Source: Halopelagius inordinatus
GTDB lineage: Archaea; Halobacteriota; Halobacteria; Halobacteriales; Haloferacaceae
DNA length: 64,000 bases
Reading direction: 5' to 3'
Assembly: GCF_900113245.1 (NCBI RefSeq)
Contig: NZ_FOOQ01000001.1
Span: 1,364,001 to 1,428,000 of the forward strand
Shown here: in pieces, positions 1-64,000 of the stretch
How positions within the stretch are numbered: the first letter of the stretch is position 1
How the letters are laid out: every line of letters starts with the position of its first letter
Notes under the pieces: model-generated
The model's input: only the letters and a program-made list of their open reading frames with translations
The model's database searches: none
Told to the model about the DNA's origin: nothing
Translations under genes and position numbers: made by a program

Positions 1-50
1 CCGGTCTCGTGGCGACGGTTACGTTCTCGACCATCCTCCCGATGGCGTAA
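1..50 (+). CDS. 3' end of a membrane protein gene (partial)
   Basis: One frame is open from the window edge to a TAA at 48-50 and gives a short hydrophobic tail ending in LPMA. Such a tail suits the last membrane helix of a transporter, for example an AEC-type permease. Only about 16 codons are visible, so the family is a guess and even coding status is uncertain. Confidence 0.4.
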   Translation, partial: GLVATVTFSTILPMA

Positions 51-370
51 CCGTCTCGGCCCGTCGCACCCCTCCGCCGTAACGGAGCGAAACGCGGACC
101 GTTCGGTCGAACCGAGCGACTCTCTTTTCACCGTGTCACCGTCGATGTGTGCGCACTAGCGGACGCCTCGGCGAGGCCAACGGAGGACCCGAACCGTTCG
201 CGCGGTCCGACGTCGCCGTGTTCTGCGTCGCGACGACGAGAGAGACGCGTCCGCGGGACAGGAGATGCCGAAGGGAGTTCGGCTCGCCCCTCCGGAGGCC
301 TTTCGGCGGTCGAACCGCAAGAGACGGCGTGTCTCGGGAACGATCGAAACAGCCGACGGAGTCGCTCGAC
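51..370. other. Intergenic stretch, no convincing gene
   Basis: About 320 bases between the partial upstream tail and the flavin monooxygenase. The monooxygenase frame stays open upstream to an ATG at 149, but that extension is arginine-rich and low in acidic residues, like noncoding high-GC DNA. It is not included in the gene. No RNA gene or clear repeat is seen. Confidence 0.5.
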
Positions 371-1477
371 GTGACGGTGTCCGGCGGGTCGATGGGCGGA
401 CTGTTCACCGGCCTCGCCCTCCGAAGCGCCGGACACGACGTGACGGTTCACGAGCAATCGACGGGACGACTCCGGAGTCGGGGGGCGGGAATCGTCGCAC
501 AGCGGAACGTCCGTCGGTTTCTCGGCCGTCACGCCGCCGCCGCGCCCGAGGAGATAACCACGGCGTCCAGCGAGCGACGGTATCTGACGCGGGACGGCGA
601 CGTCGAACGGTCGGCGGCGGAGTCGATGGCATTTACGTCGTGGGACGCCGTCTACCGGCGACTCCGGGCGGCGTTCCCGGACGACCGGTACCGCACGGGC
701 GAGGAAGTCGTCGCCGCCGACTCCGAGACGGCAACCGCCCGGCTTGCGGACGGGACCGAACTGTCGGCCGACCTGGTGGTCGTCGCCGAGGGGGGTCAAT
801 CCTCGACGCGCCGGGACCTGTTCTCGGACGTCGACCCGGAGTTCGCCGAGTACGTCGCGTGGCGGGGCGTCGTCTCCGAGTCGGACCTCTCGGCGGCGGT
901 AGTCGATGCGTTCGACGACCGGTTCGTCTTCTATCAGGGATCGAACCACCTGATTCTGGCGTACTTCATCCCCGGCGACGACGGCGGTACCGCCCCCGGG
1001 ACGCGCCGCCTCAACTGGGTCTGGTACGACAGCCTCGAACGCCGCGACCGAACCGCCGTCTTCACCGACGCGGGCGGCACCGAACGGACGGTCACCGTCC
1101 CGCCCGGACGCCTCCGAGAGTCGGTCCTCGACCGGCAACTGGACCGTGCGGAGTCGGAACTCCCGCCGGTGTTTACGACGCTCGTAACGGAGACGACGGA
1201 CCCGTTCGTCCAAGCGATATACGACCTGACCGTGCCGCGGATGACCGTCGGCCGAGTATGTCTACTGGGTGACGCCGCGTTCGTCGCCCGCCCGCACACC
1301 GCCGCGGGGACGGCGAAAGCCGCCGGTGACGCCGTCGAACTCCGACGGGAACTCGACCGACGCGAGACGCTCGGGTCGGCGCTCTCGGCGTGGGACGACG
1401 CCCGTACAGAGTACGGGAACCGACTCGTCGAACGCGGCAGACGGATGGGGCGAGAGCGGTTGGGTCTCGGCGAGTGA
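371..1477 (+). CDS. FAD-dependent monooxygenase (PHBH/salicylate hydroxylase-like)
   Basis: Likely NAD(P)H- and FAD-dependent aromatic hydroxylase or related oxidoreductase, cytoplasmic. The N-terminus has a Rossmann beta-alpha-beta with a GGSMGG variant of GxGxxG. The C-terminal third has the family's second FAD motif (LLGDAAF followed by RPHTAAG). At about 368 residues it has the family's usual length. The GTG at 371 is chosen because the flavin fold begins immediately after it; in-frame starts back to 149 exist but add non-acidic sequence unlike haloarchaeal protein. The substrate cannot be told from the sequence. It stands alone, with the next gene 42 bases downstream on the same strand. 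Confidence 0.8.
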   Translation: MTVSGGSMGGLFTGLALRSAGHDVTVHEQSTGRLRSRGAGIVAQRNVRRFLGRHAAAAPEEITTASSERRYLTRDGDVERSAAESMAFTSWDAVYRRLRAAFPDDRYRTGEEVVAADSETATARLADGTELSADLVVVAEGGQSSTRRDLFSDVDPEFAEYVAWRGVVSESDLSAAVVDAFDDRFVFYQGSNHLILAYFIPGDDGGTAPGTRRLNWVWYDSLERRDRTAVFTDAGGTERTVTVPPGRLRESVLDRQLDRAESELPPVFTTLVTETTDPFVQAIYDLTVPRMTVGRVCLLGDAAFVARPHTAAGTAKAAGDAVELRRELDRRETLGSALSAWDDARTEYGNRLVERGRRMGRERLGLGE

Positions 1478-1519
1478 GCGGTCACCAGTTTCTTCGGCGC
1501 TCGGAGTCACTCTCCGAGC

Positions 1520-2155
1520 ATGTACGTGCTCGTCGCCGGGTCGCACGGTCAAGTCGGACAACACGTGACGAGAATCCTCGCAGAGAGCGACTACGACGTC
1601 GGCGGGATGGTTCGCGACGAGTCGCAAACCGAGGATATCGACGCCTTGGGAGCCGAACCGGTCGTCGCAGACCTGACCGAGGACGTCGCACACGCCGTCG
1701 AGGGTGCCGACGCCGTCGTCTTCGCCGCCGGGTCCGGCGGTGAGGACGTGTGGGGCGTCGACCGCGACGGCGCGAAGAACCTCGTCGACGCCGCCGAGGA
1801 CGAGGGCGCGACGCGGTTCGTGATGTTGAGTTCGATAAACGCCGACCGCCCCGAATCGAGTCCCGAGGCGCTTCGGGAGTATCTGCGCGCGAAGGCCGAA
1901 GCCGACGACTACCTCCGAGAGAGCGACCTGACCTACACCGTCGTCCGCCCGGGTCCGTTGACGAACGAGGAGGGGACCGGACGCGTCGAAATCGGAGCGG
2001 AGATAGACCGAGACAGCGCCGAGATCCCCCGCGAGGACGTGGCTCGAACGCTCGTCGCAGCGCTCACGGCCGAACCGACCCACGGGAAAACGTTCGAACT
2101 CGGCTCCGGCGACACTCCGATAGAGAAAGCGGTGCAGAGTCCGCCGGACGAGTGA
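1520..2155 (+). CDS. NAD(P)-binding atypical SDR (NmrA/YwnB-like)
   Basis: A 211-residue Rossmann protein starting MYVLVAGSHGQVGQHV, with a GxxGxxG-type dinucleotide motif within the first 15 residues. Family members are NAD(P)H-binding proteins acting as reductases, epimerases or redox sensors. A short tail after the nucleotide fold (VVRPGPLTNEEGTG) is typical of the YwnB/YtfG-like group. It follows the monooxygenase by 42 bases on the same strand and may be cotranscribed. The specific reaction is unknown. Confidence 0.8.
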   Translation: MYVLVAGSHGQVGQHVTRILAESDYDVGGMVRDESQTEDIDALGAEPVVADLTEDVAHAVEGADAVVFAAGSGGEDVWGVDRDGAKNLVDAAEDEGATRFVMLSSINADRPESSPEALREYLRAKAEADDYLRESDLTYTVVRPGPLTNEEGTGRVEIGAEIDRDSAEIPREDVARTLVAALTAEPTHGKTFELGSGDTPIEKAVQSPPDE

Positions 2156-2342
2156 GCGGCCGATCCGTCCCCGACGCACAGTCTTTCCGACGTCACCGGT
2201 CGGCCAGGTTTGCGCAATTTGAACCATATATGATAACTGTTATACGCCAGTGGACGGATTGCGTTGAGAGGCCGTATTATCCGATTAGCTGTTAATTCGG
2301 CTGCAATTAGTGGTACATGCGTACCACCGGAGAAACCACAAC

Positions 2343-2945
2343 ATGTCAGAAAAGAACTATTTGCGTGCAGCGACTGGTCGGCGTACGGCGCTACGAACGA
2401 TAGGCGGGGCCATCGCGTTCGGTGTCGGCCTCGGAAGTGTGGGCTCTGCGGCCGCAGTACACGAGGAGAGCCACCAAGAGAACTACGCCGATATCAAGTT
2501 CAACCCCCAGCGGACGACCGGAGAGTCCGTCCGGGTCGCTCGATACGAACCGAAAGGCGACGGGTTCATCACGATTCACACGTGGGACCTGATCGAAGAA
2601 CAGAACGGCTCCGACACGATCTGTGGCGTCTCCGGGTTGTTCGAACCGGGAGAGTACTCCAACGTAGAGGTTCAACTCTTCGACGACGGAACCGGGTATT
2701 CGCCCGCTTTCGGCGACCGAGAGCGACTCGAGGAAGATCAACCGCTCGTAGCCGTCCCGCACAGAGACAGAAACGACAACGGCTCGTTCGACTTCGTGAC
2801 CGAAGAGAATCCGGCACACGCCGACATCCCGTTCACCAACGGGACGCAGGTCAGAGACGACCTCCCCGTCGACGGCGCGACCAACGACTGGGCCGACGTC
2901 AAGGTCGTTTCCGACAACAGGAACGACGGCACCTCCGAGGACTGA
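2343..2945 (+). CDS. Tat-exported protein of unknown function
   Basis: A 200-residue precursor. The N-terminus carries a twin-arginine signal (TGRRTALRTIGG, then a hydrophobic alanine/glycine stretch ending near GSAAAVHEES), the standard export route in haloarchaea. The mature part is acidic and beta-rich with no catalytic motif that I recognise. It contains NGSFDFV and an ADIPF segment. The ATG at 2343 is chosen because the Tat motif then lies at the usual distance; a start at 2310 is also in frame. An A/T-rich promoter region lies upstream at about 2215-2250. Confidence 0.75.
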   Translation: MSEKNYLRAATGRRTALRTIGGAIAFGVGLGSVGSAAAVHEESHQENYADIKFNPQRTTGESVRVARYEPKGDGFITIHTWDLIEEQNGSDTICGVSGLFEPGEYSNVEVQLFDDGTGYSPAFGDRERLEEDQPLVAVPHRDRNDNGSFDFVTEENPAHADIPFTNGTQVRDDLPVDGATNDWADVKVVSDNRNDGTSED

Positions 2946-3104
2946 GGTAACGCGCACGAGGGCCACCGGCCACAGTCCGCCGACCGATCGACGTTTTCTT
3001 CGAGAGGATATCGCGACGAACCGCGTGAGTCCGCGGTAGCGTCGTCCAGCGATAGGCCACTAGCTCCGCTGGACGAGTGGTCGGTGAGCCACACCCGCGG
3101 GGTC

Positions 3105-3116
3105 GTATATATACCA
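3105..3116 (+). promoter_or_regulatory. TATA-like box before the alpha/beta hydrolase
   Basis: CGTATATATACC stands out in GC-rich sequence about 55-60 bases before the ATG at 3169. It implies a short 5' leader of about 30 bases. Confidence 0.45.
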
Positions 3117-3168
3117 CCGTACCTATCCGGCACCAATCACTCCCCGCGGCGCGCGAAATCGATAGTCG

Positions 3169-4056
3169 ATGACAGCGAAGAGTTCCACGTCGCCTCGCTC
3201 GGATGCGGAACGCGATGCCGACAGAACGGTCACCGTCTCGCCGGACGGCGATGGGGACATCGCGTACGCGGACTACGGTCGCCCCGACGGCGCTCCGGTC
3301 GTTTTTCTCCACGGGACGCCCGGGTCGCGAAAGCTCGGCTCGCTGTTCGATTCGGCGGCCGACGAGACCGGCGTTCGCGTCCTCGCGCCCGATAGACCCG
3401 GATACGGTCGGTCCGACCCGCGGCCGGGCCGGTCGGTGCGAGACGCCGGAGCGTTCGTCGGTACCGTCCTCGACGACGCCGACGTGCAGACCGCCGGTCT
3501 CGTCGCGTTCTCCGGCGGCGCGCCCTCCGCACTCGCGACTGCGGCGACGCGGCCGAACCGGGTCGAGAGTGTCGATATCGTCTCCGGGGCGACGCCGCCC
3601 GACGTCGGCGGAGAGACGCCAGCAGTCCAGCGGTTTCTCGCTCGACTGGCGACGACGACGCCCGCCGTCCTCCGCGGCCTCTTCTACGGGCAGGCGTGGG
3701 TTGCAGACCGTCTCGGCCCGTCGGTCGTCGTCTCGCAGTACACGGCGGACGCCGAGTCGATTCCGAACCCCGAAGCGGAGGTGATCAGAGCGGACTTCGT
3801 CGAGGCGTTCGCTCGCTCTCGACGCGGTGCCGTGACCGAGTTCCGGAACGCGGCGAGGGACTGGGGAGTCCGCTTCGAGGAGGTTACGACTCCCGTCCGC
3901 TTTTGGCACGGGGACAGCGACGCGAACGTGCCGATAGGCGGCGTCAGACGCCTCGAAAAACGGCTACCGAACGCTCGTCTGCGGGTTCTCGACGACGCCG
4001 ACCACTTGGAGACGCTCCTCCGATGCATCCCCGACGTGATGGAGCGACACCGATAG
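3169..4056 (+). CDS. Alpha/beta-fold hydrolase
   Basis: A 295-residue cytoplasmic alpha/beta hydrolase. Visible marks are the oxyanion-hole HGTPGS near residue 48, the strand-turn LAPDRPGYGRSD, a nucleophile elbow VAFSGGAPSA (serine in SGG), a late acid region FWHGDSDANVPI and the catalytic histidine in DDADHLETLLR. This is the set expected of the proline-iminopeptidase/esterase-like group. The substrate is unknown. A TATA-like sequence lies about 55 bases upstream. Confidence 0.85.
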   Translation: MTAKSSTSPRSDAERDADRTVTVSPDGDGDIAYADYGRPDGAPVVFLHGTPGSRKLGSLFDSAADETGVRVLAPDRPGYGRSDPRPGRSVRDAGAFVGTVLDDADVQTAGLVAFSGGAPSALATAATRPNRVESVDIVSGATPPDVGGETPAVQRFLARLATTTPAVLRGLFYGQAWVADRLGPSVVVSQYTADAESIPNPEAEVIRADFVEAFARSRRGAVTEFRNAARDWGVRFEEVTTPVRFWHGDSDANVPIGGVRRLEKRLPNARLRVLDDADHLETLLRCIPDVMERHR

Positions 4057-4146
4057 GTCGGCCGCCGAGTTCTCGCCGAGGCGGGCGTCGAACCGGCGAC
4101 CACGGTGTTTGATATGCGAACCGAGCGAACGTCGTTCGACGGCGGC

Positions 4147-4791
4147 ATGAAACGCATCCAGTTTTCGGTCCGTTACCCGGACCGGTTCGTCCACCCGCTT
4201 CAACGGCGGATTATGGAGGAGACGCCGATTACGCGGGCCGAGTTGCTGATGTGGAGTCCGACGGACGACGCGGCGACGTTTCTGTGGTTCGACGGGGACC
4301 GAGAGGCGACCGAGACGGTCGTCGGCGGTATCGACTCGCTCCTCGCGAGCGATTTCGTCGAGGACGACGCGGGGACGTACGCGTTCCTCAGACAGGACGA
4401 GTACGAGTTTTCTGCGGCGTTGCTCGACACTATCGCGAGTTCGGGCGTCATCTTCCTCCCGCCGGTCGTGTTCCTCGCGACGGGCGACGTTCGGTTCGAG
4501 GCGGTCGGGGAGACGGCGGCGCTCAGTTCCTTTCACGACGAACTCTCCGAGTTCGGTAGCCTCACCGTCGAACGGGTCCACGAGTTCGAGCGAATGCGCT
4601 CGCCGTCGCGCCTGACCGAACGACAGCAGGCGGCCCTGGAGGCGGCGGTCGAAGCGGGCTACTACGAAATCCCTCGTGAGGGGTCCGTCGCGGACGTCGC
4701 TGCGGTCCTCGACTGTTCGCCGAGCACGGCGGGGGAACTGGTGCGGAAAGCCGAGGCAGCGGTCATCGGTGGCTACGTCGAGAGCGGGTGA
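4147..4791 (+). CDS. Bat-type helix-turn-helix transcriptional regulator
   Basis: About 214 residues from the ATG at 4147, which opens with MKRIQFSVRYP as usual for haloarchaeal Bat-like regulators. The N-terminal half is an uncharacterised sensor region. The C-terminal 55 residues (LTERQQAALEAAVEAGYY, then GSVADVAAVLDCSPSTAGELVRKAE) form the bacterio-opsin-activator HTH domain. It should bind DNA and control nearby or unlinked genes; the ligand and targets are unknown. In-frame starts at 4105 (GTG) and 4114 (ATG) would add 11-14 residues. Confidence 0.85.
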   Translation: MKRIQFSVRYPDRFVHPLQRRIMEETPITRAELLMWSPTDDAATFLWFDGDREATETVVGGIDSLLASDFVEDDAGTYAFLRQDEYEFSAALLDTIASSGVIFLPPVVFLATGDVRFEAVGETAALSSFHDELSEFGSLTVERVHEFERMRSPSRLTERQQAALEAAVEAGYYEIPREGSVADVAAVLDCSPSTAGELVRKAEAAVIGGYVESG

Positions 4792-4866
4792 CCGGAGTCG
4801 GCGTGTCCGATCGGCGACGAGGGACGTGACCCGCCGTCGGGCCCCGCCCGAGTCGGGCGACGGCCG

Positions 4867-5334
4867 TTACCGACCGTCCTGTCGCGACTCGTCGACTTCG
4901 GTTTTCACGACGGTCGCCGGGCGCGCGGTCAACCGGAGGACGCGGTCGGTGACGCTCCCGAGAAGCGCGCGGTACTCGTCGGGTCGGCGTTTGGTTCCGA
5001 GTACGAGCAGGTCCGCGTCGTGGTCGTCGGCGTACGCCACGATAGTCTCGGCGGGGCGGCCGTGGCGTATCGCCGTCTCGACGTCCACGCCGACCTCAGA
5101 CGCTCGGCGACGGAGGTCCGAAAGCGTCTCCTCTCCGTGCTCTTCGAGGCCGTGTTCGGGGCCTTCGGCTTCGTCGACGTACTCGTCGCCGCTGTACGCG
5201 GTCACGACGTCCTCGTCGACGACGTAGAGCGCGTGGAGGACGGCGTCGTGCGCGACTGCGAGGTCGAGTGCGTGCGATTCAGCCCGATCAGACGCGACCG
5301 TTCCGTCGGTCGAAAGCAGAATCCGGTCGTACAT
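4867..5334 (-). CDS. Universal stress protein (UspA family)
   Basis: A 155-residue single-domain Usp. It opens with MYDRILLSTDGT and carries the ATP-binding glycine motif as LVLGTKRRPDEYRALLGSVTDRVLR (G-2x-G-9x-G pattern partly kept: LGTKRR...LLGSVTDRV). This matches nucleotide-binding Usp proteins, although the usual GxxGxxG core is altered to GTKRRPD. Role inferred: stress tolerance. It is convergent with the Bat-type regulator, and a possible promoter lies toward the SHOCT gene. Confidence 0.88.
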   Translation of the reverse strand: MYDRILLSTDGTVASDRAESHALDLAVAHDAVLHALYVVDEDVVTAYSGDEYVDEAEGPEHGLEEHGEETLSDLRRRASEVGVDVETAIRHGRPAETIVAYADDHDADLLVLGTKRRPDEYRALLGSVTDRVLRLTARPATVVKTEVDESRQDGR

Positions 5335-5844
5335 TCGTTTCCGATTTCAGAGGCGGGTACAATAAAATCCGCTTTCGATTCTCGGGTCTCAGGAGGCGAA
5401 CGACCGCGTCCGGACGTTCCGACCGTCTGCTCGGCCAGTCGGGACGCGGGGATAGGTTCCCGTACGGCCGCGAATCCCGACGAAACGTCGTTCGTGGTCG
5501 CGGCCCTCCATCGGTATCGGGTGGCCGGTGGCTCACTCTGGACTCTCCTCACGGTCCGCGAAGGCCCGCGACAGAAACAGTGCGTCTCACCGTCGCGTGT
5601 CGCTTCCGACTCGCTGTCGTCGGTCCCATTCCGCAGACAGGGTTGCGGCACCGGCCGGACGTACCGATGCCACGGTGGGAGACGGACGAGAGAAACATCG
5701 GGGTTTTGCAATATGTTGTTCGGTGGCTATCGAACCATGTATTCGAAACTTTCAGTCCAAAATATATCGGGAACGAGAGTCGCAACTGCATTGAACCGCG
5801 AACGCGTACACGACGGTAGACGCGGACTCACGGAGGGACGACAT
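5335..5844. other. Intergenic region with A/T-rich promoter stretch
   Basis: About 510 bases between the divergent Usp and SHOCT genes. No frame looks like acidic haloarchaeal protein. Bases 5700-5780 are strikingly A/T-rich (TTTTGCAATATG, CCAAAATATATCGGG) and probably hold the SHOCT-gene promoter. The frame of the SHOCT gene remains open through here, but the translation is arginine-rich and judged noncoding. Confidence 0.5.
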
Positions 5845-6225
5845 ATGCCCGAACATACGGACGACAGACGACTGGTGACGATAGCTCTCGTCGTCGGTGC
5901 GATCGTTCTCCTCCCGGTGTTCCTCGTGGGCTTCGGGATGCTGGGATTCGGATCGATGATGGGCGGCACGTGGGGCGGCGGAATGCGGGGAACCGGAGCG
6001 ATGCCGGGATGGGTACTCGTCGGCATCGTGGTGCGAATCCTGTTGCTCGCCGCCCTCGTCGCCGGTGGTTACCTCCTCTATCGGGCGGTCACCGGCGGCG
6101 AGACTGACTCGGATCAAGCGCTCGAAGAGCTTCGGCTCGCGTACGCGCGCGGAGAACTGACCGACGACGAATACGAAACGCGGCGCGAAGCGCTCGAACG
6201 CGATACGAAATCGCGATCAGACTGA
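5845..6225 (+). CDS. Small membrane protein with C-terminal SHOCT domain
   Basis: 126 residues from the ATG at 5845. Two membrane helices (about 10-35 and 54-78) flank a glycine/methionine-rich loop (FGSMMGGTWGGGMRGTG). The last 40 residues are a SHOCT domain (LEELRLAYARGELTDDEYETRREAL), a short helical module thought to mediate oligomer or membrane-protein contacts. The frame is open far upstream but only this part looks like protein. It lies just outside the candidate metal island and runs toward it. Confidence 0.82.
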   Translation: MPEHTDDRRLVTIALVVGAIVLLPVFLVGFGMLGFGSMMGGTWGGGMRGTGAMPGWVLVGIVVRILLLAALVAGGYLLYRAVTGGETDSDQALEELRLAYARGELTDDEYETRREALERDTKSRSD

Positions 6226-6445
6226 TCCGAGGGGTGACGGAGCGTCGTCTGGTCGCGTTCGCCACGAATCCGGTCTCCGGCCTCTCGTTCCCGGGGACGA
6301 CGCTGTCCGAGGCGCTCTGACCCCCTTCGAGCGTAATCGAAAGGAGACGCGGGGATGACCCGTCGCGGGCCGAAATTCTCCCGGGGCTTTCCTCATCTGC
6401 GAACCGCGCTATGCAGTGCCGTAATCGCGAATCAACCCGAAGAAG

Positions 6446-6456
6446 TGGGCGCTGCA
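6446..6456. repeat. Copy of tRNA-Arg 3' end (candidate attachment site)
   Basis: TGGGCGCTGCA is identical to 9552-9562, the discriminator base plus acceptor 3' strand and start of the T-arm of tRNA-Arg(UCG), in the same orientation. The copy lies on the 3' side of the tRNA, where tRNA-targeting archaeal integrases leave a partial duplicate. It is short, so chance cannot be excluded. Confidence 0.45.
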
Positions 6457-6463
6457 AGCTCTG

Positions 6464-6481
6464 GTTCGACTATCGAACGAA
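6464..6481. repeat. Quasi-palindromic repeat, left copy
   Basis: GTTCGACTATCGAACGAA matches 9466-9483 at 17 of 18 bases. The core TTCGA...TCGAA is an inverted repeat. It could be an operator or a recombinase-arm site flanking the ATPase/Usp segment. Confidence 0.5.
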
Positions 6482-6552
6482 TCGACCTTTCAGGCGTGAG
6501 GCGTCCGAATTCGGCCGGCTCAAAACGGCATTTCTGGCAGCTCTGGACCGGG

Positions 6553-8733
6553 TCACCCACGATAGCCGAGCAATCGAAGGCCGTTCAGCGAGACGAGAAC
6601 CGTCGAGCCTTCGTGACCGACGACCGCGAGTGGGAGCGGGATTCCCCGGAGGAGGATTGTGCCGACCATGAGAGCAATCGCGCCGAAGGCGATAGCGAGG
6701 TTGATCGTGAGCGTCCGTCGGGTCTTCCGCCCCAGTCCTAGGACGTACGGAATCTTGCTGAGGTCGTCACCCATCAACACCACGTCGGCGGTGTCGAGTG
6801 CGACATCGGTCCCCGCACCGCCCATCGCCACGCCGAGGGTTGCTGTGGCGAGCGCCGGCGCGTCGTTGACGCCGTCGCCGACCATCGCCACGTTCTCGTA
6901 GCGATCGACCAGGTCTTCGATGGTCGCCACTTTCTCCTCCGGCAGCAGTTCAGCTTGGACCTCGTCGATGCCGACCTCGTCGGCGATTTGCTGTGCGACG
7001 CGCTCGTTGTCGCCTGTCAGCATCACGATGTGCTCAACCCCGAGTGAGCGGAGGTCGTCGATCATCTCGGCAGCGCCCGGTCGAACCGTGTCGGTGAATG
7101 CGAGCCATCCTAAGACGGTGATGTCGACATCGTGCTCCCGGGCGACTATGACGCTCGTTTTTCCCTCCGACTCTAGTTCTCTGAGTCGGTCTAACCCTGG
7201 TTCGAGACCATCGATTGGTGCGTCTCCGACCACGGTCTCGAAGTAACTTCGATTTCCGATGTGGATGCTCCCGTCTTCAACATCAGCTTGGACCCCCTTC
7301 CCGGCGACTGACTGAAACCGTTGTGCGCTGGGCACGTTCAACGACTGCTCTTCTGCCGCCGTCACAGTCGCGCGAGCGAGATGATGCTCCGACCGGGCTT
7401 GCACCGCAGCTGCGAGTGAGAGCAAATCGTCGTCAGTTACTGCACCGTCGTCCACACCCTCACGGACGAACACGTCGGTCAACTGCGTATCACCCTGTGT
7501 GAGTGTGCCGGTCTTGTCGAACGCGACTGCATCGATTTTCGCCGCGGTCTCGACGTGCTCGCCGCCCTTGAACAGGACGCCCTGTCTGCCGCCGGAGGCG
7601 ATAGCCGAGAGGACCGCCGCGGGCGTCGAGATAATGACCGCACACGGTGAGGCAGCGACCATCAGCGTCATCGCTCGGTAGAACGTACTCGTGAACTCGC
7701 TGCCGAGTGCAAGCGGTATCCCGATAGCCGCGATCGTGAGCGCGAACACGCCGAGGACGTACGGTTGTTCCAGGCGGTCGATGAGCCGCTGTGTGGGTGC
7801 CTTCTCGCTTTGGGCCTCTTCGACCATGGTGATGAGGCGGCTGATCGCCGATTCGTGGGCCTGTCTGGTGACTTCGATTTCGAGACTTCCGCTCTCGTTG
7901 ATCGTCCCGCCGAACACCTCGTCGCCGGGTTCCTTCGGCACGGGAACCGACTCGCCGGTGAGCGAGGCCTGATCGACCGTTCCCTCGCCGGACGTCACCA
8001 CGCCGTCGAGTGGAATTTTGTCGCCTGGACGGACGACGAACACGTCACCGACGGCGACCCCGTCGATGGGAACCGTGACCTCCTCACCGTCACGCAAAAC
8101 CTGCGCTTCGTCCGGCCGCATCTCGACGAGTGACTTGATTGCCCGGCGCGAGCGGCCGATCGCGTAGTGTTGGAGTGTGTTTGACAGCGAGAACAGGAAG
8201 AGGAGCATCGCGCCCTCGAACGGGGCCCCAATCGAAAGCGCACCGAGCGCAGCGACGATCATCAGCAGGTCGATATCGACCCGGCGGTGACGGAGCGTCT
8301 CGATCGCTCCTTTGAGCCCGTACCAGCCGCCGAAGACGTACGCGACGCCATAGCCGGCCCACATGAGGAGTGGCGGGCCGTCGAGCCACCCTGTCGCCAG
8401 GCCGGTCACCATACCAAGTAGTGTCAGACAGACGAACGCTGCCTCCCGTCTGAGTTCCGAGCGAGGGGTTGCCTCATCGGGTGCCGTGTCGGACTCGTCT
8501 TGGATCGAGACGTCACGGTCGCGGACTGCCTGTCTGAGCGTTTCCTCGGAGGTGGCGCTTTCGTCGTATGTGATTCGAACGCTCCCCGTTCGGAACGAGA
8601 CATCGACGTCGCGGACGCCGGGTTTGTCTTGGAGATGTCGTTCGAGTGCTCGCGCCCCAGCTTCGCCACGACCGCCTCGTCTCTCGATCTGGACTGTACA
8701 CGTCGATAGCGGGGGCGATTCAGTAACGGTCAC
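6553..8733 (-). CDS. P1B-4-type heavy-metal-exporting P-type ATPase
   Basis: A 726-residue ATP-driven metal efflux pump in the cytoplasmic membrane. Order: degenerate HMA-like domain (1-80), two leading helices, actuator domain with TGES (259-262), SPC in the transport helix (362-364), phosphorylated aspartate in DKTGT (406-410), TGDN (573), GDGVNDAPA (619-627) and HEGST in the last helix (707). SPC with HEG(S/G)T is the signature of the P1B-4 subgroup, whose members export Co2+, Zn2+ or Fe2+; CPC-type copper or zinc pumps differ. The HMA domain lacks CxxC (RGGRGEAG), and the near-invariant HP of SEHPLA reads HH (449-450 region). The start is GTG. Base use is more A/T-rich than in neighbours. 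A Usp gene follows upstream on the same strand. Confidence 0.93.
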   Translation of the reverse strand: MTVTESPPLSTCTVQIERRGGRGEAGARALERHLQDKPGVRDVDVSFRTGSVRITYDESATSEETLRQAVRDRDVSIQDESDTAPDEATPRSELRREAAFVCLTLLGMVTGLATGWLDGPPLLMWAGYGVAYVFGGWYGLKGAIETLRHRRVDIDLLMIVAALGALSIGAPFEGAMLLFLFSLSNTLQHYAIGRSRRAIKSLVEMRPDEAQVLRDGEEVTVPIDGVAVGDVFVVRPGDKIPLDGVVTSGEGTVDQASLTGESVPVPKEPGDEVFGGTINESGSLEIEVTRQAHESAISRLITMVEEAQSEKAPTQRLIDRLEQPYVLGVFALTIAAIGIPLALGSEFTSTFYRAMTLMVAASPCAVIISTPAAVLSAIASGGRQGVLFKGGEHVETAAKIDAVAFDKTGTLTQGDTQLTDVFVREGVDDGAVTDDDLLSLAAAVQARSEHHLARATVTAAEEQSLNVPSAQRFQSVAGKGVQADVEDGSIHIGNRSYFETVVGDAPIDGLEPGLDRLRELESEGKTSVIVAREHDVDITVLGWLAFTDTVRPGAAEMIDDLRSLGVEHIVMLTGDNERVAQQIADEVGIDEVQAELLPEEKVATIEDLVDRYENVAMVGDGVNDAPALATATLGVAMGGAGTDVALDTADVVLMGDDLSKIPYVLGLGRKTRRTLTINLAIAFGAIALMVGTILLRGIPLPLAVVGHEGSTVLVSLNGLRLLGYRG

Positions 8734-8860
8734 GCAGTCTCTCCATACCGTATGTGTTGGTTTTGCATTGTCGGTCTATCACTGTGTCCTCGTCTGACCG
8801 CATACGAGAGCGGATTGTCGAAACTCCGGGACGTCCTCCTGTCCTTTTGGTCCGAGCAAC

Positions 8861-9289
8861 TCAGCTAATGATCGTCACCGGAATCTGTGCTCGGCGGGTG
8901 ACTGTCTTGGCAACGCTTCCGAGAAGTGCACGGTCGATTCCTGAGCGGCCGTGGCTGCCCATGACGATTTGATCGACGTCGTGGTCGTCAACGTATTCGA
9001 GGATTGTTCGCGCCGGTTTGCCGATTTCCGTGACGGTATCGAGTTCGGTATTCCGTTCCGCCGCAAGGTCCGTGGCTGTCGCGTGGATTCGGGTCGCTTC
9101 TTCTTTCGCATTCTCGTACCAGTCATCGGCGACTGGTAAGCCGCCAGCCTCCACGTCCATAACTGAGTCGATCGGATTGATGACGTACATCGTGGTGATG
9201 GGTGCGTCCGGGAAGGTCTCGATAGCGTATGTGAGCGCGCGCTCTGAAAGCGGGGAGCCGTCGAAGGCGACGAGAACGTTGTCCGGCAT
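8861..9289 (-). CDS. Universal stress protein (UspA family)
   Basis: A 142-residue single-domain Usp. It begins MPDNVLVAFDGSPLSERAL and has the complete ATP-binding signature VMGSHGRSGIDRALLGSVAKTV (G-2x-G-9x-G-S) in the last 40 residues. It lies 127 bases upstream of the metal ATPase on the same strand, inside the candidate island, so it may serve the same stress response; that link is inference. Confidence 0.92.
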   Translation of the reverse strand: MPDNVLVAFDGSPLSERALTYAIETFPDAPITTMYVINPIDSVMDVEAGGLPVADDWYENAKEEATRIHATATDLAAERNTELDTVTEIGKPARTILEYVDDHDVDQIVMGSHGRSGIDRALLGSVAKTVTRRAQIPVTIIS

Positions 9290-9465
9290 ACAGAGAAGGT
9301 TCGTGCCGAATTGAAATGAGCGTACTCTTTCGGAGATACCGCGACGGAGTTCGGCCGGGAGAGATATTTCAGAAGAGCCGTCCGTGGAAAATTACTGTTC
9401 GATATTTTACTCTCTATTCAACAGGTGATTCTTAGCGGGCGATCTGAGTTCATCCGCCAATGAGA

Positions 9466-9483
9466 GTTCGATTATCGAACGAA
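9466..9483. repeat. Quasi-palindromic repeat, right copy
   Basis: GTTCGATTATCGAACGAA has a perfect 13-base palindrome core (TTCGAT-T-ATCGAA) and matches the copy at 6464-6481 except at one base. It lies 69 bases from tRNA-Arg, in the A/T-rich region upstream of the Usp gene. Confidence 0.5.
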
Positions 9484-9551
9484 AGCACCCCACCCCGGTC
9501 GTTCGACCGATGACCGCACCGCAGTCTTGCGGTTATTTCACCGAAAATCTA

Positions 9552-9626
9552 TGGGCGCTGCAGGATTTGAACCCACGACAACTTGGTCCGAAGCCAAGCA
9601 CTCTGTCCAGACTGAGCTAAGCGCCC
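9552..9626 (-). tRNA. tRNA-Arg (anticodon UCG)
   Basis: On the minus strand the sequence folds into a full cloverleaf. A 7-bp acceptor stem runs GGGCGCT / AGCGCCC with discriminator A, the D-arm is GCTC/GAGT, the anticodon stem is CTTGG/CCAAG with loop CTTCGGA (anticodon TCG, reads CGA), and the T-arm has loop TTCAAAT. No intron is seen and CCA is not encoded. Its 3' end faces the ATPase/Usp segment and is partly duplicated at 6446-6456. Confidence 0.95.
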
Positions 9627-9735
9627 TCGATACAACGTAGAGGGACGGTTCGTTTTAAACCCACGGATTCGGAGCCGCCGTGTGAACCCGTCCGACTCCG
9701 CGTCATTTATCTCCGCGGCATCGGGAGTGAGAGAT

Positions 9736-10641
9736 ATGTCACCGGCCGCGGGGTCAGAGTCGAACGTCGGCGACGCGGAGTCGGCGTCGCCGTCGGAGAC
9801 GGCGCGCGGACTGCTCGAACTCACTCGTCCCGGAAACGCCGCGGCCGCGGGCGTCCTCACGTTCACGGGCGCGTTCGTCGCGGACGGACTCGCCGCGCCC
9901 GTCGCCATCGTCGCCGCCGTCGCCGCGACAGCGTTCGCGACGGCGGCGGGAAACGCGGTGAACGACTACTTCGACCGCGAAATCGACCGCATCAACCGAC
10001 CGGACCGACCGATACCGCGGGGTGCGGTGAGCGAGCGCGGTGCGCTCGTCTTCAGCGTCGCTCTCTTCGCGGGCGCCGTCCTCTCGACGCTCGTTCTGCC
10101 GGTCACGGCCATCGCCATCGCGGTGGTGAACCTCGTCGCGTTGCTCGCGTACACGGAACTGTTCAAGGGCCTCCCCGGAGTAGGAAACGCCGTCGTCGCC
10201 TACCTGACGGGGTCTACGTTCCTGTTCGGTGCCGCCGCGGTGGGCGGGACGTTCGAGACGACGGTCCTCGTCCTCTTCGGCCTCTCCGCGATGGCGACGT
10301 TCACGCGCGAAGTCGCGAAAGACGTCGAAGACGTGGCCGGGGACAGAGAGGAGGGACTCCGGACGCTCCCGATAGTCGTCGGAGAGCGACGCTCTCTGAC
10401 CCTCGGCGTCGCCGTGTTGGTGTTGGCCGTCGCGGCGAGCGTCGTTCCGTACGCCGTCGGCGGGTTCGGAGCGGCGTACCTCGCACTCGTCCTGCCGGCA
10501 GACGTCGTGATGCTCTGGGGGGCGCTCCGAGCGTTCTCCGACCCGAGCGCCGGGCAGACGCGACTCAAGCAGGGGATGTTCCTCGCGACGGCGGCGTTCG
10601 TCGCGGGGCGAATCACCGCGTCCGGGGCGATACCGTGGTGA
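9736..10641 (+). CDS. ubiA: Digeranylgeranylglyceryl phosphate synthase (UbiA family)
   Basis: A 301-residue integral membrane prenyltransferase. It likely adds the second geranylgeranyl chain to geranylgeranylglyceryl phosphate in archaeal ether-lipid synthesis. The first Asp-rich motif NDYFDREID and the second, KDVEDVAGDREEG, are both present, and the protein has the eight or nine helices expected. It lacks features of MenA, which is separately encoded in this window at 36750-37697. The ATG at 9736 is chosen; a GTG at 9682 would add 18 residues. It begins 110 bases past tRNA-Arg on the opposite strand. Confidence 0.85.
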   Translation: MSPAAGSESNVGDAESASPSETARGLLELTRPGNAAAAGVLTFTGAFVADGLAAPVAIVAAVAATAFATAAGNAVNDYFDREIDRINRPDRPIPRGAVSERGALVFSVALFAGAVLSTLVLPVTAIAIAVVNLVALLAYTELFKGLPGVGNAVVAYLTGSTFLFGAAAVGGTFETTVLVLFGLSAMATFTREVAKDVEDVAGDREEGLRTLPIVVGERRSLTLGVAVLVLAVAASVVPYAVGGFGAAYLALVLPADVVMLWGALRAFSDPSAGQTRLKQGMFLATAAFVAGRITASGAIPW

Positions 10642-10836
10642 CCACCGCCCGACGCCGAACAGACGGGCGGAACGCTCCGCGCGGACCCGTCGCTCGCCGA
10701 CGGAGCGCCCGTGTATGGAATCAAAAAGAATATTATCGGTTCACTATATCATCCAACTACCTAATGACTCCCGGCGAGTCGATCCGTCACGCGAACGTCT
10801 ATCTCCATGCTGACGGCTCAGTTCCGAGGGACACAG

Positions 10837-11448
10837 ATGTATGACCTCGGCCCGGATCTCGATACGGAGGTCCAACCGGGAACGAACATCCTGCTCAGCG
10901 GACCGCCACTGACGGGAAAGCGATCGCTCGGACTCGACGTCCTCGCGGAGGGGACGGAGAACGGCGACGGGGCGATAATCGTCACCACGAAGGACGGCGC
11001 AAAGCGCGTCCTCTCCGATTTCGACAAGCGCGTCTCCTACGAGGGAAAGCCCGTCGCGGTGGTCGACTGCGTGACGCGCCAGCAGGGACTCGGCGACATC
11101 CGCGACGACGACAGAGTGAAGTACACGTCCTCTCCCGTGGACATGACGGGCATCGGAATCAAGCTCTCGGAGTTCCTGCAGGCGTTCTACCAGGACCGAC
11201 ACATAGAGCAGAACCGCGTCATGCTCCACTCGCTTTCGACGCTCCTGATGTACGCCGACTTACAGACGGTGTTTCGCTTCCTGCACGTCTTCACCGGACG
11301 CATCCAGAGCGTCGACGGTCTCGGTCTGTTCGCCATCGACTCGACCGCCCACGACGACCAGACGATGAACACCCTAAAGCAGTTGTTCGACGGCATCATC
11401 ACCACCCGCGAGGACGGCGACCCCGAGATTCGCCTCGCCTCCGACTGA
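10837..11448 (+). CDS. KaiC/RAD55-like P-loop protein (non-kinase, HTR-like)
   Basis: A 203-residue RecA-fold protein with an altered Walker A region SGPPLTGKRSLGLD near residue 24 (GxxxxGKR rather than GKT/S). A strand at the Walker B position, NRVMLHSLSTLL, lacks an obvious catalytic acid. Haloarchaea have many such single-domain RAD55/KaiC-like proteins next to signalling genes. It may bind a nucleotide without hydrolysing it. The start MYDLGPDLD at 10837 is preferred over the upstream in-frame ATG at 10807. Confidence 0.7.
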   Translation: MYDLGPDLDTEVQPGTNILLSGPPLTGKRSLGLDVLAEGTENGDGAIIVTTKDGAKRVLSDFDKRVSYEGKPVAVVDCVTRQQGLGDIRDDDRVKYTSSPVDMTGIGIKLSEFLQAFYQDRHIEQNRVMLHSLSTLLMYADLQTVFRFLHVFTGRIQSVDGLGLFAIDSTAHDDQTMNTLKQLFDGIITTREDGDPEIRLASD

Positions 11449-11493
11449 CGGGTCGCCCGCGATTTTTTGTCCGCGCCGCCCCTCCGTCCGTTC

Positions 11494-11919
11494 ATGCCCG
11501 TCACCGACGACGCCGGACTGAGAGACGTACTCGACGCAGAGACCATCGCAGTCGTCGGCTGTTCGACCACCGCCGGGAAGGCCGCCCACGAGATTCCCGC
11601 GTACCTGCAACGACGCGGCTACGAGGTGATACCCGTCAACCCCTTCGCCGACGAGATTCTCGGCGAGACGGCGTACGACTCGCTGGGCGACGTTCCCGAC
11701 GACGCGGACGTGGACGTCGTGGACGTGTTCAGGCCGAGCGAGGAGGTTTCGGACATCGTCGACGAGGTACTGGCGCGCCACGAGTCGGTCGGCGACGCGG
11801 ACGCTCTCTGGCTCCAACTGGGGATACGAGACGACGAGGCGGCCGCGCGCGCGGAGGATGCCGGACTGACCGTCGTTCAGGACAAGTGTATGAAGGTCGA
11901 ACACGGCCGTCTGCTGTAG
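11494..11919 (+). CDS. CoA-binding domain protein (YccU-like)
   Basis: A 141-residue Rossmann-fold protein of the CoA-binding family: IAVVGCSTTAGKAAHEIPAYL near the start, then GYEVIPVNPFADEILGE and a late WLQLGI motif. These small stand-alone proteins resemble the CoA-binding part of succinyl-CoA synthetase; their cellular role is not settled. The ATG at 11494 gives the expected N-terminus. It is convergent with cysK. Confidence 0.88.
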   Translation: MPVTDDAGLRDVLDAETIAVVGCSTTAGKAAHEIPAYLQRRGYEVIPVNPFADEILGETAYDSLGDVPDDADVDVVDVFRPSEEVSDIVDEVLARHESVGDADALWLQLGIRDDEAAARAEDAGLTVVQDKCMKVEHGRLL

Positions 11920-11956
11920 CGCCGAGGTCGGACCCGACGCCGACGCCGACGAGCGC

Positions 11957-12937
11957 TCACCCCTCCCACGACTCGAAGTCGCGGTAGATACCCTTCGAGA
12001 GGTAACGTTCGCTGGAGTCGGGGAAGATAGTGACGACGGCGTCGTGCGGCGCGTCGACGTCGCCGTCTCGAATCCGCTCTGCCACGTCTCGGGCGGCGAG
12101 ACTCGCCGCGGCCGACGAGGAGGCGACGAGGTGGCCCTCTTGGCTCGCGAGTCGTTGGACCTCCGCGTGCGCGTCTCGGTCGGCTATCTGGACGATGTCG
12201 TCGACCAGCGACTCGTCGAACAGTTCGTTCGTCGCGACGTCGTGGGTCCCGATGCCTTCGGTCTTGTAGTCCGCCTCTTCGACGTCGTCGCCTTCGAGGC
12301 GAGCGTACACGGACCCCTCGGGTTCGACGGCGACGACGTGGGTATCGTCGTCCCGTTCGCGGGCGTAGCGGGCGATGCCCATGAGCGTCCCCGCGGTTCC
12401 GCATCCGACGACGACGGCGCCGACGTCGCCGTCCAACGCCTCGTATATCTCCGGTGCGGTCGTCTCGTAGTGCGCCTCCGCGTTCAGCGGGTTCGAGAAC
12501 TGCTGGGGGACGACGGCGTCGTCTATGTCGTCTGCGATGTCGCGGGCGCGTCGGATGGCCCCGCCCATCCCATCCTCCGTCGGGGTGTTGACGACTGTCG
12601 CCCCGAGCGCGCGCATCAGTTGCTGTTTCTCGACGCTGAAGCGTTCGGGGACGACGAACACCGCGTCGACGCCGAGTTGGCCCGCGGCGACGGCGATACC
12701 GATGCCGGTGTTTCCGGCAGTCGGTTCGACGACGGTTCCGCCCTCCGGGAGCGTCCCGTCTTCGAGCATCCGTTCGAGCATGTACTTCCCGATGCGGTCT
12801 TTGACGCTCGCGCCCGGATTGAACGACTCCACCTTGGCGTAGACGGGCACCTCGTCCGGGGAGGCGTGTACGCGGACCAACGGCGTCCGGCCGATGGTCT
12901 CGAGCACAGAGGAGAGCGGCTCGCTGTCCGTGGTCAT
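11957..12937 (-). CDS. cysK: Cysteine synthase, PLP-dependent
   Basis: A 326-residue fold-type II PLP enzyme. It should make cysteine from O-acetylserine (or O-phosphoserine) and sulfide. ASVKDRIGKYM carries the PLP lysine, PTAGNTGIGIA is the substrate loop, VGCGTAGTLMG binds the PLP phosphate, and SSSAAASLAA is near the C-terminus. The ATG at 12937 gives the start METTDSEP-like N-terminus typical of the family (MTTDSEPLSSVLETIGRTPL). A cystathionine beta-synthase role cannot be excluded from sequence alone. Confidence 0.9.
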   Translation of the reverse strand: MTTDSEPLSSVLETIGRTPLVRVHASPDEVPVYAKVESFNPGASVKDRIGKYMLERMLEDGTLPEGGTVVEPTAGNTGIGIAVAAGQLGVDAVFVVPERFSVEKQQLMRALGATVVNTPTEDGMGGAIRRARDIADDIDDAVVPQQFSNPLNAEAHYETTAPEIYEALDGDVGAVVVGCGTAGTLMGIARYARERDDDTHVVAVEPEGSVYARLEGDDVEEADYKTEGIGTHDVATNELFDESLVDDIVQIADRDAHAEVQRLASQEGHLVASSSAAASLAARDVAERIRDGDVDAPHDAVVTIFPDSSERYLSKGIYRDFESWEG

Positions 12938-13062
12938 GCGGTGGCAAAAGTTGCCCCCGAACCTGAAGGTTACCATCCGTCCGCGAGAGACGCGAACCCA
13001 ACTACCGGGTGGCAGTCGCGTTCCGAGAGCGTCGCGGACGACGAACCTGACCGCGAGGAGCG

Positions 13063-13410
13063 TTACGCGTCGTCCGTCTCGACTGCGGTGTCGGCGGCGT
13101 CCGCGTCGGTCGAGTCCTCGACGGATTCGTCCGCGGCGTCCGCCTCGGCGGCGTCGTCCGTCTCCGCCTCTCTGATGTGCGCCGTCGCCGTCACCGACTC
13201 GACGTCGATACCCTGCTTTTCGGCCATCGCTTCGAGGATGGCTCGCTGTTCTGCGGATTCCGCTTCGAGCGTCTCCACTCGGTCCTGCGTCTCGCCGACA
13301 GTCTCGCGCATCTCGCGTATCTGGTCTCGCAGGTCGTTCAATCGCGCGTAGACGTCCTCCGCCATCTCGGCTACTTTCTGTAGCTTCTTGGCCGTTCCTC
13401 CGAGTCCCAT
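13063..13410 (-). CDS. Acidic coiled-coil protein (DUF5798-like)
   Basis: 115 residues. Residues 1-70 form a heptad-rich coiled coil (LQKVAEMAEDVYARL, LRDQIREMRETVGE). The tail is almost only Asp, Ala, Glu and Ser and is probably disordered. No membrane or catalytic motif is seen. Similar small proteins are widespread in haloarchaea; the function is unknown. The ATG at 13410 (MGLGGTAKKL) is the natural start. Confidence 0.75.
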   Translation of the reverse strand: MGLGGTAKKLQKVAEMAEDVYARLNDLRDQIREMRETVGETQDRVETLEAESAEQRAILEAMAEKQGIDVESVTATAHIREAETDDAAEADAADESVEDSTDADAADTAVETDDA

Positions 13411-13528
13411 ATCTGCACCACCGTCCTCGTGCCTTGTGTGCGTTCCGACTTCGGGATTCTCCGCTCGGAGCGTCCGTTTCCGCGGGGGCCGCATTGCCCA
13501 TTGAACCGGGTCCCCCGTTTGGTACGCT

Positions 13529-14300
13529 ATGTACGACGAGTGGGCGGCGGCGCAGGAATCGACGACGGTATCGGTCGACGGACGTCGCCTCCAGGTGTCG
13601 TACTACGACGAGGGGTCGGGGCCGGTGGGGGTGTTACTCCACGGGATACCCACCTCGTCGTTCCTGTGGCGCGACGTGGCGTCGGCTCTCGAAGACGACT
13701 ACCGCGTCGTCGCCCCGACTTAGTCGGCTACGGTACCTCCGACATGCGAGACGGCTTCGACCGTTCCATCCGCGCCCAAGAGGAGATGGTGGCTGGTCTC
13801 CTCGACCAACTCGGCGTCGATTCCGCCTCGTTCGTCGCACACGACATTGGCGGCGGAGTCGGACTTCGGTACGCGGTCAACCGTTCGGACGCGGTAGAGA
13901 ACCTCGTCCTCTCGAACGCGGTGTGTTACGACTCGCGGCCCGCCGAACCGGTGATTGACCTCGCACTCCCCGGCACCGCCAAGGAGACGAGCGTCGAGGA
14001 CGGTCAGGAACTGGTAGACGGACTGTTCCGCGGGACGCTCACCGACGACGCGGACGACGAGTTCGTCGAGGGGATGAAAGCGCCGTGGGAGTCCGAGGAG
14101 GGCGTCGTCTCCCCGAGTCGGAACGCCGTCGCGACGAACACCAACCACACGACCGAAATCGACCCGGAAGCGGTCGCCGCGCGGACGCTTCTCCTGTGGG
14201 GGCCGAACTCGTCGAGTTGGACGACGCAAACCACTGGGTGATGGAGGACCGGCCGGAGGCGTACCGGAGCGAACTGCGGGAGTTCCTCGCCGGAGAGTGA
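13529..14300 (+). pseudogene. Broken alpha/beta hydrolase (haloalkane dehalogenase/epoxide hydrolase-like)
   Basis: Three frames together spell one alpha/beta hydrolase. Frame A (13529-13723) has LLHGIPTSSFLWRDVASAL and ends at a stop just after VVAP. A one-base loss there shifts to frame B, which continues LVGYGTSDMRDGFDR and FVAHDIGGGVGLRYA with Asp as nucleophile. Near 14203, after LLLWG, the frame shifts again and about 20 residues carrying the catalytic-acid region are missing; frame C resumes VELDDANHWVMEDRP with the catalytic histidine. Two independent lesions favour a true pseudogene over a single sequencing error. Confidence 0.85.
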
Positions 14301-14325
14301 GGCGGACGAGTTTGGAGCCCGACGA

Positions 14326-15384
14326 TTAGAGTTCGTTCGGGTCTACCTCTCCGACGAGGTAGCGAACGGCCAGATACGCGCCCGCGCCGAGGACGACGTA
14401 CGCCGCGACGACGGCGGGCGCAAGGGGGTCCGGGCTCCCGATTGCGAGGCGGGCGGACGTGTTCACGGGGTTGTGCGGAAGCAGCGCGGTGCCGCCGAAG
14501 ACCAACAGCACGCCGATAGAGTAGAGGAACTGCGCGGCGCGCCGTTCGGGCGCGAGAAGCGCCACGGCCGCCCCGAGCGAACAGACGAGCGTCGCGAGTG
14601 CGGCCACCATCGCGAAGAGCCACAGCGGATTCGAGACGGGCGTCCCGTTGACGCCGAGGAGGAACATCCAGAGAAGCGACTGGGCGGGCGCGAGAGACGC
14701 CGCCGCGAGGAGTTTTCCGTCCACGACGTCCGACAGAGACAGCGGTGCGACGCGGAGCAGTTCGAGCGTCCCGCGGTCTATCTCCTCGGTCAGCGAGTCC
14801 ACCGTGATGGACCCGCTTATGAAAACCGGGAGATAGAGGAGAAGCGGAACGAGCACCGTGTAGGTGAAGCCGTAGTACGGGCTCGATTGGGTCTCCTGCG
14901 GGAGCGGAAGCGTCGAACCGTCGAGGAACGCCGACCGCTCCCCGCGTTCGGTTCGCTCGAACTGGCGGAGGGCGTCCCGGAGTTGAACGACGACGACGGT
15001 GGTCTCGACGTTCGAGTCCGGTGCCGTCGCCGTCACGAACACCCGCCCGTTCAACCGTTCCGCCGAGAGGACGGCGTCCACGTCACCCCTGTCGAAGGCC
15101 CGCATCGCGGCGTCGTCGTCCCGATACGGTCTCGCGTCGATGCCGCCGACGGACGACGCCGCGCGAACGAGGTCGGACGTGGCGTCGCCCGAGACGGCCA
15201 CGTCCACCTCGAAGTCGCCGACCGCCCCGGGGTCGTACAGCGAGACGAGGCCGACGACGAGGAACGACGAGAACGCCGCGACGAACAGTTGCAGACAGAG
15301 CGCCAACACGATGGTCTTCTCCGTTCGGAGCGACCCGAGTTCTCGCTTCGCGATGGTCGGCCGGGGGTCGCGGGCGTCACGCAA
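14326..15384 (-). CDS. ABC-2 type transporter permease
   Basis: A 352-residue membrane protein. One helix near residues 28-48 is followed by a roughly 130-residue extracytoplasmic domain, then five or six C-terminal helices (VPLLLYLPVFISGSITVDSLTEEIDRGT and onward). This is the NatB/ABC-2 layout. TEEIDRGTLELLRVAPLS is the conserved coupling segment. Last gene of a three-gene operon; its start overlaps the end of the upstream permease by 8 bases. Substrate unknown; export is likely. Confidence 0.88.
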   Translation of the reverse strand: MRDARDPRPTIAKRELGSLRTEKTIVLALCLQLFVAAFSSFLVVGLVSLYDPGAVGDFEVDVAVSGDATSDLVRAASSVGGIDARPYRDDDAAMRAFDRGDVDAVLSAERLNGRVFVTATAPDSNVETTVVVVQLRDALRQFERTERGERSAFLDGSTLPLPQETQSSPYYGFTYTVLVPLLLYLPVFISGSITVDSLTEEIDRGTLELLRVAPLSLSDVVDGKLLAAASLAPAQSLLWMFLLGVNGTPVSNPLWLFAMVAALATLVCSLGAAVALLAPERRAAQFLYSIGVLLVFGGTALLPHNPVNTSARLAIGSPDPLAPAVVAAYVVLGAGAYLAVRYLVGEVDPNEL

Positions 15385-17206
15385 GGGCGTTCACCACCGT
15401 GATGTTGTACCCCGCGTGAACGGCGACTGCGACGACGAACGAGGCGGCGTACCACCGCCCGTCGCGAGACGCGCCGACCGCGGTCAGACCCGCGGTGACG
15501 ACGTGCAGGACGAGTGGCGCGAGAAACAGCCCCACGCCCGAGAGGACGCCGATGCCCGACGGTGCGAGCGCAGCCTGTCCGAGGGCGAGTTCGGGGAGGC
15601 CGACCACCTGCGCGACGGCGGTGAACTTCTCGCCGACGAAAAAGCCGACTCCCGAGAGCGCGCCGAGTCGGAGCGCGGTTCTGACCGACCGCTCGAATCG
15701 GGACTTCTCGAAGGCGGCGTAGACGTGGATGCTCTTTGCGAACTCCTCTACGACGGCGACGAGGAGCAACAGAGCGGGCACCGTCGCCTCGACGGGAAGC
15801 GCGAACAGCACGGCGATAGCGAGCAGTTCGGCGACGAAGACGAACGGAATCGACAGCGCGGAGAGGACGGCCACGTCGCGGGGCCGCGAGATGCGGGCGT
15901 CGAGGGCGTCTAAGAACTTCAGGGGGACGGAACGTTGGGTGAACATGTCCTCCTCGCGGTAGACGCCCGCGCCGAGGAGGAACAGCACGCCCGAACAGAG
16001 GTAGAACGGACCGGTCGAGAAGGCGTACTCGCCGAGTCCGACCGCGCCCGCCGGTTGCAGGTCGCGGACGACGAGCGTGAGCGGCGAGATGAGCGCGATG
16101 GGCGTCACGTTCGCGAAGATGGCGGGTACGAACGCGTAGGAGGTGAGAAACACCGACGCGGCGACGGTGACGAACGTGAGTTCCTTGAACGAGCGAGCGA
16201 ACATCGCGCCGACGAACGTCGCCGCGAGGAACGTCAGGCCGATGGGGAGGACGGCCGCGACCGAAACCGGGCCGCCGCCGACGGCGAGAGCGACGAGCGA
16301 CGTGACTCCGACCACGACGCCGACGTACGGGAGCGTCTTGCCCGCGACGATGTCGCCCGGCGAGACGGGCGCGACCAACAGCAGTTCGCCCCGGCGGTTG
16401 ATTCGCTCGTTCAGCATCGTGCTCCCGTACGCCTGCACGACGAAGTTCATCGGCACGAGGAAGGCGAACGCGAGAACGAGGGACGCAAAGGGGAAGGGCG
16501 GCTGGATGGCCGCGGGCGACCCCGTCGTCCCCGAGGAGAGCGGGTTCGCGCCGCCCACGTCGGGGACGCCGAGGCGTCCGTCGCCCCCGCCGGACCCGCC
16601 CGCGGCGGACCCGCCGCCGTCGCCGCCGGTCGTTCCCGCGCCGTCGCCGCCGGCGTCGCCGCTCCCGTCGTCTGCGTCTCCGGTCGTCCCCGCGCCCGCG
16701 TTCGCGCCTCCGTCGGCCGAGTCGTCGGACGTGAGCGGGTTGCCCCGGTCGAGATACCGGAGGCTGACGACGACGGGGAACGCCGCAGTCTGGTTCTCCT
16801 CGCGGAGCATCAGGCCGTCGTTGTACCGTTCGACGACAGACCGGGTCGTCGAGAGCGCCGCGCGACCTTTCTGTGAGTCGGCGGGGTAGAACGCGTCGCC
16901 GACGACGAGGAGGTCGATATCCCCCGATTCGAGCGCCGCCGCGTCCGGCGGACGGGGGTCGAGGGCGGAACTCGACTCGACCGCCGCGTGGTAGGGGTTC
17001 TCCGGCGAGACGCCGACGCGGTAGATTCCCCGGTCGACGTCGACGCCGCCGGTCAGTGCCCCCGCGCCCGCGACGGACCCCGCGAGCAAGAGAGCGACCA
17101 AAGCGAGGACGGCCGTCCGGCGGTCGAGGGTGCCCGCCGAGCGACTCACCTCCCAGCGGGCGATTCGAACGACCGCGCGCAGGTGGTCCCGGACGTCGCG
17201 CTTCAC
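15377..17206 (-). CDS. ABC-2 permease fused to a PrsW-type intramembrane protease
   Basis: 609 residues. Residues 1-160 are the N-terminal helix and outside domain of an ABC-2 permease; 161-225 are a Gly/Ala/Asp linker; 240-415 are the permease helices with the coupling segment INRRGELLLVAPVSPGD. Residues 440-609 are a PrsW-like glutamic protease: VVEEFAKS (485), FFVGEKF (522), LVLHVVTAG (565) and AVHAGYN (594). All four PrsW motifs are intact, so the protease part is probably active. It overlaps the ATPase gene by 4 bases and the next permease by 8, which indicates strict cotranslation. Confidence 0.88.
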   Translation of the reverse strand: MKRDVRDHLRAVVRIARWEVSRSAGTLDRRTAVLALVALLLAGSVAGAGALTGGVDVDRGIYRVGVSPENPYHAAVESSSALDPRPPDAAALESGDIDLLVVGDAFYPADSQKGRAALSTTRSVVERYNDGLMLREENQTAAFPVVVSLRYLDRGNPLTSDDSADGGANAGAGTTGDADDGSGDAGGDGAGTTGGDGGGSAAGGSGGGDGRLGVPDVGGANPLSSGTTGSPAAIQPPFPFASLVLAFAFLVPMNFVVQAYGSTMLNERINRRGELLLVAPVSPGDIVAGKTLPYVGVVVGVTSLVALAVGGGPVSVAAVLPIGLTFLAATFVGAMFARSFKELTFVTVAASVFLTSYAFVPAIFANVTPIALISPLTLVVRDLQPAGAVGLGEYAFSTGPFYLCSGVLFLLGAGVYREEDMFTQRSVPLKFLDALDARISRPRDVAVLSALSIPFVFVAELLAIAVLFALPVEATVPALLLLVAVVEEFAKSIHVYAAFEKSRFERSVRTALRLGALSGVGFFVGEKFTAVAQVVGLPELALGQAALAPSGIGVLSGVGLFLAPLVLHVVTAGLTAVGASRDGRWYAASFVVAVAVHAGYNITVVNALA

Positions 17207-18198
17207 TTCGCCGGTCCCCCGTACGTCGCGGCGTCGTCCGCGCCGTTGGCCGCCTCTGAACCGTCCGACTCTCCGTCGGTCTGCGCGTTCCGCCGCCGCG
17301 TTCGGCCGCGGTCCGTCCCCTCCTCCGTCGTCGGCCGACCGGCGAGGTCCAAGAATATCTCCTCTAAACTCGGCTCTCGCGTCCGGATGTCGTCCACCTC
17401 GCCGCCCGCGGATTCGGCGGCGGCGCGGACGGACTCGACCGCCTCCATGTCGCCTACGACGCGCCGGTGTCGCCCGTCGCCGACGGGGTCGGAGTCGGGA
17501 ACCGAGACGGTCGTAAAGACGTGGTAGGTCGTCTCTCCGTGTTCGTCGCGAATCTCGGGGACCGTCCCGCGGGCGATTATCTCGCCGCGGTTCATGATGA
17601 CGACTCGGTCGCAGATGCTCTCGACGTGGTAGAGGTTGTGCGCGCTGAAGACGACCGTCTTGCCCCGGTCTGCGAGTTCGCGGGTGAACTCCAACACGTA
17701 GTTCGTCGTCAGGGGGTCGAGTCCCGACGCGGGTTCGTCGTAGACGAGGAGGTCGGGGTCGTTGACCAACGACCGAGCGATGGCGACTTTCCGCTTCATC
17801 CCCTTCGACATGTCGCCGAGGCGACGCTCTCTGTGTTCGAGTTCGAGGCGGTCGAACGTCTCCTCCGTCCGGCGCGTCGCCTCCTCGCGCGGCACGTCGT
17901 AGAGGTCGGCGAAAAATCGGAGATACGACCGCGGCGTCATGTCCTCGTAGAGGGGCGACTCCTCGGGGAGAAAGCCGAGATGTCGCCGCATTTCGGGGTC
18001 ACCGGCGTCGAACTCGCCGACGCGCGCCTCGCCGCCGGTCGGTTCGATGAGTCCGGCGAGCATCTTGAGCGTCGTCGTCTTGCCCGCCCCGTTCGGCCCG
18101 ACGACGCCGAATATCTCGCCGCGGTCGACCTCGAAGGAACTCCCGACGACGGCGGGGAAATCCTCGTAAGTCTTCCTGAGGTTCTCGACGGTAATCAT
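17203..18198 (-). CDS. ABC transporter ATP-binding protein
   Basis: A 331-residue cytoplasmic ATPase of the NatA/DrrA type. Walker A is GPNGAGKTTT (about residue 35), the Q-loop lies in LGFLPEESPLYEDM, the signature is LGDMSKGMKRKVAIA (SKGMKRK in place of LSGGQ) and Walker B is DLLVYDEPASGLD. The C-terminal 110 residues beyond the core are acidic and probably regulatory. It is the first gene of the three-gene export operon. The ATG at 18198 opens MITVENLRKTYEDFP, right at the fold; the frame upstream is arginine-rich and noncoding. Confidence 0.92.
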   Translation of the reverse strand: MITVENLRKTYEDFPAVVGSSFEVDRGEIFGVVGPNGAGKTTTLKMLAGLIEPTGGEARVGEFDAGDPEMRRHLGFLPEESPLYEDMTPRSYLRFFADLYDVPREEATRRTEETFDRLELEHRERRLGDMSKGMKRKVAIARSLVNDPDLLVYDEPASGLDPLTTNYVLEFTRELADRGKTVVFSAHNLYHVESICDRVVIMNRGEIIARGTVPEIRDEHGETTYHVFTTVSVPDSDPVGDGRHRRVVGDMEAVESVRAAAESAGGEVDDIRTREPSLEEIFLDLAGRPTTEEGTDRGRTRRRNAQTDGESDGSEAANGADDAATYGGPAK

Positions 18199-18308
18199 GC
18201 GAGCATCCACGGAGTTCCCCCCGATAAAGCGTTCGCGCAGATGTTCAGTCCTGATACTCAGCGTATCATCTCGACAACGGTTTCCGGCCGGGCGGCGAAG
18301 GGAGGGCC

Positions 18309-18515
18309 GTGCCGGCAGACGACTACCTCGATTCGACGACGGCGCTCTTCGTCGGCGTCTTCGTCGCCGCCTTGTTCGGGTTCGCCGCCCTCCTCGCGTA
18401 CGTCGCCGCGGGCGACGTCGTCCCCGCCGCGAGGGCGTTAGCCGGCGCACTCGCGGGCCTCGGCGTCGTCTTCCTCCTCGCGTCTCTCGTCGTCGCGGCA
18501 CTCCTCGCCCGCTAG
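18309..18515 (+). CDS. Small two-helix membrane protein
   Basis: 68 residues from a GTG, with two hydrophobic helices (about 12-33 and 42-66) joined by a short alanine-rich loop. Divergent from the ABC operon. No family recognised. The acidic start (MPADDYLDS) and clean membrane pattern support coding. Confidence 0.6.
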   Translation: MPADDYLDSTTALFVGVFVAALFGFAALLAYVAAGDVVPAARALAGALAGLGVVFLLASLVVAALLAR

Positions 18516-18586
18516 CGGCGGGAGGTAAGTCGCGGACGCGGCGTCTCGGCGATAGCTTTTCGTGACGAGAGAGTGACTATTCGAGT

Positions 18587-18745
18587 ATGGCACCCGAACT
18601 CATGGTTGTTCGCGCGGCGGACGGCGACTGGCATCGGACCGACATCTTGGGGTGTCAGCGGTCGAGCGTCATCGACCCCGCGGAGGAACGGGAGGCCGAC
18701 CCCGAGGAGTTGAGCGGCGACCGGTGCGAGTACTGCACGTGGTAG
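18587..18745 (+). CDS. 52-residue putative zinc-binding small protein
   Basis: An ATG-to-TAG frame of 52 codons. The protein is acidic and has H16, C23 and a terminal CEYC (C47, C50), a plausible four-ligand zinc site. Such small CxxC proteins are numerous in haloarchaea. Lies between the membrane protein and the convergent 3-hydroxyacyl-CoA dehydrogenase. Function unknown. Confidence 0.6.
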   Translation: MAPELMVVRAADGDWHRTDILGCQRSSVIDPAEEREADPEELSGDRCEYCTW

Positions 18746-18757
18746 GGACGCGGCGAG

Positions 18758-19624
18758 TCAGTCGTACTCGTAGAACCCCTTCCCGCTCTTTTTTCCGAGG
18801 TCACCGGCGGCGACCTTTCGCTTGAGCAGATAGGCCGGTTTGTACCGGTCGCCGAGTTCCTCGAACAGCGTCTGTGAGGCGTCGAGGCAGATGTCGAGGC
18901 CGATGTGGTCCGCCAGTTCCAGCGGTCCCATCGGGGCGTTCGTCCCGAGTTTCATCCCGCGGTCTATGTCCTCTTTGGAGGCGACGCCCTCGTCGTAGGC
19001 GCGGATGCCCTCGTTCAACCACGGCATCAGGATGCGGTTCGTGACGAATCCGGGTTTGTCGTCGGACTCCCACGTCTCCTTGTCGAGGCGGGCCGCGAAC
19101 TCGTGTGCGAACTCGACGACTCGGTCGGGCGTCTTCTCGCCGACGACCACCTCGACGCCCTTCATGACGGGGACGGGGTTCATGAAGTGGACGCCGACGA
19201 CGCGTTCGGGCGCGTCCGTGGCGGCGGCGATGGTCGTCACCGAGAGCGTGCTCGTGTTCGTCGCGAGCACCACGTCCTCGCCGAGGAGTTCGTCCAAGTC
19301 GGCGAAGATATCCCGCTTTACGTCCATGTTCTCGACTGCGGCTTCGACGACGGCGTCGCACGCGGAGAGATCAGATAGCTCCGTCGTCCCGGAGATTCGC
19401 TCGCGCGCGGCCTCCGCCTCGCCGTCGGTCAACCGGTCGCTTCCGACGAGTCTGTCGAGGCTCTCTTCGATGCTCGAAAAGCCCCGTTCGACGTACTCGC
19501 GTTCGATGTCGCGCATCACCACGTCGTATCCCGCCGTCGCGGCCACCTGCGCGATGCCGTTGCCCATGGTGCCCGCGCCGACGACGCCGACCGTCTCCAC
19601 CTCGTCGATGTCACGAATGTCCAT
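18758..19624 (-). CDS. 3-hydroxyacyl-CoA dehydrogenase
   Basis: A 288-residue NAD-dependent enzyme oxidising (S)-3-hydroxyacyl-CoA, in beta-oxidation or butyrate-type metabolism. The N-terminus is a Rossmann fold with VGVVGAGTMGNGIAQ. GVHFMNPVPVMKGVEVV carries the catalytic-region HFMNP motif, and DKPGFVTNRILMPWLNE is the C-terminal domain hallmark. It has the single-function HbdA-like length. The ATG at 19624 is the fold-proximal start. Confidence 0.92.
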   Translation of the reverse strand: MDIRDIDEVETVGVVGAGTMGNGIAQVAATAGYDVVMRDIEREYVERGFSSIEESLDRLVGSDRLTDGEAEAARERISGTTELSDLSACDAVVEAAVENMDVKRDIFADLDELLGEDVVLATNTSTLSVTTIAAATDAPERVVGVHFMNPVPVMKGVEVVVGEKTPDRVVEFAHEFAARLDKETWESDDKPGFVTNRILMPWLNEGIRAYDEGVASKEDIDRGMKLGTNAPMGPLELADHIGLDICLDASQTLFEELGDRYKPAYLLKRKVAAGDLGKKSGKGFYEYD

Positions 19625-19793
19625 GCAACACCTGCGCCCGGTCGGGTGGTAAACGTGCCGACGGGGCGTCGGTCGAACGGGAAGAGACGGGTCGAGCGAC
19701 GCAGTTCCGTCGGCGTGCGAACAACGTGATTGTTCGGATACAAGCACGGAAACGCTCAAGTCGGAAACCGTGAAGGTACACCCAACGGGTGAC

Positions 19794-20936
19794 ATGGTGA
19801 CCGAAGGCGGCGACGCCGGTGACGGCGTCAACGAGTACGTCGAAGCGGGACGAGTGAGCGACCGCGACCGCCTGTCGGATGGGGACGAGGGCACCGACGC
19901 GGCGGACGACGGAGAGATTCCGCTTCCGTGGAACAGCATCGACGAGACGAGCGCGGACGACGACGGCGACGGGGGGCCCGAGACGTTCGAGGACCTCCGG
20001 TTCGTCGGACCGAAGACGGCGAGCGCCCTCGAATCGTCGGAGATAGAACTGTCAGATTTCGTCCGTAAGCGCATCTCCTACCGGGAGTTGACCGAAGTCG
20101 GCGTCAACCCCGGCGTCGCGGCGAAGATACGACGCGAGCACTCGCTGTCGTGGTCGTTCGACGCGACGGACACGGACCTCTCGCGGCGGTCCACGCAGGT
20201 TCGCGGCTTAGACGACGACGAACGCGAGTGGATAGCGAGTTCGACGGGGTGGGGCGACGACGAGGCGGGCGACGAATCGGACGGCCGCGCGGACGGCGAA
20301 ACCGAATCCGGCGACTGGGAGACGGAGACCGGAGAGACGGGCGGACGGCGCGCCGGTCGGCGAGAGACGTCCGCAGAGTCCGACGGCGAATCGGCGTGGC
20401 GCGAACAGGCGGAGACGGGACCGTCCGGCCGCGAGACGACCGAGTCCGACGGCGAGGCGGAGTGGCGAAAGGAGACGCCGGAGACGGGCCGCAGCGATTC
20501 GACCCCCGAAGACGAGGAGGCGGCGTGGCGCGCCGGTTCGACGCGCGAGGGCGACGGCGAGTCGAACGTGACCGAGGGAGAGGCGGCGTGGCGGAGTCGA
20601 AGCCCCGAGAGCGACGACGAGGCCGTGGGCGACGAACCGGACGGGCGTGCGAGCGACGAGGCGGCGTGGCGGTCGAACGCCGAGTCGGACCGCGACGCGA
20701 CGTCGGCCGCGGCGGACGCCGAAGCGACGTGGCGCGCCGAGAGCGCTCCGACGCCGGTGACGGTCATAGACGGCGTAGACGAGACGGACGCGGCGGAACT
20801 GGCCGACGCGGGCATCCGCTCGATTCGACGCCTCGCTACCGCCGACCCAGAGAGCGTCGCCGACGCACTGCAACTCGACCAGACGCTCGTCGAAGGGTGG
20901 GTCAGCGCCGCGGACGAGCGACTCGACGGAGTCTGA
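19794..20936 (+). CDS. Acidic protein with HhH-like ends and a central 'AWR' repeat region
   Basis: 380 residues from the ATG at 19794. Residues about 55-125 look like a helix-hairpin-helix module (LRFVGPKTASALESSE, VGVNPGVAAKIRREHS). The middle has six imperfect repeats of about 22-32 residues, each marked by a Trp-Arg/acidic pattern: SAWREQ, AEWRKE, AAWRAG, AAWRSR, AAWRSN, ATWRAE. The end (about 330-380) is a second HhH-like fold (VIDGVDETDAAELADAG). HhH modules usually bind DNA or proteins. The repeats have no known role that I recognise. A GTG at 19770 is an alternative start. Confidence 0.75.
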   Translation: MVTEGGDAGDGVNEYVEAGRVSDRDRLSDGDEGTDAADDGEIPLPWNSIDETSADDDGDGGPETFEDLRFVGPKTASALESSEIELSDFVRKRISYRELTEVGVNPGVAAKIRREHSLSWSFDATDTDLSRRSTQVRGLDDDEREWIASSTGWGDDEAGDESDGRADGETESGDWETETGETGGRRAGRRETSAESDGESAWREQAETGPSGRETTESDGEAEWRKETPETGRSDSTPEDEEAAWRAGSTREGDGESNVTEGEAAWRSRSPESDDEAVGDEPDGRASDEAAWRSNAESDRDATSAAADAEATWRAESAPTPVTVIDGVDETDAAELADAGIRSIRRLATADPESVADALQLDQTLVEGWVSAADERLDGV

Positions 20937-21053
20937 GAAATTTTTTACTCTTCGAGTTAATTCGCTCGCCAAGGGGCGAAGCGCCTCCAACTCGCGTGTC
21001 ACAGTCTGCCTCGTGAGTTGCGTCTCCGAGAGTCGGAATGACAACCGACAAAG

Positions 21054-21063
21054 AGTTTATATG
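21054..21063 (+). promoter_or_regulatory. TATA box of the aldolase-fbp operon
   Basis: AGTTTATATG centred about 27 bases before the ATG at 21087, the spacing of a leaderless haloarchaeal transcript. Confidence 0.6.
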
Positions 21064-21086
21064 TGTTGTTACCCGAAACAGAAGTA

Positions 21087-21884
21087 ATGAGAGCCGGAGC
21101 CGACTCCGCCATCACGCGGAACGGGAAGTCGATCATCCTGGCGTACGACCACGGACTGGAGCACGGTCCGACCGACTTCGACCCGGTGCCGGAGACGGCG
21201 GACCCCGAGGTGTTGTGGGACCTCGCGACCCACTCTGCGGTGACGGCGTTCGCCGTACAGAAAGGCGTCGCAGAGGCGTACTACCCGTCCTACGAGGACG
21301 ACGTGTCGCTGCTCGCGAAACTGAACGGGACGAGCAACCTCTGGATGGGCGAACCCGATTCGGCCGTCAACTGGACCGTCGAGAACGCCGCGGACCTCGG
21401 AGCGGACGCCATCGGATTCACCCTCTACGGGGGGTCGAACCACGAGGTGGAGATGCAAGAGGAGTTCCGCGACGTCCAAGAGGCCGCCCGCGACGAGGAC
21501 CTCGGCGTCGTGATGTGGTCGTACCCGCGCGGGCAGGGGCTGAAAAACGACAAGAAGCCGGGCACCATCGCCTACGCCGCCCGTCTCGCCCTCGAACTCG
21601 GTGCGGACATCGCGAAGGTGAAGTACCCCGGTTCGGAGGAGTCGATGCGACGGGCGGTGCGCGCCGCCGGACCGGCGGGCGTCGTCATGAGCGGTGGGTC
21701 GAAGACGTCCGACCGCGACTTCCTCGAAACGGTCGAATCGGCGATGGACGCGGGCGCACAGGGGCTGGCCGTCGGACGCAACGTCTTCCAGCGCGAGGAC
21801 CCCGAAGGCATCCTTGACGCCTTAGAGCAGGTGATATTCGAGGAAGCCACCGCCGACGAAGCGCTCGAAACGGTGGGGATCTGA
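21087..21884 (+). CDS. Fructose-1,6-bisphosphate aldolase, archaeal class I (DhnA family)
   Basis: 265 residues. A Schiff-base aldolase making or cleaving fructose 1,6-bisphosphate. Marks are [12 protein letters not shown] near residue 17, [12 protein letters not shown], the Schiff-base lysine segment [13 protein letters not shown], the phosphate loop [10 protein letters not shown], and [10 protein letters not shown]. The related ADTH synthase of aromatic biosynthesis has a similar sequence, but the gene is directly followed by fbp, which favours a gluconeogenic aldolase. Start at 21087 ([15 protein letters not shown]) is set by the promoter spacing. Confidence 0.85.
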
Positions 21885-21885
21885 G

Positions 21886-22788
21886 ATGGCCACCGACGAC
21901 GACGCCACCTCCGACCGCGTGAACTCGGTGGATCGAGTGTTCAAGAAGGTGTTAGACGCCGTCGCGAAGACCGCGCCCGAGATTCGAGAGGGACTTCCGA
22001 CGCGGCGAGCGAAGGTCGAAACCGAGAACCCGTCCGGCGAGACGCCGTTGGCCGCCGACGTGTACGCCGACGAACTGCTCTGTGAACGCATCGGAGACAT
22101 AGAGGGCGTCGGCACGTACGCGAGCGAAGAACGCCCCGAAGCCCAGACCGTCGGAAGCGGTCTCTCGGTCTGCGTCGACCCTCTCGACGGCTCTTCGAAC
22201 CTCAAGCCCAACAACACGATGGGGACCATCGTCGCCATCTACGACTCTCCGCTTCCGGCCACCGGCGACGACATCCTCGCGGCCGCGTACGTCCTGTTCG
22301 GGCCGACGATGACGATGATAACGGCGTACGACGACACCGTCACGGAGTACGTCATTCAAGACGACGGCACGTACCAAGCGATTCGCGTGGACGTGACGCT
22401 CCCCGACGACCCGACGGTGTACGGGTTCGGCGGGCGCGTCGCGGACTGGGTCGACGAGATAACCGAGTACGTCCGCGAGATAGAGTCCGACCCGTCGATG
22501 AAACTCCGGTACGGTGGCGCGATGATCGGCGACGTGAACCAGGTTCTCACCTACGGCGGTATCTTCGCGTACCCGACGCTCGCGGACGCGCCGGAGGGGA
22601 AACTCCGCATCCAGTTCGAGGGCTACCCCGTCGGCTACATCGTCGAGACGGCGGGCGGAGCCTCGTCGGACGGCCACCAGTCGCTTCTGGCCGTCGAGAA
22701 AGACGACCTGCACGCGCGGACGCCGGTGTACGTCGGCAACGAATCGCTGGTCGACGGCGTCGAGGCCCACCTCTCGGACGACGACTGA
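21886..22788 (+). CDS. fbp: Class I fructose-1,6-bisphosphatase
   Basis: A 300-residue Mg-dependent phosphatase releasing fructose 6-phosphate, the committed step of gluconeogenesis. Metal-site residues lie in YASEERPE and in [19 protein letters not shown] (DPLDGSSN); [17 protein letters not shown] is the C-terminal substrate region. It starts one base after the aldolase stop, so the two are cotranscribed and probably translationally coupled. Confidence 0.95.
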
Positions 22789-22844
22789 GCGTCGTAGATT
22801 CTTACATGGAAAACCATTTTGAACACCCCCGCTGAGTCGGAACT

Positions 22845-24623
22845 ATGAAGGTCCGAATCGGCGGCGACGCGTCTGCCGACGAAGCGTCTGCAATCGCCGG
22901 CGCACTCGCCCGCCACCTCGACACAGAAGTGGAAGTGTACGCCGGTGGCGACGCCCCCGCCGCGACGGCCGACCCGCCCGCGACGGAGTACCCCCTCGAC
23001 GACGAACTCGGCCCCACGGGCCGCGAGGAGAGACTCCGCGCGGAGATAGCCGACATCCTCGACGGCGGCCCGGAGAAGTATCGCAACCGCCTCTCCGAAC
23101 AGGGGAAACTGTTCGTCAGAGACAGACTCGACCTGTGGTTCGGTGACCGAGGGGACGGCGACGGAGAGGCGGGCGACGGCGTCATCTTCGAGGACGGGAA
23201 GTTCGCCAACTTCGACTCGTGGCACCCCGACAGTCCCGAAGTCGACGCGGAGGACGCGGGAGACGACACCCGCCTCCCCGCCGACGGCCTCATCACGGGG
23301 GCCGCCGAGTTCGAGGGGCGGAAACTCCACTTCATGGCCAACGACTTCACCGTCAAGGCCGGGTCGATGGCGCGCCGGGGCGTCGAGAAGTTCCTCCGGA
23401 TGCAACAGCGAGCGCTGAAAAACGGCAAGCCGGTGCTGTACCTGATGGACTCCTCGGGTGGCCGAATCGACCAGCAGACGGGCTTTTTCGCGAACAGAGA
23501 GGGAATCGGGAAGTACTACTACAACCACTCGATGCTCTCGGGTCGCGTCCCGCAGATATGCGTCCTCTACGGGCCGTGCATCGCGGGCGCGGCGTACACG
23601 CCCGTCTTCGCTGATTTCACCGTCATGGTCGAAGGGATGTCGGCGATGGCCATCGCCTCCCCGCGGATGGTGGAGATGGTCACGGGCGAGAAGATAGAGA
23701 TGCAGGAACTCGGCGGCGCGCGGATGCACGCCGAGGAGTCCGGAAGCGCCGACTTGGTCGCCCGCGACGAGGAACACGCCCGCGAACTCGTCGCCGAACT
23801 GATAACCTACCTCCCCGACGTGGCGGGCGAGAAACCGCCGCAGTCCGAGACGGTGCCGCCGAAGTACTCCCCCGACGGCATCGACGAACTCATCCCCGAA
23901 TCGCCGAACCGCCCCTACGACGTCCACGACCTGTTGGACCGAATCGTGGACGCGGAGTCCGTCTTCGAACTCAAACCCGACTACGGCGAGGAGATAGTCA
24001 CCGCCTTCGCGCGCATCGACGGCCGCCCCGTCGGCGTCGTCGCCAACCAACCGACTGCGCGTTCGGGAGCCATCTTCCCCGACGCCGCCGAGAAGGCGGC
24101 GGAGTTCATCTGGACGTGCGACGCCTACGAGATTCCCTTACTCTACCTCTGCGACACGCCGGGGTTCATGGCCGGGTCGCAGGTGGAGAAAGACGCCATC
24201 TTGGAGAAAGGAAAGAAGTTCATCTACGCCACCTCCTCCGCGACGGTGCCGAAACAGACCGTCGTCGTCCGGAAGGCGTACGGCGCGGGCATCTACGCGA
24301 TGGGCGGCCCCGCGTACGACCCGGAGAGCATCATCGCCCTGCCCTCCGGAGAGATAGGCATCATGGGGCCGGAAGCGGCCATAAACGCCGTCTACGCGAA
24401 CAAACTGAACGAGATAGACGACCCGGGGGAACGCCGGAAGCGAGAGGCGGAACTCCGCGAGGAGTACCGCGAGGATATCGACGCCCACCGAATGGCCAGC
24501 GAAGTCGTCATAGACGAGATAGTGCCGCCCTCGGACCTGCGCGCGGAACTCGCCGGGCGCTTTGCCTTCTACGAGACGGTGGAGAAGTCCCTCCCCGACA
24601 AGAAGCACGGCACCGTCCTGTAG
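22845..24623 (+). CDS. Acyl-CoA (propionyl/acetyl-CoA-type) carboxylase carboxyltransferase subunit
   Basis: A 592-residue carboxyltransferase of biotin-dependent acyl-CoA carboxylases. Acyl-CoA-side elements include VLYLMDSSGGRIDQQ and CVLYGPCIAGAAYTP. The biotin side includes LLYLCDTPGFMAGSQVEKD and KAYGAGIYAMGGPAY. It has about 75 extra N-terminal residues beginning MKVRIGGDASADEAS compared with typical PccB proteins. The biotin carboxylase/BCCP partner is not in the window. Length and Gly-Pro motifs fit the MmdA/PccB family. Confidence 0.88.
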   Translation: MKVRIGGDASADEASAIAGALARHLDTEVEVYAGGDAPAATADPPATEYPLDDELGPTGREERLRAEIADILDGGPEKYRNRLSEQGKLFVRDRLDLWFGDRGDGDGEAGDGVIFEDGKFANFDSWHPDSPEVDAEDAGDDTRLPADGLITGAAEFEGRKLHFMANDFTVKAGSMARRGVEKFLRMQQRALKNGKPVLYLMDSSGGRIDQQTGFFANREGIGKYYYNHSMLSGRVPQICVLYGPCIAGAAYTPVFADFTVMVEGMSAMAIASPRMVEMVTGEKIEMQELGGARMHAEESGSADLVARDEEHARELVAELITYLPDVAGEKPPQSETVPPKYSPDGIDELIPESPNRPYDVHDLLDRIVDAESVFELKPDYGEEIVTAFARIDGRPVGVVANQPTARSGAIFPDAAEKAAEFIWTCDAYEIPLLYLCDTPGFMAGSQVEKDAILEKGKKFIYATSSATVPKQTVVVRKAYGAGIYAMGGPAYDPESIIALPSGEIGIMGPEAAINAVYANKLNEIDDPGERRKREAELREEYREDIDAHRMASEVVIDEIVPPSDLRAELAGRFAFYETVEKSLPDKKHGTVL

Positions 24624-24637
24624 GCCGTTCCCGGACG

Positions 24638-25477
24638 CTAAGGAGAGTCCGTACCGACGGCTATCGTGGCCGAGAGCCGGTCTTCCCGCCACGCGAGACT
24701 GAACGTCGCTTTCGGGTCGTCGGTTTCGTAGTACGTCTCGGGCCGGTATCTGTGCGTCCACTCGTTCGTCTCACCGGCGTCGAGTTCGAGCGAGACGCTC
24801 TCGACGGGCATGTACGCTATCTCCGGTCCCTGTCGGTTGAGTGCCCCGACGAACGTGCCGGGCGCGTCGCCGACGTTCTCGACTGTCACCGTCACCGTCG
24901 CCTGTTCGCCCCCCGCCACGGAGTCGGGCGCGGTGAGTTCCGCGTCGAACTCCGTCGGGGGTCGGTTCAGGGCGTCGAGAGCGCTCTCGCCTAACGGCTC
25001 CGACCCGTCGGACCACCGGAGTTCGACCGACTCGGCGTCGAGGGGTTTCGGGAGGGAGAAGACGAGGACGTTCTCGGGGACGTTCCGGTACTCGCCGTAG
25101 TCCCAGATGCCGTTCGTGAACCGCCCGCCCTCGTCGTCCGCGACCGGGTCGTACGTCGCGTCTCCGGCCGCCAACGCGAACTCGCTTTTCTCGGGGAACG
25201 GTTCGTCGTCCGAGAGGGTGACGACGAGGAACTGTTCGTCGCGTTCCCCGACCGTTCCGATGGAGTCGGGTGAGTTCGGCGAAACGACCGCCGGCGTGAC
25301 CTCGACGCGTCGGAATGCGACGGTCGTCTCTGTCGTCGGTTCGGTGGTCTGCGGTCCGTCTGTCGGCGTCGCGGAGGACTGCGCTGTGGGGTCCGACCGG
25401 GTCGCGCAACCGGCCAGCGAAGCGAGTACCGCCCCGCCGAGGAGGAGGACGCCGCGCCGAGACTGCGTGGAGGGCAT
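24638..25477 (-). CDS. Tat-exported lipoprotein with CARDB-like beta domain
   Basis: 279 residues with a Tat-lipoprotein signal: SRRGVLLLGGAVLASLAGC, lipid-anchor Cys at residue 24, followed by a Ser/Thr-rich linker. The mature part is beta-rich. Residues 185-275 (VAGGEQATVTVTVENVGDAPG) look like a CARDB/adhesion-type domain, suggesting an extracellular binding role. Ligand unknown. Convergent with the carboxyltransferase gene. Confidence 0.8.
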   Translation of the reverse strand: MPSTQSRRGVLLLGGAVLASLAGCATRSDPTAQSSATPTDGPQTTEPTTETTVAFRRVEVTPAVVSPNSPDSIGTVGERDEQFLVVTLSDDEPFPEKSEFALAAGDATYDPVADDEGGRFTNGIWDYGEYRNVPENVLVFSLPKPLDAESVELRWSDGSEPLGESALDALNRPPTEFDAELTAPDSVAGGEQATVTVTVENVGDAPGTFVGALNRQGPEIAYMPVESVSLELDAGETNEWTHRYRPETYYETDDPKATFSLAWREDRLSATIAVGTDSP

Positions 25478-25662
25478 GGTGGTTCGACCTTCGACAACGC
25501 CGGAATAAGTCTTCTGTGCCGACCGGTCGGCGCGCGAACGGGCGAGGTTCCCGTTGGAAACCCGATAAGACGCGCCTACCGTCGGGGGTAACGTTCTATT
25601 TATCCTGATAGTCGTTCCGTATGCGACGATTACTGAGGGTAGTCCCCGCTGACGCCTGAGGC

Positions 25663-26019
25663 ATGGCCGCGCCGAACTCGACAGCGTTCCCGTCGCCTCT
25701 CCCGGCCGCCCTCGACGCGGTGGCCGAACACGAACGGAGCCTCTGGGCTCTCGTCGTCGTGACGTTCGTCCTCGACGTTCTCCTGACGGCCTACGGACTG
25801 GAAGTCGGCTTCACCGAGGGGAACCCGTTCGCGCGGGCGGTCATCGCGTCCGTCGGCCCGTTGCCGGCGATGGTCGGCCTGAAAGCTCTCGTCGTCGCGT
25901 TCGCCGTCGGTGCGGCCCGCCTCGTTCCGCAACGGGGACGACCGCTCATCCCCCTCGCTGTGGCGACGCCGTGGGGTCTCGCGTCGGTTTCGAACTTCGT
26001 CCTCGTCGCCGGACTGTGA
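25663..26019 (+). CDS. Membrane protein, DUF5658-like
   Basis: 118 residues with three predicted helices. The pattern VLDVLLTAYGLEVGFTEGNPFARA matches the 'LD..TT..GL..G..E.NP' motif of small membrane proteins of unknown role. Convergent with DoxX. An A/T-rich promoter stretch lies near 25590-25602. Confidence 0.78.
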   Translation: MAAPNSTAFPSPLPAALDAVAEHERSLWALVVVTFVLDVLLTAYGLEVGFTEGNPFARAVIASVGPLPAMVGLKALVVAFAVGAARLVPQRGRPLIPLAVATPWGLASVSNFVLVAGL

Positions 26020-26068
26020 GCGTCGCGAGAGCGGACCGACTTCGTGACCCGGAATCCGCGGCGAGAGC

Positions 26069-26491
26069 TCACTCCTCTCGGAGAGAGTCGAGAAGCACGG
26101 ACCACGCCAGTCCGGTGAGTCCGACGTCGCGAGCGAGGACGTCGCCGAACAGACCGGCTTCGAGAACGAAGACGGCGGCGAGATAGAGACAGGTCGCAGA
26201 GAGCGACACGGCGGCGACGGCACTCGCGAGGGCGGTGTACCGGTCCGCGAGAATCGCCGCGCCGAACCCGATTTCTAACACCCCGTTGACGAGCATGAAC
26301 GCGACTGGGGAGACGACCACCCACGGCGCCAGCCAATCGACGACGTAGACGGCCCACGCCGCGGGGTCGAGCAGTTTGTGGACGCCCGCGGAGAACACCA
26401 TCAGACCCAACCCGACGCGAGCGACCGTCGACGCGTCGGGCGCGAACGCCGCGGCGTCGCGGAGGCTACCGACGACCCGTCGCGTGTCCAT
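26069..26491 (-). CDS. DoxX-family membrane protein
   Basis: 140 residues with four helices. LGLMVFSAGVHKLLDPAAW is the DoxX-like first helix, and GVLEIGFGAAILADRY the second. DoxX-like proteins are linked to thiosulfate:quinone oxidoreductase, detoxification or redox stress, but most are uncharacterised. Confidence 0.8.
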   Translation of the reverse strand: MDTRRVVGSLRDAAAFAPDASTVARVGLGLMVFSAGVHKLLDPAAWAVYVVDWLAPWVVVSPVAFMLVNGVLEIGFGAAILADRYTALASAVAAVSLSATCLYLAAVFVLEAGLFGDVLARDVGLTGLAWSVLLDSLREE

Positions 26492-26561
26492 GAGATATCC
26501 TCGCGTCCGAGTCGCAAAAACCGGTTGGTCGCCGTCGCCCCCGGCCGCCGCGGCGCGGGCG

Positions 26562-27020
26562 TCAGGAGTCGTCGCCCGGCCGTTTCAACGACAGCACCGT
26601 CCGCTCGAACGAGCAGACGACCGTCTCCGTTTGGTTCAGGACCTCCACGCGCATCGTCACGACGCCGCGTTCGCCGTCCGACGTCTCCCGTTTCTCCGTC
26701 ACCGTAGACCGCGCGCGGAGCGTATCGCCGTGGAACACGGGTTCCGGATGCTCTACGTCGTCGTACGAGAGGTTGGCGACGATGGTGCCGTCCGTCGTCT
26801 CCGGAATCGTGAGTCCGACGCCGAGAGAAAGCGTGTAAAGGCCGTTGACGAGTCGCTCTCCGAACTGGGTCTCGGCGGCGAACTCGGCGTCGAGATGCAA
26901 CGGCTGTTGGTTCATCGTCGCGTCGCAGAACCGTTGGTTGTCGGATTCTGAGACGGTTCGGCGCTTCTCGTGTTCGATAGTCTCTCCCACCTCGAACTCC
27001 TCGTAGTACCGCCCGGTCAT
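26562..27020 (-). CDS. MaoC-family hot-dog dehydratase
   Basis: 152 residues, single hot-dog fold. The motif pattern with QRFCDATMNQQPLHLDAEFA and FGERLVNGLYTLSLGVGL corresponds to the (R)-hydratase-2 active-site region; the catalytic Asp/His positions read as D in FCDATMNQQPLHLD with H present. Likely hydrates an enoyl-CoA such as mesaconyl- or crotonyl-CoA. Divergent from the CitE-type lyase, suggesting a shared pathway. Start ATG at 27020 (MTGRYYEEFEVGE). Confidence 0.85.
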   Translation of the reverse strand: MTGRYYEEFEVGETIEHEKRRTVSESDNQRFCDATMNQQPLHLDAEFAAETQFGERLVNGLYTLSLGVGLTIPETTDGTIVANLSYDDVEHPEPVFHGDTLRARSTVTEKRETSDGERGVVTMRVEVLNQTETVVCSFERTVLSLKRPGDDS

Positions 27021-27110
27021 GGGCGCACGTCGCGGGCGAGAAGAAAAGGTGTACTGGTGGACCCCGTCCGCGCCGCGTAGTTTCAACACGCCGCCTCGCG
27101 TAGAGCGAGT

Positions 27111-27965
27111 ATGGCACGACGAAGTTTGCTCTTCTCGCCGGGGGACCGTCCGAAACTGATGCGAAAGGCACCCGAAACCGGTGCCGACGTCGTCTGTTTC
27201 GACCTCGAAGACGCCGTCGCCCCGGCGCGAAAAGACGAGGCTCGCGACGCGGTTCGGAGCGTCTTGGCGGACCCCGAGTTCGACCCCGACGCCGAAGTCG
27301 TCGTCCGCCTGACGGCCTCCGAGTTCGAGTCCGACCTCGCGGCCCTCCTCGACGGCGACGGCGGCGACGTGCGCCTCGACGCGGTGATGGTCCCGAAAGT
27401 CGGCTACCACGAGGACGTGCGCGCCGTCGCCGACGAACTGGACGCCCGCGGACGACCGCGTCCCGTGTTCGCTCTCGTCGAAAGCGCACGCGGCGTGTTG
27501 AACGTCTCGGAGATCGCCGCCGCGGACCCGACGACTGCGGTTCTCTTCGGCGCGGAGGATTTGGCCGCCGACGTCGGCGCGACGCGAACGCGCGAGGGGA
27601 CGGAGGTGCTGTACGCCCGAGAACGCGTCGTCCTCGCGGCGGCGGCCGAGGGCGTGGACGCGATAGACACGGTCTACACCGACTTCGAAGACGAGTCGGG
27701 ACTGCGCGAGGCGACGGCGTTCGGCGCGACGCTCGGATACGACGGCAAGATGGCGATTCACCCCGCACAGGTCGCGCCGATAAACGAGGCGTTCACCCCC
27801 GACCCCGACCGAGTCGAGTGGGCCAGACGGGTGATAGCGGCCCGAGACGACGCCGACGAAGCGGGGAGAGGCGTCTTCCGCGTGGACGGGGAGATGATAG
27901 ACGCACCCCTCGTCGCGCAGGCCGAGCGGATTCTGGACCGCGCCGGATACGATTCGGCGTCCTAG
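27111..27965 (+). CDS. HpcH/HpaI-CitE family lyase (malyl-CoA/methylmalyl-CoA lyase-like)
   Basis: 284 residues, TIM barrel. MARRSLLFSPGDRPKLMRKA is the CitE-type opening, DVVCFDLEDAVAP carries metal and acyl-CoA determinants, and ALVESARGVLN and VLFGAEDLAADVG contain the conserved Glu and Asp metal ligands. GYDGKMAIHPAQVAPINEAF near the end is the family signature. It lacks the citrate lyase alpha and gamma partners, so malyl- or beta-methylmalyl-CoA lyase is more likely. Confidence 0.85.
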   Translation: MARRSLLFSPGDRPKLMRKAPETGADVVCFDLEDAVAPARKDEARDAVRSVLADPEFDPDAEVVVRLTASEFESDLAALLDGDGGDVRLDAVMVPKVGYHEDVRAVADELDARGRPRPVFALVESARGVLNVSEIAAADPTTAVLFGAEDLAADVGATRTREGTEVLYARERVVLAAAAEGVDAIDTVYTDFEDESGLREATAFGATLGYDGKMAIHPAQVAPINEAFTPDPDRVEWARRVIAARDDADEAGRGVFRVDGEMIDAPLVAQAERILDRAGYDSAS

Positions 27966-28040
27966 TACAATATCGAGAGTGGGGTAGACAACGGTAGAAA
28001 TCCCGGCAGACTTAACGTGCGCCCCACGGGTGAGTGAACT

Positions 28041-29297
28041 ATGTCCGAGGAGGCAAACCCGTTCGAGAGTCTGCAGGAGCAGATAGACGACGCCGCGGGG
28101 CATCTCGACGTCAGAGACGACGTTATCGAACGTCTGAAGCACCCCGAGCGAGTGCTCGAACTCAACCTCTCTGTCGACATGGACGACGGCCGAGTAGAGC
28201 GATTCGAGGCGTTCCGGTCGCAGTTCAACGGCGACAGGGGTCCGTACAAAGGTGGTATCCGGTATCACCCGAACGTCTCCCGCGACGAAGTGAAAGCGCT
28301 CTCGGGGTGGATGGTGTACAAATGCGCCGTCGTCGATATCCCGTACGGCGGCGGAAAGGGGGGTATCGTCATCGACCCGACGGAGTACTCCGAGAGCGAA
28401 CTCGAACGCATCACGCGGTCGTTCGCCGAGGAACTCCGTCCCATCATCGGCGAGGACGAGGACATCCCCGCCCCGGACGTGAACACGGGTCAACGGGAGA
28501 TGAACTGGATAAAGGACACCTACGAGACGCTCGAACACACGACGGAACCCGGCGTCGTCACCGGGAAAGCGCTCTCCTCCGGCGGGTCCGAAGGTCGAGT
28601 CGAGGCGACGGGTCGGTCCACCATGCTCGCCGCCCGCGAGGCGTTCGACTACCTCGACATCGAGATGGAAGACGCCACCGTCGCGGTGCAGGGGTACGGT
28701 AACGCCGGGTCCATCGCGGCGTATCTCCTCGAAGAGTTGGGAGCGAACGTCGTCGCCGTCTCCGACTCCAGCGGCGGAATCTACGCCGAGGGCGGACTCG
28801 ACGCCCGCGGAGCAAAGCAGTTCAAAGCGGAGACGGGGTCGGTCGTCGGATACGACGAGGGCCAAGAGGAACTCACGAACGAGGAACTCCTGACGCTGGA
28901 CGTCGATCTCCTCGTGCCCGCGGCTTTAGAGAACGCCATCGACGGCGAACTCGCGGCGGACGTGCAGGCCGACGTGGTGGTCGAAGCGGCGAACGGACCG
29001 CTGACGCCCGACGCCGACGACGTCCTCACCGACCGCGACGTGACCGTCGTTCCGGACATCCTCGCGAACGCCGGCGGCGTCACCGTCTCGTACTTCGAGT
29101 GGGTGCAGAACCGCCAGCGCTTCTCGTGGACCGAAGAGCGAGTGAACGACGAACTCGAACGCGTCGTCACGGACGCCTTCGACACCCTCGTCGACGCCTA
29201 CGAGACGCACGACCTGCCGAACTTCCGAACCGCGGCGTACGTCGTCGCCATCCGTCGCGTCGCGGACGCGTACGCCGAGAGCGGCAACTGGCCCTGA
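28041..29297 (+). CDS. gdhA: Glutamate dehydrogenase (Glu/Leu/Phe/Val family)
   Basis: 418 residues. Catalyses interconversion of glutamate and 2-oxoglutarate plus ammonium. The substrate region is [29 protein letters not shown], with [11 protein letters not shown] following. [15 protein letters not shown] and the dinucleotide loop [14 protein letters not shown] show the second domain; ASPFxxG appears as LPNFRTAAY at the C-terminus. Cofactor preference cannot be read with certainty. It starts 75 bases after the CitE-like gene on the same strand, a link suited to the methylaspartate cycle (inference). Confidence 0.9.
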
Positions 29298-29394
29298 ACC
29301 GCCGAATCCCGGTCGCGACGGATGCGTCCGGTCGACCTTTTCTGTTCGAACGCGTATCAAAAAGAGATATACGGTGCGTCACCGAGCCACATAC

Positions 29395-30150
29395 ATGTCC
29401 CTCCTCGAACTCGTCGCAGAGGTCGAAGCCGAGCGAAAGACGCTCTACGTCAACGCGGCGGACGAGGACGCCGTCGAATCGGTCGAACGGACGTTCGCGG
29501 ACCGGAACCTGCGAGTCGTAGCGGTGCCGCCGGAGTCGGCCCCGCCGGAGTTCGCGATGTTGACCGACGGCGACGACGTTCTCTCTGCGACGTCGCTCTC
29601 TGCTCTCGTCGCGGACGACGATTCGCGGCGCGCGCCGGGGTTCGACGCCGACCCGTACCGCCCGATTCTCGACGAACTCGACGAGACGTTCTTTACGTCC
29701 TACGACGCCGCACAGATGCTGTCCGCCTCCCGTGAGATAGAAGACCGAGCGTGGCGGACGGGGTCGGGTCGCCTCTACGCGGGGTTTCAGACGTACTCGG
29801 TTCTGGCGGCGCAACTGCCGGTCTACGAGCAACTCGGGACGAAATCTGGACTGGACGTCGTCGCCCTCGCGGCACCCGACGGCGAACTGCCGCCGTACGA
29901 AGAGACGTTCGCCGTCTGCGGGCGTTCGACGCCCGAAGTTCGGAGCGTCTGGTTCGTCGCCTTCGACGGCGGGCCCGCCGCGGACGACGCGTGCGCTCTC
30001 GTGGCCGAAGAACGCGAGGCGGGGCGGTTCTACGGCTTTTGGACCTACGACCCCGACACCGTCGACGACATCTTCGACTACGTCACGGACCGGTATCTCG
30101 GGTCGAGAGACGATGCGCCGTCGTCGCCGCCGACTCGAAGCGACGCGTAG
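29395..30150 (+). CDS. DICT-domain sensory protein
   Basis: 251 residues from the ATG at 29395. The central part ([21 protein letters not shown] and onward through [26 protein letters not shown]) fits the DICT domain, a sensory module found with guanylate cyclases and two-component systems. No output domain is fused. A TATA-like stretch GAGATATACGG lies about 28 bases upstream, so the mRNA is probably leaderless. Confidence 0.75.
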
Positions 30151-30244
30151 ACCGCAGTGCTCGACGGGGGATGCACAGACGTGTATATCTCGCAGCGTTC
30201 TGAACCCGAGTGATTCAAGTCGGTCCATCACCCGCTACTCAACG

Positions 30245-31159
30245 ATGCGTCAGGACCACCTCATCTCCGCGGCACAACTGTCGCGGGAGGATATCGAGGC
30301 GGTGCTCGACCGGGCGGCCGAAATCGACGCCGACCCGGCGGCGTGGCAGCAACGTCGCGCCGGGCAGGTTCTCGGCCTCTGCTTTTTCGAACCCAGCACC
30401 CGCACTCGGATGAGTTTCGACACCGCCATGAAGCGATTGGGCGGTCGCACCGTGGACATGGGCCCGGTCGAGTCCTCCTCCGTCAAGAAAGGCGAGACGC
30501 TCGCGGACACCGTCCGCGTCGTCGAAGGATACGCGGACGCCCTCGTCCTCAGACATCCCTACGAGGGGGCGGCTTCGATGGCCTCGGAGTTCGTCGACGT
30601 CCCCCTCGTCAACGCCGGCGACGGCGCGGGGCAACACCCCTCCCAGACGCTTTTGGACCTCTACACCATCCGCGAGAACGTCGGACTCGACGATATCACG
30701 GTCGGAATCATGGGCGACCTGAAGTACGGCCGAACGGTCCACTCGCTGGCGGAGGCGTTGACCAACTTCGACGTCCGTCAACACTTCGTCAGTCCCGAGA
30801 GCCTGCAACTGCCCCGGAGCGTCCGCTACGACCTCCACGAGTCGGGCGCACAGGTGCGAGAACACACCGAACTCCACGACGTCCTCCCTGACCTCGACGT
30901 CCTGTACGTCACGCGCATCCAGCGCGAACGCTTCCCCGACGAAAACGAGTACCGGAAGGTGGCGGGCGAGTACCAGATAGACGTCGACGACCTCTCGCGC
31001 GCGAAAGAGTCGCTTACGGTGATGCACCCGCTTCCGCGCGTGGACGAAATCGCGCCGGAGATAGACGAGACGGCCCACGCGAAGTACTTCGAACAGGCGC
31101 ACAACGGCGTCCCGGTTCGGATGGCGCTTTTGGACATGCTGTTGGAGGGAGAGCGATGA
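30245..31159 (+). CDS. pyrB: Aspartate carbamoyltransferase catalytic subunit
   Basis: 304 residues. Transfers carbamoyl from carbamoyl phosphate to aspartate, the second step of pyrimidine synthesis. The carbamoyl-phosphate loop is [12 protein letters not shown] (about residue 45), then [20 protein letters not shown]-like [27 protein letters not shown] and [14 protein letters not shown]. Followed by pyrI with a 4-base overlap; the two form the ATCase holoenzyme. Confidence 0.97.
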
Positions 31160-31629
31160 CGTCCGACGCAGACAAGCAACTCCGCGTCTCGAAGATTCGC
31201 GACGGAACCGTCATCGACCACGTCACCGCCGGGCAGGCGTTGAACGTCCTCGCCATCCTCGATATCGACGGGTCGGGCGGCGAGAGCGTCTCCATCGGTA
31301 TCAACGTCCCCTCGGACCGCCTCGCGAACAAAGACATCGTGAAGGTCGAAGGCCGGGAACTCAGCCAATCCGAGGTGGACGTCCTCTCGGTCATCGCCCC
31401 GGAGGCGACGATAAACATCGTCCGCGACTACGAAGTCGTAGACAAGAAGCGAGTCGAACGACCCGCGGAGGTCACGGGAATCGTCTCCTGTCCCAACCGC
31501 AACTGCATCACGACGGCTGACGAACCCGTCAGCACCAGATTCGAGGTGCTCTCGGACGGCCTGCGCTGTGCGTTCTGCGGGACTATCGTCCGCGACGACG
31601 AGATAGGCGAACATCTCGCTGTCGCCTGA
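31156..31629 (+). CDS. pyrI: Aspartate carbamoyltransferase regulatory subunit
   Basis: 157 residues. The N-terminal allosteric nucleotide-binding domain starts [21 protein letters not shown]. The C-terminal zinc domain has four cysteines, CPNRNC and CAFC, which hold the contact to the catalytic trimers. ATGA overlap with pyrB couples translation. CTP/ATP control is expected from the family. Confidence 0.97.
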
Positions 31630-31650
31630 CCGCCTCGATACCGGCCCTCT

Positions 31651-32697
31651 TTACCGCCCCTCTCGCCGTCCCCGTCGATTATCTGCGCTCGTGAATTCGA
31701 ACCGCGCGCCGCCGTCAGTCCCCGACGTGAGCGACACCGCCCACCCCTGCGCTTCGGCCAGCGAACGGACGATGTTCAGCCCGATTCCCGTCCCGCGAGC
31801 GGTGGAGGTGACGCCCGGGTCGAAGACGCGTTTCCGGTCGGACTCGGGGACTCCCTGTCCGTCGTCTTCGACGTAGAACCCGTCGGCTAACTCGCCGACG
31901 CGCACGGCCACGTCGGACGCGACGTGGTGCGACGCGTTCCGAAACAGGTTCTCGAAGATGCGTCTGAGGCGCGCTTCGTCCGCATCGACGCTCGCGTCCG
32001 TCTCCACCGACAGCGTCGCGTCCACCGTCTCGACCGACGCCCACGCCGCCTCCGCGACGCGGCGCAGTTCGACGGGCGCGGTGCGTTCGACCACCTCGCC
32101 TTCGCGCGCCGCCGCGAGGACGTCGTCGATGATGTCGTCGACGCGTTCGAGGGCCGCCGCGGCCCGCCCGAGATACTCGGAGTCGTTCGTCCCCCGTTCG
32201 AGTTCGAGATAGCCCATCGCGACGGAGAGGGGGTTCCGAAGGTCGTGGCTGACGACGCTCGCGAACGTTTCGAGGCGGTCGTTCTGGCGGCCGAGTTTCC
32301 GTTCGTTGTGTCGTTGCGTCGTGATGTCGCGTCCGACGCCCGCGACGCCCGCGACGCGTCCGTCCGGCGCGTTCACGCTCCGACCCGTCAACTCGAACAG
32401 GACTCGACCCTCGGTCGTCTCCGCGCGGGCTTCGACCTTCGTCTCGCCGTCGACGAGTGCCTCCTCGAAGGCCGCTTCGACCGCCCGCCCGTCCTCGGGG
32501 AGGAAGAACTTCTCCGGGGTCATCTCCGAGAGTTCCTCGTCGGTCAGGTCGAACAGTTCGTTCAGGCGTTCGTTCCACCGTACGAGGCGACCAGTCGGGT
32601 CGAAGAGGTAGAACACGTCGTCGAGAGCGTCGAGTGCGCCCTCGAGGAGCCAATCGTCGGGGGCGTGTTCCTCACCGATATCGTCGTGTGCGGGCAT
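31651..32697 (-). CDS. PAS-domain sensor histidine kinase
   Basis: 348 residues, no membrane helix, so a soluble kinase. The PAS domain (about 20-135) contains DVFYLFDPTGRLVRWNERL. HisKA holds the phosphorylated histidine in VVSHDLRNPLSVAMGYLEL, and the ATPase part has N-box FENLFRNASHHV, YVEDDGQGVPESDR and GTGIGLNIVRSLAEAQGW. No response regulator is adjacent; the signal is unknown. The ATG at 32697 is chosen; the frame upstream looks noncoding. Confidence 0.92.
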   Translation of the reverse strand: MPAHDDIGEEHAPDDWLLEGALDALDDVFYLFDPTGRLVRWNERLNELFDLTDEELSEMTPEKFFLPEDGRAVEAAFEEALVDGETKVEARAETTEGRVLFELTGRSVNAPDGRVAGVAGVGRDITTQRHNERKLGRQNDRLETFASVVSHDLRNPLSVAMGYLELERGTNDSEYLGRAAAALERVDDIIDDVLAAAREGEVVERTAPVELRRVAEAAWASVETVDATLSVETDASVDADEARLRRIFENLFRNASHHVASDVAVRVGELADGFYVEDDGQGVPESDRKRVFDPGVTSTARGTGIGLNIVRSLAEAQGWAVSLTSGTDGGARFEFTSADNRRGRREGR

Positions 32698-32841
32698 CAG
32701 AATCTCTTCCTTCGGGTAACAGGCGACGTAAGTCGTCAAAAGCGTTCCGCGGGCGGCGTCGTCCGCCCGTCGGACACCGTTCTCGAAGCGAGAATATCTC
32801 GGGTCGAAATCACTTTGTATCCGGTGGACGAAGGACGCGGT

Positions 32842-32946
32842 ATGTCCGGAAAGGCGAAACTCGTCCTCGTACTGGCCCTCGTAGCGACTCTCTACCTGAC
32901 GCTCTCCGGTGGGTCCGAACCCATCGACGTGGACGTCGAAGAGTAG
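32842..32946 (+). CDS. 34-residue single-helix membrane peptide
   Basis: A short open frame with one helix (KLVLVLALVATLYLTLSGG) and an acidic tail ending DVDVEE. Starts with MSGKAK and is divergent from the kinase. The clean helix plus acidic tail pattern is typical of haloarchaeal microproteins. No family recognised. Confidence 0.55.
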   Translation: MSGKAKLVLVLALVATLYLTLSGGSEPIDVDVEE

Positions 32947-33042
32947 CGACGGAGACAACGTCGGCGGCGAACCGCGCGTCGAACGTCCGTTTTTTCGGCC
33001 GACAGCGAACGACTCTTCAGCGTCGGCGAGAAAGAAGAATGC

Positions 33043-33888
33043 ATGTACGGCGTCGTCACGCGGAACGAGGAGGAAGTCGAGGGGGACGTCTTCGACCGCG
33101 GGTTCTACGAGGTCAAAGACGTGACCGGACGGGCGGCGGCCCCGTTACCGAACGCGGTGAACATGGTGTCTTGTTTCGGCGACACCGCCGCCGCGAACTC
33201 GGACCCCGAACTCGTCCCCGTCGACGACGAGGGGAACCTCGCGACGCGCGACCAGACGTACTTCGATTGGGCGTACATCTGCCCGACGAACGAGGAGTAC
33301 CGAAGCGGCCTGCTCGAAATCGTCGAGGACTGTGCCGCCGAGAACGACGACGTTCGACTCGACGACGTGGGCTTTCCGCGCGAGGAGTACTGCCGGTGTG
33401 ACCGCTGTGACCGACTCTTCGAGGAGAGCGACCACGACGACCGGATGGCGTGGCGCGCCGAGGTGATAACGGAGTTCGTCGCGGAGGCGGCCGACCGCAT
33501 CCCCGGGCGGACGTATCTGACGCTCTACCCCGACCCGTATCCGGGGCATCTCTACCGGCGGGCGGGACTCGACGTGGAGGCACTCGCGGAGTACGTCGAC
33601 GAGTTCGTCGTCCCCCTCTACGACGTGGACTACGGGACGACCTACTGGCTCGAGACCATCGCCAAAGGGTTTCAGACGCTCCTTTCTCCCCTCGACGTGC
33701 CGTTCTCGATAGAACTGTACGCCGTCGAGGTGGACGTGGACGCTCTCATCCACGCGACCGAGGTGGCCTCGGAGTACGGGAAAGACGTGTTCTTCGGCTA
33801 CGACGCCTCGAACGCCACCGCGGCGCTTCGGCGGATGAACGCCGACGACCGGTCGGGCGTGACGCACCGCCCCGACGACGCCGAGTGA
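33043..33888 (+). CDS. Putative TIM-barrel glycosyl-hydrolase-like protein
   Basis: 281 residues, conserved haloarchaeal-type protein. The segment DDVGFPREEYCRCDRCDRLFEES, with a CxCxxC cluster, resembles sequence in some uncharacterised glycoside-hydrolase-like barrels. Later strands end in DEFVVPLYDVDYG, FSIELYAVEVD and VFFGYDASN, consistent with a beta/alpha barrel. No assigned catalytic pair. Function unknown. Confidence 0.7.
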   Translation: MYGVVTRNEEEVEGDVFDRGFYEVKDVTGRAAAPLPNAVNMVSCFGDTAAANSDPELVPVDDEGNLATRDQTYFDWAYICPTNEEYRSGLLEIVEDCAAENDDVRLDDVGFPREEYCRCDRCDRLFEESDHDDRMAWRAEVITEFVAEAADRIPGRTYLTLYPDPYPGHLYRRAGLDVEALAEYVDEFVVPLYDVDYGTTYWLETIAKGFQTLLSPLDVPFSIELYAVEVDVDALIHATEVASEYGKDVFFGYDASNATAALRRMNADDRSGVTHRPDDAE

Positions 33889-33901
33889 GAGGCCTCAGGT
33901 C

Positions 33902-34015
33902 TCAGAGATACCCCGACAGGACGAGGATGGCGAGGACGCCGACGACGAACACGAGGAAGGCGAAGACGAACAATCCGTAGAGGAGGCGACGCTGTCCCGC
34001 GGTCGGTTCTGCCAT
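33902..34015 (-). CDS. 37-residue single-helix membrane peptide
   Basis: A short frame, MAEPTAGQRR followed by a 25-residue helix to the stop. Lies between the TIM-barrel gene (convergent) and the ThuA gene (upstream on the same strand). Acceptable haloarchaeal microprotein; function unknown. Confidence 0.55.
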   Translation of the reverse strand: MAEPTAGQRRLLYGLFVFAFLVFVVGVLAILVLSGYL

Positions 34016-34095
34016 ATCTAGCCGATAGGGAGCCACGCGTTTATTTCGAACGGTGGGGACAGTGGAGGCGAGGCGCGGGAACGACAGTCGGCGCG

Positions 34096-34821
34096 TCAGT
34101 CGCTCAGATCTTCGAGCGGTTCGACGTTGCCGTAGTTCGGCGTCGGTCCGTCGCCCGGTGCGGCCCACTCGGCGGCGTTCGCGAGAACGTCGCGCACGTC
34201 GTCGCGGAAGTAGATGGGGTACGTCTCGTGGCCCGGGCGGAAGTAGAAGACGCGACCCGACCCGCGGGCGTAACAGCATCCCGACCGGAACACCTCGCCG
34301 CCCTCGAACCAACTGGTGAAGACGAGTTGGTCCGGCGCGGGCACGTCGAAATGTTCGCCGTACATCTCTGCTTCGGGTATCTCGATGTACTCGCCGACGC
34401 CGTCGGCGATGGGGTGAGAGGGGTCGGTCACCCAGAGGCGTTCTTTCTCGCCCGCCTCGCGCCACTTCAGCGAACACCGCGTCCCCATGAGTCGCTTGAA
34501 CGGTTTCGAGTAGTGCCCCGAGTGGAGAACGAGAAGTCCCATCCCGTCTAGAACGCGTTCGACCACGCGTTCGACCGCCTCGTCGTCCACCTCGTCGTGC
34601 GCGCGGTGGCCCCACCACGCCAACACGTCGGTGTCGTCGAGAACCTCCTCGGTCAGGCCGTGTTCGGGGTCGTCTAACGTCGCCGTCCGCGTCTCGAACC
34701 CTCGGTCCTCGTATCCCTCGGCGATGGCCTCGTGGATGCCGTCGGGGTACACCTCCGCGACTTCTTCGTCCTCCTTCTCGTGGCGGTACTCGTTCCAAAC
34801 TGTGATGCGTACGTCGGACAT
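34096..34821 (-). CDS. ThuA-domain protein
   Basis: 241 residues, class I glutamine-amidotransferase-like fold. Motifs are [47 protein letters not shown] and the C-terminal [15 protein letters not shown]. ThuA proteins occur with sugar (trehalose/sucrose) utilisation and have putative glycosidase or hydrolase roles. It is the last gene of the menA-menC strand block but is probably unrelated to menaquinone. Confidence 0.85.
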
Positions 34822-34865
34822 ACTCTCGGGTCGCGCGGGGCGAGTAAGTAGCCTGCGTTCGGCGG

Positions 34866-35666
34866 CTATCGGCCCTCGAACTCCGGGGGACGCCGTTCGA
34901 GGAAGGCGTCGATTCCCTCCTCGTGGTCTTCCGTTCCGAACAGCGCTCCTTGGGCGGCGGCCTCGTGTTCTATCGCCGTTTCGAGCGACACCTCGAACCC
35001 CCGCCGGAGCAGACGCTTCGACGTGCGCAACGCGGCCGTCGGTCCCTCGGCCACGTCGGAGACGAACGCCGCAGTCTCCGCTTCGAAGGCGTCAGCGTCG
35101 AAGACGCGGTTCGCGAGTCCGAGGTCCGAGGCGCGTTCGGCGTCGAGAACCTCGCCGGTGTAGACGAGTTCCTTCGCGACGCCCGCGCCCACCTCGCGGG
35201 GGAGGAGATAGGAGACGCCGGAATCGACCGCGAGCCCGAGTTTCTCGAAGCCGAATCCGATCCGCCCCTCGGTCGAAAACAGGCGAACGTCGCAGGCGAG
35301 AGCAACGGCCGCGCCCGCGCCGATGGCCGGGCCGTCTATCTTCGCGACGGTGGGATACGCGCAGTCGTGTATCCGCTTTACGACGCCCGCGGTGTCCTCT
35401 ATGACGTGGCGAACCGCCTCCTCCGTGGTCCACTCGTCACCGCGCAGTCGGAGCATGGCGTCTACGTCGCCGCCCGCACAGAAGGCGTCGCCCGCGCCCT
35501 CGAAGACGACACAGCGCACGTCGTCGTCGAGTCCGTCGAGCGCGTCGCGCACCCCCGCGGTCACGTCCGTCGTCAACGCGTTCCGCACGTCGGGTCGGTC
35601 GAGCGTCACGGTGACGACGCCTCCGGTCGAAGAAACGAGAACCGAGTTTTCAGTTTCGTCGCTCAT
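34866..35666 (-). CDS. Enoyl-CoA hydratase/isomerase (crotonase family)
   Basis: 266 residues. Crotonase signatures are [17 protein letters not shown] (oxyanion hole), [21 protein letters not shown] and the second-helix Glu region [17 protein letters not shown]. Starts at the ATG at 35666. It lies 31 bases after menC on the same strand. Unlike MenB, it lacks the SVRG-type segment and the DHNA-CoA-specific C-terminus, so it is likely a general enoyl-CoA hydratase. Confidence 0.88.
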
Positions 35667-35697
35667 GCGCGACCCGACGGCTGCAGGGAACAAAAGG

Positions 35698-36750
35698 TCA
35701 CGGTCGATAGAGAGATTCGAGACCCGTTCCGAGTCCCGGCCCCTCGGGGACGCGGAGTTTCCCCTCCGAGACGGGTGCGGGGTCCGAAGCGAGGTCGGAC
35801 GACAGCATCGACCCCGTCGCGAGTCCGCAGGCGGGCACGTCGGGTATCGCGGCGGCGACGTGCGCCGCACCGACGCGCGCGACGACGGCGTCTATCGTCG
35901 TCGTCACGACGGCGTCCGCGCCCGCGTCTCGGGCGCGCCGAACCGCCGCGAGCGTCCTGTCGGGGCCGCCCAACGCCATCGGTTTGCAGACGAGGACGTC
36001 CGCCGCGTCGGCGTCGAGGACGGCCGATACCGTCGTCGTCGCGAGTGACTCGTCGAGTGCGACGCCGACGCCGCGTCCGCGGAGGGCGGCGTGTTCGGAC
36101 GCCTTCTCGGCGGGAAGCGGTTGCTCGACGTACGAGTAGTCGAGTTCGGCGGCGGTATCGAGCATCCGTTCTGCCGTCTCCTGGTCCCACGCGCCGTTGG
36201 CGTCGGCGCGGAGTTCGACCGAATCGCCCGCCGCATCGCGGGCGGCCCGGAGGCGCGTCTCGTCCGCGTTCGGCGCGCGCGCGCCGACTTTCAGTTTCAC
36301 GCAGTCGTAGCCCTCCGCGACGGCGTCTCTCACGGCGTCTCTCGTCTCCGCTACTGACCCGTCGCCGACGGTGGCGTTGACGGGGACGGACTCGGCGGCG
36401 GGGACGGGACGTCCCGCATCCGCGGCGAGTGCGTCGCAGAGACGCTGACCCGACTCGCGCGCCGCGGCGTCGGCGCGGGCGAGGGAGTAGCCGTGTCTGG
36501 CCGCGGGCGTTGACGAGCGTTGCTCGTCAGGCCATCGGACGTGGTCCGATGAGGCCGAACCGTCGGGATTCCCGGCTTCGAGGGCCTCTCGGCACTCCGC
36601 GAGCGATTCCGTCCACCCCGGAAGCGGCGTCGCCTCGCCGAGACCGGTCCCCTCGTCGGTTCGGACGAGAAATCCAGTCCGCGACTCGATGGTCCCGGCG
36701 GCGGTGCCGAGAGGGCGGGCGAGTTCGACGGAGAAGCGTTCGAGACGCAT
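35698..36750 (-). CDS. menC: o-Succinylbenzoate synthase (enolase superfamily)
   Basis: 350 residues. Dehydrates SHCHC to o-succinylbenzoate in menaquinone synthesis. KLKVGARAP (catalytic KxK-type lysine), ADANGAWD, EQPLPAEK and ALDESL hold the lysine and metal acids; VCKPMALGG is the second lysine. Its start overlaps menA's stop by 1 base. Residues about 61-83 are an extra loop encoded by two perfect DNA hairpins (36511-36529 and 36533-36551), absent from what I expect of the family. The frame stays open, so the enzyme is likely functional. Confidence 0.85.
   Translation of the reverse strand: MRLERFSVELARPLGTAAGTIESRTGFLVRTDEGTGLGEATPLPGWTESLAECREALEAGNPDGSASSDHVRWPDEQRSSTPAARHGYSLARADAAARESGQRLCDALAADAGRPVPAAESVPVNATVGDGSVAETRDAVRDAVAEGYDCVKLKVGARAPNADETRLRAARDAAGDSVELRADANGAWDQETAERMLDTAAELDYSYVEQPLPAEKASEHAALRGRGVGVALDESLATTTVSAVLDADAADVLVCKPMALGGPDRTLAAVRRARDAGADAVVTTTIDAVVARVGAAHVAAAIPDVPACGLATGSMLSSDLASDPAPVSEGKLRVPEGPGLGTGLESLYRP
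36511..36551. repeat. Double-hairpin palindromic element inside menC
   Basis: TGACGAGC-GTT-GCTCGTCA (36511-36529) and CATCGGAC-GTG-GTCCGATG (36533-36551) are two perfect 8-bp inverted repeats with 3-base loops, three bases apart. They sit in frame in menC and encode residues about 67-80. The arrangement resembles a palindromic unit (as in protein-inserted palindromic elements of other prokaryotes). No second copy was found by eye in this window. Confidence 0.75.
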
Positions 36751-37697
36751 CAGACGGGGAGTTCGACGGCGAGTCCGACAGCGAACAGGGCGGCGTACAG
36801 AGCGAGCAGTTTCCCCGTGCGTTCGAGTGCGGGGTTGAGCGCCTCGCCGGACGTCTCGGTTCGGACGGTTCGGGCCACGGAAGCGGCGTACGGAAGCGTC
36901 AGGAGGGGAAGCAAGACGGAGACGCCGTAGTCGGGGCGGGCGACGAACCAGAGGGGAACGAGGTACGCGAGTGCGGACAGTCCGACGAACTCCGCGCGGG
37001 CGAACCCGTAGCCGAACCGGACGGCGAGCGTCCGTTTTCCGGTCGTCGCGTCCTCGTCTCTGTCGCGGACGTTGTTGACGACGAGGATGTTCGTCGAGAT
37101 GGCGGCGACGGGGAGGGAGGCGACGACTGCCGCGAGGGGGAACGTGTTCGGCGGAACGCCGACGGTGAACGGGGCCGCAAGAACGGACGCGGCCTGCACG
37201 TAGTACGTCCCGGTGACGGCGACGACGCCGAAGAAGACGAAGACGAACACGTCGCCGAGTCCGTGGTAGCCGAGGGGGTACGGCCCGCCGGTGTAGGCGA
37301 TGCCGGACGCGACCGAGAGGAGGCCGACGACGAGGATGGGCACCCCGCCGACGTAGACGAGGTACGTCCCGACGAGGACGGCGGCGGCGAAGGTGAGGTA
37401 CATCGCGCGCTTGACCTCGGCGGGGTCTATGAGGCCGCCCGCGGTGACGCGGGTGAACCCCTCGCGGTTCTCGGTGTCTGCGCCCTGTATCGCGTCGTAG
37501 TAGTCGTTCGCGAAGTTGGTCCCGATTTGGATGAGAGCGGCCCCGACGAACGCCGCAAGCGCCGGAACTGCGGCGAACACGCCGTCGTGGAACGCCAACC
37601 CCGCGCCGACGAAGACGGGGGCCGCCGCCGCGGGCAACGTCTGCGGACGCGCGGCGATGACCCACGCCCTCGTCCGCGAGATGTTCTGCGTACTCAT
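36750..37697 (-). CDS. menA: 1,4-dihydroxy-2-naphthoate polyprenyltransferase
   Basis: 315 residues, UbiA-family membrane enzyme attaching the prenyl chain to DHNA. First Asp-rich motif NFANDYYDAIQGAD, second VNNVRDRDEDATTGKRTL; MSTQNISRTRAWVIAARPQTLPAA is the MenA-type N-terminus. About nine helices. The ATG at 37697 is set by the fold. It is first of the menA-menC block and is divergent from the small zinc-ribbon gene. Confidence 0.95.
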   Translation of the reverse strand: MSTQNISRTRAWVIAARPQTLPAAAAPVFVGAGLAFHDGVFAAVPALAAFVGAALIQIGTNFANDYYDAIQGADTENREGFTRVTAGGLIDPAEVKRAMYLTFAAAVLVGTYLVYVGGVPILVVGLLSVASGIAYTGGPYPLGYHGLGDVFVFVFFGVVAVTGTYYVQAASVLAAPFTVGVPPNTFPLAAVVASLPVAAISTNILVVNNVRDRDEDATTGKRTLAVRFGYGFARAEFVGLSALAYLVPLWFVARPDYGVSVLLPLLTLPYAASVARTVRTETSGEALNPALERTGKLLALYAALFAVGLAVELPV

Positions 37698-37800
37698 TGC
37701 GTCTCTCTCGGGACGCGGTGAGCCTGAAAGTTGGCATCTCGCGCCGCCGCCGGGGGCAGTCCGCCCGCGCCGTCCGGGAGACGCAGCGCGAAGAATAATA

Positions 37801-37812
37801 TTCAAATATAAC
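37801..37812 (+). promoter_or_regulatory. TATA box of the zinc-ribbon gene
   Basis: TTCAAATATAAC lies about 25 bases before the ATG at 37832, in a strongly A/T-rich window of an otherwise GC-rich divergent spacer; leaderless spacing. Confidence 0.6.
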
Positions 37813-37831
37813 TCGTGGAGTATTAGAATAT

Positions 37832-37999
37832 ATGACAGAGAGCCCGCAGACGGGAGGTGAACCGCAAACGTTCGGCCGGTGCGCCGAATGTGGCGAAGTC
37901 TACCCGGTACAGAGAGCCGAAAACGGGTTGCGTCCGGTCGGAACGGGCGGGGCCTGCGCGTGCGGATGCGACGATTTCGAGTCGGTCGAGGAAGGGTAG
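37832..37999 (+). CDS. 55-residue zinc-ribbon (CPxCG-type) protein
   Basis: An acidic 55-residue protein with CAECG (C17, C20) and CACGC (C42, C44, C46), giving the two Cys knuckles of a zinc ribbon. Such small CPxCG-related zinc finger proteins are common in haloarchaea, some linked to motility or biofilm; this one is unassigned. It sits between menA (divergent) and menB (convergent). Confidence 0.75.
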   Translation: MTESPQTGGEPQTFGRCAECGEVYPVQRAENGLRPVGTGGACACGCDDFESVEEG

Positions 38000-38119
38000 C
38001 GACGGGCGACGGCGAAAGAGCGGAGAGGGGAGCGTTCTGCGGCGGCGGTGTGGGGGGTGCGAGAGTTCTGTACCGCGCGGGAGGCCGTCGGCCGACCGCG
38101 CGGCCCTTGTTGGTCCAGA

Positions 38120-38153
38120 TTTTTCGAGGGCGCACTCGAACCCCCTCGAAAAA
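38120..38153. terminator. Bidirectional terminator-like inverted repeat
   Basis: TTTTTCGAGGG and CCCTCGAAAAA form an 11-bp stem with a 12-base loop and T/A-runs on both outer ends. It lies between the convergent zinc-ribbon gene and menB (stop at 38160), so it can end transcripts from both sides. Confidence 0.6.
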
Positions 38154-38159
38154 GGTGGG

Positions 38160-39077
38160 TTAGTAGTACCAGGGGTACTGTCGGAACTCGGGTTCGCGCT
38201 TCTCTAAGAACGCGTCGCGACCCTCTTGGGCCTCCTCGGTCATGTAGGCGAGACGCGTCGCTTCGCCCGCGAACACCTGTTGGCCGACCATGCCGTCGTC
38301 GGCCATGTTGAACGCGTACTTGAGCATCCGCATCGCCGTCGGCGACTTCTTCGTCATCTCGTCGGCCCACTCCAGAGCAACGTCTTCGAGTTCCTCGTGC
38401 GGAATCGCCTCGTTGGCCATGCCCATCTCGACGGCTTCCTCGGCGGAGTAGGTCTTTCCGCGGAAGAACACCTCGCGGGCCTTCTTCTGGCCGATCTGTT
38501 TCGCGAGGTACGCGGAGCCGAACCCGCCGTCGAAGGAGGCCACGTCCGGGTCGGTCTGGAGGAACTTCGCGTGTTCCTCGGAGGCCAACGTCAGGTCGCA
38601 GACGACGTGAAGCGAGTGGCCGCCGCCGACGGCCCACCCCGGGACGACGGCGACGACGGGTTTCGGCATGAAGCGGATGAGTCGCTGGACTTCGAGGACG
38701 TGGAGGCGACCGGCCTTCGCCTCGCGGACGAGTTCGTCGTCGGACTCGTCCACGTCGTCGCCCTCGCGGTACTCGTAGCCCGACCCCCCGCGGACCGACT
38801 GGTCGCCGCCCGCACAGAACGCCCAGCCTCCGTCCTTCGGCGACGGGCCGTTCCCGGTGAGGAGGACACACCCCACGTCCGCCTGTTTGCGGGCGTGGTC
38901 GAGTGCGGCGTACAGTTCGTCCACCGTCCCCGGGCGGAACGCGTTCCGGAGTTCGGGTCGGTCGAACGCGATTCTGACGACCGGCACGTCCTCCGCGCGG
39001 TGGTAGGTGATGTCGTCGAACTCGTCCGCGCCGTCGACCTGACGCCACCGCTCTTCGTCGAAGATGTCGGAAACCAT
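38160..39077 (-). CDS. menB: 1,4-dihydroxy-2-naphthoyl-CoA synthase
   Basis: 305 residues, crotonase fold. Cyclises o-succinylbenzoyl-CoA. FCAGGDQSVRGGSGYEY is the MenB-specific active-site segment, VVPGWAVGGGHSLHVVCDLTLA the second helix, and SFDGGFGSAYLAKQIGQKKAREVFF the C-terminal loop; it ends FLEKREPEFRQYPWYY. The ATG at 39077 is chosen. Last gene of the menF-menD-x-menB block. Confidence 0.96.
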   Translation of the reverse strand: MVSDIFDEERWRQVDGADEFDDITYHRAEDVPVVRIAFDRPELRNAFRPGTVDELYAALDHARKQADVGCVLLTGNGPSPKDGGWAFCAGGDQSVRGGSGYEYREGDDVDESDDELVREAKAGRLHVLEVQRLIRFMPKPVVAVVPGWAVGGGHSLHVVCDLTLASEEHAKFLQTDPDVASFDGGFGSAYLAKQIGQKKAREVFFRGKTYSAEEAVEMGMANEAIPHEELEDVALEWADEMTKKSPTAMRMLKYAFNMADDGMVGQQVFAGEATRLAYMTEEAQEGRDAFLEKREPEFRQYPWYY

Positions 39078-39136
39078 GGCGGAGAGGGGGACGGCGCGCG
39101 CAAAAAGATTCGCTTCCGTAGCGCCGTCGCCCCGAG

Positions 39137-39613
39137 TCAGACCCCGCGAACCGTCTCGATAGCCGCGGCGGCCGACGACAGTGAGAGGACCGCGACTGCC
39201 GCGACACCGCCGCCGACGAACCCGGCGACGACGAGTTCCGACGGCGCGACGGGGGTGGCGGCCGACGTCGCGCCCACGAAGAGCGCAGCGACCACGGCGA
39301 CGTTGTACCACACGACGCGGAGGAGGACGAAGGCGGTGTTCATCGGCGGCCACTCGGGACCGACCGAGAGGCGGCCGTTCCTGTACGCCGCGATACCGAC
39401 CGAGAGGACGACGGTGGCACCCATCGCGGCCGACGACGCGGCGATATCGCTGGAGAGGATGGAAAACAGGAGCGCCGGGATGGCGAGGACGACGGCCTCG
39501 GCCGTCCCGTCGAACAGGTCTTGGAGCCATCGACCGAGCGGGTCGTTCTCGGACTCCTCGCGCGCTCTGAGGCGACGCTTTTCGGTCGCGGGGTCCGTGC
39601 CTCGCTGGGACAT
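39137..39613 (-). CDS. Haloarchaeal membrane protein between menD and menB
   Basis: 158 residues, four predicted helices. An N-terminal charged region (MSQRGTDPATEKRRLRAREE) is followed by hydrophobic segments (AVVLAIPALLFSILSSDIAASSA and others). No motif recognised. The position within the men block suggests cotranscription with menD (84-base gap) and menB (59-base gap). Function unknown. Confidence 0.75.
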   Translation of the reverse strand: MSQRGTDPATEKRRLRAREESENDPLGRWLQDLFDGTAEAVVLAIPALLFSILSSDIAASSAAMGATVVLSVGIAAYRNGRLSVGPEWPPMNTAFVLLRVVWYNVAVVAALFVGATSAATPVAPSELVVAGFVGGGVAAVAVLSLSSAAAAIETVRGV

Positions 39614-39697
39614 GGTCGATAGTTCGGCCAGTACCGTCAAAAACGTACTGCGGAGTCGCAGTCCGACCCACCGAGTGGCCGAGGCGACGAGCGAGAG

Positions 39698-41458
39698 TCA
39701 GCCGCCGTCGGTCAGTCGGTCCACGACGCGTTCGTGGAGGCTCTCGCGGGCGCGGTGGCTTTCCTCCGCGTCGGTGACGACTTCGACGACGTGCGACCCC
39801 GCCGAGGACGTCGCTTCGGCGTACGCCTCGCGGAAGCCGTCTCGGTCGTCGCCCGCGACGCGCGCGTACGAGAGTCCGTAGAGGTCGGCCGTCGGTTCGA
39901 AATCGAGGCCGTGCGGCGTCTTGAACTGCGAGGTGAAGGGTGGGTCGTACTCCTCTATCGGGAGCATGTGGAAGATGCCGCCGCCGTCGTTGTTTATCAG
40001 CACCACCGTCGCGTCCACGTCGCACCGGTCGAGAGCGAGCAGTCCGTTCGTGTCGTGGTAGTAGGCGACGTCACCCGTCACGAGAGTCAGGTCGTCGGTC
40101 GTCGCGCTTCCCGCGCCGAGTGCGGTGGAGGCGATGCCGTCGATACCCGAGGCTCCGCGGTTCCCGAGGACGGTCCGCGCCTTCGTCGTCGGGCGGGCGA
40201 ACCGGTCCGCGTCCCGGACCGGCATCGAGTTCGAGACGAAGACGGTCGAGGGTTGGGGAGCGAGTTCGGTCACGTCCGCGAGGACGCGCCCCTCGGCGGG
40301 GAGGTTCTCCTCGTCGTCGAACGCGTCCCAGTGGGCATCTTCGGCCGCCTCGAACCGCCGACGCCACTCGGCGCTTCCGGGCCCGGCGACGAGACGAGAG
40401 AGGCGAGCGAGGAGTCTGGAGGGGTCCGCGACGACGAGTTCCGTCGCGGTGAACTCCGCCTCGCGCCACTCGCCGCCCGGGTCTACGACGAGTTGTTCTG
40501 CGTCCGTCCGAGCGAGGTAGTTCCGGAGCGTCTTCGAGGTGGGTGACGCGCCGAAGCGAATCACCACCTCGGGGTCGGGCCACTCGGCGGTGACGCGCGG
40601 GTCGAGAAAGGAGTCGTACCCTCCGAGCGTCGGCGTGACGCGGACGTGGCCGCCGAATCGGACGCTCGACAGGGGGTCCGCGAGGACGGGGAATCCGCTC
40701 GCGTGCGCGAACGCGGCGACCGCTTCCGCGTCCACGCCGGGGGCGTCCGCCGGTCCGGCAACGACGAGTCCGCGCGGCACCGAGATGCGTTCCGCGAGCG
40801 ACCGCAGTTCGTCGTCGGAGAGTTCGGGGACGCCCGGCGTCGTCTTCACGAACGCGCCGTCTCGGCCCGACGCCGCCAGTTCGGACAGGTCGTCGGGCAC
40901 GTCGCCCGCCACGGGCGTCGGTTCCAGCGGTTTGCGGAACGGGACGTTGAGGTGGACCGGTCCCGACGGCGTCCCCGTCGCAGTAGAGAGGGCGCGCGCC
41001 GCCGTCGTCCGAAGCGAGCGGAGTTTCCGCGAGTCCGCCTCGGGTTCGGGGAGGTCCTTGTACCACCGGACGGCGTCGCCGTACAGTTTCTCTTGGTCTA
41101 TCGTCTGGTTCGCGCCGGAGTCGCGGAGTTCCGGCGGGCGGTCCGCGGTCAAAAGCAAAAGCGGGACCCGCGACTGGTACGCCTCTATCACCGCGGGGTG
41201 GAAGTTCGCCGCGGCGGTGCCCGAGGTACAGACGAGGGGCGTTACGTCGCCCGTCCGCCGTGCGCGGCCGAGTGCGAAGTACGCAGAGGAGCGTTCGTCG
41301 AGGTGCGAGAAGACGTGGATATCCTCGTGTCGGTCGAACGCCGCGGTCAGCGGCGTCGAGCGACTACCGGGGGTGATACAGACGGCGGAGACGCCGCCTT
41401 CGGCCAGTTCGTCTACGAACGCGCGCGCCCAGAGGGTGTTGCGGTTAGGTGCGGTCAT
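39698..41458 (-). CDS. menD: SEPHCHC synthase (ThDP-dependent)
   Basis: 586 residues. Condenses isochorismate with 2-oxoglutarate. N-terminal VCITPGSRSTPLTAAF is the glutamate-side ThDP region. The ThDP-Mg motif is GDVAYYHDTNGLLAL followed by INNDGGGIFHMLP. Middle domain ALTERED DHAP-type binding fits the pyruvate-oxidase-like layout. Begins 25 bases after menF. Confidence 0.96.
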   Translation of the reverse strand: MTAPNRNTLWARAFVDELAEGGVSAVCITPGSRSTPLTAAFDRHEDIHVFSHLDERSSAYFALGRARRTGDVTPLVCTSGTAAANFHPAVIEAYQSRVPLLLLTADRPPELRDSGANQTIDQEKLYGDAVRWYKDLPEPEADSRKLRSLRTTAARALSTATGTPSGPVHLNVPFRKPLEPTPVAGDVPDDLSELAASGRDGAFVKTTPGVPELSDDELRSLAERISVPRGLVVAGPADAPGVDAEAVAAFAHASGFPVLADPLSSVRFGGHVRVTPTLGGYDSFLDPRVTAEWPDPEVVIRFGASPTSKTLRNYLARTDAEQLVVDPGGEWREAEFTATELVVADPSRLLARLSRLVAGPGSAEWRRRFEAAEDAHWDAFDDEENLPAEGRVLADVTELAPQPSTVFVSNSMPVRDADRFARPTTKARTVLGNRGASGIDGIASTALGAGSATTDDLTLVTGDVAYYHDTNGLLALDRCDVDATVVLINNDGGGIFHMLPIEEYDPPFTSQFKTPHGLDFEPTADLYGLSYARVAGDDRDGFREAYAEATSSAGSHVVEVVTDAEESHRARESLHERVVDRLTDGG

Positions 41459-41483
41459 AAGCGTGGTGTGAGTCGGAGAGTCG

Positions 41484-42833
41484 TCAGGGACGTTCCAGTT
41501 CGTCGAGTATCGGTCGGTACTTCAGTTGCACTTCGTCCCACTCGCGGTCCGGGTCCGAGTCCGAGACGACGCCGACGCCCGCAAACAGCGTCGCCGCGGT
41601 ACCGCGGGAGACCGCAGACCGGAGGGCGACGGCGAACGAACCGTAGCCTGCGGCGTCTATCCACCCGACCGGGGCGGCGTACCACCCGCGGTCGAACGGT
41701 TCCGTCTCGCGTATCGTCGCGAGCGCGCGGTCCGGCGGTAACCCGCCGACGGCGGGCGTCGGGTGAAGCGCCTCGACCAGAGAGAGAACGTGTTCGTCCG
41801 CCGCGAGTTCCGCCGTTATCGGCGTCCAGAGATGTTGGACGGTGGCGAGACGCTTCACCCGGCGCGTCCCGGCGTTCACCGACGAGGCGAACGGCGCGAG
41901 TTGGTCGCGAATCGTCTCCGCGACGAGTTCGTGTTCGTGGACGTTCTTCTCGTCTTCGAGCAGTTCGGTCGCCAGCCACTCGTCTTCGGCAGGCGTCTCG
42001 CCGCGACCCGTCGTTCCGGCGAGGGCGTCCGTCTCGACGGTCCGCCCGCGGAGGCCGACGAGTCGTTCGGGCGTCGCGCCGAAAAAGGAGGCCCGCGGTC
42101 CGTCGTCGTCGCCGTCGGGTTCGACGAGGAAGCGATAGCAGTCGGGGTACGCCTCGCCGAGTCGAGCCAGAACGTCCGGAACGGAGAGTTCGTCCGCCAA
42201 ATCGACGTCGAGAGCCTGCGCGAGGACGACTTTCTGCAGGTCGCCCGCGCGGATGCGTTCGACGGCGGCGTCGACGCTCGACCGCCAGTCGTCTTTGGCC
42301 GTGGTCCGTCGGCGTCCGACGACGCCTGGCGGACCGCCCGAGTCGCCGGACGCAGAGAGCGACCCGAGGCGTTCGCGGTGGCGGTCGAGTTCCGCCTCGA
42401 CCGCATCGGAGTCCGCGTCGGGACCGACCGCGTTGACCGTCAGCCACGTCCCGTTGTCGGCGTACGTCACCTGCACGCGCGGGAGGACGAAGCGCGCGCC
42501 GGGGAACTGCTCCCACGGCGACCCCGAGACGCTGTCGTCGTGAAACGCGAACCCGCCGAACAGTCGGGGACGGGCCGCCTCGGTTCCGGCGTGGACGTCC
42601 CCCGACGAGAACAGCGATTCCGCGGCCTCGCGGACGCGTTCGAACCGGTTCGGGCCGTTCGCGGTTATCGTCGCCGCCGCGTCGCTTCCGACCACCGTCG
42701 CCTCGTCGGGCGCAGACCAGACCGTCCGCGGCGCGTCCGCGGCGCGAAGGACGGCGCGGAACGGCGGTTCCGAGATACGGACCGACCTGCTGACGGGACG
42801 CGAACCCACCTCGTCAGTCCCCAGCGATTCCAT
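41484..42833 (-). CDS. menF: Isochorismate synthase
   Basis: 449 residues, chorismate-binding family. First committed enzyme of menaquinone synthesis. C-terminal signatures: LAGTTGRGETPAEDE, LLEDEKNVHEHELVAETIRDQL, LWTPITAEL, LHPTPAVGGLP and GWYAAPVGWIDAAGYGSFAVALRSAV. The pattern fits isochorismate synthase (MenF/EntC/DhbC) rather than anthranilate synthase. First gene of the block. Confidence 0.95.
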   Translation of the reverse strand: MESLGTDEVGSRPVSRSVRISEPPFRAVLRAADAPRTVWSAPDEATVVGSDAAATITANGPNRFERVREAAESLFSSGDVHAGTEAARPRLFGGFAFHDDSVSGSPWEQFPGARFVLPRVQVTYADNGTWLTVNAVGPDADSDAVEAELDRHRERLGSLSASGDSGGPPGVVGRRRTTAKDDWRSSVDAAVERIRAGDLQKVVLAQALDVDLADELSVPDVLARLGEAYPDCYRFLVEPDGDDDGPRASFFGATPERLVGLRGRTVETDALAGTTGRGETPAEDEWLATELLEDEKNVHEHELVAETIRDQLAPFASSVNAGTRRVKRLATVQHLWTPITAELAADEHVLSLVEALHPTPAVGGLPPDRALATIRETEPFDRGWYAAPVGWIDAAGYGSFAVALRSAVSRGTAATLFAGVGVVSDSDPDREWDEVQLKYRPILDELERP

Positions 42834-42940
42834 CGGCAGAAACTGAGGACGCCACGCTCTTTTACCTGACTATCCCCGTCAAGCGTCGAATCGGACGGCA
42901 CAGTCGGTCGAGACCGGTAAAATCCTCCGCACGTCTCGCC

Positions 42941-43534
42941 TCAACTGTACCGCTCTTCGTTCCACGGGTTCGCCGTGTTCGAGTAGCCGCGTTTCTCCCA
43001 GTAGCCGCGTTCGGGTTCGGTGAGGAACTCGACGCCGGAAACCCACTTTGCGCCCTTGTAGGCGTACTTGTGGGGCGTCACGACGCGGAGGGGGCCGCCG
43101 TGGTCCGACGGGAGGGGTTCGCCGTCGTACTCGTAGACGAGCATGACCTCTCGGCGCTGACACTCCTCTAACGAGAGGTTGGTCGTGTAGCCGTCGAGGG
43201 CGTGGAACATGACGTGGACCGCCTCGTCGTCCACTCCCGCCCGTTCTGCGAGTGTCGGAAACGTGACGCCGGTGAACTCGCAGTCGAACTTGCTCCACCC
43301 GGTGACGCAGTGGAAGTCCTGTCGTTGCGTCTCGGCGGGGAGCGAAGTGAACTCCTCGTAGGAGAGAGCCAGGTCGTCTTCGACCGCTCCCCACACCTCG
43401 AACTGCCACGAGTCTCGGTCCCACGAGGGGGTTCCGCTCTTCGAGAGGACGGGGAACCGAGACGTCTCTCTCTGTCCCGGCGGGAGTCGCTCGTCGCCGA
43501 ACTCCTCGTACAGGCCCGTGACGTCTTTCGCCAT
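42941..43534 (-). CDS. Molybdopterin-dependent oxidoreductase (YuiH/sulfite-oxidase-like)
   Basis: 197 residues, SUOX-fold domain. The molybdenum ligand Cys lies in QDFHCVTGWSKFD, and VMLVYEYDGEPLPSDHGGPLRVV and PHKYAYKGAKWV are pterin-binding segments. No signal peptide or heme domain, so a cytoplasmic YedY-like enzyme, possibly a methionine or other S-oxide reductase. Substrate unknown. Starts at the ATG at 43534. Confidence 0.87.
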   Translation of the reverse strand: MAKDVTGLYEEFGDERLPPGQRETSRFPVLSKSGTPSWDRDSWQFEVWGAVEDDLALSYEEFTSLPAETQRQDFHCVTGWSKFDCEFTGVTFPTLAERAGVDDEAVHVMFHALDGYTTNLSLEECQRREVMLVYEYDGEPLPSDHGGPLRVVTPHKYAYKGAKWVSGVEFLTEPERGYWEKRGYSNTANPWNEERYS

Positions 43535-43679
43535 GCCCGACTGTTCGCGGCGACGCACCTAACGCTGACGACTGCGACGGCCGCCGACTACGGGAATCGG
43601 CAACTCAGTTTCGGCAGCCCGAAAGGAATCTCTCGGAAACGTCGGCTTTCGTTTTTCGAACGGTAACGCGGGGCGTAGG

Positions 43680-43690
43680 AATTAAATAAC
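43680..43690 (+). promoter_or_regulatory. TATA box of the RHH gene
   Basis: AATTAAATAAC, with a purine-rich BRE-like GGGGCGTAGG before it, lies about 30 bases ahead of the ATG at 43717. Confidence 0.55.
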
Positions 43691-43716
43691 CCGGCTTCAA
43701 ACCCCCGGACGTTCAG

Positions 43717-43929
43717 ATGCCCAAAGTCAACATAAACGTACCAGAGCACCTCGAGATGCAGATCGCACAGCTCGTCGAACAGGGCGAGTTCGTCAGCCGC
43801 GAAGAGGCGATCTCCGAACTCCTCTCGACCGGAATCCGCGCGTTCAAAACGAGCGGCCCTATCGACGACGACGACCGGGGGTACGAGGACGACGGAATGA
43901 TGGGTCACGAAGACGAGTACGTCTTCTGA
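43717..43929 (+). CDS. Ribbon-helix-helix transcriptional regulator
   Basis: 70 residues. PKVNINVPEHLEMQIAQLVEQGEFVSREEAISELLSTGI is a CopG/RHH DNA-binding fold. The tail is acidic (DDDDRGYEDDG). The family forms dimers that bind operators. Followed by the UPF0058 gene, which has its own TATA-like box (CTCTTAAAC near 43960). Confidence 0.85.
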   Translation: MPKVNINVPEHLEMQIAQLVEQGEFVSREEAISELLSTGIRAFKTSGPIDDDDRGYEDDGMMGHEDEYVF

Positions 43930-43988
43930 ACCCTCCGTGAGACGAATAGCCAAAAACTCTTAAACCGACTTCTCGCCTAACTTCGGAC

Positions 43989-44267
43989 ATGCACAAGGAC
44001 GAACTCCTCGAACTCCACGAACAGATGCTCATCATCAAAAACAACTTCGCCGCGCGCGAGGACGTCGATTCGTCGATATTCGACGCCTACGACCAACTCG
44101 AAGTGGACCCCTCGCACGTCCACAAATCCAAGAGCGAACACAAACACGCCGTGTTCGTGCTCGGAAACGCTCTCGCGACGGCGATGAGCGAAGACGAGTT
44201 CTCGAACGCCGGGCGCGTCGGAAAGCGGATGCAGGAACTCGCAGACGATGCGGAATCGAAGCTCTGA
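43989..44267 (+). CDS. UPF0058-family protein
   Basis: 92 residues, helical, acidic. MHKDELLELHEQMLIIKNNF and VHKSKSEHKHAVFVLGNALA are the UPF0058 family's typical segments. Conserved widely in Halobacteria; role unknown. Confidence 0.88.
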   Translation: MHKDELLELHEQMLIIKNNFAAREDVDSSIFDAYDQLEVDPSHVHKSKSEHKHAVFVLGNALATAMSEDEFSNAGRVGKRMQELADDAESKL

Positions 44268-44480
44268 GGCGGCGATATCTCCTCTCTTCTCTGCCGTTCG
44301 GCGCGCGACGCCGACGGCGCGTTCTCCGCTCTGTACTATCGATTTCGTGGCTGTCTCGAATACCGACACGAGTATCAGGCCCGAGCGCGTAGCTCGTGGT
44401 AACGCCCCGCACGAAAATCGCCGACGTCGGCGGTGAACGGTCGGCGAGAGGTTGATAACGGGGCCGTAGAAGTCATACGC

Positions 44481-46142
44481 ATGATTGACGTTCCGGGATG
44501 GGTACCGATACAACAGGGGGCGATAGTCGTCGCGTTCCTCGTGGCCGGAATCGCCGTCTACGCGATCGACCGACCGGGGGGTCGGTGGGGGGCCGCGCTC
44601 CGTCGGCGGTTCCTGCTCGGGATTCCGTGGGGGACCGTCGTGACCGTCGGGTTCGTCGTCGGGGTGTATCTGTTCTTACAGGGCGGACTCCGTCACTGGC
44701 ATACGCCGGTGACGATTCCGTTCCGCGCGTGGTCGTACTTTTATCCGCTCGGCATGGTGACCGCCGGGTTCTCACACAACGGCGTCGGACACCTGCTCGG
44801 GAACCTCGCGGCGACGCTGACGCTGGCTCCGTTGGCCGAGTACGCGTGGGGCCACTACCCGCGCAAACGGGGGTCTACGTCGATGTCGTCGTGGCGGACG
44901 AACCCCTACGTGCGAGCGTTTGTCGTCTTCCCCGCCGTCGTCCTCGTCGTCGGCCTCGCGACCTCCGTCTTCGCGCTCGGACCGGTAATCGGGTTCTCCG
45001 GCGTCGTCTTCGCGTTCGCGGGGTTCGCACTCGTGAACTATCCGCTGAAGACCGTCGTCGCGTTGGCCGCCGGGCGCGCACTCCGTCTCGTCTACAACGC
45101 GATGCAGGAACCGACCGTCACCGCGAGCGGTCGTCCCACTTACATCACGCCGTGGTGGGCTGACATCGCGATTCAGGGACACGCGCTCGGCCTTTTCATC
45201 GGCGTCATCTTGGGTCTGTACGTCGTCCGCGCGCGGCCTGCGACCGACCGCCCGTCGGCGCTGAAACTGTGGACCGGGTCCGTGCTCTTCGCCGTCTCGC
45301 AGTCGATGTGGGCCATCTACTGGTACCGCGGCGGCGAGACGTACGTCCTGTTTCGCGCCGTCGGCCTCGCTCTCGTCGTCGTGCTGGCGTTGGTCGTCGT
45401 CTTCGCCGCCGTCACCTCGGACCGCCCCACGTTGACGCACGCCTTCGACGGCCAGTTCTCCTTCCGGCGGTGGCAGGCGGGCGCGGCCTGTCTCGTCGTC
45501 GCCGCCGCCGCCGTCTCCGGCCCCGCGGTGCCGTACAACCTCTACACCGCGAACGGAGGTGACCTGCCCGGCGAACCGGTGCAGGTCGAAGATTACGAGG
45601 TGACGTACGCCGAGGACGTGCCGAACGGGATGGTCTCGGCGTTCCAGTTCGACGCGTTCGGCGAGACGACGAACGTCGACACGTCGGGGGTGATAGTCGA
45701 AAGCGAGTCCCGCGCCATCTGGACCACGGCGGTGAGCAAAGGCCGATTGGCGTTCGCGGGGAGAGCCCCCATCACCCTCGGCGGCGTCGGGTGGCGCGAG
45801 ACGGTGTACGCCGAACGCGACGGGTGGGTCGCCGTCGGCGGCGGGACTGCCTACAGGGTCGCCCTCCGCAACGACGGCGAGTCGCGCATCGTCCACACCT
45901 CCGAGGCGGCGACCGCAGGCCCCGTCATCGCCGGACGGAACGTCTCCGTCGTCCCGACGGCGGACGGCTACTACATCGAAGTAGAGCGCAGAGACGAGAC
46001 GGTGAGCGCTCTCGTCCCCGAACGAGGCGAGTCGGTCACCGTCGAACAGATAACGTTCGTCCGAGAGAAAAACAGAGTCTACGCGGAACGCGACGGAACG
46101 CGCGTCCGCGTCCTGCAGAAAGAGCGATATCGCGGGTCCTGA
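44481..46142 (+). CDS. Rhomboid-family intramembrane serine protease with long C-terminal domain
   Basis: 553 residues. Residues 1-350 hold the rhomboid core: TAGFSHNGVGHLLGN (about 98-112), active-site GxSG in VIGFSGVVFAFAG, and the catalytic His in IQGHALGLFIGVIL, plus extra helices. Residues about 365-553 form an outside domain, beta-rich with VQVEDYEVTYAEDVPN and EVERRDETVSALVPER. Role: regulated cleavage of membrane or exported proteins. Start at ATG 44481 (MIDVPGWVPIQQG). Confidence 0.85.
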   Translation: MIDVPGWVPIQQGAIVVAFLVAGIAVYAIDRPGGRWGAALRRRFLLGIPWGTVVTVGFVVGVYLFLQGGLRHWHTPVTIPFRAWSYFYPLGMVTAGFSHNGVGHLLGNLAATLTLAPLAEYAWGHYPRKRGSTSMSSWRTNPYVRAFVVFPAVVLVVGLATSVFALGPVIGFSGVVFAFAGFALVNYPLKTVVALAAGRALRLVYNAMQEPTVTASGRPTYITPWWADIAIQGHALGLFIGVILGLYVVRARPATDRPSALKLWTGSVLFAVSQSMWAIYWYRGGETYVLFRAVGLALVVVLALVVVFAAVTSDRPTLTHAFDGQFSFRRWQAGAACLVVAAAAVSGPAVPYNLYTANGGDLPGEPVQVEDYEVTYAEDVPNGMVSAFQFDAFGETTNVDTSGVIVESESRAIWTTAVSKGRLAFAGRAPITLGGVGWRETVYAERDGWVAVGGGTAYRVALRNDGESRIVHTSEAATAGPVIAGRNVSVVPTADGYYIEVERRDETVSALVPERGESVTVEQITFVREKNRVYAERDGTRVRVLQKERYRGS

Positions 46143-46152
46143 GGCCGCCGCG

Positions 46153-46776
46153 TCACGTCCACTCGATTCTGTACAGTTCCGTCTCGATGTCTTTCGAGTC
46201 CTCGCCGTGGAAGTCGAACTGGCTCTCCAGCGTGAACGTCGCGCGGAACGCGTGAGTCACCTCGCCGCCCTCGTCTTCTGTGAACGCCTCGACGAACTCT
46301 CGGGACCCGGCGTTGTGAATCGAGTACGAGACGTCAGCCACCTCCGCGGCGGTGGAGAGAAACGCGCGGTCGGCGTGTTCGTGGCCCCGTTGCGCGCCGA
46401 ACGGCGGGTTCATGAGCACCGTGGTCGGCCCCTCCGGGCGGAGTGGCGGGCGCGTCGCGTCCGCGAGCACCCAGTCGATTTCGGTCGTCGTCCCGACGCG
46501 GACGCGGTTCTCCACCGCCGTCTCCAACGCCTCGCGGTCGATATCGACGCCGACGACCCGATTCGGACCGCGGAGTGCCGCGCCGAGTGCGAGCATGCCC
46601 GTTCCCGTGCCGAGGTCCACGACGGTTCGGTTCTCCACGTCGCCGTTGAGGTCCGCGACGTGGACGACGTGCGCGGCGAGATCCGGCGGGGTCGGATACT
46701 GTTCGAGGTCCGCGCGCGGCGCGTCGAACCCCGCGACGACCGCCAGTTGCGTCTCCAAGGCGGATTTCGTCGGCAT
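46153..46776 (-). CDS. METTL5-like RNA adenine methyltransferase
   Basis: 207 residues. SAM site VVDLGTGTGMLALGAAL, Asp in GVDIDREALE, and catalytic NPPF in VLMNPPFGAQRGHEHADRAF. The early LEQYPTPPDLAAHVV is typical of the METTL5-like archaeal methyltransferases that modify rRNA. Role inferred from family. It overlaps the next upstream gene by one base (46776). Confidence 0.87.
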   Translation of the reverse strand: MPTKSALETQLAVVAGFDAPRADLEQYPTPPDLAAHVVHVADLNGDVENRTVVDLGTGTGMLALGAALRGPNRVVGVDIDREALETAVENRVRVGTTTEIDWVLADATRPPLRPEGPTTVLMNPPFGAQRGHEHADRAFLSTAAEVADVSYSIHNAGSREFVEAFTEDEGGEVTHAFRATFTLESQFDFHGEDSKDIETELYRIEWT

Positions 46777-47192
46777 CAGCGAGACAGTGTACCGGAGATA
46801 TCGACCGCGACGCCCTCTCTGCGTCCGCGTTCCTCGACGGCGCGGAGGGCCGCGCGGGCGGCGTCTTCGTCCGCGGCGTCGGTCACCGTCACGTCGACGC
46901 GGGCCGCACCGAGGAACGCGGCCGCGCGGACGACCCCGCGAACGTCGTCTGCGACCGCCTGAGTCGCGAGTTGACAGTCCTCGTCGAAACAGGTCTCGAC
47001 GGTCACTACGGCGGGTTGGCGGCCCTCTGCGGCGAGTCCGGCCTTCAGGTCCCGCAGGTACGACGGCGCCGTCGAGGCCAACTCGCTCGCTTCGATTCGG
47101 ACGGGCGTCACGTCCGCGACGGTGTCGGCGTCGATGGTCTCTGCAACGTCGGCGCTCCCGTTCGGTGCGTTCGTCGTGCTCATGTTGCTCAC
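46776..47192 (-). CDS. Haloarchaeal conserved protein of unknown function
   Basis: 138 residues, or 135 from the second ATG at 47183. Acidic, alpha/beta pattern: VTPVRIEASELAS, VVTVETCFDEDCQLATQ and VRAAAFLGAARVDVTV. Two cysteines (CFDEDC) may be metal-binding or structural. It overlaps the methyltransferase start by one base, so the two are coupled, suggesting an RNA-related role. Confidence 0.65.
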   Translation of the reverse strand: MSNMSTTNAPNGSADVAETIDADTVADVTPVRIEASELASTAPSYLRDLKAGLAAEGRQPAVVTVETCFDEDCQLATQAVADDVRGVVRAAAFLGAARVDVTVTDAADEDAARAALRAVEERGRREGVAVDISGTLSR

Positions 47193-47876
47193 CGATAGTC
47201 ACCGGTTATACAAAAGCCTTTTCGAAATGAGCAATAGTAATATTACCGCCCCGTTATCGCGGTGCGACGACGCGGAGAAGCGAGAGTGAAACAGTCGGGG
47301 CCACTCAAGTGAGACGGGTGGTAACTAGTACCGGGGAGCACGCTCCGCTTCCCTCCCCCGAGACAGGTCCGCCGTTCGATATCGAGCGTCGCGCCCGCAG
47401 TCGTCGTTCGGTTCCCCGTGACTGCGTCGCACGCGCCCGCAGTCCGCGCCCAGTCTCGCCCGTCGCGCACCGTTCACGTTCGGTAAATGTACCACCGAAC
47501 AGACAGAGGTATCCTCGTGCTCGTCGGACGGGTTCGATTTGCGTCGCTTCGGTATCTCGACTGCGAAGTGGCCGACGACGTCGCGCGAACCGTCGGAAAA
47601 CGCGACGTTCACCGCGTCTCCGTCCGCGACAGACGTGACTATCACGCGGACGTCACCGTCGGAGGTGCCTCCGGCCTGCATCTCCCGTCCCGACTTCGAC
47701 GCGAGAGGCCGCGAGAGGCACAGAGAGGGCCGAGACTCGCCGTACGCGTTCGTCGGTCACCGCGGCCGCGCGTCCTCGACGGGACCCGAGTCGTCGGTTC
47801 TCCGACGCGATAATCGGTTAGTTCGCTCATACGTTAGCACAAAGGTTTAAATTTGCGCTCCACCACAAACCTTATA
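47193..47876. other. 684-bp gene-poor region before tfb
   Basis: No frame gives convincing acidic haloarchaeal protein. A minus frame (about 47325-47750) has a VRVIVTSVADGDAVNVAFSDG stretch but soon becomes arginine-rich. The region ends in the tfb promoter. A noncoding RNA or a decayed gene is possible; no fold is recognised. Confidence 0.45.
47844..47855 (+). promoter_or_regulatory. TATA box of tfb
   Basis: GGTTTAAATTTG centred about 27 bases before the ATG at 47877, with A-rich upstream bases (CACAAA) as BRE-like. Leaderless spacing. Confidence 0.6.
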
Positions 47877-48836
47877 ATGGAACGTCCCAGCCGCCAGCGC
47901 CAGCGAGAGCAGGAGTCGGAGACTGAAACAGAGGCTGACGAACTCATCGCGTGCCCGGAGTGTGAGTCCACCGACATCGTCACCGACGCAGACCAGGGTG
48001 AACTCGTCTGTGACGACTGCGGGCTGGTCTTAGACGAACGACAGATAGACCGCGGTCCCGAGTGGCGCGCGTTCAACCACTCGGAGCGACAGTCGAAGTC
48101 TCGCGTCGGCGCGCCGATAACGGAGACGATGCACGACCGAGGGCTGACGACGACCATCGACTGGAAGGACAAAGACGCCTACGGCCGGTCGCTCTCCTCG
48201 GAGAAGCGCTCGCAGATGCACCGTCTCCGCAAGTGGCAGGAGCGAATCCGAACGAAGGACGCGGGCGAGCGCAACCTCCAGTTCGCGCTCTCCGAAATCG
48301 ACCGCATGGCCTCCGCACTCGGCGTCCCGCGGTCGGTCCGAGAAGTCGCGTCCGTCATCTATCGCCGCGCGCTGAACGAGGACCTCATTCGCGGCCGGTC
48401 CATCGAGGGCGTCGCCACCTCAGCGCTGTACGCCGCCTGCCGTCAGGAGGGCATCCCCCGGTCGCTCGACGAAGTCGCGGAAGTATCTCGCGTTCCGCAA
48501 AAAGAGATCGGCCGGACCTACCGCTACATCTCTCAAGAACTGGGTCTCGAACTGAAGCCCGTCGACCCGAAGCAGTTCGTCCCCCGTTTTGCCTCCGCTC
48601 TCGGTCTCTCCGAGGAGGTACAGGCGAAAGCGACCGAGATAATCGACGTCTCCGCCGAACAGGGACTGCTCTCGGGGAAGTCGCCGACCGGATTCGCCGC
48701 CGCGGCCATCTACGCCGCGTCGCTTCTGTGCAACGAGAAGAAGACCCAACGCGAAGTCGCCGATGTCGCGCAGGTGACCGAGGTCACCATCCGCAACCGC
48801 TATCAAGAGCAGATCGAAGCGATGGGCTTCCGCTGA
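47877..48836 (+). CDS. tfb: Transcription initiation factor IIB
   Basis: 320 residues. The N-terminal zinc ribbon uses CPEC and CDDC (residues about 25-45) and binds RNA polymerase. The B-finger follows ([21 protein letters not shown]). Two cyclin-like repeats ([21 protein letters not shown] and [18 protein letters not shown]) bind TBP and DNA. The HTH near [18 protein letters not shown] reads the BRE. It is one of several TFBs expected in haloarchaea; its specific regulon is unknown. Confidence 0.97.
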
Positions 48837-48845
48837 GTCGGCGTC

Positions 48846-50630
48846 TCACGTCGCTCGGACGACCGAATCGGTCTCCTCTCTTCTCTCCGTTCCTCGCCGT
48901 TCGACGAAGACGACCGTCTCTCGACCCCACAGGCCGAGTCGGTACGTCGTCGCCTTGTAGTCCTCGCCGAGTCTGTCGCGCATCTGTCCGCGGAGACTCG
49001 GAGTCGTGACGACCACCGGCGGCACGGGGTCGCCGCGCTCTGCGCCTTGGTCGAACGTCGTCACGTTCTCGGTGCTTATCTCGTCTACTCCGGCGCGTTC
49101 GAAGTACCACGGAAGCGGGAGCCTGTTGCCCCACGCGTCCACCACCGGGGGGTGTTCGGTTCCGGGGTCCCACCCCGTCGCGTACTCGGACCCGACGTAC
49201 AGCACCTCCGGCGTCGACCGGTCGCCGTCGGCGAACCGAGAGACGTTCGCGACGAGCGGTTCGATATCGTCGCTCGGTTGGGCGAACTGCGCGAGGCGAT
49301 TCTCTCGGTCGGAGGGGCCGTAGACGCTCGACGCGGTCACCGCACCGGCTTGCGCGAACACCGCGAGAAAGACGAGAACCACCGCCGCCACCGTCGCCGC
49401 GTCCGCGGACGCGAGACCGGTCTCCGTCGCGTCTGTCGTCCGCACCGCCGCGACGGCACCGTACAACAGGAGGGAGATACCGACCGCCGCGGGAAGCGAC
49501 AGGGGAAGGAGGACGTGGACGGCGACCCACGGCGCGGACACCTCGGTGACGACGGGAAAGACGAACGCCGCCGCCGCGCCCCAGTAGACGAACCCGGCGA
49601 CGAGCGGTCGGTCTCTCCCGCGGGCGTACCGCGTCCAGAGAAACGCCGCCGCGGCCGCGACCAGTATCGGGAGGCCCGTCCGTGCCAGCGTGTCGGCGAT
49701 ATCGGCGAGATACGGGAAGAGTTCGTGGGTACCTGCGGGGTACCGACCCGCCACGCGGACGCCGAAGAACCGCCAGACCGCGCCGCCCGTCGCCTCCCAG
49801 AGGACGAGATGCCACGTCGTCGGCGACCACAGGCCGACGTCGGCCTGCGAACCCGCGCGCGGAGCGAAGCAGTAGACGGTCGTCGCGAGGAAAATCAAAG
49901 CGGCGCGCCCGACGACGTTCCACCGACCCCTGATGCGGTCACGGAGGTCGGCAATCCGCGCCTTAGCGGACGCGCCCCCGTCCACGACGACACTCGGTTG
50001 GTCGAAGATGAGGACGCCCGCGGCGGCCCAACAGAGGAGATATCCCGCGGCGAACCCCGAGGAGGCGACCGCAAGCGGAAGCGCCGCCGCCGCGGCGTAC
50101 GCGTCGCGACGACTCCCTCGGTCGTACGCGCGAAGCGCGAACCCGACGAACGCCAACGCGAAGAACGCGAGCGGAACGTCGCCGCGGAGGAATCGCGAGT
50201 AGTAGACGAAAAGTGGGTTGAGAGCCAGCAGGGCCGCGAAGACGACGGTCTCGACGCCGTCGAGTCGGTCGCGAAAGAGGAGGGCACAGAGCGGTAAGAG
50301 ACCGCCGAGGACGGCCACGGGGAGTCGCGCCGTCGCGTCCGACGCGCCGAGGAAGGCGAAGACGTGGCGGTCGAGGAGGTACAGAAGCGGTCCGCCGGCG
50401 ACGGGACGGTACTCGAAGGCCCCCGTTTCGAGATATCTGAGCGTCCAGTAGCCGACGCGGGCCTCGTCCCAGTGGAACGGACGCGCCCCGAGGGAGACGA
50501 GACGCGCGAGGAGGGCCACCGCGGCGAGACCGACGACGGCGGCGACGACGGCGTCCCACCGGCGCGGGCGCGACGGGCCGTCCGTCGAACCCCCCCTCCT
50601 TCGCCCACCGTCGGCAGCGTCGCGAGACAT
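48846..50630 (-). CDS. Agl23-like multi-helix membrane glycosyltransferase-family protein
   Basis: 594 residues, about 12 helices. The region near residue 50 (ARPFHWDEARVGYWTLRYLE) has the DEA/WDE motif of GT39/GT83-like enzymes that use polyprenyl-phosphate sugars. The layout resembles the haloarchaeal Agl23 (flippase-activity-associated) family. A large extracellular loop region follows the last helices (residues about 480-594). Sugar donor unknown. Convergent with tfb. Confidence 0.8.
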   Translation of the reverse strand: MSRDAADGGRRRGGSTDGPSRPRRWDAVVAAVVGLAAVALLARLVSLGARPFHWDEARVGYWTLRYLETGAFEYRPVAGGPLLYLLDRHVFAFLGASDATARLPVAVLGGLLPLCALLFRDRLDGVETVVFAALLALNPLFVYYSRFLRGDVPLAFFALAFVGFALRAYDRGSRRDAYAAAAALPLAVASSGFAAGYLLCWAAAGVLIFDQPSVVVDGGASAKARIADLRDRIRGRWNVVGRAALIFLATTVYCFAPRAGSQADVGLWSPTTWHLVLWEATGGAVWRFFGVRVAGRYPAGTHELFPYLADIADTLARTGLPILVAAAAAFLWTRYARGRDRPLVAGFVYWGAAAAFVFPVVTEVSAPWVAVHVLLPLSLPAAVGISLLLYGAVAAVRTTDATETGLASADAATVAAVVLVFLAVFAQAGAVTASSVYGPSDRENRLAQFAQPSDDIEPLVANVSRFADGDRSTPEVLYVGSEYATGWDPGTEHPPVVDAWGNRLPLPWYFERAGVDEISTENVTTFDQGAERGDPVPPVVVTTPSLRGQMRDRLGEDYKATTYRLGLWGRETVVFVERRGTERREETDSVVRAT

Positions 50631-50728
50631 GCCGGTGTCTCGCGCGTGCCCGGGTAGAAGCTTTTTGGTGCGCGGACGCCTCGGCGCGGTTCGCAAGGCA
50701 CAAGCGGCGTCGCGGCCGATGCGACGGC

Positions 50729-51046
50729 ATGTCACTCGTGGAGTCGCTTCCGCCGCGACCGTTATCTCCGAAGGAACTCACCGGTCTCAACACCGCGGAC
50801 GCGTTCGAGTTGGCCGTCTCCGTCGAGAGCGACGACGGCGACGAGGCTCGGAGCCTCCTCCTCGCGACGGACGCGTGGGTCAAGGCTCTCGCGTTCGACG
50901 GGGGGTCGTGGACTCTCGTCGAGACGGTGTCGCTGGACGGGAGAGAGCGAATCGAGGGGTTGCAGGCCTGCGAAGAGGCGGTACGCGAGTTCCGCGGGGA
51001 GGCCGAGGGTACGGAGGATGCGAGAGACGCCGCCGACGCGTCGTGA
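50729..51046 (+). CDS. Conserved haloarchaeal protein of unknown function
   Basis: 105 residues, acidic. MSLVESLPPRPLSPKELTGL, then a beta-rich core with SLLLATDAWVKALAFDGGSWTLVET. No motif recognised. Lies 99 bases from the divergent Agl23 gene and upstream of a Usp. Confidence 0.65.
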   Translation: MSLVESLPPRPLSPKELTGLNTADAFELAVSVESDDGDEARSLLLATDAWVKALAFDGGSWTLVETVSLDGRERIEGLQACEEAVREFRGEAEGTEDARDAADAS

Positions 51047-51099
51047 GAACCGCCGGACCCGGGCCTAGTTTCTAACCGTCCCCCTGCGTACGACACCGT

Positions 51100-51561
51100 A
51101 TGTACGAGCGAATACTCGTTCCGACCGACGGGAGTCGAGCGACGGAGAGAGCGGTGCGTAACGCACTCGACATCGCCGGGAAGTACGACGCCACCGTTCA
51201 CGCCCTGTACGTGGTGGATACGAGCGTCTACTCCTCTATCGAAGCGGGGGCGGACGTCGTCATCGAATCGCTCCACGAGGAGGGACAGACCGCGGTCGAC
51301 GAGGTAGCCGACCGCGCGCGCGCCGCGGGCGTCGAAGCTGAGACGGAAGTCGTCTCCGGGTCGGCCCACCAGGCCATCCTCGACTACGCCGACGAGGAGG
51401 CGATAGACCTCATCGTGATGGGGACGCACGGCCGGACCGGAATCGACCGGTATCTGCTCGGGAGCGTCACCGAGAAGGTCGTCAGAAGCTCCGACGTGCC
51501 GGTTCTGACGGTTCGGATGGACGAGGAGGCGGGCGACGCGGCCGGCGAACCCGCCGACTGA
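51100..51561 (+). CDS. Universal stress protein (UspA family)
   Basis: 153 residues. MYERILVPTDGSRATERAV opens the fold; MGTHGRTGIDRYLLGSVTEKVVRSS is the complete ATP-binding motif. Single Usp domain. Third Usp in this window; all are unlinked to each other. Preceded by about 50 bases containing no strong TATA. Confidence 0.93.
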   Translation: MYERILVPTDGSRATERAVRNALDIAGKYDATVHALYVVDTSVYSSIEAGADVVIESLHEEGQTAVDEVADRARAAGVEAETEVVSGSAHQAILDYADEEAIDLIVMGTHGRTGIDRYLLGSVTEKVVRSSDVPVLTVRMDEEAGDAAGEPAD

Positions 51562-51637
51562 GTCGGAGATGAGACCTTTTTTCGAGGACGGAATCGCTCC
51601 ATAAAGAGTTTAGGCGCGGTCCGCCGTACCGAAGTTC

Positions 51638-51964
51638 ATGACCGAGTACACCGTCGAGTTCGTCGGGACGGGCGAGACCATCGAAGTGTCCGACAAACAG
51701 ACCATCCTCAAAGCCTGTATCGACGAGGGAATCGCACAGGAGTACTCCTGTCGCGTCGGCATGTGTCTGGCCTGTTCGGCCGAAATCGTCGAGGGCGACG
51801 TGACCCAACCGGCCGCCCGAGGGCTGACGGACGAGGAAGCAGAGGAGTTCGCTCTGACCTGCATGGCGCGCCCCCAAAGCGACCTGAAACTCGACCGCGG
51901 CGTCTACCCCCCGAGCATCGAGGACGACGCCGCCTCGTCTGCCGCCGCGGCCGACGACGACTGA
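51638..51964 (+). CDS. 2Fe-2S ferredoxin
   Basis: 108 residues. EYSCRVGMCLACSAEIVEGDV and the later LTCMARPQSDLKL supply the four cysteines of a plant-type [2Fe-2S] cluster. The short length and acidic tail (DDAASSAAAADDD) are typical of haloarchaeal ferredoxins. Electron carrier in the cytoplasm; partner unknown. Confidence 0.93.
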   Translation: MTEYTVEFVGTGETIEVSDKQTILKACIDEGIAQEYSCRVGMCLACSAEIVEGDVTQPAARGLTDEEAEEFALTCMARPQSDLKLDRGVYPPSIEDDAASSAAAADDD

Positions 51965-52169
51965 CGGAGTCGCCGCCGAGAACGCGCGTTTTTCGCCGCA
52001 GTCGGTGACGCGTAGCGCAGACGACGAGCACCGCGAACGGTTGTCACACGGCCCGCCGCCCGGAGCGAGGGCGTCTCGTCCGACGAGGCGTCGCCGGGGC
52101 GCGTCGTAGCTTCGAGCGGAACTCGCCGAGACGGCAAGAGGCGACTGATTCGGAGGCCAATAGGCCGGT

Positions 52170-52784
52170 ATGTCCGCAGACGAGAGCGACCGAGAGGGGA
52201 ACGTTCACGAACGAGTCGACGCCGCCGCCGACGAACGCGACGACTGGGCGAGACGGCGACGCAAGGGAATTCCGACGGACGAACGACTGCTCGTCGTCGC
52301 GTGCATGGACGAGCGAATCCCCGTCGAGTCCGCGTTGGGACTCGAACTCGGCGACGCGCAGGTGTACCGCAACGCCGGCGGAAAAGTCACGGACGACGTG
52401 ATTCGGAGTGCGGCGCTGACGACGAACTTCTTCGATACCGAGGAGATTATCGTGGTGAACCACACGGACTGCGGCATGATGAGCGCGCCCGACGACGCCG
52501 TCGTAGAGGGACTCGAAGCCCAAGCGGGCGGGTCCCTGGAGGACGTGCATCTCGACCCGTCGCTGCCGGAACTCGACATCGGCGACGCGTCGATAGCCGA
52601 CTGGGTCCGCATGACCGACGACATCGACGAGGCGTGCGCGGCGCAGGTGGCGTACCTCGAAGACCACGAACTGATTCCGGACGACGTGACCGTGACGGGG
52701 TACGTCTACGAAGTCGAGAGCGGGGAACTCAGACGCCCGGGCGAACGCGTCGCCGCGCGGGTGAACACGAGAGTCGAGGAGTGA
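52170..52784 (+). CDS. Beta-carbonic anhydrase (Cab-like)
   Basis: 204 residues. Zinc-site segments LLVVACMDERIPVESALG (Cys, Asp, Arg) and IVVNHTDCGMMSAP (His, Cys) match the Cab-type beta class. Interconverts CO2 and bicarbonate. A longer C-terminus than bacterial forms. Convergent with the rhodanese-MBL gene. Confidence 0.88.
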   Translation: MSADESDREGNVHERVDAAADERDDWARRRRKGIPTDERLLVVACMDERIPVESALGLELGDAQVYRNAGGKVTDDVIRSAALTTNFFDTEEIIVVNHTDCGMMSAPDDAVVEGLEAQAGGSLEDVHLDPSLPELDIGDASIADWVRMTDDIDEACAAQVAYLEDHELIPDDVTVTGYVYEVESGELRRPGERVAARVNTRVEE

Positions 52785-52798
52785 GGGCGTAGTCGCCG

Positions 52799-53995
52799 CT
52801 AGGCCGTCGCGGCGCAGTTGTTCGGGCCGAGTTCCAACTCGAACGCCTCCTCGTCGTCCACCGCCTCGCGGCCGAGGTTCGCCGCTACGAGCGTCTCGTA
52901 GTTGGCGGGCCGCGGCGGCATGTTTTCGAGGACGTGCGCGACGAACGCCTCCTCGTCCATCGAGAGCGCCGACAGTCTCCCGCGAAGCGTTCCGAGCGTC
53001 GCCGCGTACGTCCCGTCGGCGGCGGCGTCCGCGGCGTCGCTGTAGTGGCCGGGCGCGACGGTCATCTCGTCGTCGAACGCCGCGTACGTCTCAGTCAGGG
53101 TGCGGTGGAGTCGCCGTGCGGCGGCGGGTGCGCCCTCGTCGCCCGCCTCTAAATCGGGGCGGGCGACGCTCTCGACGAAGAGGCTGTCGCCGGAGAAAAG
53201 CAGGTCCGAGAGCCGGTACGCCGTCATCTCGGAGGTGTGTCCGGGCGCGCCGACGGCGGTGAGCGTCGCGTCCCCGACGCGAATCTCCGCGCCGTCCGCG
53301 ACGACTCGAACGTCGTACTCGTCGGCGCCGTCGTAGGTGAGGCCCCTCTCGCGGGCACCCTCCGGAACGACGACGTCCGCGCCCGTCAGGTCCGCCACGT
53401 CCCGGACGCCGCTGACGTGGTCGGCGTGGACGTGCGTGTCGAGGGCGTATCGGAGTTCCGCACCGCGTTCGCGGGCGTCTTCGACGTACCTGTCGGCGAA
53501 AGCCCGAAGGGGGTCCACGACGGCCGCCTCCCCGTCGGAGACGACGAGGTAGGAGAGGCATCCGCTCGACGGCCGCCGGTACTGGAGCACCGTCGCGCCG
53601 CCGGACGGGCTGTGAGCAACCGAACTCCGCTCGGTTCCGTCCGCCGCCGCGGACAGTTCGCTCGCGACGTAGACGCGCGCCCATCCGCGCATCCCCCGTT
53701 CGAGGTTCTCGGCGTCGAACCCCTCGTCTCGGAGGAGTTCCGCGACGTAGTCGCTCGCCTCCCCGCGGCCGCAGACGACGACTGTTCGCTCCGTCTCCGA
53801 CAGGTCGTGTTCGGACGCGAGGGTCCCGACGGTCCCCTGCACGTCGGCCGTCATGAACCGGGCGTAGGGAACGACGGACGTCTCGACCGAGTCCCCGGAG
53901 ACGTGCCACGAGTCGTACTCCTCTCGGTTCCGAACGTCGAGGAGGCGAACCGAGTCGCCGCGTTCTATCGCTCGGTGAAGTTCCTCGGGAGTCAT
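52799..53995 (-). CDS. Rhodanese-MBL fold sulfur-handling protein (persulfide-dioxygenase-like)
   Basis: 398 residues from the ATG at 53995. Residues 1-110 form a rhodanese domain (VRLLDVRNREEYDSWHVSG, active Cys in VVVCGRGEASDYVAELLRDEGF). Residues about 135-398 form a metallo-beta-lactamase domain with THVHADHVSGVRD, VGAPGHTSEMTAYRL and LFSGDSLFVE. This order (rhodanese first) is opposite to the common fusion. It likely oxidises or transfers persulfide sulfur. Confidence 0.85.
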   Translation of the reverse strand: MTPEELHRAIERGDSVRLLDVRNREEYDSWHVSGDSVETSVVPYARFMTADVQGTVGTLASEHDLSETERTVVVCGRGEASDYVAELLRDEGFDAENLERGMRGWARVYVASELSAAADGTERSSVAHSPSGGATVLQYRRPSSGCLSYLVVSDGEAAVVDPLRAFADRYVEDARERGAELRYALDTHVHADHVSGVRDVADLTGADVVVPEGARERGLTYDGADEYDVRVVADGAEIRVGDATLTAVGAPGHTSEMTAYRLSDLLFSGDSLFVESVARPDLEAGDEGAPAAARRLHRTLTETYAAFDDEMTVAPGHYSDAADAAADGTYAATLGTLRGRLSALSMDEEAFVAHVLENMPPRPANYETLVAANLGREAVDDEEAFELELGPNNCAATA

Positions 53996-54043
53996 GCCCG
54001 AGGCTACGTCGGCGAGAGGCAAGAACGCTCCGCGGACCCGACT

Positions 54044-55711
54044 TCAGTCGTCGGCGTCGCGAACTCTCTCGGCGACCCCCGGAGGCATCTCGGTTCCGCC
54101 GTCGGTGCCGACGTCGACGGGTCCGGGCGGCGAGGCGTCCGCGGAGACGCCGTCCGGGGCGGGCGAATCGTCGTCTTCCACGAGGCGGCCGGTCGCATCG
54201 CTGATTGCGCGCACCTTCGAGGTCTGGTCGTGGCTGGCCTCGGCGACGTCGTCCACCGCGTCCGCCGTCTCGTTCGCGCGTTCGCGGGCGACTTCGACCA
54301 TCGAGGAGACCTGTTCGGCGCTGACCGCTTGGTTGTCCGTCGCCTCGGCGACTTCGGCGATACCGTCCGTCGTTCGCTCGACCGCGTCGACAATCTCGCC
54401 GAGACTGCTCATCGCGTCCTCGCCGCGGTCGATTCCCTCGTGGAGTTTCTCCGTGGTCTGCGAGAGACTCTCGACGGTCTCGTCCGCCTCCGTCTGAACG
54501 CTGTTTACGGTCTCTTCGACTTCGGCCGCGCGGGCTTGCGACTCCTCGGCCAACGACTTGACCTCGTTTGCGACGACGGCGAAGCCCTCCCCCGCATCGC
54601 CCGCCCGCGCCGCCTCGATGGAGGCGTTGAGAGCGAGCAGGTTCGTCTGTTCGGCGATGTCGTTTATGGTCTCTATGACCTCGTCTATCTCGTCTATCTG
54701 GCGTCGGAGGCGGCGAACGTCGTCGGACGCCTCGACGGCGGAGTCGGACACCTCCTCCATGACGTCGATGGCTTGGTCGGCCGCGGATTCGCCCTCGGCC
54801 GCCAGTTCGGCCGCCTCGGAACTCGTCCGTTCGACTTCCTCCGCCGTCGCCGCGACTTCCTCGACGGTGGCGCTCATCTGCGACACTTCCTCGGAGACGG
54901 TCTCCATGTCCGTGGCCTGTTCGTTCGCGATGTCGCGGATGCTCTCTGCGCGGTCTGAGACGACCTCAGAAGAGTCTATGAGTTCGTCTACGGGCGCGCT
55001 GACGTCCCGTTCGACGTCGGCGGCGAGTTCCCGTCGGCGGGCCGCTTGCGTGCGGGCCTGTTCGCTGTAGGAGTGGATGTACGTCTCCATGGCGACCTGC
55101 TGGTCCATCGAGAGGAGTTTCAGAATCGAGAGCGCTCGTTCGACCACGGCGTCGACGGCGTCCGCGACGTTCTCACCCGCGGCGTCGCCGCCGTCGAGGC
55201 CGAGGCGGCCGAGAACGCCGGTGGGCGACGTATCGGACGGCCCGCCGAACTCCCGTTTGACCTCCTCGCCGATGGCCGAGATGAGGCCCTCGTAGTAGAC
55301 GTTGTACGCGCCGAGGTAGAACGTCGGGCCCACGTCGAGGTAGTCGTGAATCTTTCCGATACGGGCCCGCCGCGCGAAGTACTCCCTGTCGTACTCGCCG
55401 CGCCCGAGGCTCTCGACGTAGTTCGCTTGGTCCCGTCTGAGCACGTCGAGTCCCTTCGTCGAACTGTCGATGATGTCGACGGCGTCGGCGTGGTCGGTCA
55501 GGTGGTCGTAGAACGTCTCGGAGAGGTCCGCAGACACCGACTCGAAGAGGTGGTCCATCTCCGCGAGGCGCCGCGCGTCCGCGTCCGTGAACTGATTGAA
55601 CTCCTTTCGCCACTGAATCTCGTCGCTGTCGACGCCGAGTTCCTCGAGGAGGCCCTCGCCGTCGACGGATCCCCGAATCGCCGCGTCGACCGAGGGCGCG
55701 TTGTCTGCCAT
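54044..55711 (-). CDS. HemAT-like aerotaxis transducer (protoglobin-MCP)
   Basis: 555 residues, soluble. Residues 15-195 are a protoglobin: [20 protein letters not shown], a proximal-His candidate in [21 protein letters not shown]. Residues about 270-545 are a methyl-accepting signalling coiled coil with [18 protein letters not shown] and [17 protein letters not shown]. Binds O2 via heme and controls CheA. No membrane helix. Adjacent chemotaxis genes are absent. Confidence 0.92.
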
Positions 55712-55818
55712 ACCGAATCGTCGGGTAGTTCGGTCCTTGAATATTACCTGCCAGTTATCAGCCGGAATAACCGCACGGCGGGCGAAGTTTCACGGGACGC
55801 CGACGCGTCTCTCGACGC

Positions 55819-56454
55819 ATGGACGGAGAGCGATTCCGAAGCGACGTCGAGGCGGCGAAGGAGACGGAGTTGAACCGACTCGGCTCCCAGCAGTTGCTCG
55901 TCGCGTTGACCGACGCGGAACTGACGGCCGAACGCGTCCTCGACGTGGCGGCGGCGAGCGAACACGCCGCCCGGGAGACGTTCCGCGGGTGGGCCGACGA
56001 CGAGAACGACGCGGACGCCCGCGAGGCGTTCCTCGAGGTGGCGCAACAGGAAGACGACCACCTCCGCCGGGTGACCGACGAACTCGACGGGAAGTGGGAG
56101 GCGGACGGCGACGCGGGGCCGATGCACGCGTACCTCCGCGGGCGAGAGTCGACGATAGAACGCATCGCGGGCGGGATGGTCGGACGCCCGTTAGTGAGCC
56201 TCCGGACGCACATGCAGCTTATCGGCTTCTTCGTGAACGAGGCGGACGAACGCCGCGCGGACGTGATACGCGATTTGAGGGCCGAGACGGGAGACGTTCT
56301 GGCGGACGGCGTCGAACTCCTCGAAGCGAACTGCGAGACGGACGACGACTGGCAGTCCGCGCAGATGGTCGCCGAGTACACCGTCCAACTCGCCTACGAC
56401 GACTACGCCGACGCCCTCAGAAATCTCGGGTTCGACCCCCGGTCGGTCTGTTGA
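55819..56454 (+). CDS. Ferritin-like/rubrerythrin-related protein
   Basis: 211 residues, all-helical. Possible carboxylate ligands are in AAASEHAARETFRGW, AQQEDDHLRRV, and later RTHMQLIGFFVNEADERRAD. The spacing fits a ferritin-like four-helix bundle with E-x2-H motifs. Metal or redox role inferred. It is followed one base later by the MOSC gene. Confidence 0.7.
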   Translation: MDGERFRSDVEAAKETELNRLGSQQLLVALTDAELTAERVLDVAAASEHAARETFRGWADDENDADAREAFLEVAQQEDDHLRRVTDELDGKWEADGDAGPMHAYLRGRESTIERIAGGMVGRPLVSLRTHMQLIGFFVNEADERRADVIRDLRAETGDVLADGVELLEANCETDDDWQSAQMVAEYTVQLAYDDYADALRNLGFDPRSVC

Positions 56455-56455
56455 G

Positions 56456-57004
56456 ATGACCGCAGACGCAGACATCCGCGGACGCGTGGAGGCCGTCTGG
56501 ACGAGTCCGGAGGAGGGCGCGCCGATGGAGTCCCGCGAGTCGGTGGAGGCGGTGGAGGGCGGACTCCGCGGCGACCGGTACCTCCTCGGAACCGGTTACT
56601 ACTCGCCCTACGACGTCTGTCAGGTGACGTTCGTCTCGGCGGCGGCCATCCGAGAGATACGCGAGGAGACGGGAATCGACCTCTCGGACGGACGCCACCG
56701 ACGGAACATCGTCGTGAGCGTCTCCGACCTCCGCGGGTTACTGGAGACGACGTTCGGAGTCGGGGAAGCGCAGTTCCGGGGAACGCGCCCGCGCCCGCCC
56801 TGCGCGCACGTCGAACGCGTCGCAGACGAGGAGGGCGTCGCCCGCGCACTCGGCGACGGGCGCGGCGGCATCTGCGCCGACGTGGTGACGCCGGGGACGG
56901 TTCGGACGGGCGACGAACTCGAAGTCGTCGAATCCGACCCGCGGACGGAAGGGAGGTCGATCATCGACCGCCTGCGCGGCGAGGACGGCGAGAACTCGGC
57001 GTAG
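56456..57004 (+). CDS. MOSC-domain protein
   Basis: 182 residues. A MOSC fold, as in the C-terminal domain of molybdenum cofactor sulfurase: GGLRGDRYLLGTGYYS, RRNIVVSVSDL, and the Cys in RPRPPCAHVER plus GGICADVVTPG. Carries sulfur or binds molybdopterin. Start ATG 56456 directly follows the previous stop at 56454, so cotranscribed. Confidence 0.85.
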   Translation: MTADADIRGRVEAVWTSPEEGAPMESRESVEAVEGGLRGDRYLLGTGYYSPYDVCQVTFVSAAAIREIREETGIDLSDGRHRRNIVVSVSDLRGLLETTFGVGEAQFRGTRPRPPCAHVERVADEEGVARALGDGRGGICADVVTPGTVRTGDELEVVESDPRTEGRSIIDRLRGEDGENSA

Positions 57005-57032
57005 ACGGCGTAGCCTCGCCGTCGCCGACCGC

Positions 57033-57992
57033 TCAGGGGAAGATGCTCTCGGGGAGGTACGCCGTCACCGTCCAGTTCGGCGCGTCGACGACCTGACTCA
57101 CCTTCAGGTCCACCGCGACCGAACAGAGGATGTACGCCTCCCCGCGCGTCAGGCCGCGTTCGGATTCGAGGTGAGTTATCATGTGTCGAACCGCTTTCTT
57201 CGTCGCGTCCATCAGGTCGTCGGCGATGCCGGTGGTGGCGTACATCGGTTCGTCCGCGCCCGTCGGCGTGAACGGCCCCGTCGTCTCCACCTCCGGTTGC
57301 TCGATGGACTTGTCCGTCAGAACGTCGAACCGCGCGGTGACGAACATCGGCGCTTCGACGCCCGTGACGGACACCTCGCCGTCCCCCTGCGCGGCGTGGC
57401 AGTCGCCCGTCGAGAACAGGGCACCCTCGACTTCGACCGGGAGGTACACCGTCGACCCCTCAGTCATGTGTTTCACGTCCACGTTGCCGCCGGTGTCCCG
57501 AGGCGGAAGCGTGTCGTGTTCGCCCGCCTCGCCGGGCGCGGTGCCGATGATTCCGGGGAACGGGTCCAGCGGTATCTCGATGCCGTCGACGAACGCCGCC
57601 GTGTCGCCGTCGAACCCCCAGACGTGGAGGCCGCCCTCGTCGAAGTCATCGGGGAGGAGGCCGAGGCCCATCTCGCCGGGGAGAAAGCCCGTGTACCCCC
57701 AGCCTTTGTGCTCGAAGTCGAGAAGTTCGACGGCGAGAACGTCGCCGGGTTCTGCGCCTTCGACGTAGACTGGGCCGGTGAGTGGGTGAACCGGGTCGAG
57801 GTCCACGTTCACGAGGTCGTCTACGGTCCCGTCGCGCCCGACCTGACCGTCGAGTGCGTCGCGGCACTCGAAACGGACCACGTCGCCGGGTTCGACCGTC
57901 GCCACCGGGTCGAGACTGTTGTCCCAGACGTGGTGGACGTTCTCGTCGTCGTCGCTCAGTTCGCGGTCTACCGTGTGGTCGTCGGAGGACAT
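57033..57992 (-). CDS. Acetamidase/formamidase family protein
   Basis: 319 residues. HHVWDNSLDPVATVEPGDVVRFE and GPVYVEGAEPGDVLAVELLDF, then GDCHAAQGDGEVSVTGVEAP with the catalytic-region Asp and His, are the FmdA family set. It hydrolyses short amides. No transport partner nearby. Starts at ATG 57992, divergent from a short spacer before gnaD's end. Confidence 0.9.
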   Translation of the reverse strand: MSSDDHTVDRELSDDDENVHHVWDNSLDPVATVEPGDVVRFECRDALDGQVGRDGTVDDLVNVDLDPVHPLTGPVYVEGAEPGDVLAVELLDFEHKGWGYTGFLPGEMGLGLLPDDFDEGGLHVWGFDGDTAAFVDGIEIPLDPFPGIIGTAPGEAGEHDTLPPRDTGGNVDVKHMTEGSTVYLPVEVEGALFSTGDCHAAQGDGEVSVTGVEAPMFVTARFDVLTDKSIEQPEVETTGPFTPTGADEPMYATTGIADDLMDATKKAVRHMITHLESERGLTRGEAYILCSVAVDLKVSQVVDAPNWTVTAYLPESIFP

Positions 57993-58092
57993 TCGCTACC
58001 GACCGACGCACCGAGAGAGCATCAATATGTAGTTGCCGAAAAGATACGTCCGAGGGGTCGATTCGACGCCGCGCGTCACCCGTTCGGCGACG

Positions 58093-58108
58093 TTACGCTT
58101 CGTCGAAC
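58093..58108. repeat. Copy of the 3' end of the sugar-acid dehydratase gene
   Basis: TTACGCTTCGTCGAAC here recurs exactly 50 bases away at 58143-58158, where it is the stop and last codons of the dehydratase gene. Confidence 0.6.
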
Positions 58109-58142
58109 CGCGCGAATCGCAGAATCGCTGGCTCGACGAACC

Positions 58143-59381
58143 TTACGCTTCGTCGAACAGCGTTTCGCCCGTGACCATCTTCTCTTCGACGACGTCCATG
58201 TCGAGCGTCAGTCCGAGACCGGGTTTCTCCGGAATCTCGATGTGGCCGTCCTCTATGACCGTCTCCTCGACGAGGTCCGACCACCAGTCGAGTTCGTACG
58301 AGTGGTACTCGACGGCCAGCGAGTTGGGGATGGCCGCGCCGACCTGCGCGGACGCCATCGTCGCGATGGGCGACGAGACGTTGTGCATCGCGACGGGGAT
58401 GTAGTACTGGTTCGCGACGTCGGCTATCTTCCGCGTCTCGCGCATGCCGCCGACCTTCGGCAGGTCCGGCGCGACGATGTCCACCGCTTGGTTCTCGATG
58501 AGGCGGCGTTCCTCGGTGACCCGGTAGCGGTTCTCGCCGACCGTGATGGGCGTGATGGTGGACTTCGTGACCTGCTCTTGGACTTCGAGGTTCTCCGGCG
58601 GGACGGGGTCTTCGAGCCACCAGACGTCGTAGTCCTCGATGGCGTTCGCGAGGCGTTGTGCGGAGTTCGCCGAGAACGTCCAGTGACAGTCGAACGCCAC
58701 GTCCGCGCGGTCTTTGACTCGCTCCGTCACCTTCTCGACGATTTCGGCCTTGTGACGGACCTCGCCGGGGCGGAGGTGGCGGTTCGCGCGGTCCTTCTCG
58801 TGGCCCGAGGGCACGTCGAGGTCGAACTTCAGGGCGTCGTAACCGAGTTCCTCGACGACGCGTTCGGCCTCGTCGGCGCACGCTTCGGGGTCGGCCTCTT
58901 CTTCGGTGTGGCAGTCGCAGTAGACGCGAACTTCGTCGCGGTACTTCCCGCCGAGCAGTTGGTAGGCGGGGACGTCGAGAATCTTGCCCGCGAGGTCGTG
59001 AAGCGCGATTTCGATGCCCGAGATGGCCGTGACGGTGACGCCCTCGACCGACCCCTCACCCGACATCTTCTGGACGAGGTGTTCGAAGAGGCGGTCGATG
59101 TCGAGGGGGTTCTCCCCGACGACGAACGGCTTCATCCGTTCGATGAGTTCCGGGACGCCCGCGCCCCAGTAGGCTTCGCCGGTGCCGACGACGCCCGCGT
59201 CGGTGTAGACGCGGACCAGCGTCCACGGGAAGTTGCCGTCTATCATCGTCGTCTGGACGTCGGTAATCTCGACGTCGCGGCTTCCGCCCCGTTCGCCGGT
59301 GACGCCCATCGTATCGGCGGAGAGTTCCCGCATCGTGTACTCCGCGTTCGGGTCGTGAAGCTCCGAGTAGTCTCTGCTCAT
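58143..59381 (-). CDS. gnaD: Gluconate dehydratase-like sugar-acid dehydratase (enolase superfamily)
   Basis: 412 residues, the size of haloarchaeal gluconate dehydratase of the semiphosphorylative Entner-Doudoroff route. Mandelate-racemase-type domain: TLVRVYTDAGVVGTGEAYWG, YDALKFDLDVP, VAFDCHWTF, WWLEDPVPPEN, ITVGENRYR and AMHNVSSPIATMA carry metal and base residues. Galactonate or xylonate may be alternate substrates. Upstream sits a HAD phosphatase and downstream neighbours are fructose genes. Start at the ATG at 59381. Confidence 0.82.
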   Translation of the reverse strand: MSRDYSELHDPNAEYTMRELSADTMGVTGERGGSRDVEITDVQTTMIDGNFPWTLVRVYTDAGVVGTGEAYWGAGVPELIERMKPFVVGENPLDIDRLFEHLVQKMSGEGSVEGVTVTAISGIEIALHDLAGKILDVPAYQLLGGKYRDEVRVYCDCHTEEEADPEACADEAERVVEELGYDALKFDLDVPSGHEKDRANRHLRPGEVRHKAEIVEKVTERVKDRADVAFDCHWTFSANSAQRLANAIEDYDVWWLEDPVPPENLEVQEQVTKSTITPITVGENRYRVTEERRLIENQAVDIVAPDLPKVGGMRETRKIADVANQYYIPVAMHNVSSPIATMASAQVGAAIPNSLAVEYHSYELDWWSDLVEETVIEDGHIEIPEKPGLGLTLDMDVVEEKMVTGETLFDEA

Positions 59382-59498
59382 AGCTCCGACTTCACTCGAT
59401 ATGTCGTAAAGGTTTTCGCTCTTGCAGCGAACCGCGACTGCCGCGCCCACTCTCGTCTGCGGGCGACTCTCGAAGCGGGGCTATCGATACCGGAGCGT

Positions 59499-60767
59499 TC
59501 AGAGTTCGTCGAGGACGTTCAACACGTAGGCGATGCGGAGCACCGACGCGGCGTCGCCGCGGTCGTAGACGAGTTCGTCGGTGTCTCGGACGTGGTCGAG
59601 AACCTCCTGAGAGGCGTGTTCCGGCGCGGCGGCGATGCCGGCGTTGTTCTCTTTGGCCCACCGCATCACGCGGAGGTCGGATTTGCTGTCGCCCATCACG
59701 AGGACGAACGGGTCGTCGACGTCCAGAACGCCGAGAGCGGCCTTCACGCCCTCGGTCTTGTTGAGTTCGAGCGAGCCGATTTCGGCCGCGTCAGCGTGGT
59801 AGTACGCCACGTCGATGCGTTCGAAGAGCGACCGGACCACCCCCGGAACGTTCTCGGGGTCGCAGTCGGGTGCGGCGTCCTCGGCGTCGAGGACGGTCGC
59901 TATCTCCGGGTCGGCGTCGGCGTAGTACGCCCGCGCCCACTCCTCGGGGGTGGCGTCCGCGGGGGCGGCGTCCGCGGCGTCCGCGGCGTCCTCGGCGGCG
60001 TTGTAGACGGCGCGGCCGAGAAGGTCCACGAGGTAGACCAGACCGCGGTCGATGACCGCCGCCGCCTCGTCGCTCCCGATGTCGAAGTTCGGTTTCAGCG
60101 TGACGTTGAACTCGTTTCCCTGCAGGTGGACCGATTCGCGCAGGTCGTCGGGCGCCTGCGGGAGGACGCGCGAGCGAATCTCGTCGAACACCTCGCGGAC
60201 CGAAGCGTCCAACTCGTCGTAGAGGAGTTTCTTCGTCCGAGAGCCGTGTCCGGGCGTGAACACGCCGGTTCCGGCTTCGTAGACGATGCTGAACGTCCCC
60301 GAGTGGACGAGTTCGTTGCCGAGGCCCTGAATCATGAACCCCTTGACGTTCTCCAACGTCTGGCCGGTGCAGATGACGATTGGGACGCCCGCCTCGTGGA
60401 ACTCCGTGAGGAGGTGAAGCGTCTGGCGCGGAATCTCGTTGTCCGTCCGACCGGCCGACCGAAGCGTCTCGTCGACGTCTAAGACGAGAGCGTTCACGCC
60501 ACGGTCGTACTTCGAGTGGAGGTCTAAAGCCGTAAACGCCTGGTCGCGCGACGCCCGCGCCGCCACCTCGGCGAACTCCTCGCCCGCGGCGAAGGCGTCG
60601 CGTATCTCGTCTTTCCGTTCGTCTAGTTCGTCGCTCGCGTCCTGCCAGTAGTCGAGGGCCGTCCGGGAATCCACCGGGGGAAACACGTCCAGAAAGTCCT
60701 GTAAGTCTCGAATCGACTCGGCGTCGTAGTCGGCGTAGAGGCGAAAGACGAGGTCGTACCGCTCCAT
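59499..60767 (-). CDS. HAD-superfamily hydrolase, atypical
   Basis: 422 residues. The HAD core starts with the nucleophile in ALVLDVDETLRSA (about residue 93), then VICTGQTLENVK, LNKTEGVKAAL (Lys) and MGDSKSDLRVMRWA (the acidic motif IV). The preceding 90 residues are helical. A GDSxxD-type pattern suits the Cof/sucrose-phosphatase class, so a sugar or phosphoglycolate-type phosphatase is plausible. Convergent neighbours place it with sugar-acid metabolism. Confidence 0.82.
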   Translation of the reverse strand: MERYDLVFRLYADYDAESIRDLQDFLDVFPPVDSRTALDYWQDASDELDERKDEIRDAFAAGEEFAEVAARASRDQAFTALDLHSKYDRGVNALVLDVDETLRSAGRTDNEIPRQTLHLLTEFHEAGVPIVICTGQTLENVKGFMIQGLGNELVHSGTFSIVYEAGTGVFTPGHGSRTKKLLYDELDASVREVFDEIRSRVLPQAPDDLRESVHLQGNEFNVTLKPNFDIGSDEAAAVIDRGLVYLVDLLGRAVYNAAEDAADAADAAPADATPEEWARAYYADADPEIATVLDAEDAAPDCDPENVPGVVRSLFERIDVAYYHADAAEIGSLELNKTEGVKAALGVLDVDDPFVLVMGDSKSDLRVMRWAKENNAGIAAAPEHASQEVLDHVRDTDELVYDRGDAASVLRIAYVLNVLDEL

Positions 60768-60878
60768 ACCGAGTTGCCGTCCTCCGGGGTGAAAAAGGGT
60801 GCCTGCTCGGCGACGTCTGCCGCCGAGGCCGGTGCCGTCGGGGAAACCCTCAAACGGGTGCTATCCGTATCCGTCTGC

Positions 60879-61340
60879 ATGAGCGATTGGACCGACAGCA
60901 TCGTCGGCGACCGGATGACGGTCGACAGGGAGTTCAACGACCGAGTCAACGGGTCGGAGTTCACTCGCCAAGAGTGGGGCCTCATCATGACGGCGACGGA
61001 GTTCGAGATAGAGAACGCCTCCGACCCCGAGGAGGCGCGAATCGTCGCCGACACCGAGAAACTACCGCAGATAATGCCCGAACTGGACAACGTCCGTTCG
61101 CAGATGGCGCAGATGGGGGGGTCCCCCGGCAGTGGGGGTGGAGGTGGGGGTGGCGGCGGTTCCGGCGGAGGACTGTTCGACTCCATCAAGGGGGCACTCG
61201 GACTCGGCGGCGGGGGCGGTGCCGACAAAGAGAGACTGGAGGCGGCGGAGCGACTCGTCCAAGAGTACGCCGACGAACTGCAGACCCACCTCGAAAGCCG
61301 CGGCAAGTGGGACCAGGTCCGAATCGCGTATCAAGAGTGA
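60879..61340 (+). CDS. DUF5799-like protein with Gly-rich linker
   Basis: 153 residues from the ATG at 60879. The N-terminal half (MTVDREFNDRVNGSEFTRQEWGLIMTAT region) is conserved-looking and helical; the middle is a long Gly/Ser run encoded by a GGT/GGG tract near 61128-61165; the end is a coiled coil (DKERLEAAERLVQEYADELQ). Function unknown. Confidence 0.7.
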   Translation: MSDWTDSIVGDRMTVDREFNDRVNGSEFTRQEWGLIMTATEFEIENASDPEEARIVADTEKLPQIMPELDNVRSQMAQMGGSPGSGGGGGGGGGSGGGLFDSIKGALGLGGGGGADKERLEAAERLVQEYADELQTHLESRGKWDQVRIAYQE

Positions 61341-61386
61341 CGCCGCCGGGGACGACCCACAGAGGACTCCCTTGACGCGAGTCGAC

Positions 61387-61536
61387 TCAGACTTCGTCGC
61401 CGCCGTGAAACAGGGTCATCTCCTCTGCCTCGTAGATGTTGATGAGTTCGGTCACGATTTCGTCGTAACTCTCGTCTTCGACCCGCAGGCTATCGAGGCG
61501 CGACACCGTCTCTTCGTCGAGGGTAATCTGCGGCAT
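61387..61536 (-). CDS. 49-residue antitoxin-like/RHH-related protein
   Basis: A 49-residue frame starting MPQITLDEETVSRLDSLRVE. The opening strand and helix (ITLDEETVSRLDSL) look like a ribbon-helix-helix type DNA-binding protein or DUF7557-like antitoxin. No partner toxin is seen beside it. Unannotated by length cutoffs but well supported by sequence character. Confidence 0.7.
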   Translation of the reverse strand: MPQITLDEETVSRLDSLRVEDESYDEIVTELINIYEAEEMTLFHGGDEV

Positions 61537-61651
61537 ACGTACGCGGTCGGTTGCGAGAGGCATAAGTGCCCGGGAGAACGTAGCTCGACGGGAATTTCAG
61601 CGCCGATAACGTGTGGGTGGAGCGAACGCGCTCCGGCGCGCCTCGGGTCCG

Positions 61652-62644
61652 TCAGTCGTACAGACTCTGACCGGCGCTTCCGGAGACGTCCGCGAGTTCG
61701 GCGTGAACGTCCGCGATTCGAGAGCGGATATCTCGCCCGACGACGCGGGGGTCGAACACGTCTTTGTTCGGCGACCACTCGGTGTCGTTGAAGAACGTGT
61801 CTCTGTCGTCTTCGACGCCCTCCGGGGGCACGATGGCCTCGGGGTTCTCGCGGTAGAGGTCGTACGCCGTCCGCGTGTACTCGTACTGGTACCGGGTGTC
61901 TTTGTTCACCTTGCAGATGCCGTGTTGGAGCATCTGCTGGAGTTGGTCCGGTTGGACGCCCGACGACCCGTGCAGAACGAGGGGCGTGTCGAGTCCGTGG
62001 TCCCGCAGGGCCTCTCGGATGTCCGCGGCGAGGTCAGGACGGAGTTCGAGGTCCTTTCCCTTCGCGACGCCGTGTTGGGTCCCGACCGAGATGGCCAACA
62101 GGTCACAGCCGGTTCGGTCGACGAACTCCACGGCCTGTTCTGGGTCCGTGTAGAACGCCTCCTCGGACTCGATTTCGTCCTCGACGCCCTTTATCTGGCC
62201 GAGTTCCGCTTCGACGAGAACGTCCGCACCCGTCTCGTCGACCATCTCGACGACGCGACGACTCCGTTCGACGTTGTCCTCGAACGCCTCGTGAGAGGCG
62301 TCTATCATTATCGAGGAGGGGATATCGAGTTCCATCTGCGTCTCGATGAACTCCATATCCGTCTGGTGGTCCATGTTGAGGAAGACGCCGACGTCGTGGC
62401 GGTCGGCCATCACCTCGATGTAGTTGCCCATGGCCCGGAGTCCGGCCACCGGGTCACCGTTCCCGGCGAACGAACACGCACCACCGCTCATCTGGAGGAG
62501 GATGTCCGACTCCGCGCGTTCTGCGCCCTCCAAGAGCCCCATCATGACGTTCGGTTCGGCCACGTTACTGGCGACGAGGCCGAACCCCTCTTCTAAGGCC
62601 GCGTCGTACACGTTCGCGAGTTCATCTCCGCCGTAGAACGACAA
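61652..62644 (-). CDS. fba: Fructose-1,6-bisphosphate aldolase, class II
   Basis: 330 residues. A zinc enzyme of fructose catabolism. Metal/substrate motifs: [44 protein letters not shown] and [11 protein letters not shown] (His). A TTG at 62644 is the only start upstream of the fold: the next in-frame codons upstream reach a stop at 62651-62653. It ends in a strong family C-terminus. Downstream of ptfB on the same strand and likely coregulated with the fructose PTS. Confidence 0.93.
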
Positions 62645-62928
62645 TCTGTGTCACCTCGTCTACGCCGTCACGGGCGACCCTAATAACGTATGCGAACGAG
62701 TACCGTTTCTGCGCGTTCGTTCGATTCCCTCCCGGATGAACGCTACCGCGGACGGGAGCGTTCAGAGTCCCCGCTCGGACGGTTCGAGAGCGTCTCGCCC
62801 TCCGGAACCGGTGACCGTTCGTGACTGTCAACTCTGGCGCGATGTTTGTTGCCAATCGTGACAGTCGGAAATACGCACGTCGACGGGAACGCCCGGCGGC
62901 GAGAGAGAGCGGAACCTCGAAAGAGAGA
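62645..62928. other. Regulatory spacer between ptfB and fba
   Basis: About 284 bases without a gene. An A/T-rich TATA-like stretch near 62679-62690 suits fba's own promoter. Two near-identical decamers CGTGACWGTC (62820-62829 and 62857-62866) lie further upstream and could be a regulator site. Confidence 0.45.
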
Positions 62929-63402
62929 CTAGGAGAACAGTTTTTTCAGTCGGGCGAACAGGCCTTTCTCCCTGTCACCGCCGCGACGCCGTTGTTGCTG
63001 CGGTTCGGGGTCGGCCGCGGATTCGCTCGCGGACTCCGCCTCGGGAGCGTCGGCGTCTGCTGTGTCGCCGCCGACTTCGACGGTTTCGGCCGCTCCGCTC
63101 TCTACGAGGTCCGCGGCCTTCTCGATGAGGCCCTCGGCGTCGTTGACGCCGTCTTTGACGGTTCCCTTCACGAGCGGTTTCCCCTCGAAGCGGTCCCGAG
63201 AGACGGAGGTGTCGGAGGCGACGATGACCGCGTCCGCCTCGGCGATGTCTCCGCTACTGAGTTCGTTCTCCGCGCCCATCGCGCCTTGCACTTCGACTTT
63301 GATGTCGTGGCCGAGTCTGTCGGCCGTCTGTTCGAGGTTCTCCGCTGCCATCTGACTGTGTGCGATACCGGTCGGACAGGACGTGACTGCGACTAGTTTC
63401 AT
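62929..63402 (-). CDS. ptfB: Fructose PTS EIIB component
   Basis: 157 residues. The phosphorylatable Cys lies in TSCPTGIAHSQMAAE, the EIIB-Fru signature. The C-terminus (DADAPEAESASESAADPEPQQQRRRGG) is disordered and ends in a basic helix. Passes phosphate from EIIA to fructose. ATGA overlap with ptsI. Confidence 0.95.
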   Translation of the reverse strand: MKLVAVTSCPTGIAHSQMAAENLEQTADRLGHDIKVEVQGAMGAENELSSGDIAEADAVIVASDTSVSRDRFEGKPLVKGTVKDGVNDAEGLIEKAADLVESGAAETVEVGGDTADADAPEAESASESAADPEPQQQRRRGGDREKGLFARLKKLFS

Positions 63403-64000
63403 GATAGGGTGCTGTTTGTTAACACGCGTTCTACTTCATCTTTCGTACTGGCTTCGAGCGCCTCGGCCGCGAGTTCCCGAGCGTCCGAAAGCGAGACGTT
63501 CGTCACCGCCGCTTTGACCTGCGGGACGGTGACCGCACTCATGCTGAGTTCGTCCAACCCGAGGCCGAGGAGTAACTCCGTCAGGTCCGGGTCGCCCGCC
63601 ATCTCGCCGCACATCCCGACCCACGCGTCAGTTCCCTCCGCCGCCTCCACCGTCGCGCGGATGGCGCGGAGGACCGCGGGTTGGCGGTAGTCGCCGAGTT
63701 CCGAGACGCGTTCGTTGCCGCGTTCCGCGGCCATCACGTACTGCGCGAGGTCGTTCGTACCGATGCTGAAGAAGTCCACGCGCTCTACGAGGTCATCGGC
63801 CACGAACGCCGCGGCGGGCGTTTCGACCATCACGCCGAACTCGGGGCGGGCGTACTCGACGCCCTCGTCGTCTAAGTCGTCGGCCACCTCGGCCATCTTC
63901 TCGCGGGCCGCCGCCACCTCTTCGACGGTGGCGACGAGTGGGAGCATGACGGCCAGCCCACCGTCGGACGAGTCCGACGAGCCTCCGTTCTCGGAGCCGC
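63399..64000 (-). CDS. ptsI: PTS enzyme I (phosphoenolpyruvate-protein phosphotransferase), partial
   Basis: The C-terminal part of enzyme I; the frame is open to the window edge, so the gene continues beyond 64000. VMVETPAAAFVADDLVERVDFFSIGTNDLAQYVMA and VGMCGEMAGDPDLTELLLGLGLDELSMS are the PEP-binding signatures. An unusual Gly/Ser/Asp run (about 15 residues) precedes MLPLVATVEEV. Followed by ptfB with an ATGA overlap. Confidence 0.93.
   Translation of the reverse strand, partial: GSENGGSSDSSDGGLAVMLPLVATVEEVAAAREKMAEVADDLDDEGVEYARPEFGVMVETPAAAFVADDLVERVDFFSIGTNDLAQYVMAAERGNERVSELGDYRQPAVLRAIRATVEAAEGTDAWVGMCGEMAGDPDLTELLLGLGLDELSMSAVTVPQVKAAVTNVSLSDARELAAEALEASTKDEVERVLTNSTLS

Follow-up and report, generated by a model that had tools for sequence, protein, structure and literature searches.

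Tryptophan-anchored motifs in the acidic linker of a haloarchaeal DUF7409 protein: a candidate array for protein docking

Why a haloarchaeal protein should carry six tryptophan–arginine motifs within one acidic linker is the question raised by an open reading frame at 19794..20936 (+ strand) of the window, the 64,000-nucleotide stretch of DNA analyzed here, whose source genome (G000) comprises 3.5 Mb in 14 contigs. The encoded DUF7409/HhH protein of 380 residues has a folded domain toward each end. DUF7409 (PF24158), with HhH-like helices, was matched by its Pfam HMM at residues 68–114 (19995..20135, +) with 83.7 bits against a cut-off of 27.8 and with the whole profile covered (1–47 of 47), and an HHH_5 domain (PF14520) was matched at residues 325–372 (20766..20909, +) with 29.3 bits against a cut-off of 27. 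The HhH-like ends attributed to this protein in an earlier note on the same DNA are therefore borne out. DUF7409, HHH_5 and DUF4332 were the only families found in a Pfam search of the protein at E values up to 5. Whereas the match to the whole DUF7409 model, well above cut-off, places the protein in that family, the 47-residue model itself excludes the Trp array and the C-terminal HhH domain. The linker between the two domains spans 198 residues (122–319) and is acidic, with a net charge of –37 across residues 122–320. The net charge across residues 1–63 is –18, and the acidic N-terminal tail contains an EIPLPW motif (W46; 19914..19931, +) also present in orthologues from genera g25 and g6. 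With respect to the start codon, the congener has Asn at the place of the ATG and the orthologues have Val next, so the true start may be the GTG at 19797.

Within the linker, a motif scan located Trp-Arg motifs on the + strand at W202 (20388..20411), W224 (20454..20477), W245 (20517..20540), W266 (20580..20603), W292 (20658..20681) and W313 (20721..20744). All six fit the pattern E-x-[AET]-W-R, and the intervals between them are 22, 21, 21, 26 and 21 residues. When the composition of residues 155–321 (167 residues) was held fixed, six WR pairs were reached in none of 20,000 shuffles (maximum 5), and the spacing of the motifs is more even than expected from random placement (coefficient of variation 0.087, p about 0.00015). 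These results confirm the initial description of an acidic linker with six regularly placed Trp-Arg motifs. Three further Trp residues, W146, W153 and W175, also lie in the linker. The exact E-A-A-W-R DNA pattern had 6 matches in the source genome, of which this gene accounts for 3, and a reversed control had 17, so a motif common to many proteins is not supported by this exact-spelling scan.

The nature of the repeat unit became clearer from orthologues, which were taken from 83 loci of the same family (f1), from 40 more in families f2, f4, f6, f7 and f10, and from nine further loci of a class-wide search, one of which (L151) duplicates L104. In a set of 91 linkers (L063–L154 minus the duplicate L151, all 91 resolved by a loose parser), length ranges from 47 to 305 residues and Trp number from 2 to 9, the two being correlated (rho 0.80, n = 91); three or more Trp are present in 90 of the 91. 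Glu is the most frequent residue at position –3 from Trp, and position +1 is occupied by Arg in 135 cases, Val in 107 and Thr in 54. Arrays of the AWR type occur in g1 (the genus of the window), g25, g6 and g31 of family f2, those of the AWV type in g3, of the GDWTP type in g28 and f7, and of the EWPE type in g9. The constant element is thus Trp, not Trp-Arg, and different genera have amplified differing motif forms. The earlier note's choice of Trp-Arg as the repeat unit is to that extent not supported. The variation in copy number that it had set as a mark of docking is seen between genera, but both tested species of the window's own genus have six motifs.

Two Trp sites are nearly universal. 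The first, ERAWVAASSGDW in its family form and EREWIASSTGW in the window protein (20220..20252, +), follows DUF7409; the second is an EAAWR motif directly before the C-terminal HhH domain, represented in the window protein by the widely conserved W313 copy. An E-x-x-W(R/Q/V) motif near the C-terminal domain was found in 81 of 83 proteins of f1, 13/13 of f2, 5/5 of f6, 7/7 of f7 and 1/2 of f10. Family f4 keeps the first Trp motif (20/21) and has an EAAWR-type motif in only 2 of 21 proteins; its linkers are short (51–58 residues, 2–3 Trp), indicating that the array is not essential to the DUF7409 family. Ahead of the last EAAWR there is often a conserved (A/T)DGSGD element, GSGD or GSGE being present in 79 of the 91 linkers, though not in the window protein.

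Arrays in the strict sense, with at least two E-x-[ASTE]-W-R motifs, were present in 24 of 131 proteins, namely in g1 (2/2), g25 (5/5), g6 (8/9) and f2/g31 (9/10). The g31 arrays belong to a different family (f2) from those of g1, g6 and g25 (f1). On a tree computed from the domains only (a quick search on 131 rows that left 45 of 127 inner branches open), the strict AWR arrays entail four gains or losses, each of them required by starred branches; a looser label (at least three W[RQ]), under which two f7 proteins whose motifs have a different context are also counted, gives 4 changes, 3 of them forced. Since some of these changes may be losses, the count of separate array origins is not fixed by the tree.

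Whether Trp is maintained by selection was addressed by aligning same-genus linkers (76 of the 91, from 13 genera) as nucleotides, with simple match scores and no residue scoring, and with the first 45 and last 18 linker residues excluded, as these hold the two universal motifs. Of 1028 aligned codons for spacer Trp, 999 (97%) were conserved, as compared with 64–67% for Ala, Asp/Glu, Arg and other residues; these numbers refer to ordered within-genus pairs and hence are not independent, and the nucleotide alignment may yet anchor slightly on the TGG context. In the same alignment, 129 of 1157 Trp were lost to gaps or frame shifts versus 5970 of 15317 of the 'other' residues. For g1 alone the figure is 8 of 10 spacer Trp kept, and g2 has no spacer Trp. 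Trp also makes up 3.86% of 11,460 linker-like residues of DUF7409 proteins versus 0.48% of 3720 control residues, the latter drawn from 463 further acidic ORFs of the window and of these loci that were picked by an acidity proxy rather than by annotation, many of them mutually orthologous, with the window gene counted twice (in the window and as L063). No such excess over the control was seen for Phe, Tyr or Leu. Judged from these aligned sequences, the figures show that selection keeps Trp in a linker that is acidic and, by prediction, disordered, and in which the array has repeatedly changed. Random drift in the linker, which the earlier note had expected to reveal itself through unconserved Trp, is rejected on the strength of both comparisons, and the orthologue pattern that it had linked to docking, a varying number of motifs with retention of Trp, is the one found.

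These data bear equally on the idea of neutral low-complexity expansion, in which recent tandem DNA duplication would generate repeats without function. High-GC low-complexity linkers grow easily, and apparent recent tandem copies were found in some orthologues (G046, G009). For the window gene, however, Tandem Repeats Finder returned one weak 27-nt unit of 1.9 copies and nothing else, and the motif copies here are therefore no fresh DNA duplication. Combined with the scarcity of Trp in other linker-like stretches and with the finding that the best preserved spacer residue is Trp, which has a single codon, this makes neutral expansion very improbable. Taken together, the motifs are more numerous than chance would give, selection preserves Trp, and in more than one lineage longer linkers carry larger arrays.

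In terms of structure, an AF2 model of a compact orthologue (L065, 206 residues, 62-row alignment) had a mean pLDDT of 81.5 and consists of two confident helical domains with a low-confidence middle. Its conserved EAAWR motif falls in a helix at residues 132–143 (pLDDT block means of 89 and 95) ahead of the core at residues 144–206, and this level of confidence suggests that the EAAWR helix packs on the C-terminal HhH domain. The model of the window protein has a mean pLDDT of 64.7, with 159 of 380 residues under 50 and 72 at 50–70. Its predicted helices cover W202, W245, W292 and W313, with W224 and W266 lying outside, and helix confidence is good near W313 only and low for the other copies. 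As modelled, the W313 motif is part of a helix ahead of the C-terminal domain and not of the free linker.

The C-terminal domain finds its best PDB profile matches in NusA (E 0.0013) and RadA (E 0.005). Structural matches of L065, which cover about residues 144–206 only, i.e. the C-terminal core, gave VIA Z values of about 9 to 11 for RadA, RAD51, Pol theta and NusA, a range common for small helical folds. Such similarities would fit an adaptor that serves the machinery of transcription (NusA-like) or recombination (RadA-like) and whose array recruits several factor copies to DNA-bound complexes. We consider this role improbable, as the fold is common to many unrelated proteins, the gene context is metabolic, and Pfam detects no S1, KH or RecA-ATPase domain. 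The dual HhH fold and weak profile similarity are indeed shared with NusA AR1/AR2 and the RadA/RAD51 N-domains, but the protein is without the other domains of either group and has the extra EAAWR helix before its core. It is not a NusA, there being no N-terminal, S1 or KH domain besides the AR-like one in the Pfam search at E up to 5, nor a RadA/RAD51 recombinase, since no RecA-type ATPase family was matched by Pfam; RadA models cover residues 322–377 and 323–375 only, far below their own cut-offs.

HhH folds often bind nucleic acid, and both ends had at first been viewed as putative nucleic-acid-binding folds. By extension, the Trp-Arg motifs could themselves touch DNA or RNA, with Trp stacking and Arg placed on phosphate. 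In line with such contacts, the DUF7409 hairpin [VIC]-G-[PE]-x-[ST]-A is kept in 99 of 131 orthologues, and an I-R-R element is invariant in the 62-row alignment. The C-terminal HhH domain, however, is acidic (–10 in the window protein, median –6), has the canonical G-h-G in 33 of 131 orthologues and is nearest to the NusA AR and RadA/RAD51 N-domains, and binding of nucleic acid at both ends is therefore not supported. With respect to the motifs, the strongly acidic linker and the presence of Val, Thr or Pro in place of Arg in other lineages that retain Trp argue against direct nucleic-acid contact, which we regard as doubtful.

The reading that we favor, with a probability of about 0.5, is that of an adaptor with two HhH-type ends whose disordered acidic linker is a multivalent array of Trp stickers for protein docking. 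The linker would act as a string of weak Trp-anchored stickers, each motif (E-x-x-W-R-x-x-[SAT] here) folding to a short helix on binding, with its Trp entering a hydrophobic groove of a partner protein, and the several copies would provide avidity or clustering. The conserved EAAWR helix before the NusA-AR-like HhH domain looks like the source from which the amplified copies were duplicated. Because of this resemblance, the C-terminal domain, of the same or another molecule, would be the simplest receptor; and as EAAWR is modelled as part of that domain, additional copies could bind at that site in trans, joining molecules. With its own C-terminal domain as receptor, the protein would link to itself; the main alternative partner would be an oligomeric enzyme encoded by the neighboring gluconeogenic genes. 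Docking by the array is what we infer from the retention of Trp under a varying motif count, the part of the originally proposed multivalent docking platform that finds support; a constant Arg and nucleic-acid binding by both ends do not. If docking is correct, Trp-sticker arrays would have evolved more than once within one archaeal orthologous family, with Trp kept and the surrounding motif replaced between genera, and would offer a compact system for the study of multivalent-linker evolution and of weak hydrophobic docking at very high salt. A widespread, unstudied family of haloarchaeal proteins would also become linked to a cluster of gluconeogenic genes. The term DUF7409 occurs in no paper of the literature searched, and no paper on an archaeal or haloarchaeal disordered protein with Trp motifs was among the matches listed, subscription literature being outside the scope of both searches.

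The pyrenoid linker EPYC1 has a WR-containing motif. EPYC1 (PMC10473226) and PYCO1 (PMC10288592) are, in the portions of these papers available, the nearest systems that work alike, being disordered repeat proteins with short repeated stickers, and no homology to them is claimed. The PYCO1 text available describes KWSP motifs that are helical when bound and whose Trp is needed, and stickers that are unevenly distributed (PMC10288592), whereas the motifs of the window protein are even. As set out in the accessible part of PMC11570498, sticker linkers are largely disordered and have repeated elements 20–120 residues apart; the window protein agrees in its share of residues with pLDDT under 50 and in its intervals of 21–26 residues, though only 4 of its 6 motifs lie in predicted helices. 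It differs from EPYC1 and PYCO1 in its folded HhH ends and with respect to a Rubisco partner, as no RuBisCO_large match was found in its own genome or in that of the congener (G007). Rubisco as a general partner is thus rejected.

The gene for the DUF7409 protein is flanked by a divergent 3-hydroxyacyl-CoA dehydrogenase (HADH) gene (18758..19621, –) and followed by genes for a DeoC/LacD-type aldolase (21087..21884, +), taken as fructose-bisphosphate aldolase, and fructose-1,6-bisphosphatase (FBPase; 21886..22788, +). Of the 83 family loci, where a few of the misses are at short contigs, 71 have FBPase downstream on the same strand, 42 have aldolase there and 67 have a divergent HADH; the corresponding numbers for the 40 loci of five other families are 37, 35 and 30. 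In part of family f2, Rubisco is nearby as well: 13 genomes with a strong DUF7409 match were sampled, 7 have a Rubisco match, and in all 7 Rubisco lies within 5 kb downstream of DUF7409 on the same strand. At f2 loci such as L180 (G170), aldolase and FBPase lie between DUF7409 and Rubisco where the locus was read.

This setting gives reason to entertain an alternative in which the array, the NusA-AR-like HhH domain or both would bind FBP aldolase or FBPase, clustering gluconeogenic enzymes as pyrenoid linkers cluster Rubisco. FBPase and inositol monophosphatase have a common fold. NusA AR2, which has the same fold as the C-terminal domain (6ib8), binds the inositol monophosphatase SuhB with a Kd of 94 nM according to the available portion of PMC6614801. 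Other observations weigh against such a scaffold. All 15 tested genomes without DUF7409 keep FBPase, and Rubisco, as noted, is without a match in the genome of the window. The aldolase gene has its own TATA-like box (21056–21061), and the gap before it has a median of 140 nt (75 of 123 loci, where located), so that co-transcription in an operon is not implied. Moreover, a search for partner signatures, in which FBPase loci L170–L173 (multi-copy genomes) and the duplicate L151 were left out, revealed no column that consistently tracks DUF7409 presence in FBPase (109 rows with DUF7409 and 15 without; largest frequency difference 0.43) or in aldolase (84 with and 12 without; largest difference 0.54). 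The latter concerns column 140, which is Pro in 54% of the rows that have DUF7409 and Gly in all 12 that lack it, a pattern that kinship alone could explain. In g13, where both DUF7409 states occur, neither enzyme has a fixed difference; g6 has five in FBPase, and in g22 42 FBPase and 11 aldolase columns differ between one row and two, too thin a sample to read. On balance, enzyme clustering appears unlikely, although less so than the machinery and nucleic-acid alternatives. A fuller version, which we offer as a long shot, is a haloarchaeal scaffold resembling a pyrenoid linker, with Trp stickers clustering FBP aldolase and FBPase (in part of f2 also Rubisco) in a cytoplasm of multi-molar salt; the stickers would have been copied from the helix of the protein's own NusA-AR-like domain, and genera would have rebuilt the array around the same Trp.

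With respect to regulation, the window was scanned with a TrmB-like site pattern in the form known for Halobacterium, which gave one match at 45969, away from this gene; 22 of 100 shuffles also have one. For Haloarcula hispanica, the available text of PMC10817205 reports TrmB binding between paaH and fbp, an interval that seems to be the counterpart of this locus.

Within the same family, 84 of 170 genomes have a match to the DUF7409 model (83 above cut-off), and for the class the number is 151 of 292 genomes sampled (132 above cut-off); by this model, roughly half of those searched lack the gene. Among 14 named control genomes, only Haloferax volcanii has a match, which, together with the strong acidity of the proteins, points to a haloarchaeal source of the window. 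In genomes that lack DUF7409, no DUF7409-like ORF was found in the roughly 1.5 kb of fetched sequence flanking FBPase. Genera g6, g13 and g22 are patchily without DUF7409 although FBPase stays, a pattern that points to repeated loss. Finally, weak DUF7409 matches (model positions 4–47) were observed in a second protein of about 600 residues in G034, G009, G060, G032 and others, which is perhaps another HhH enzyme.
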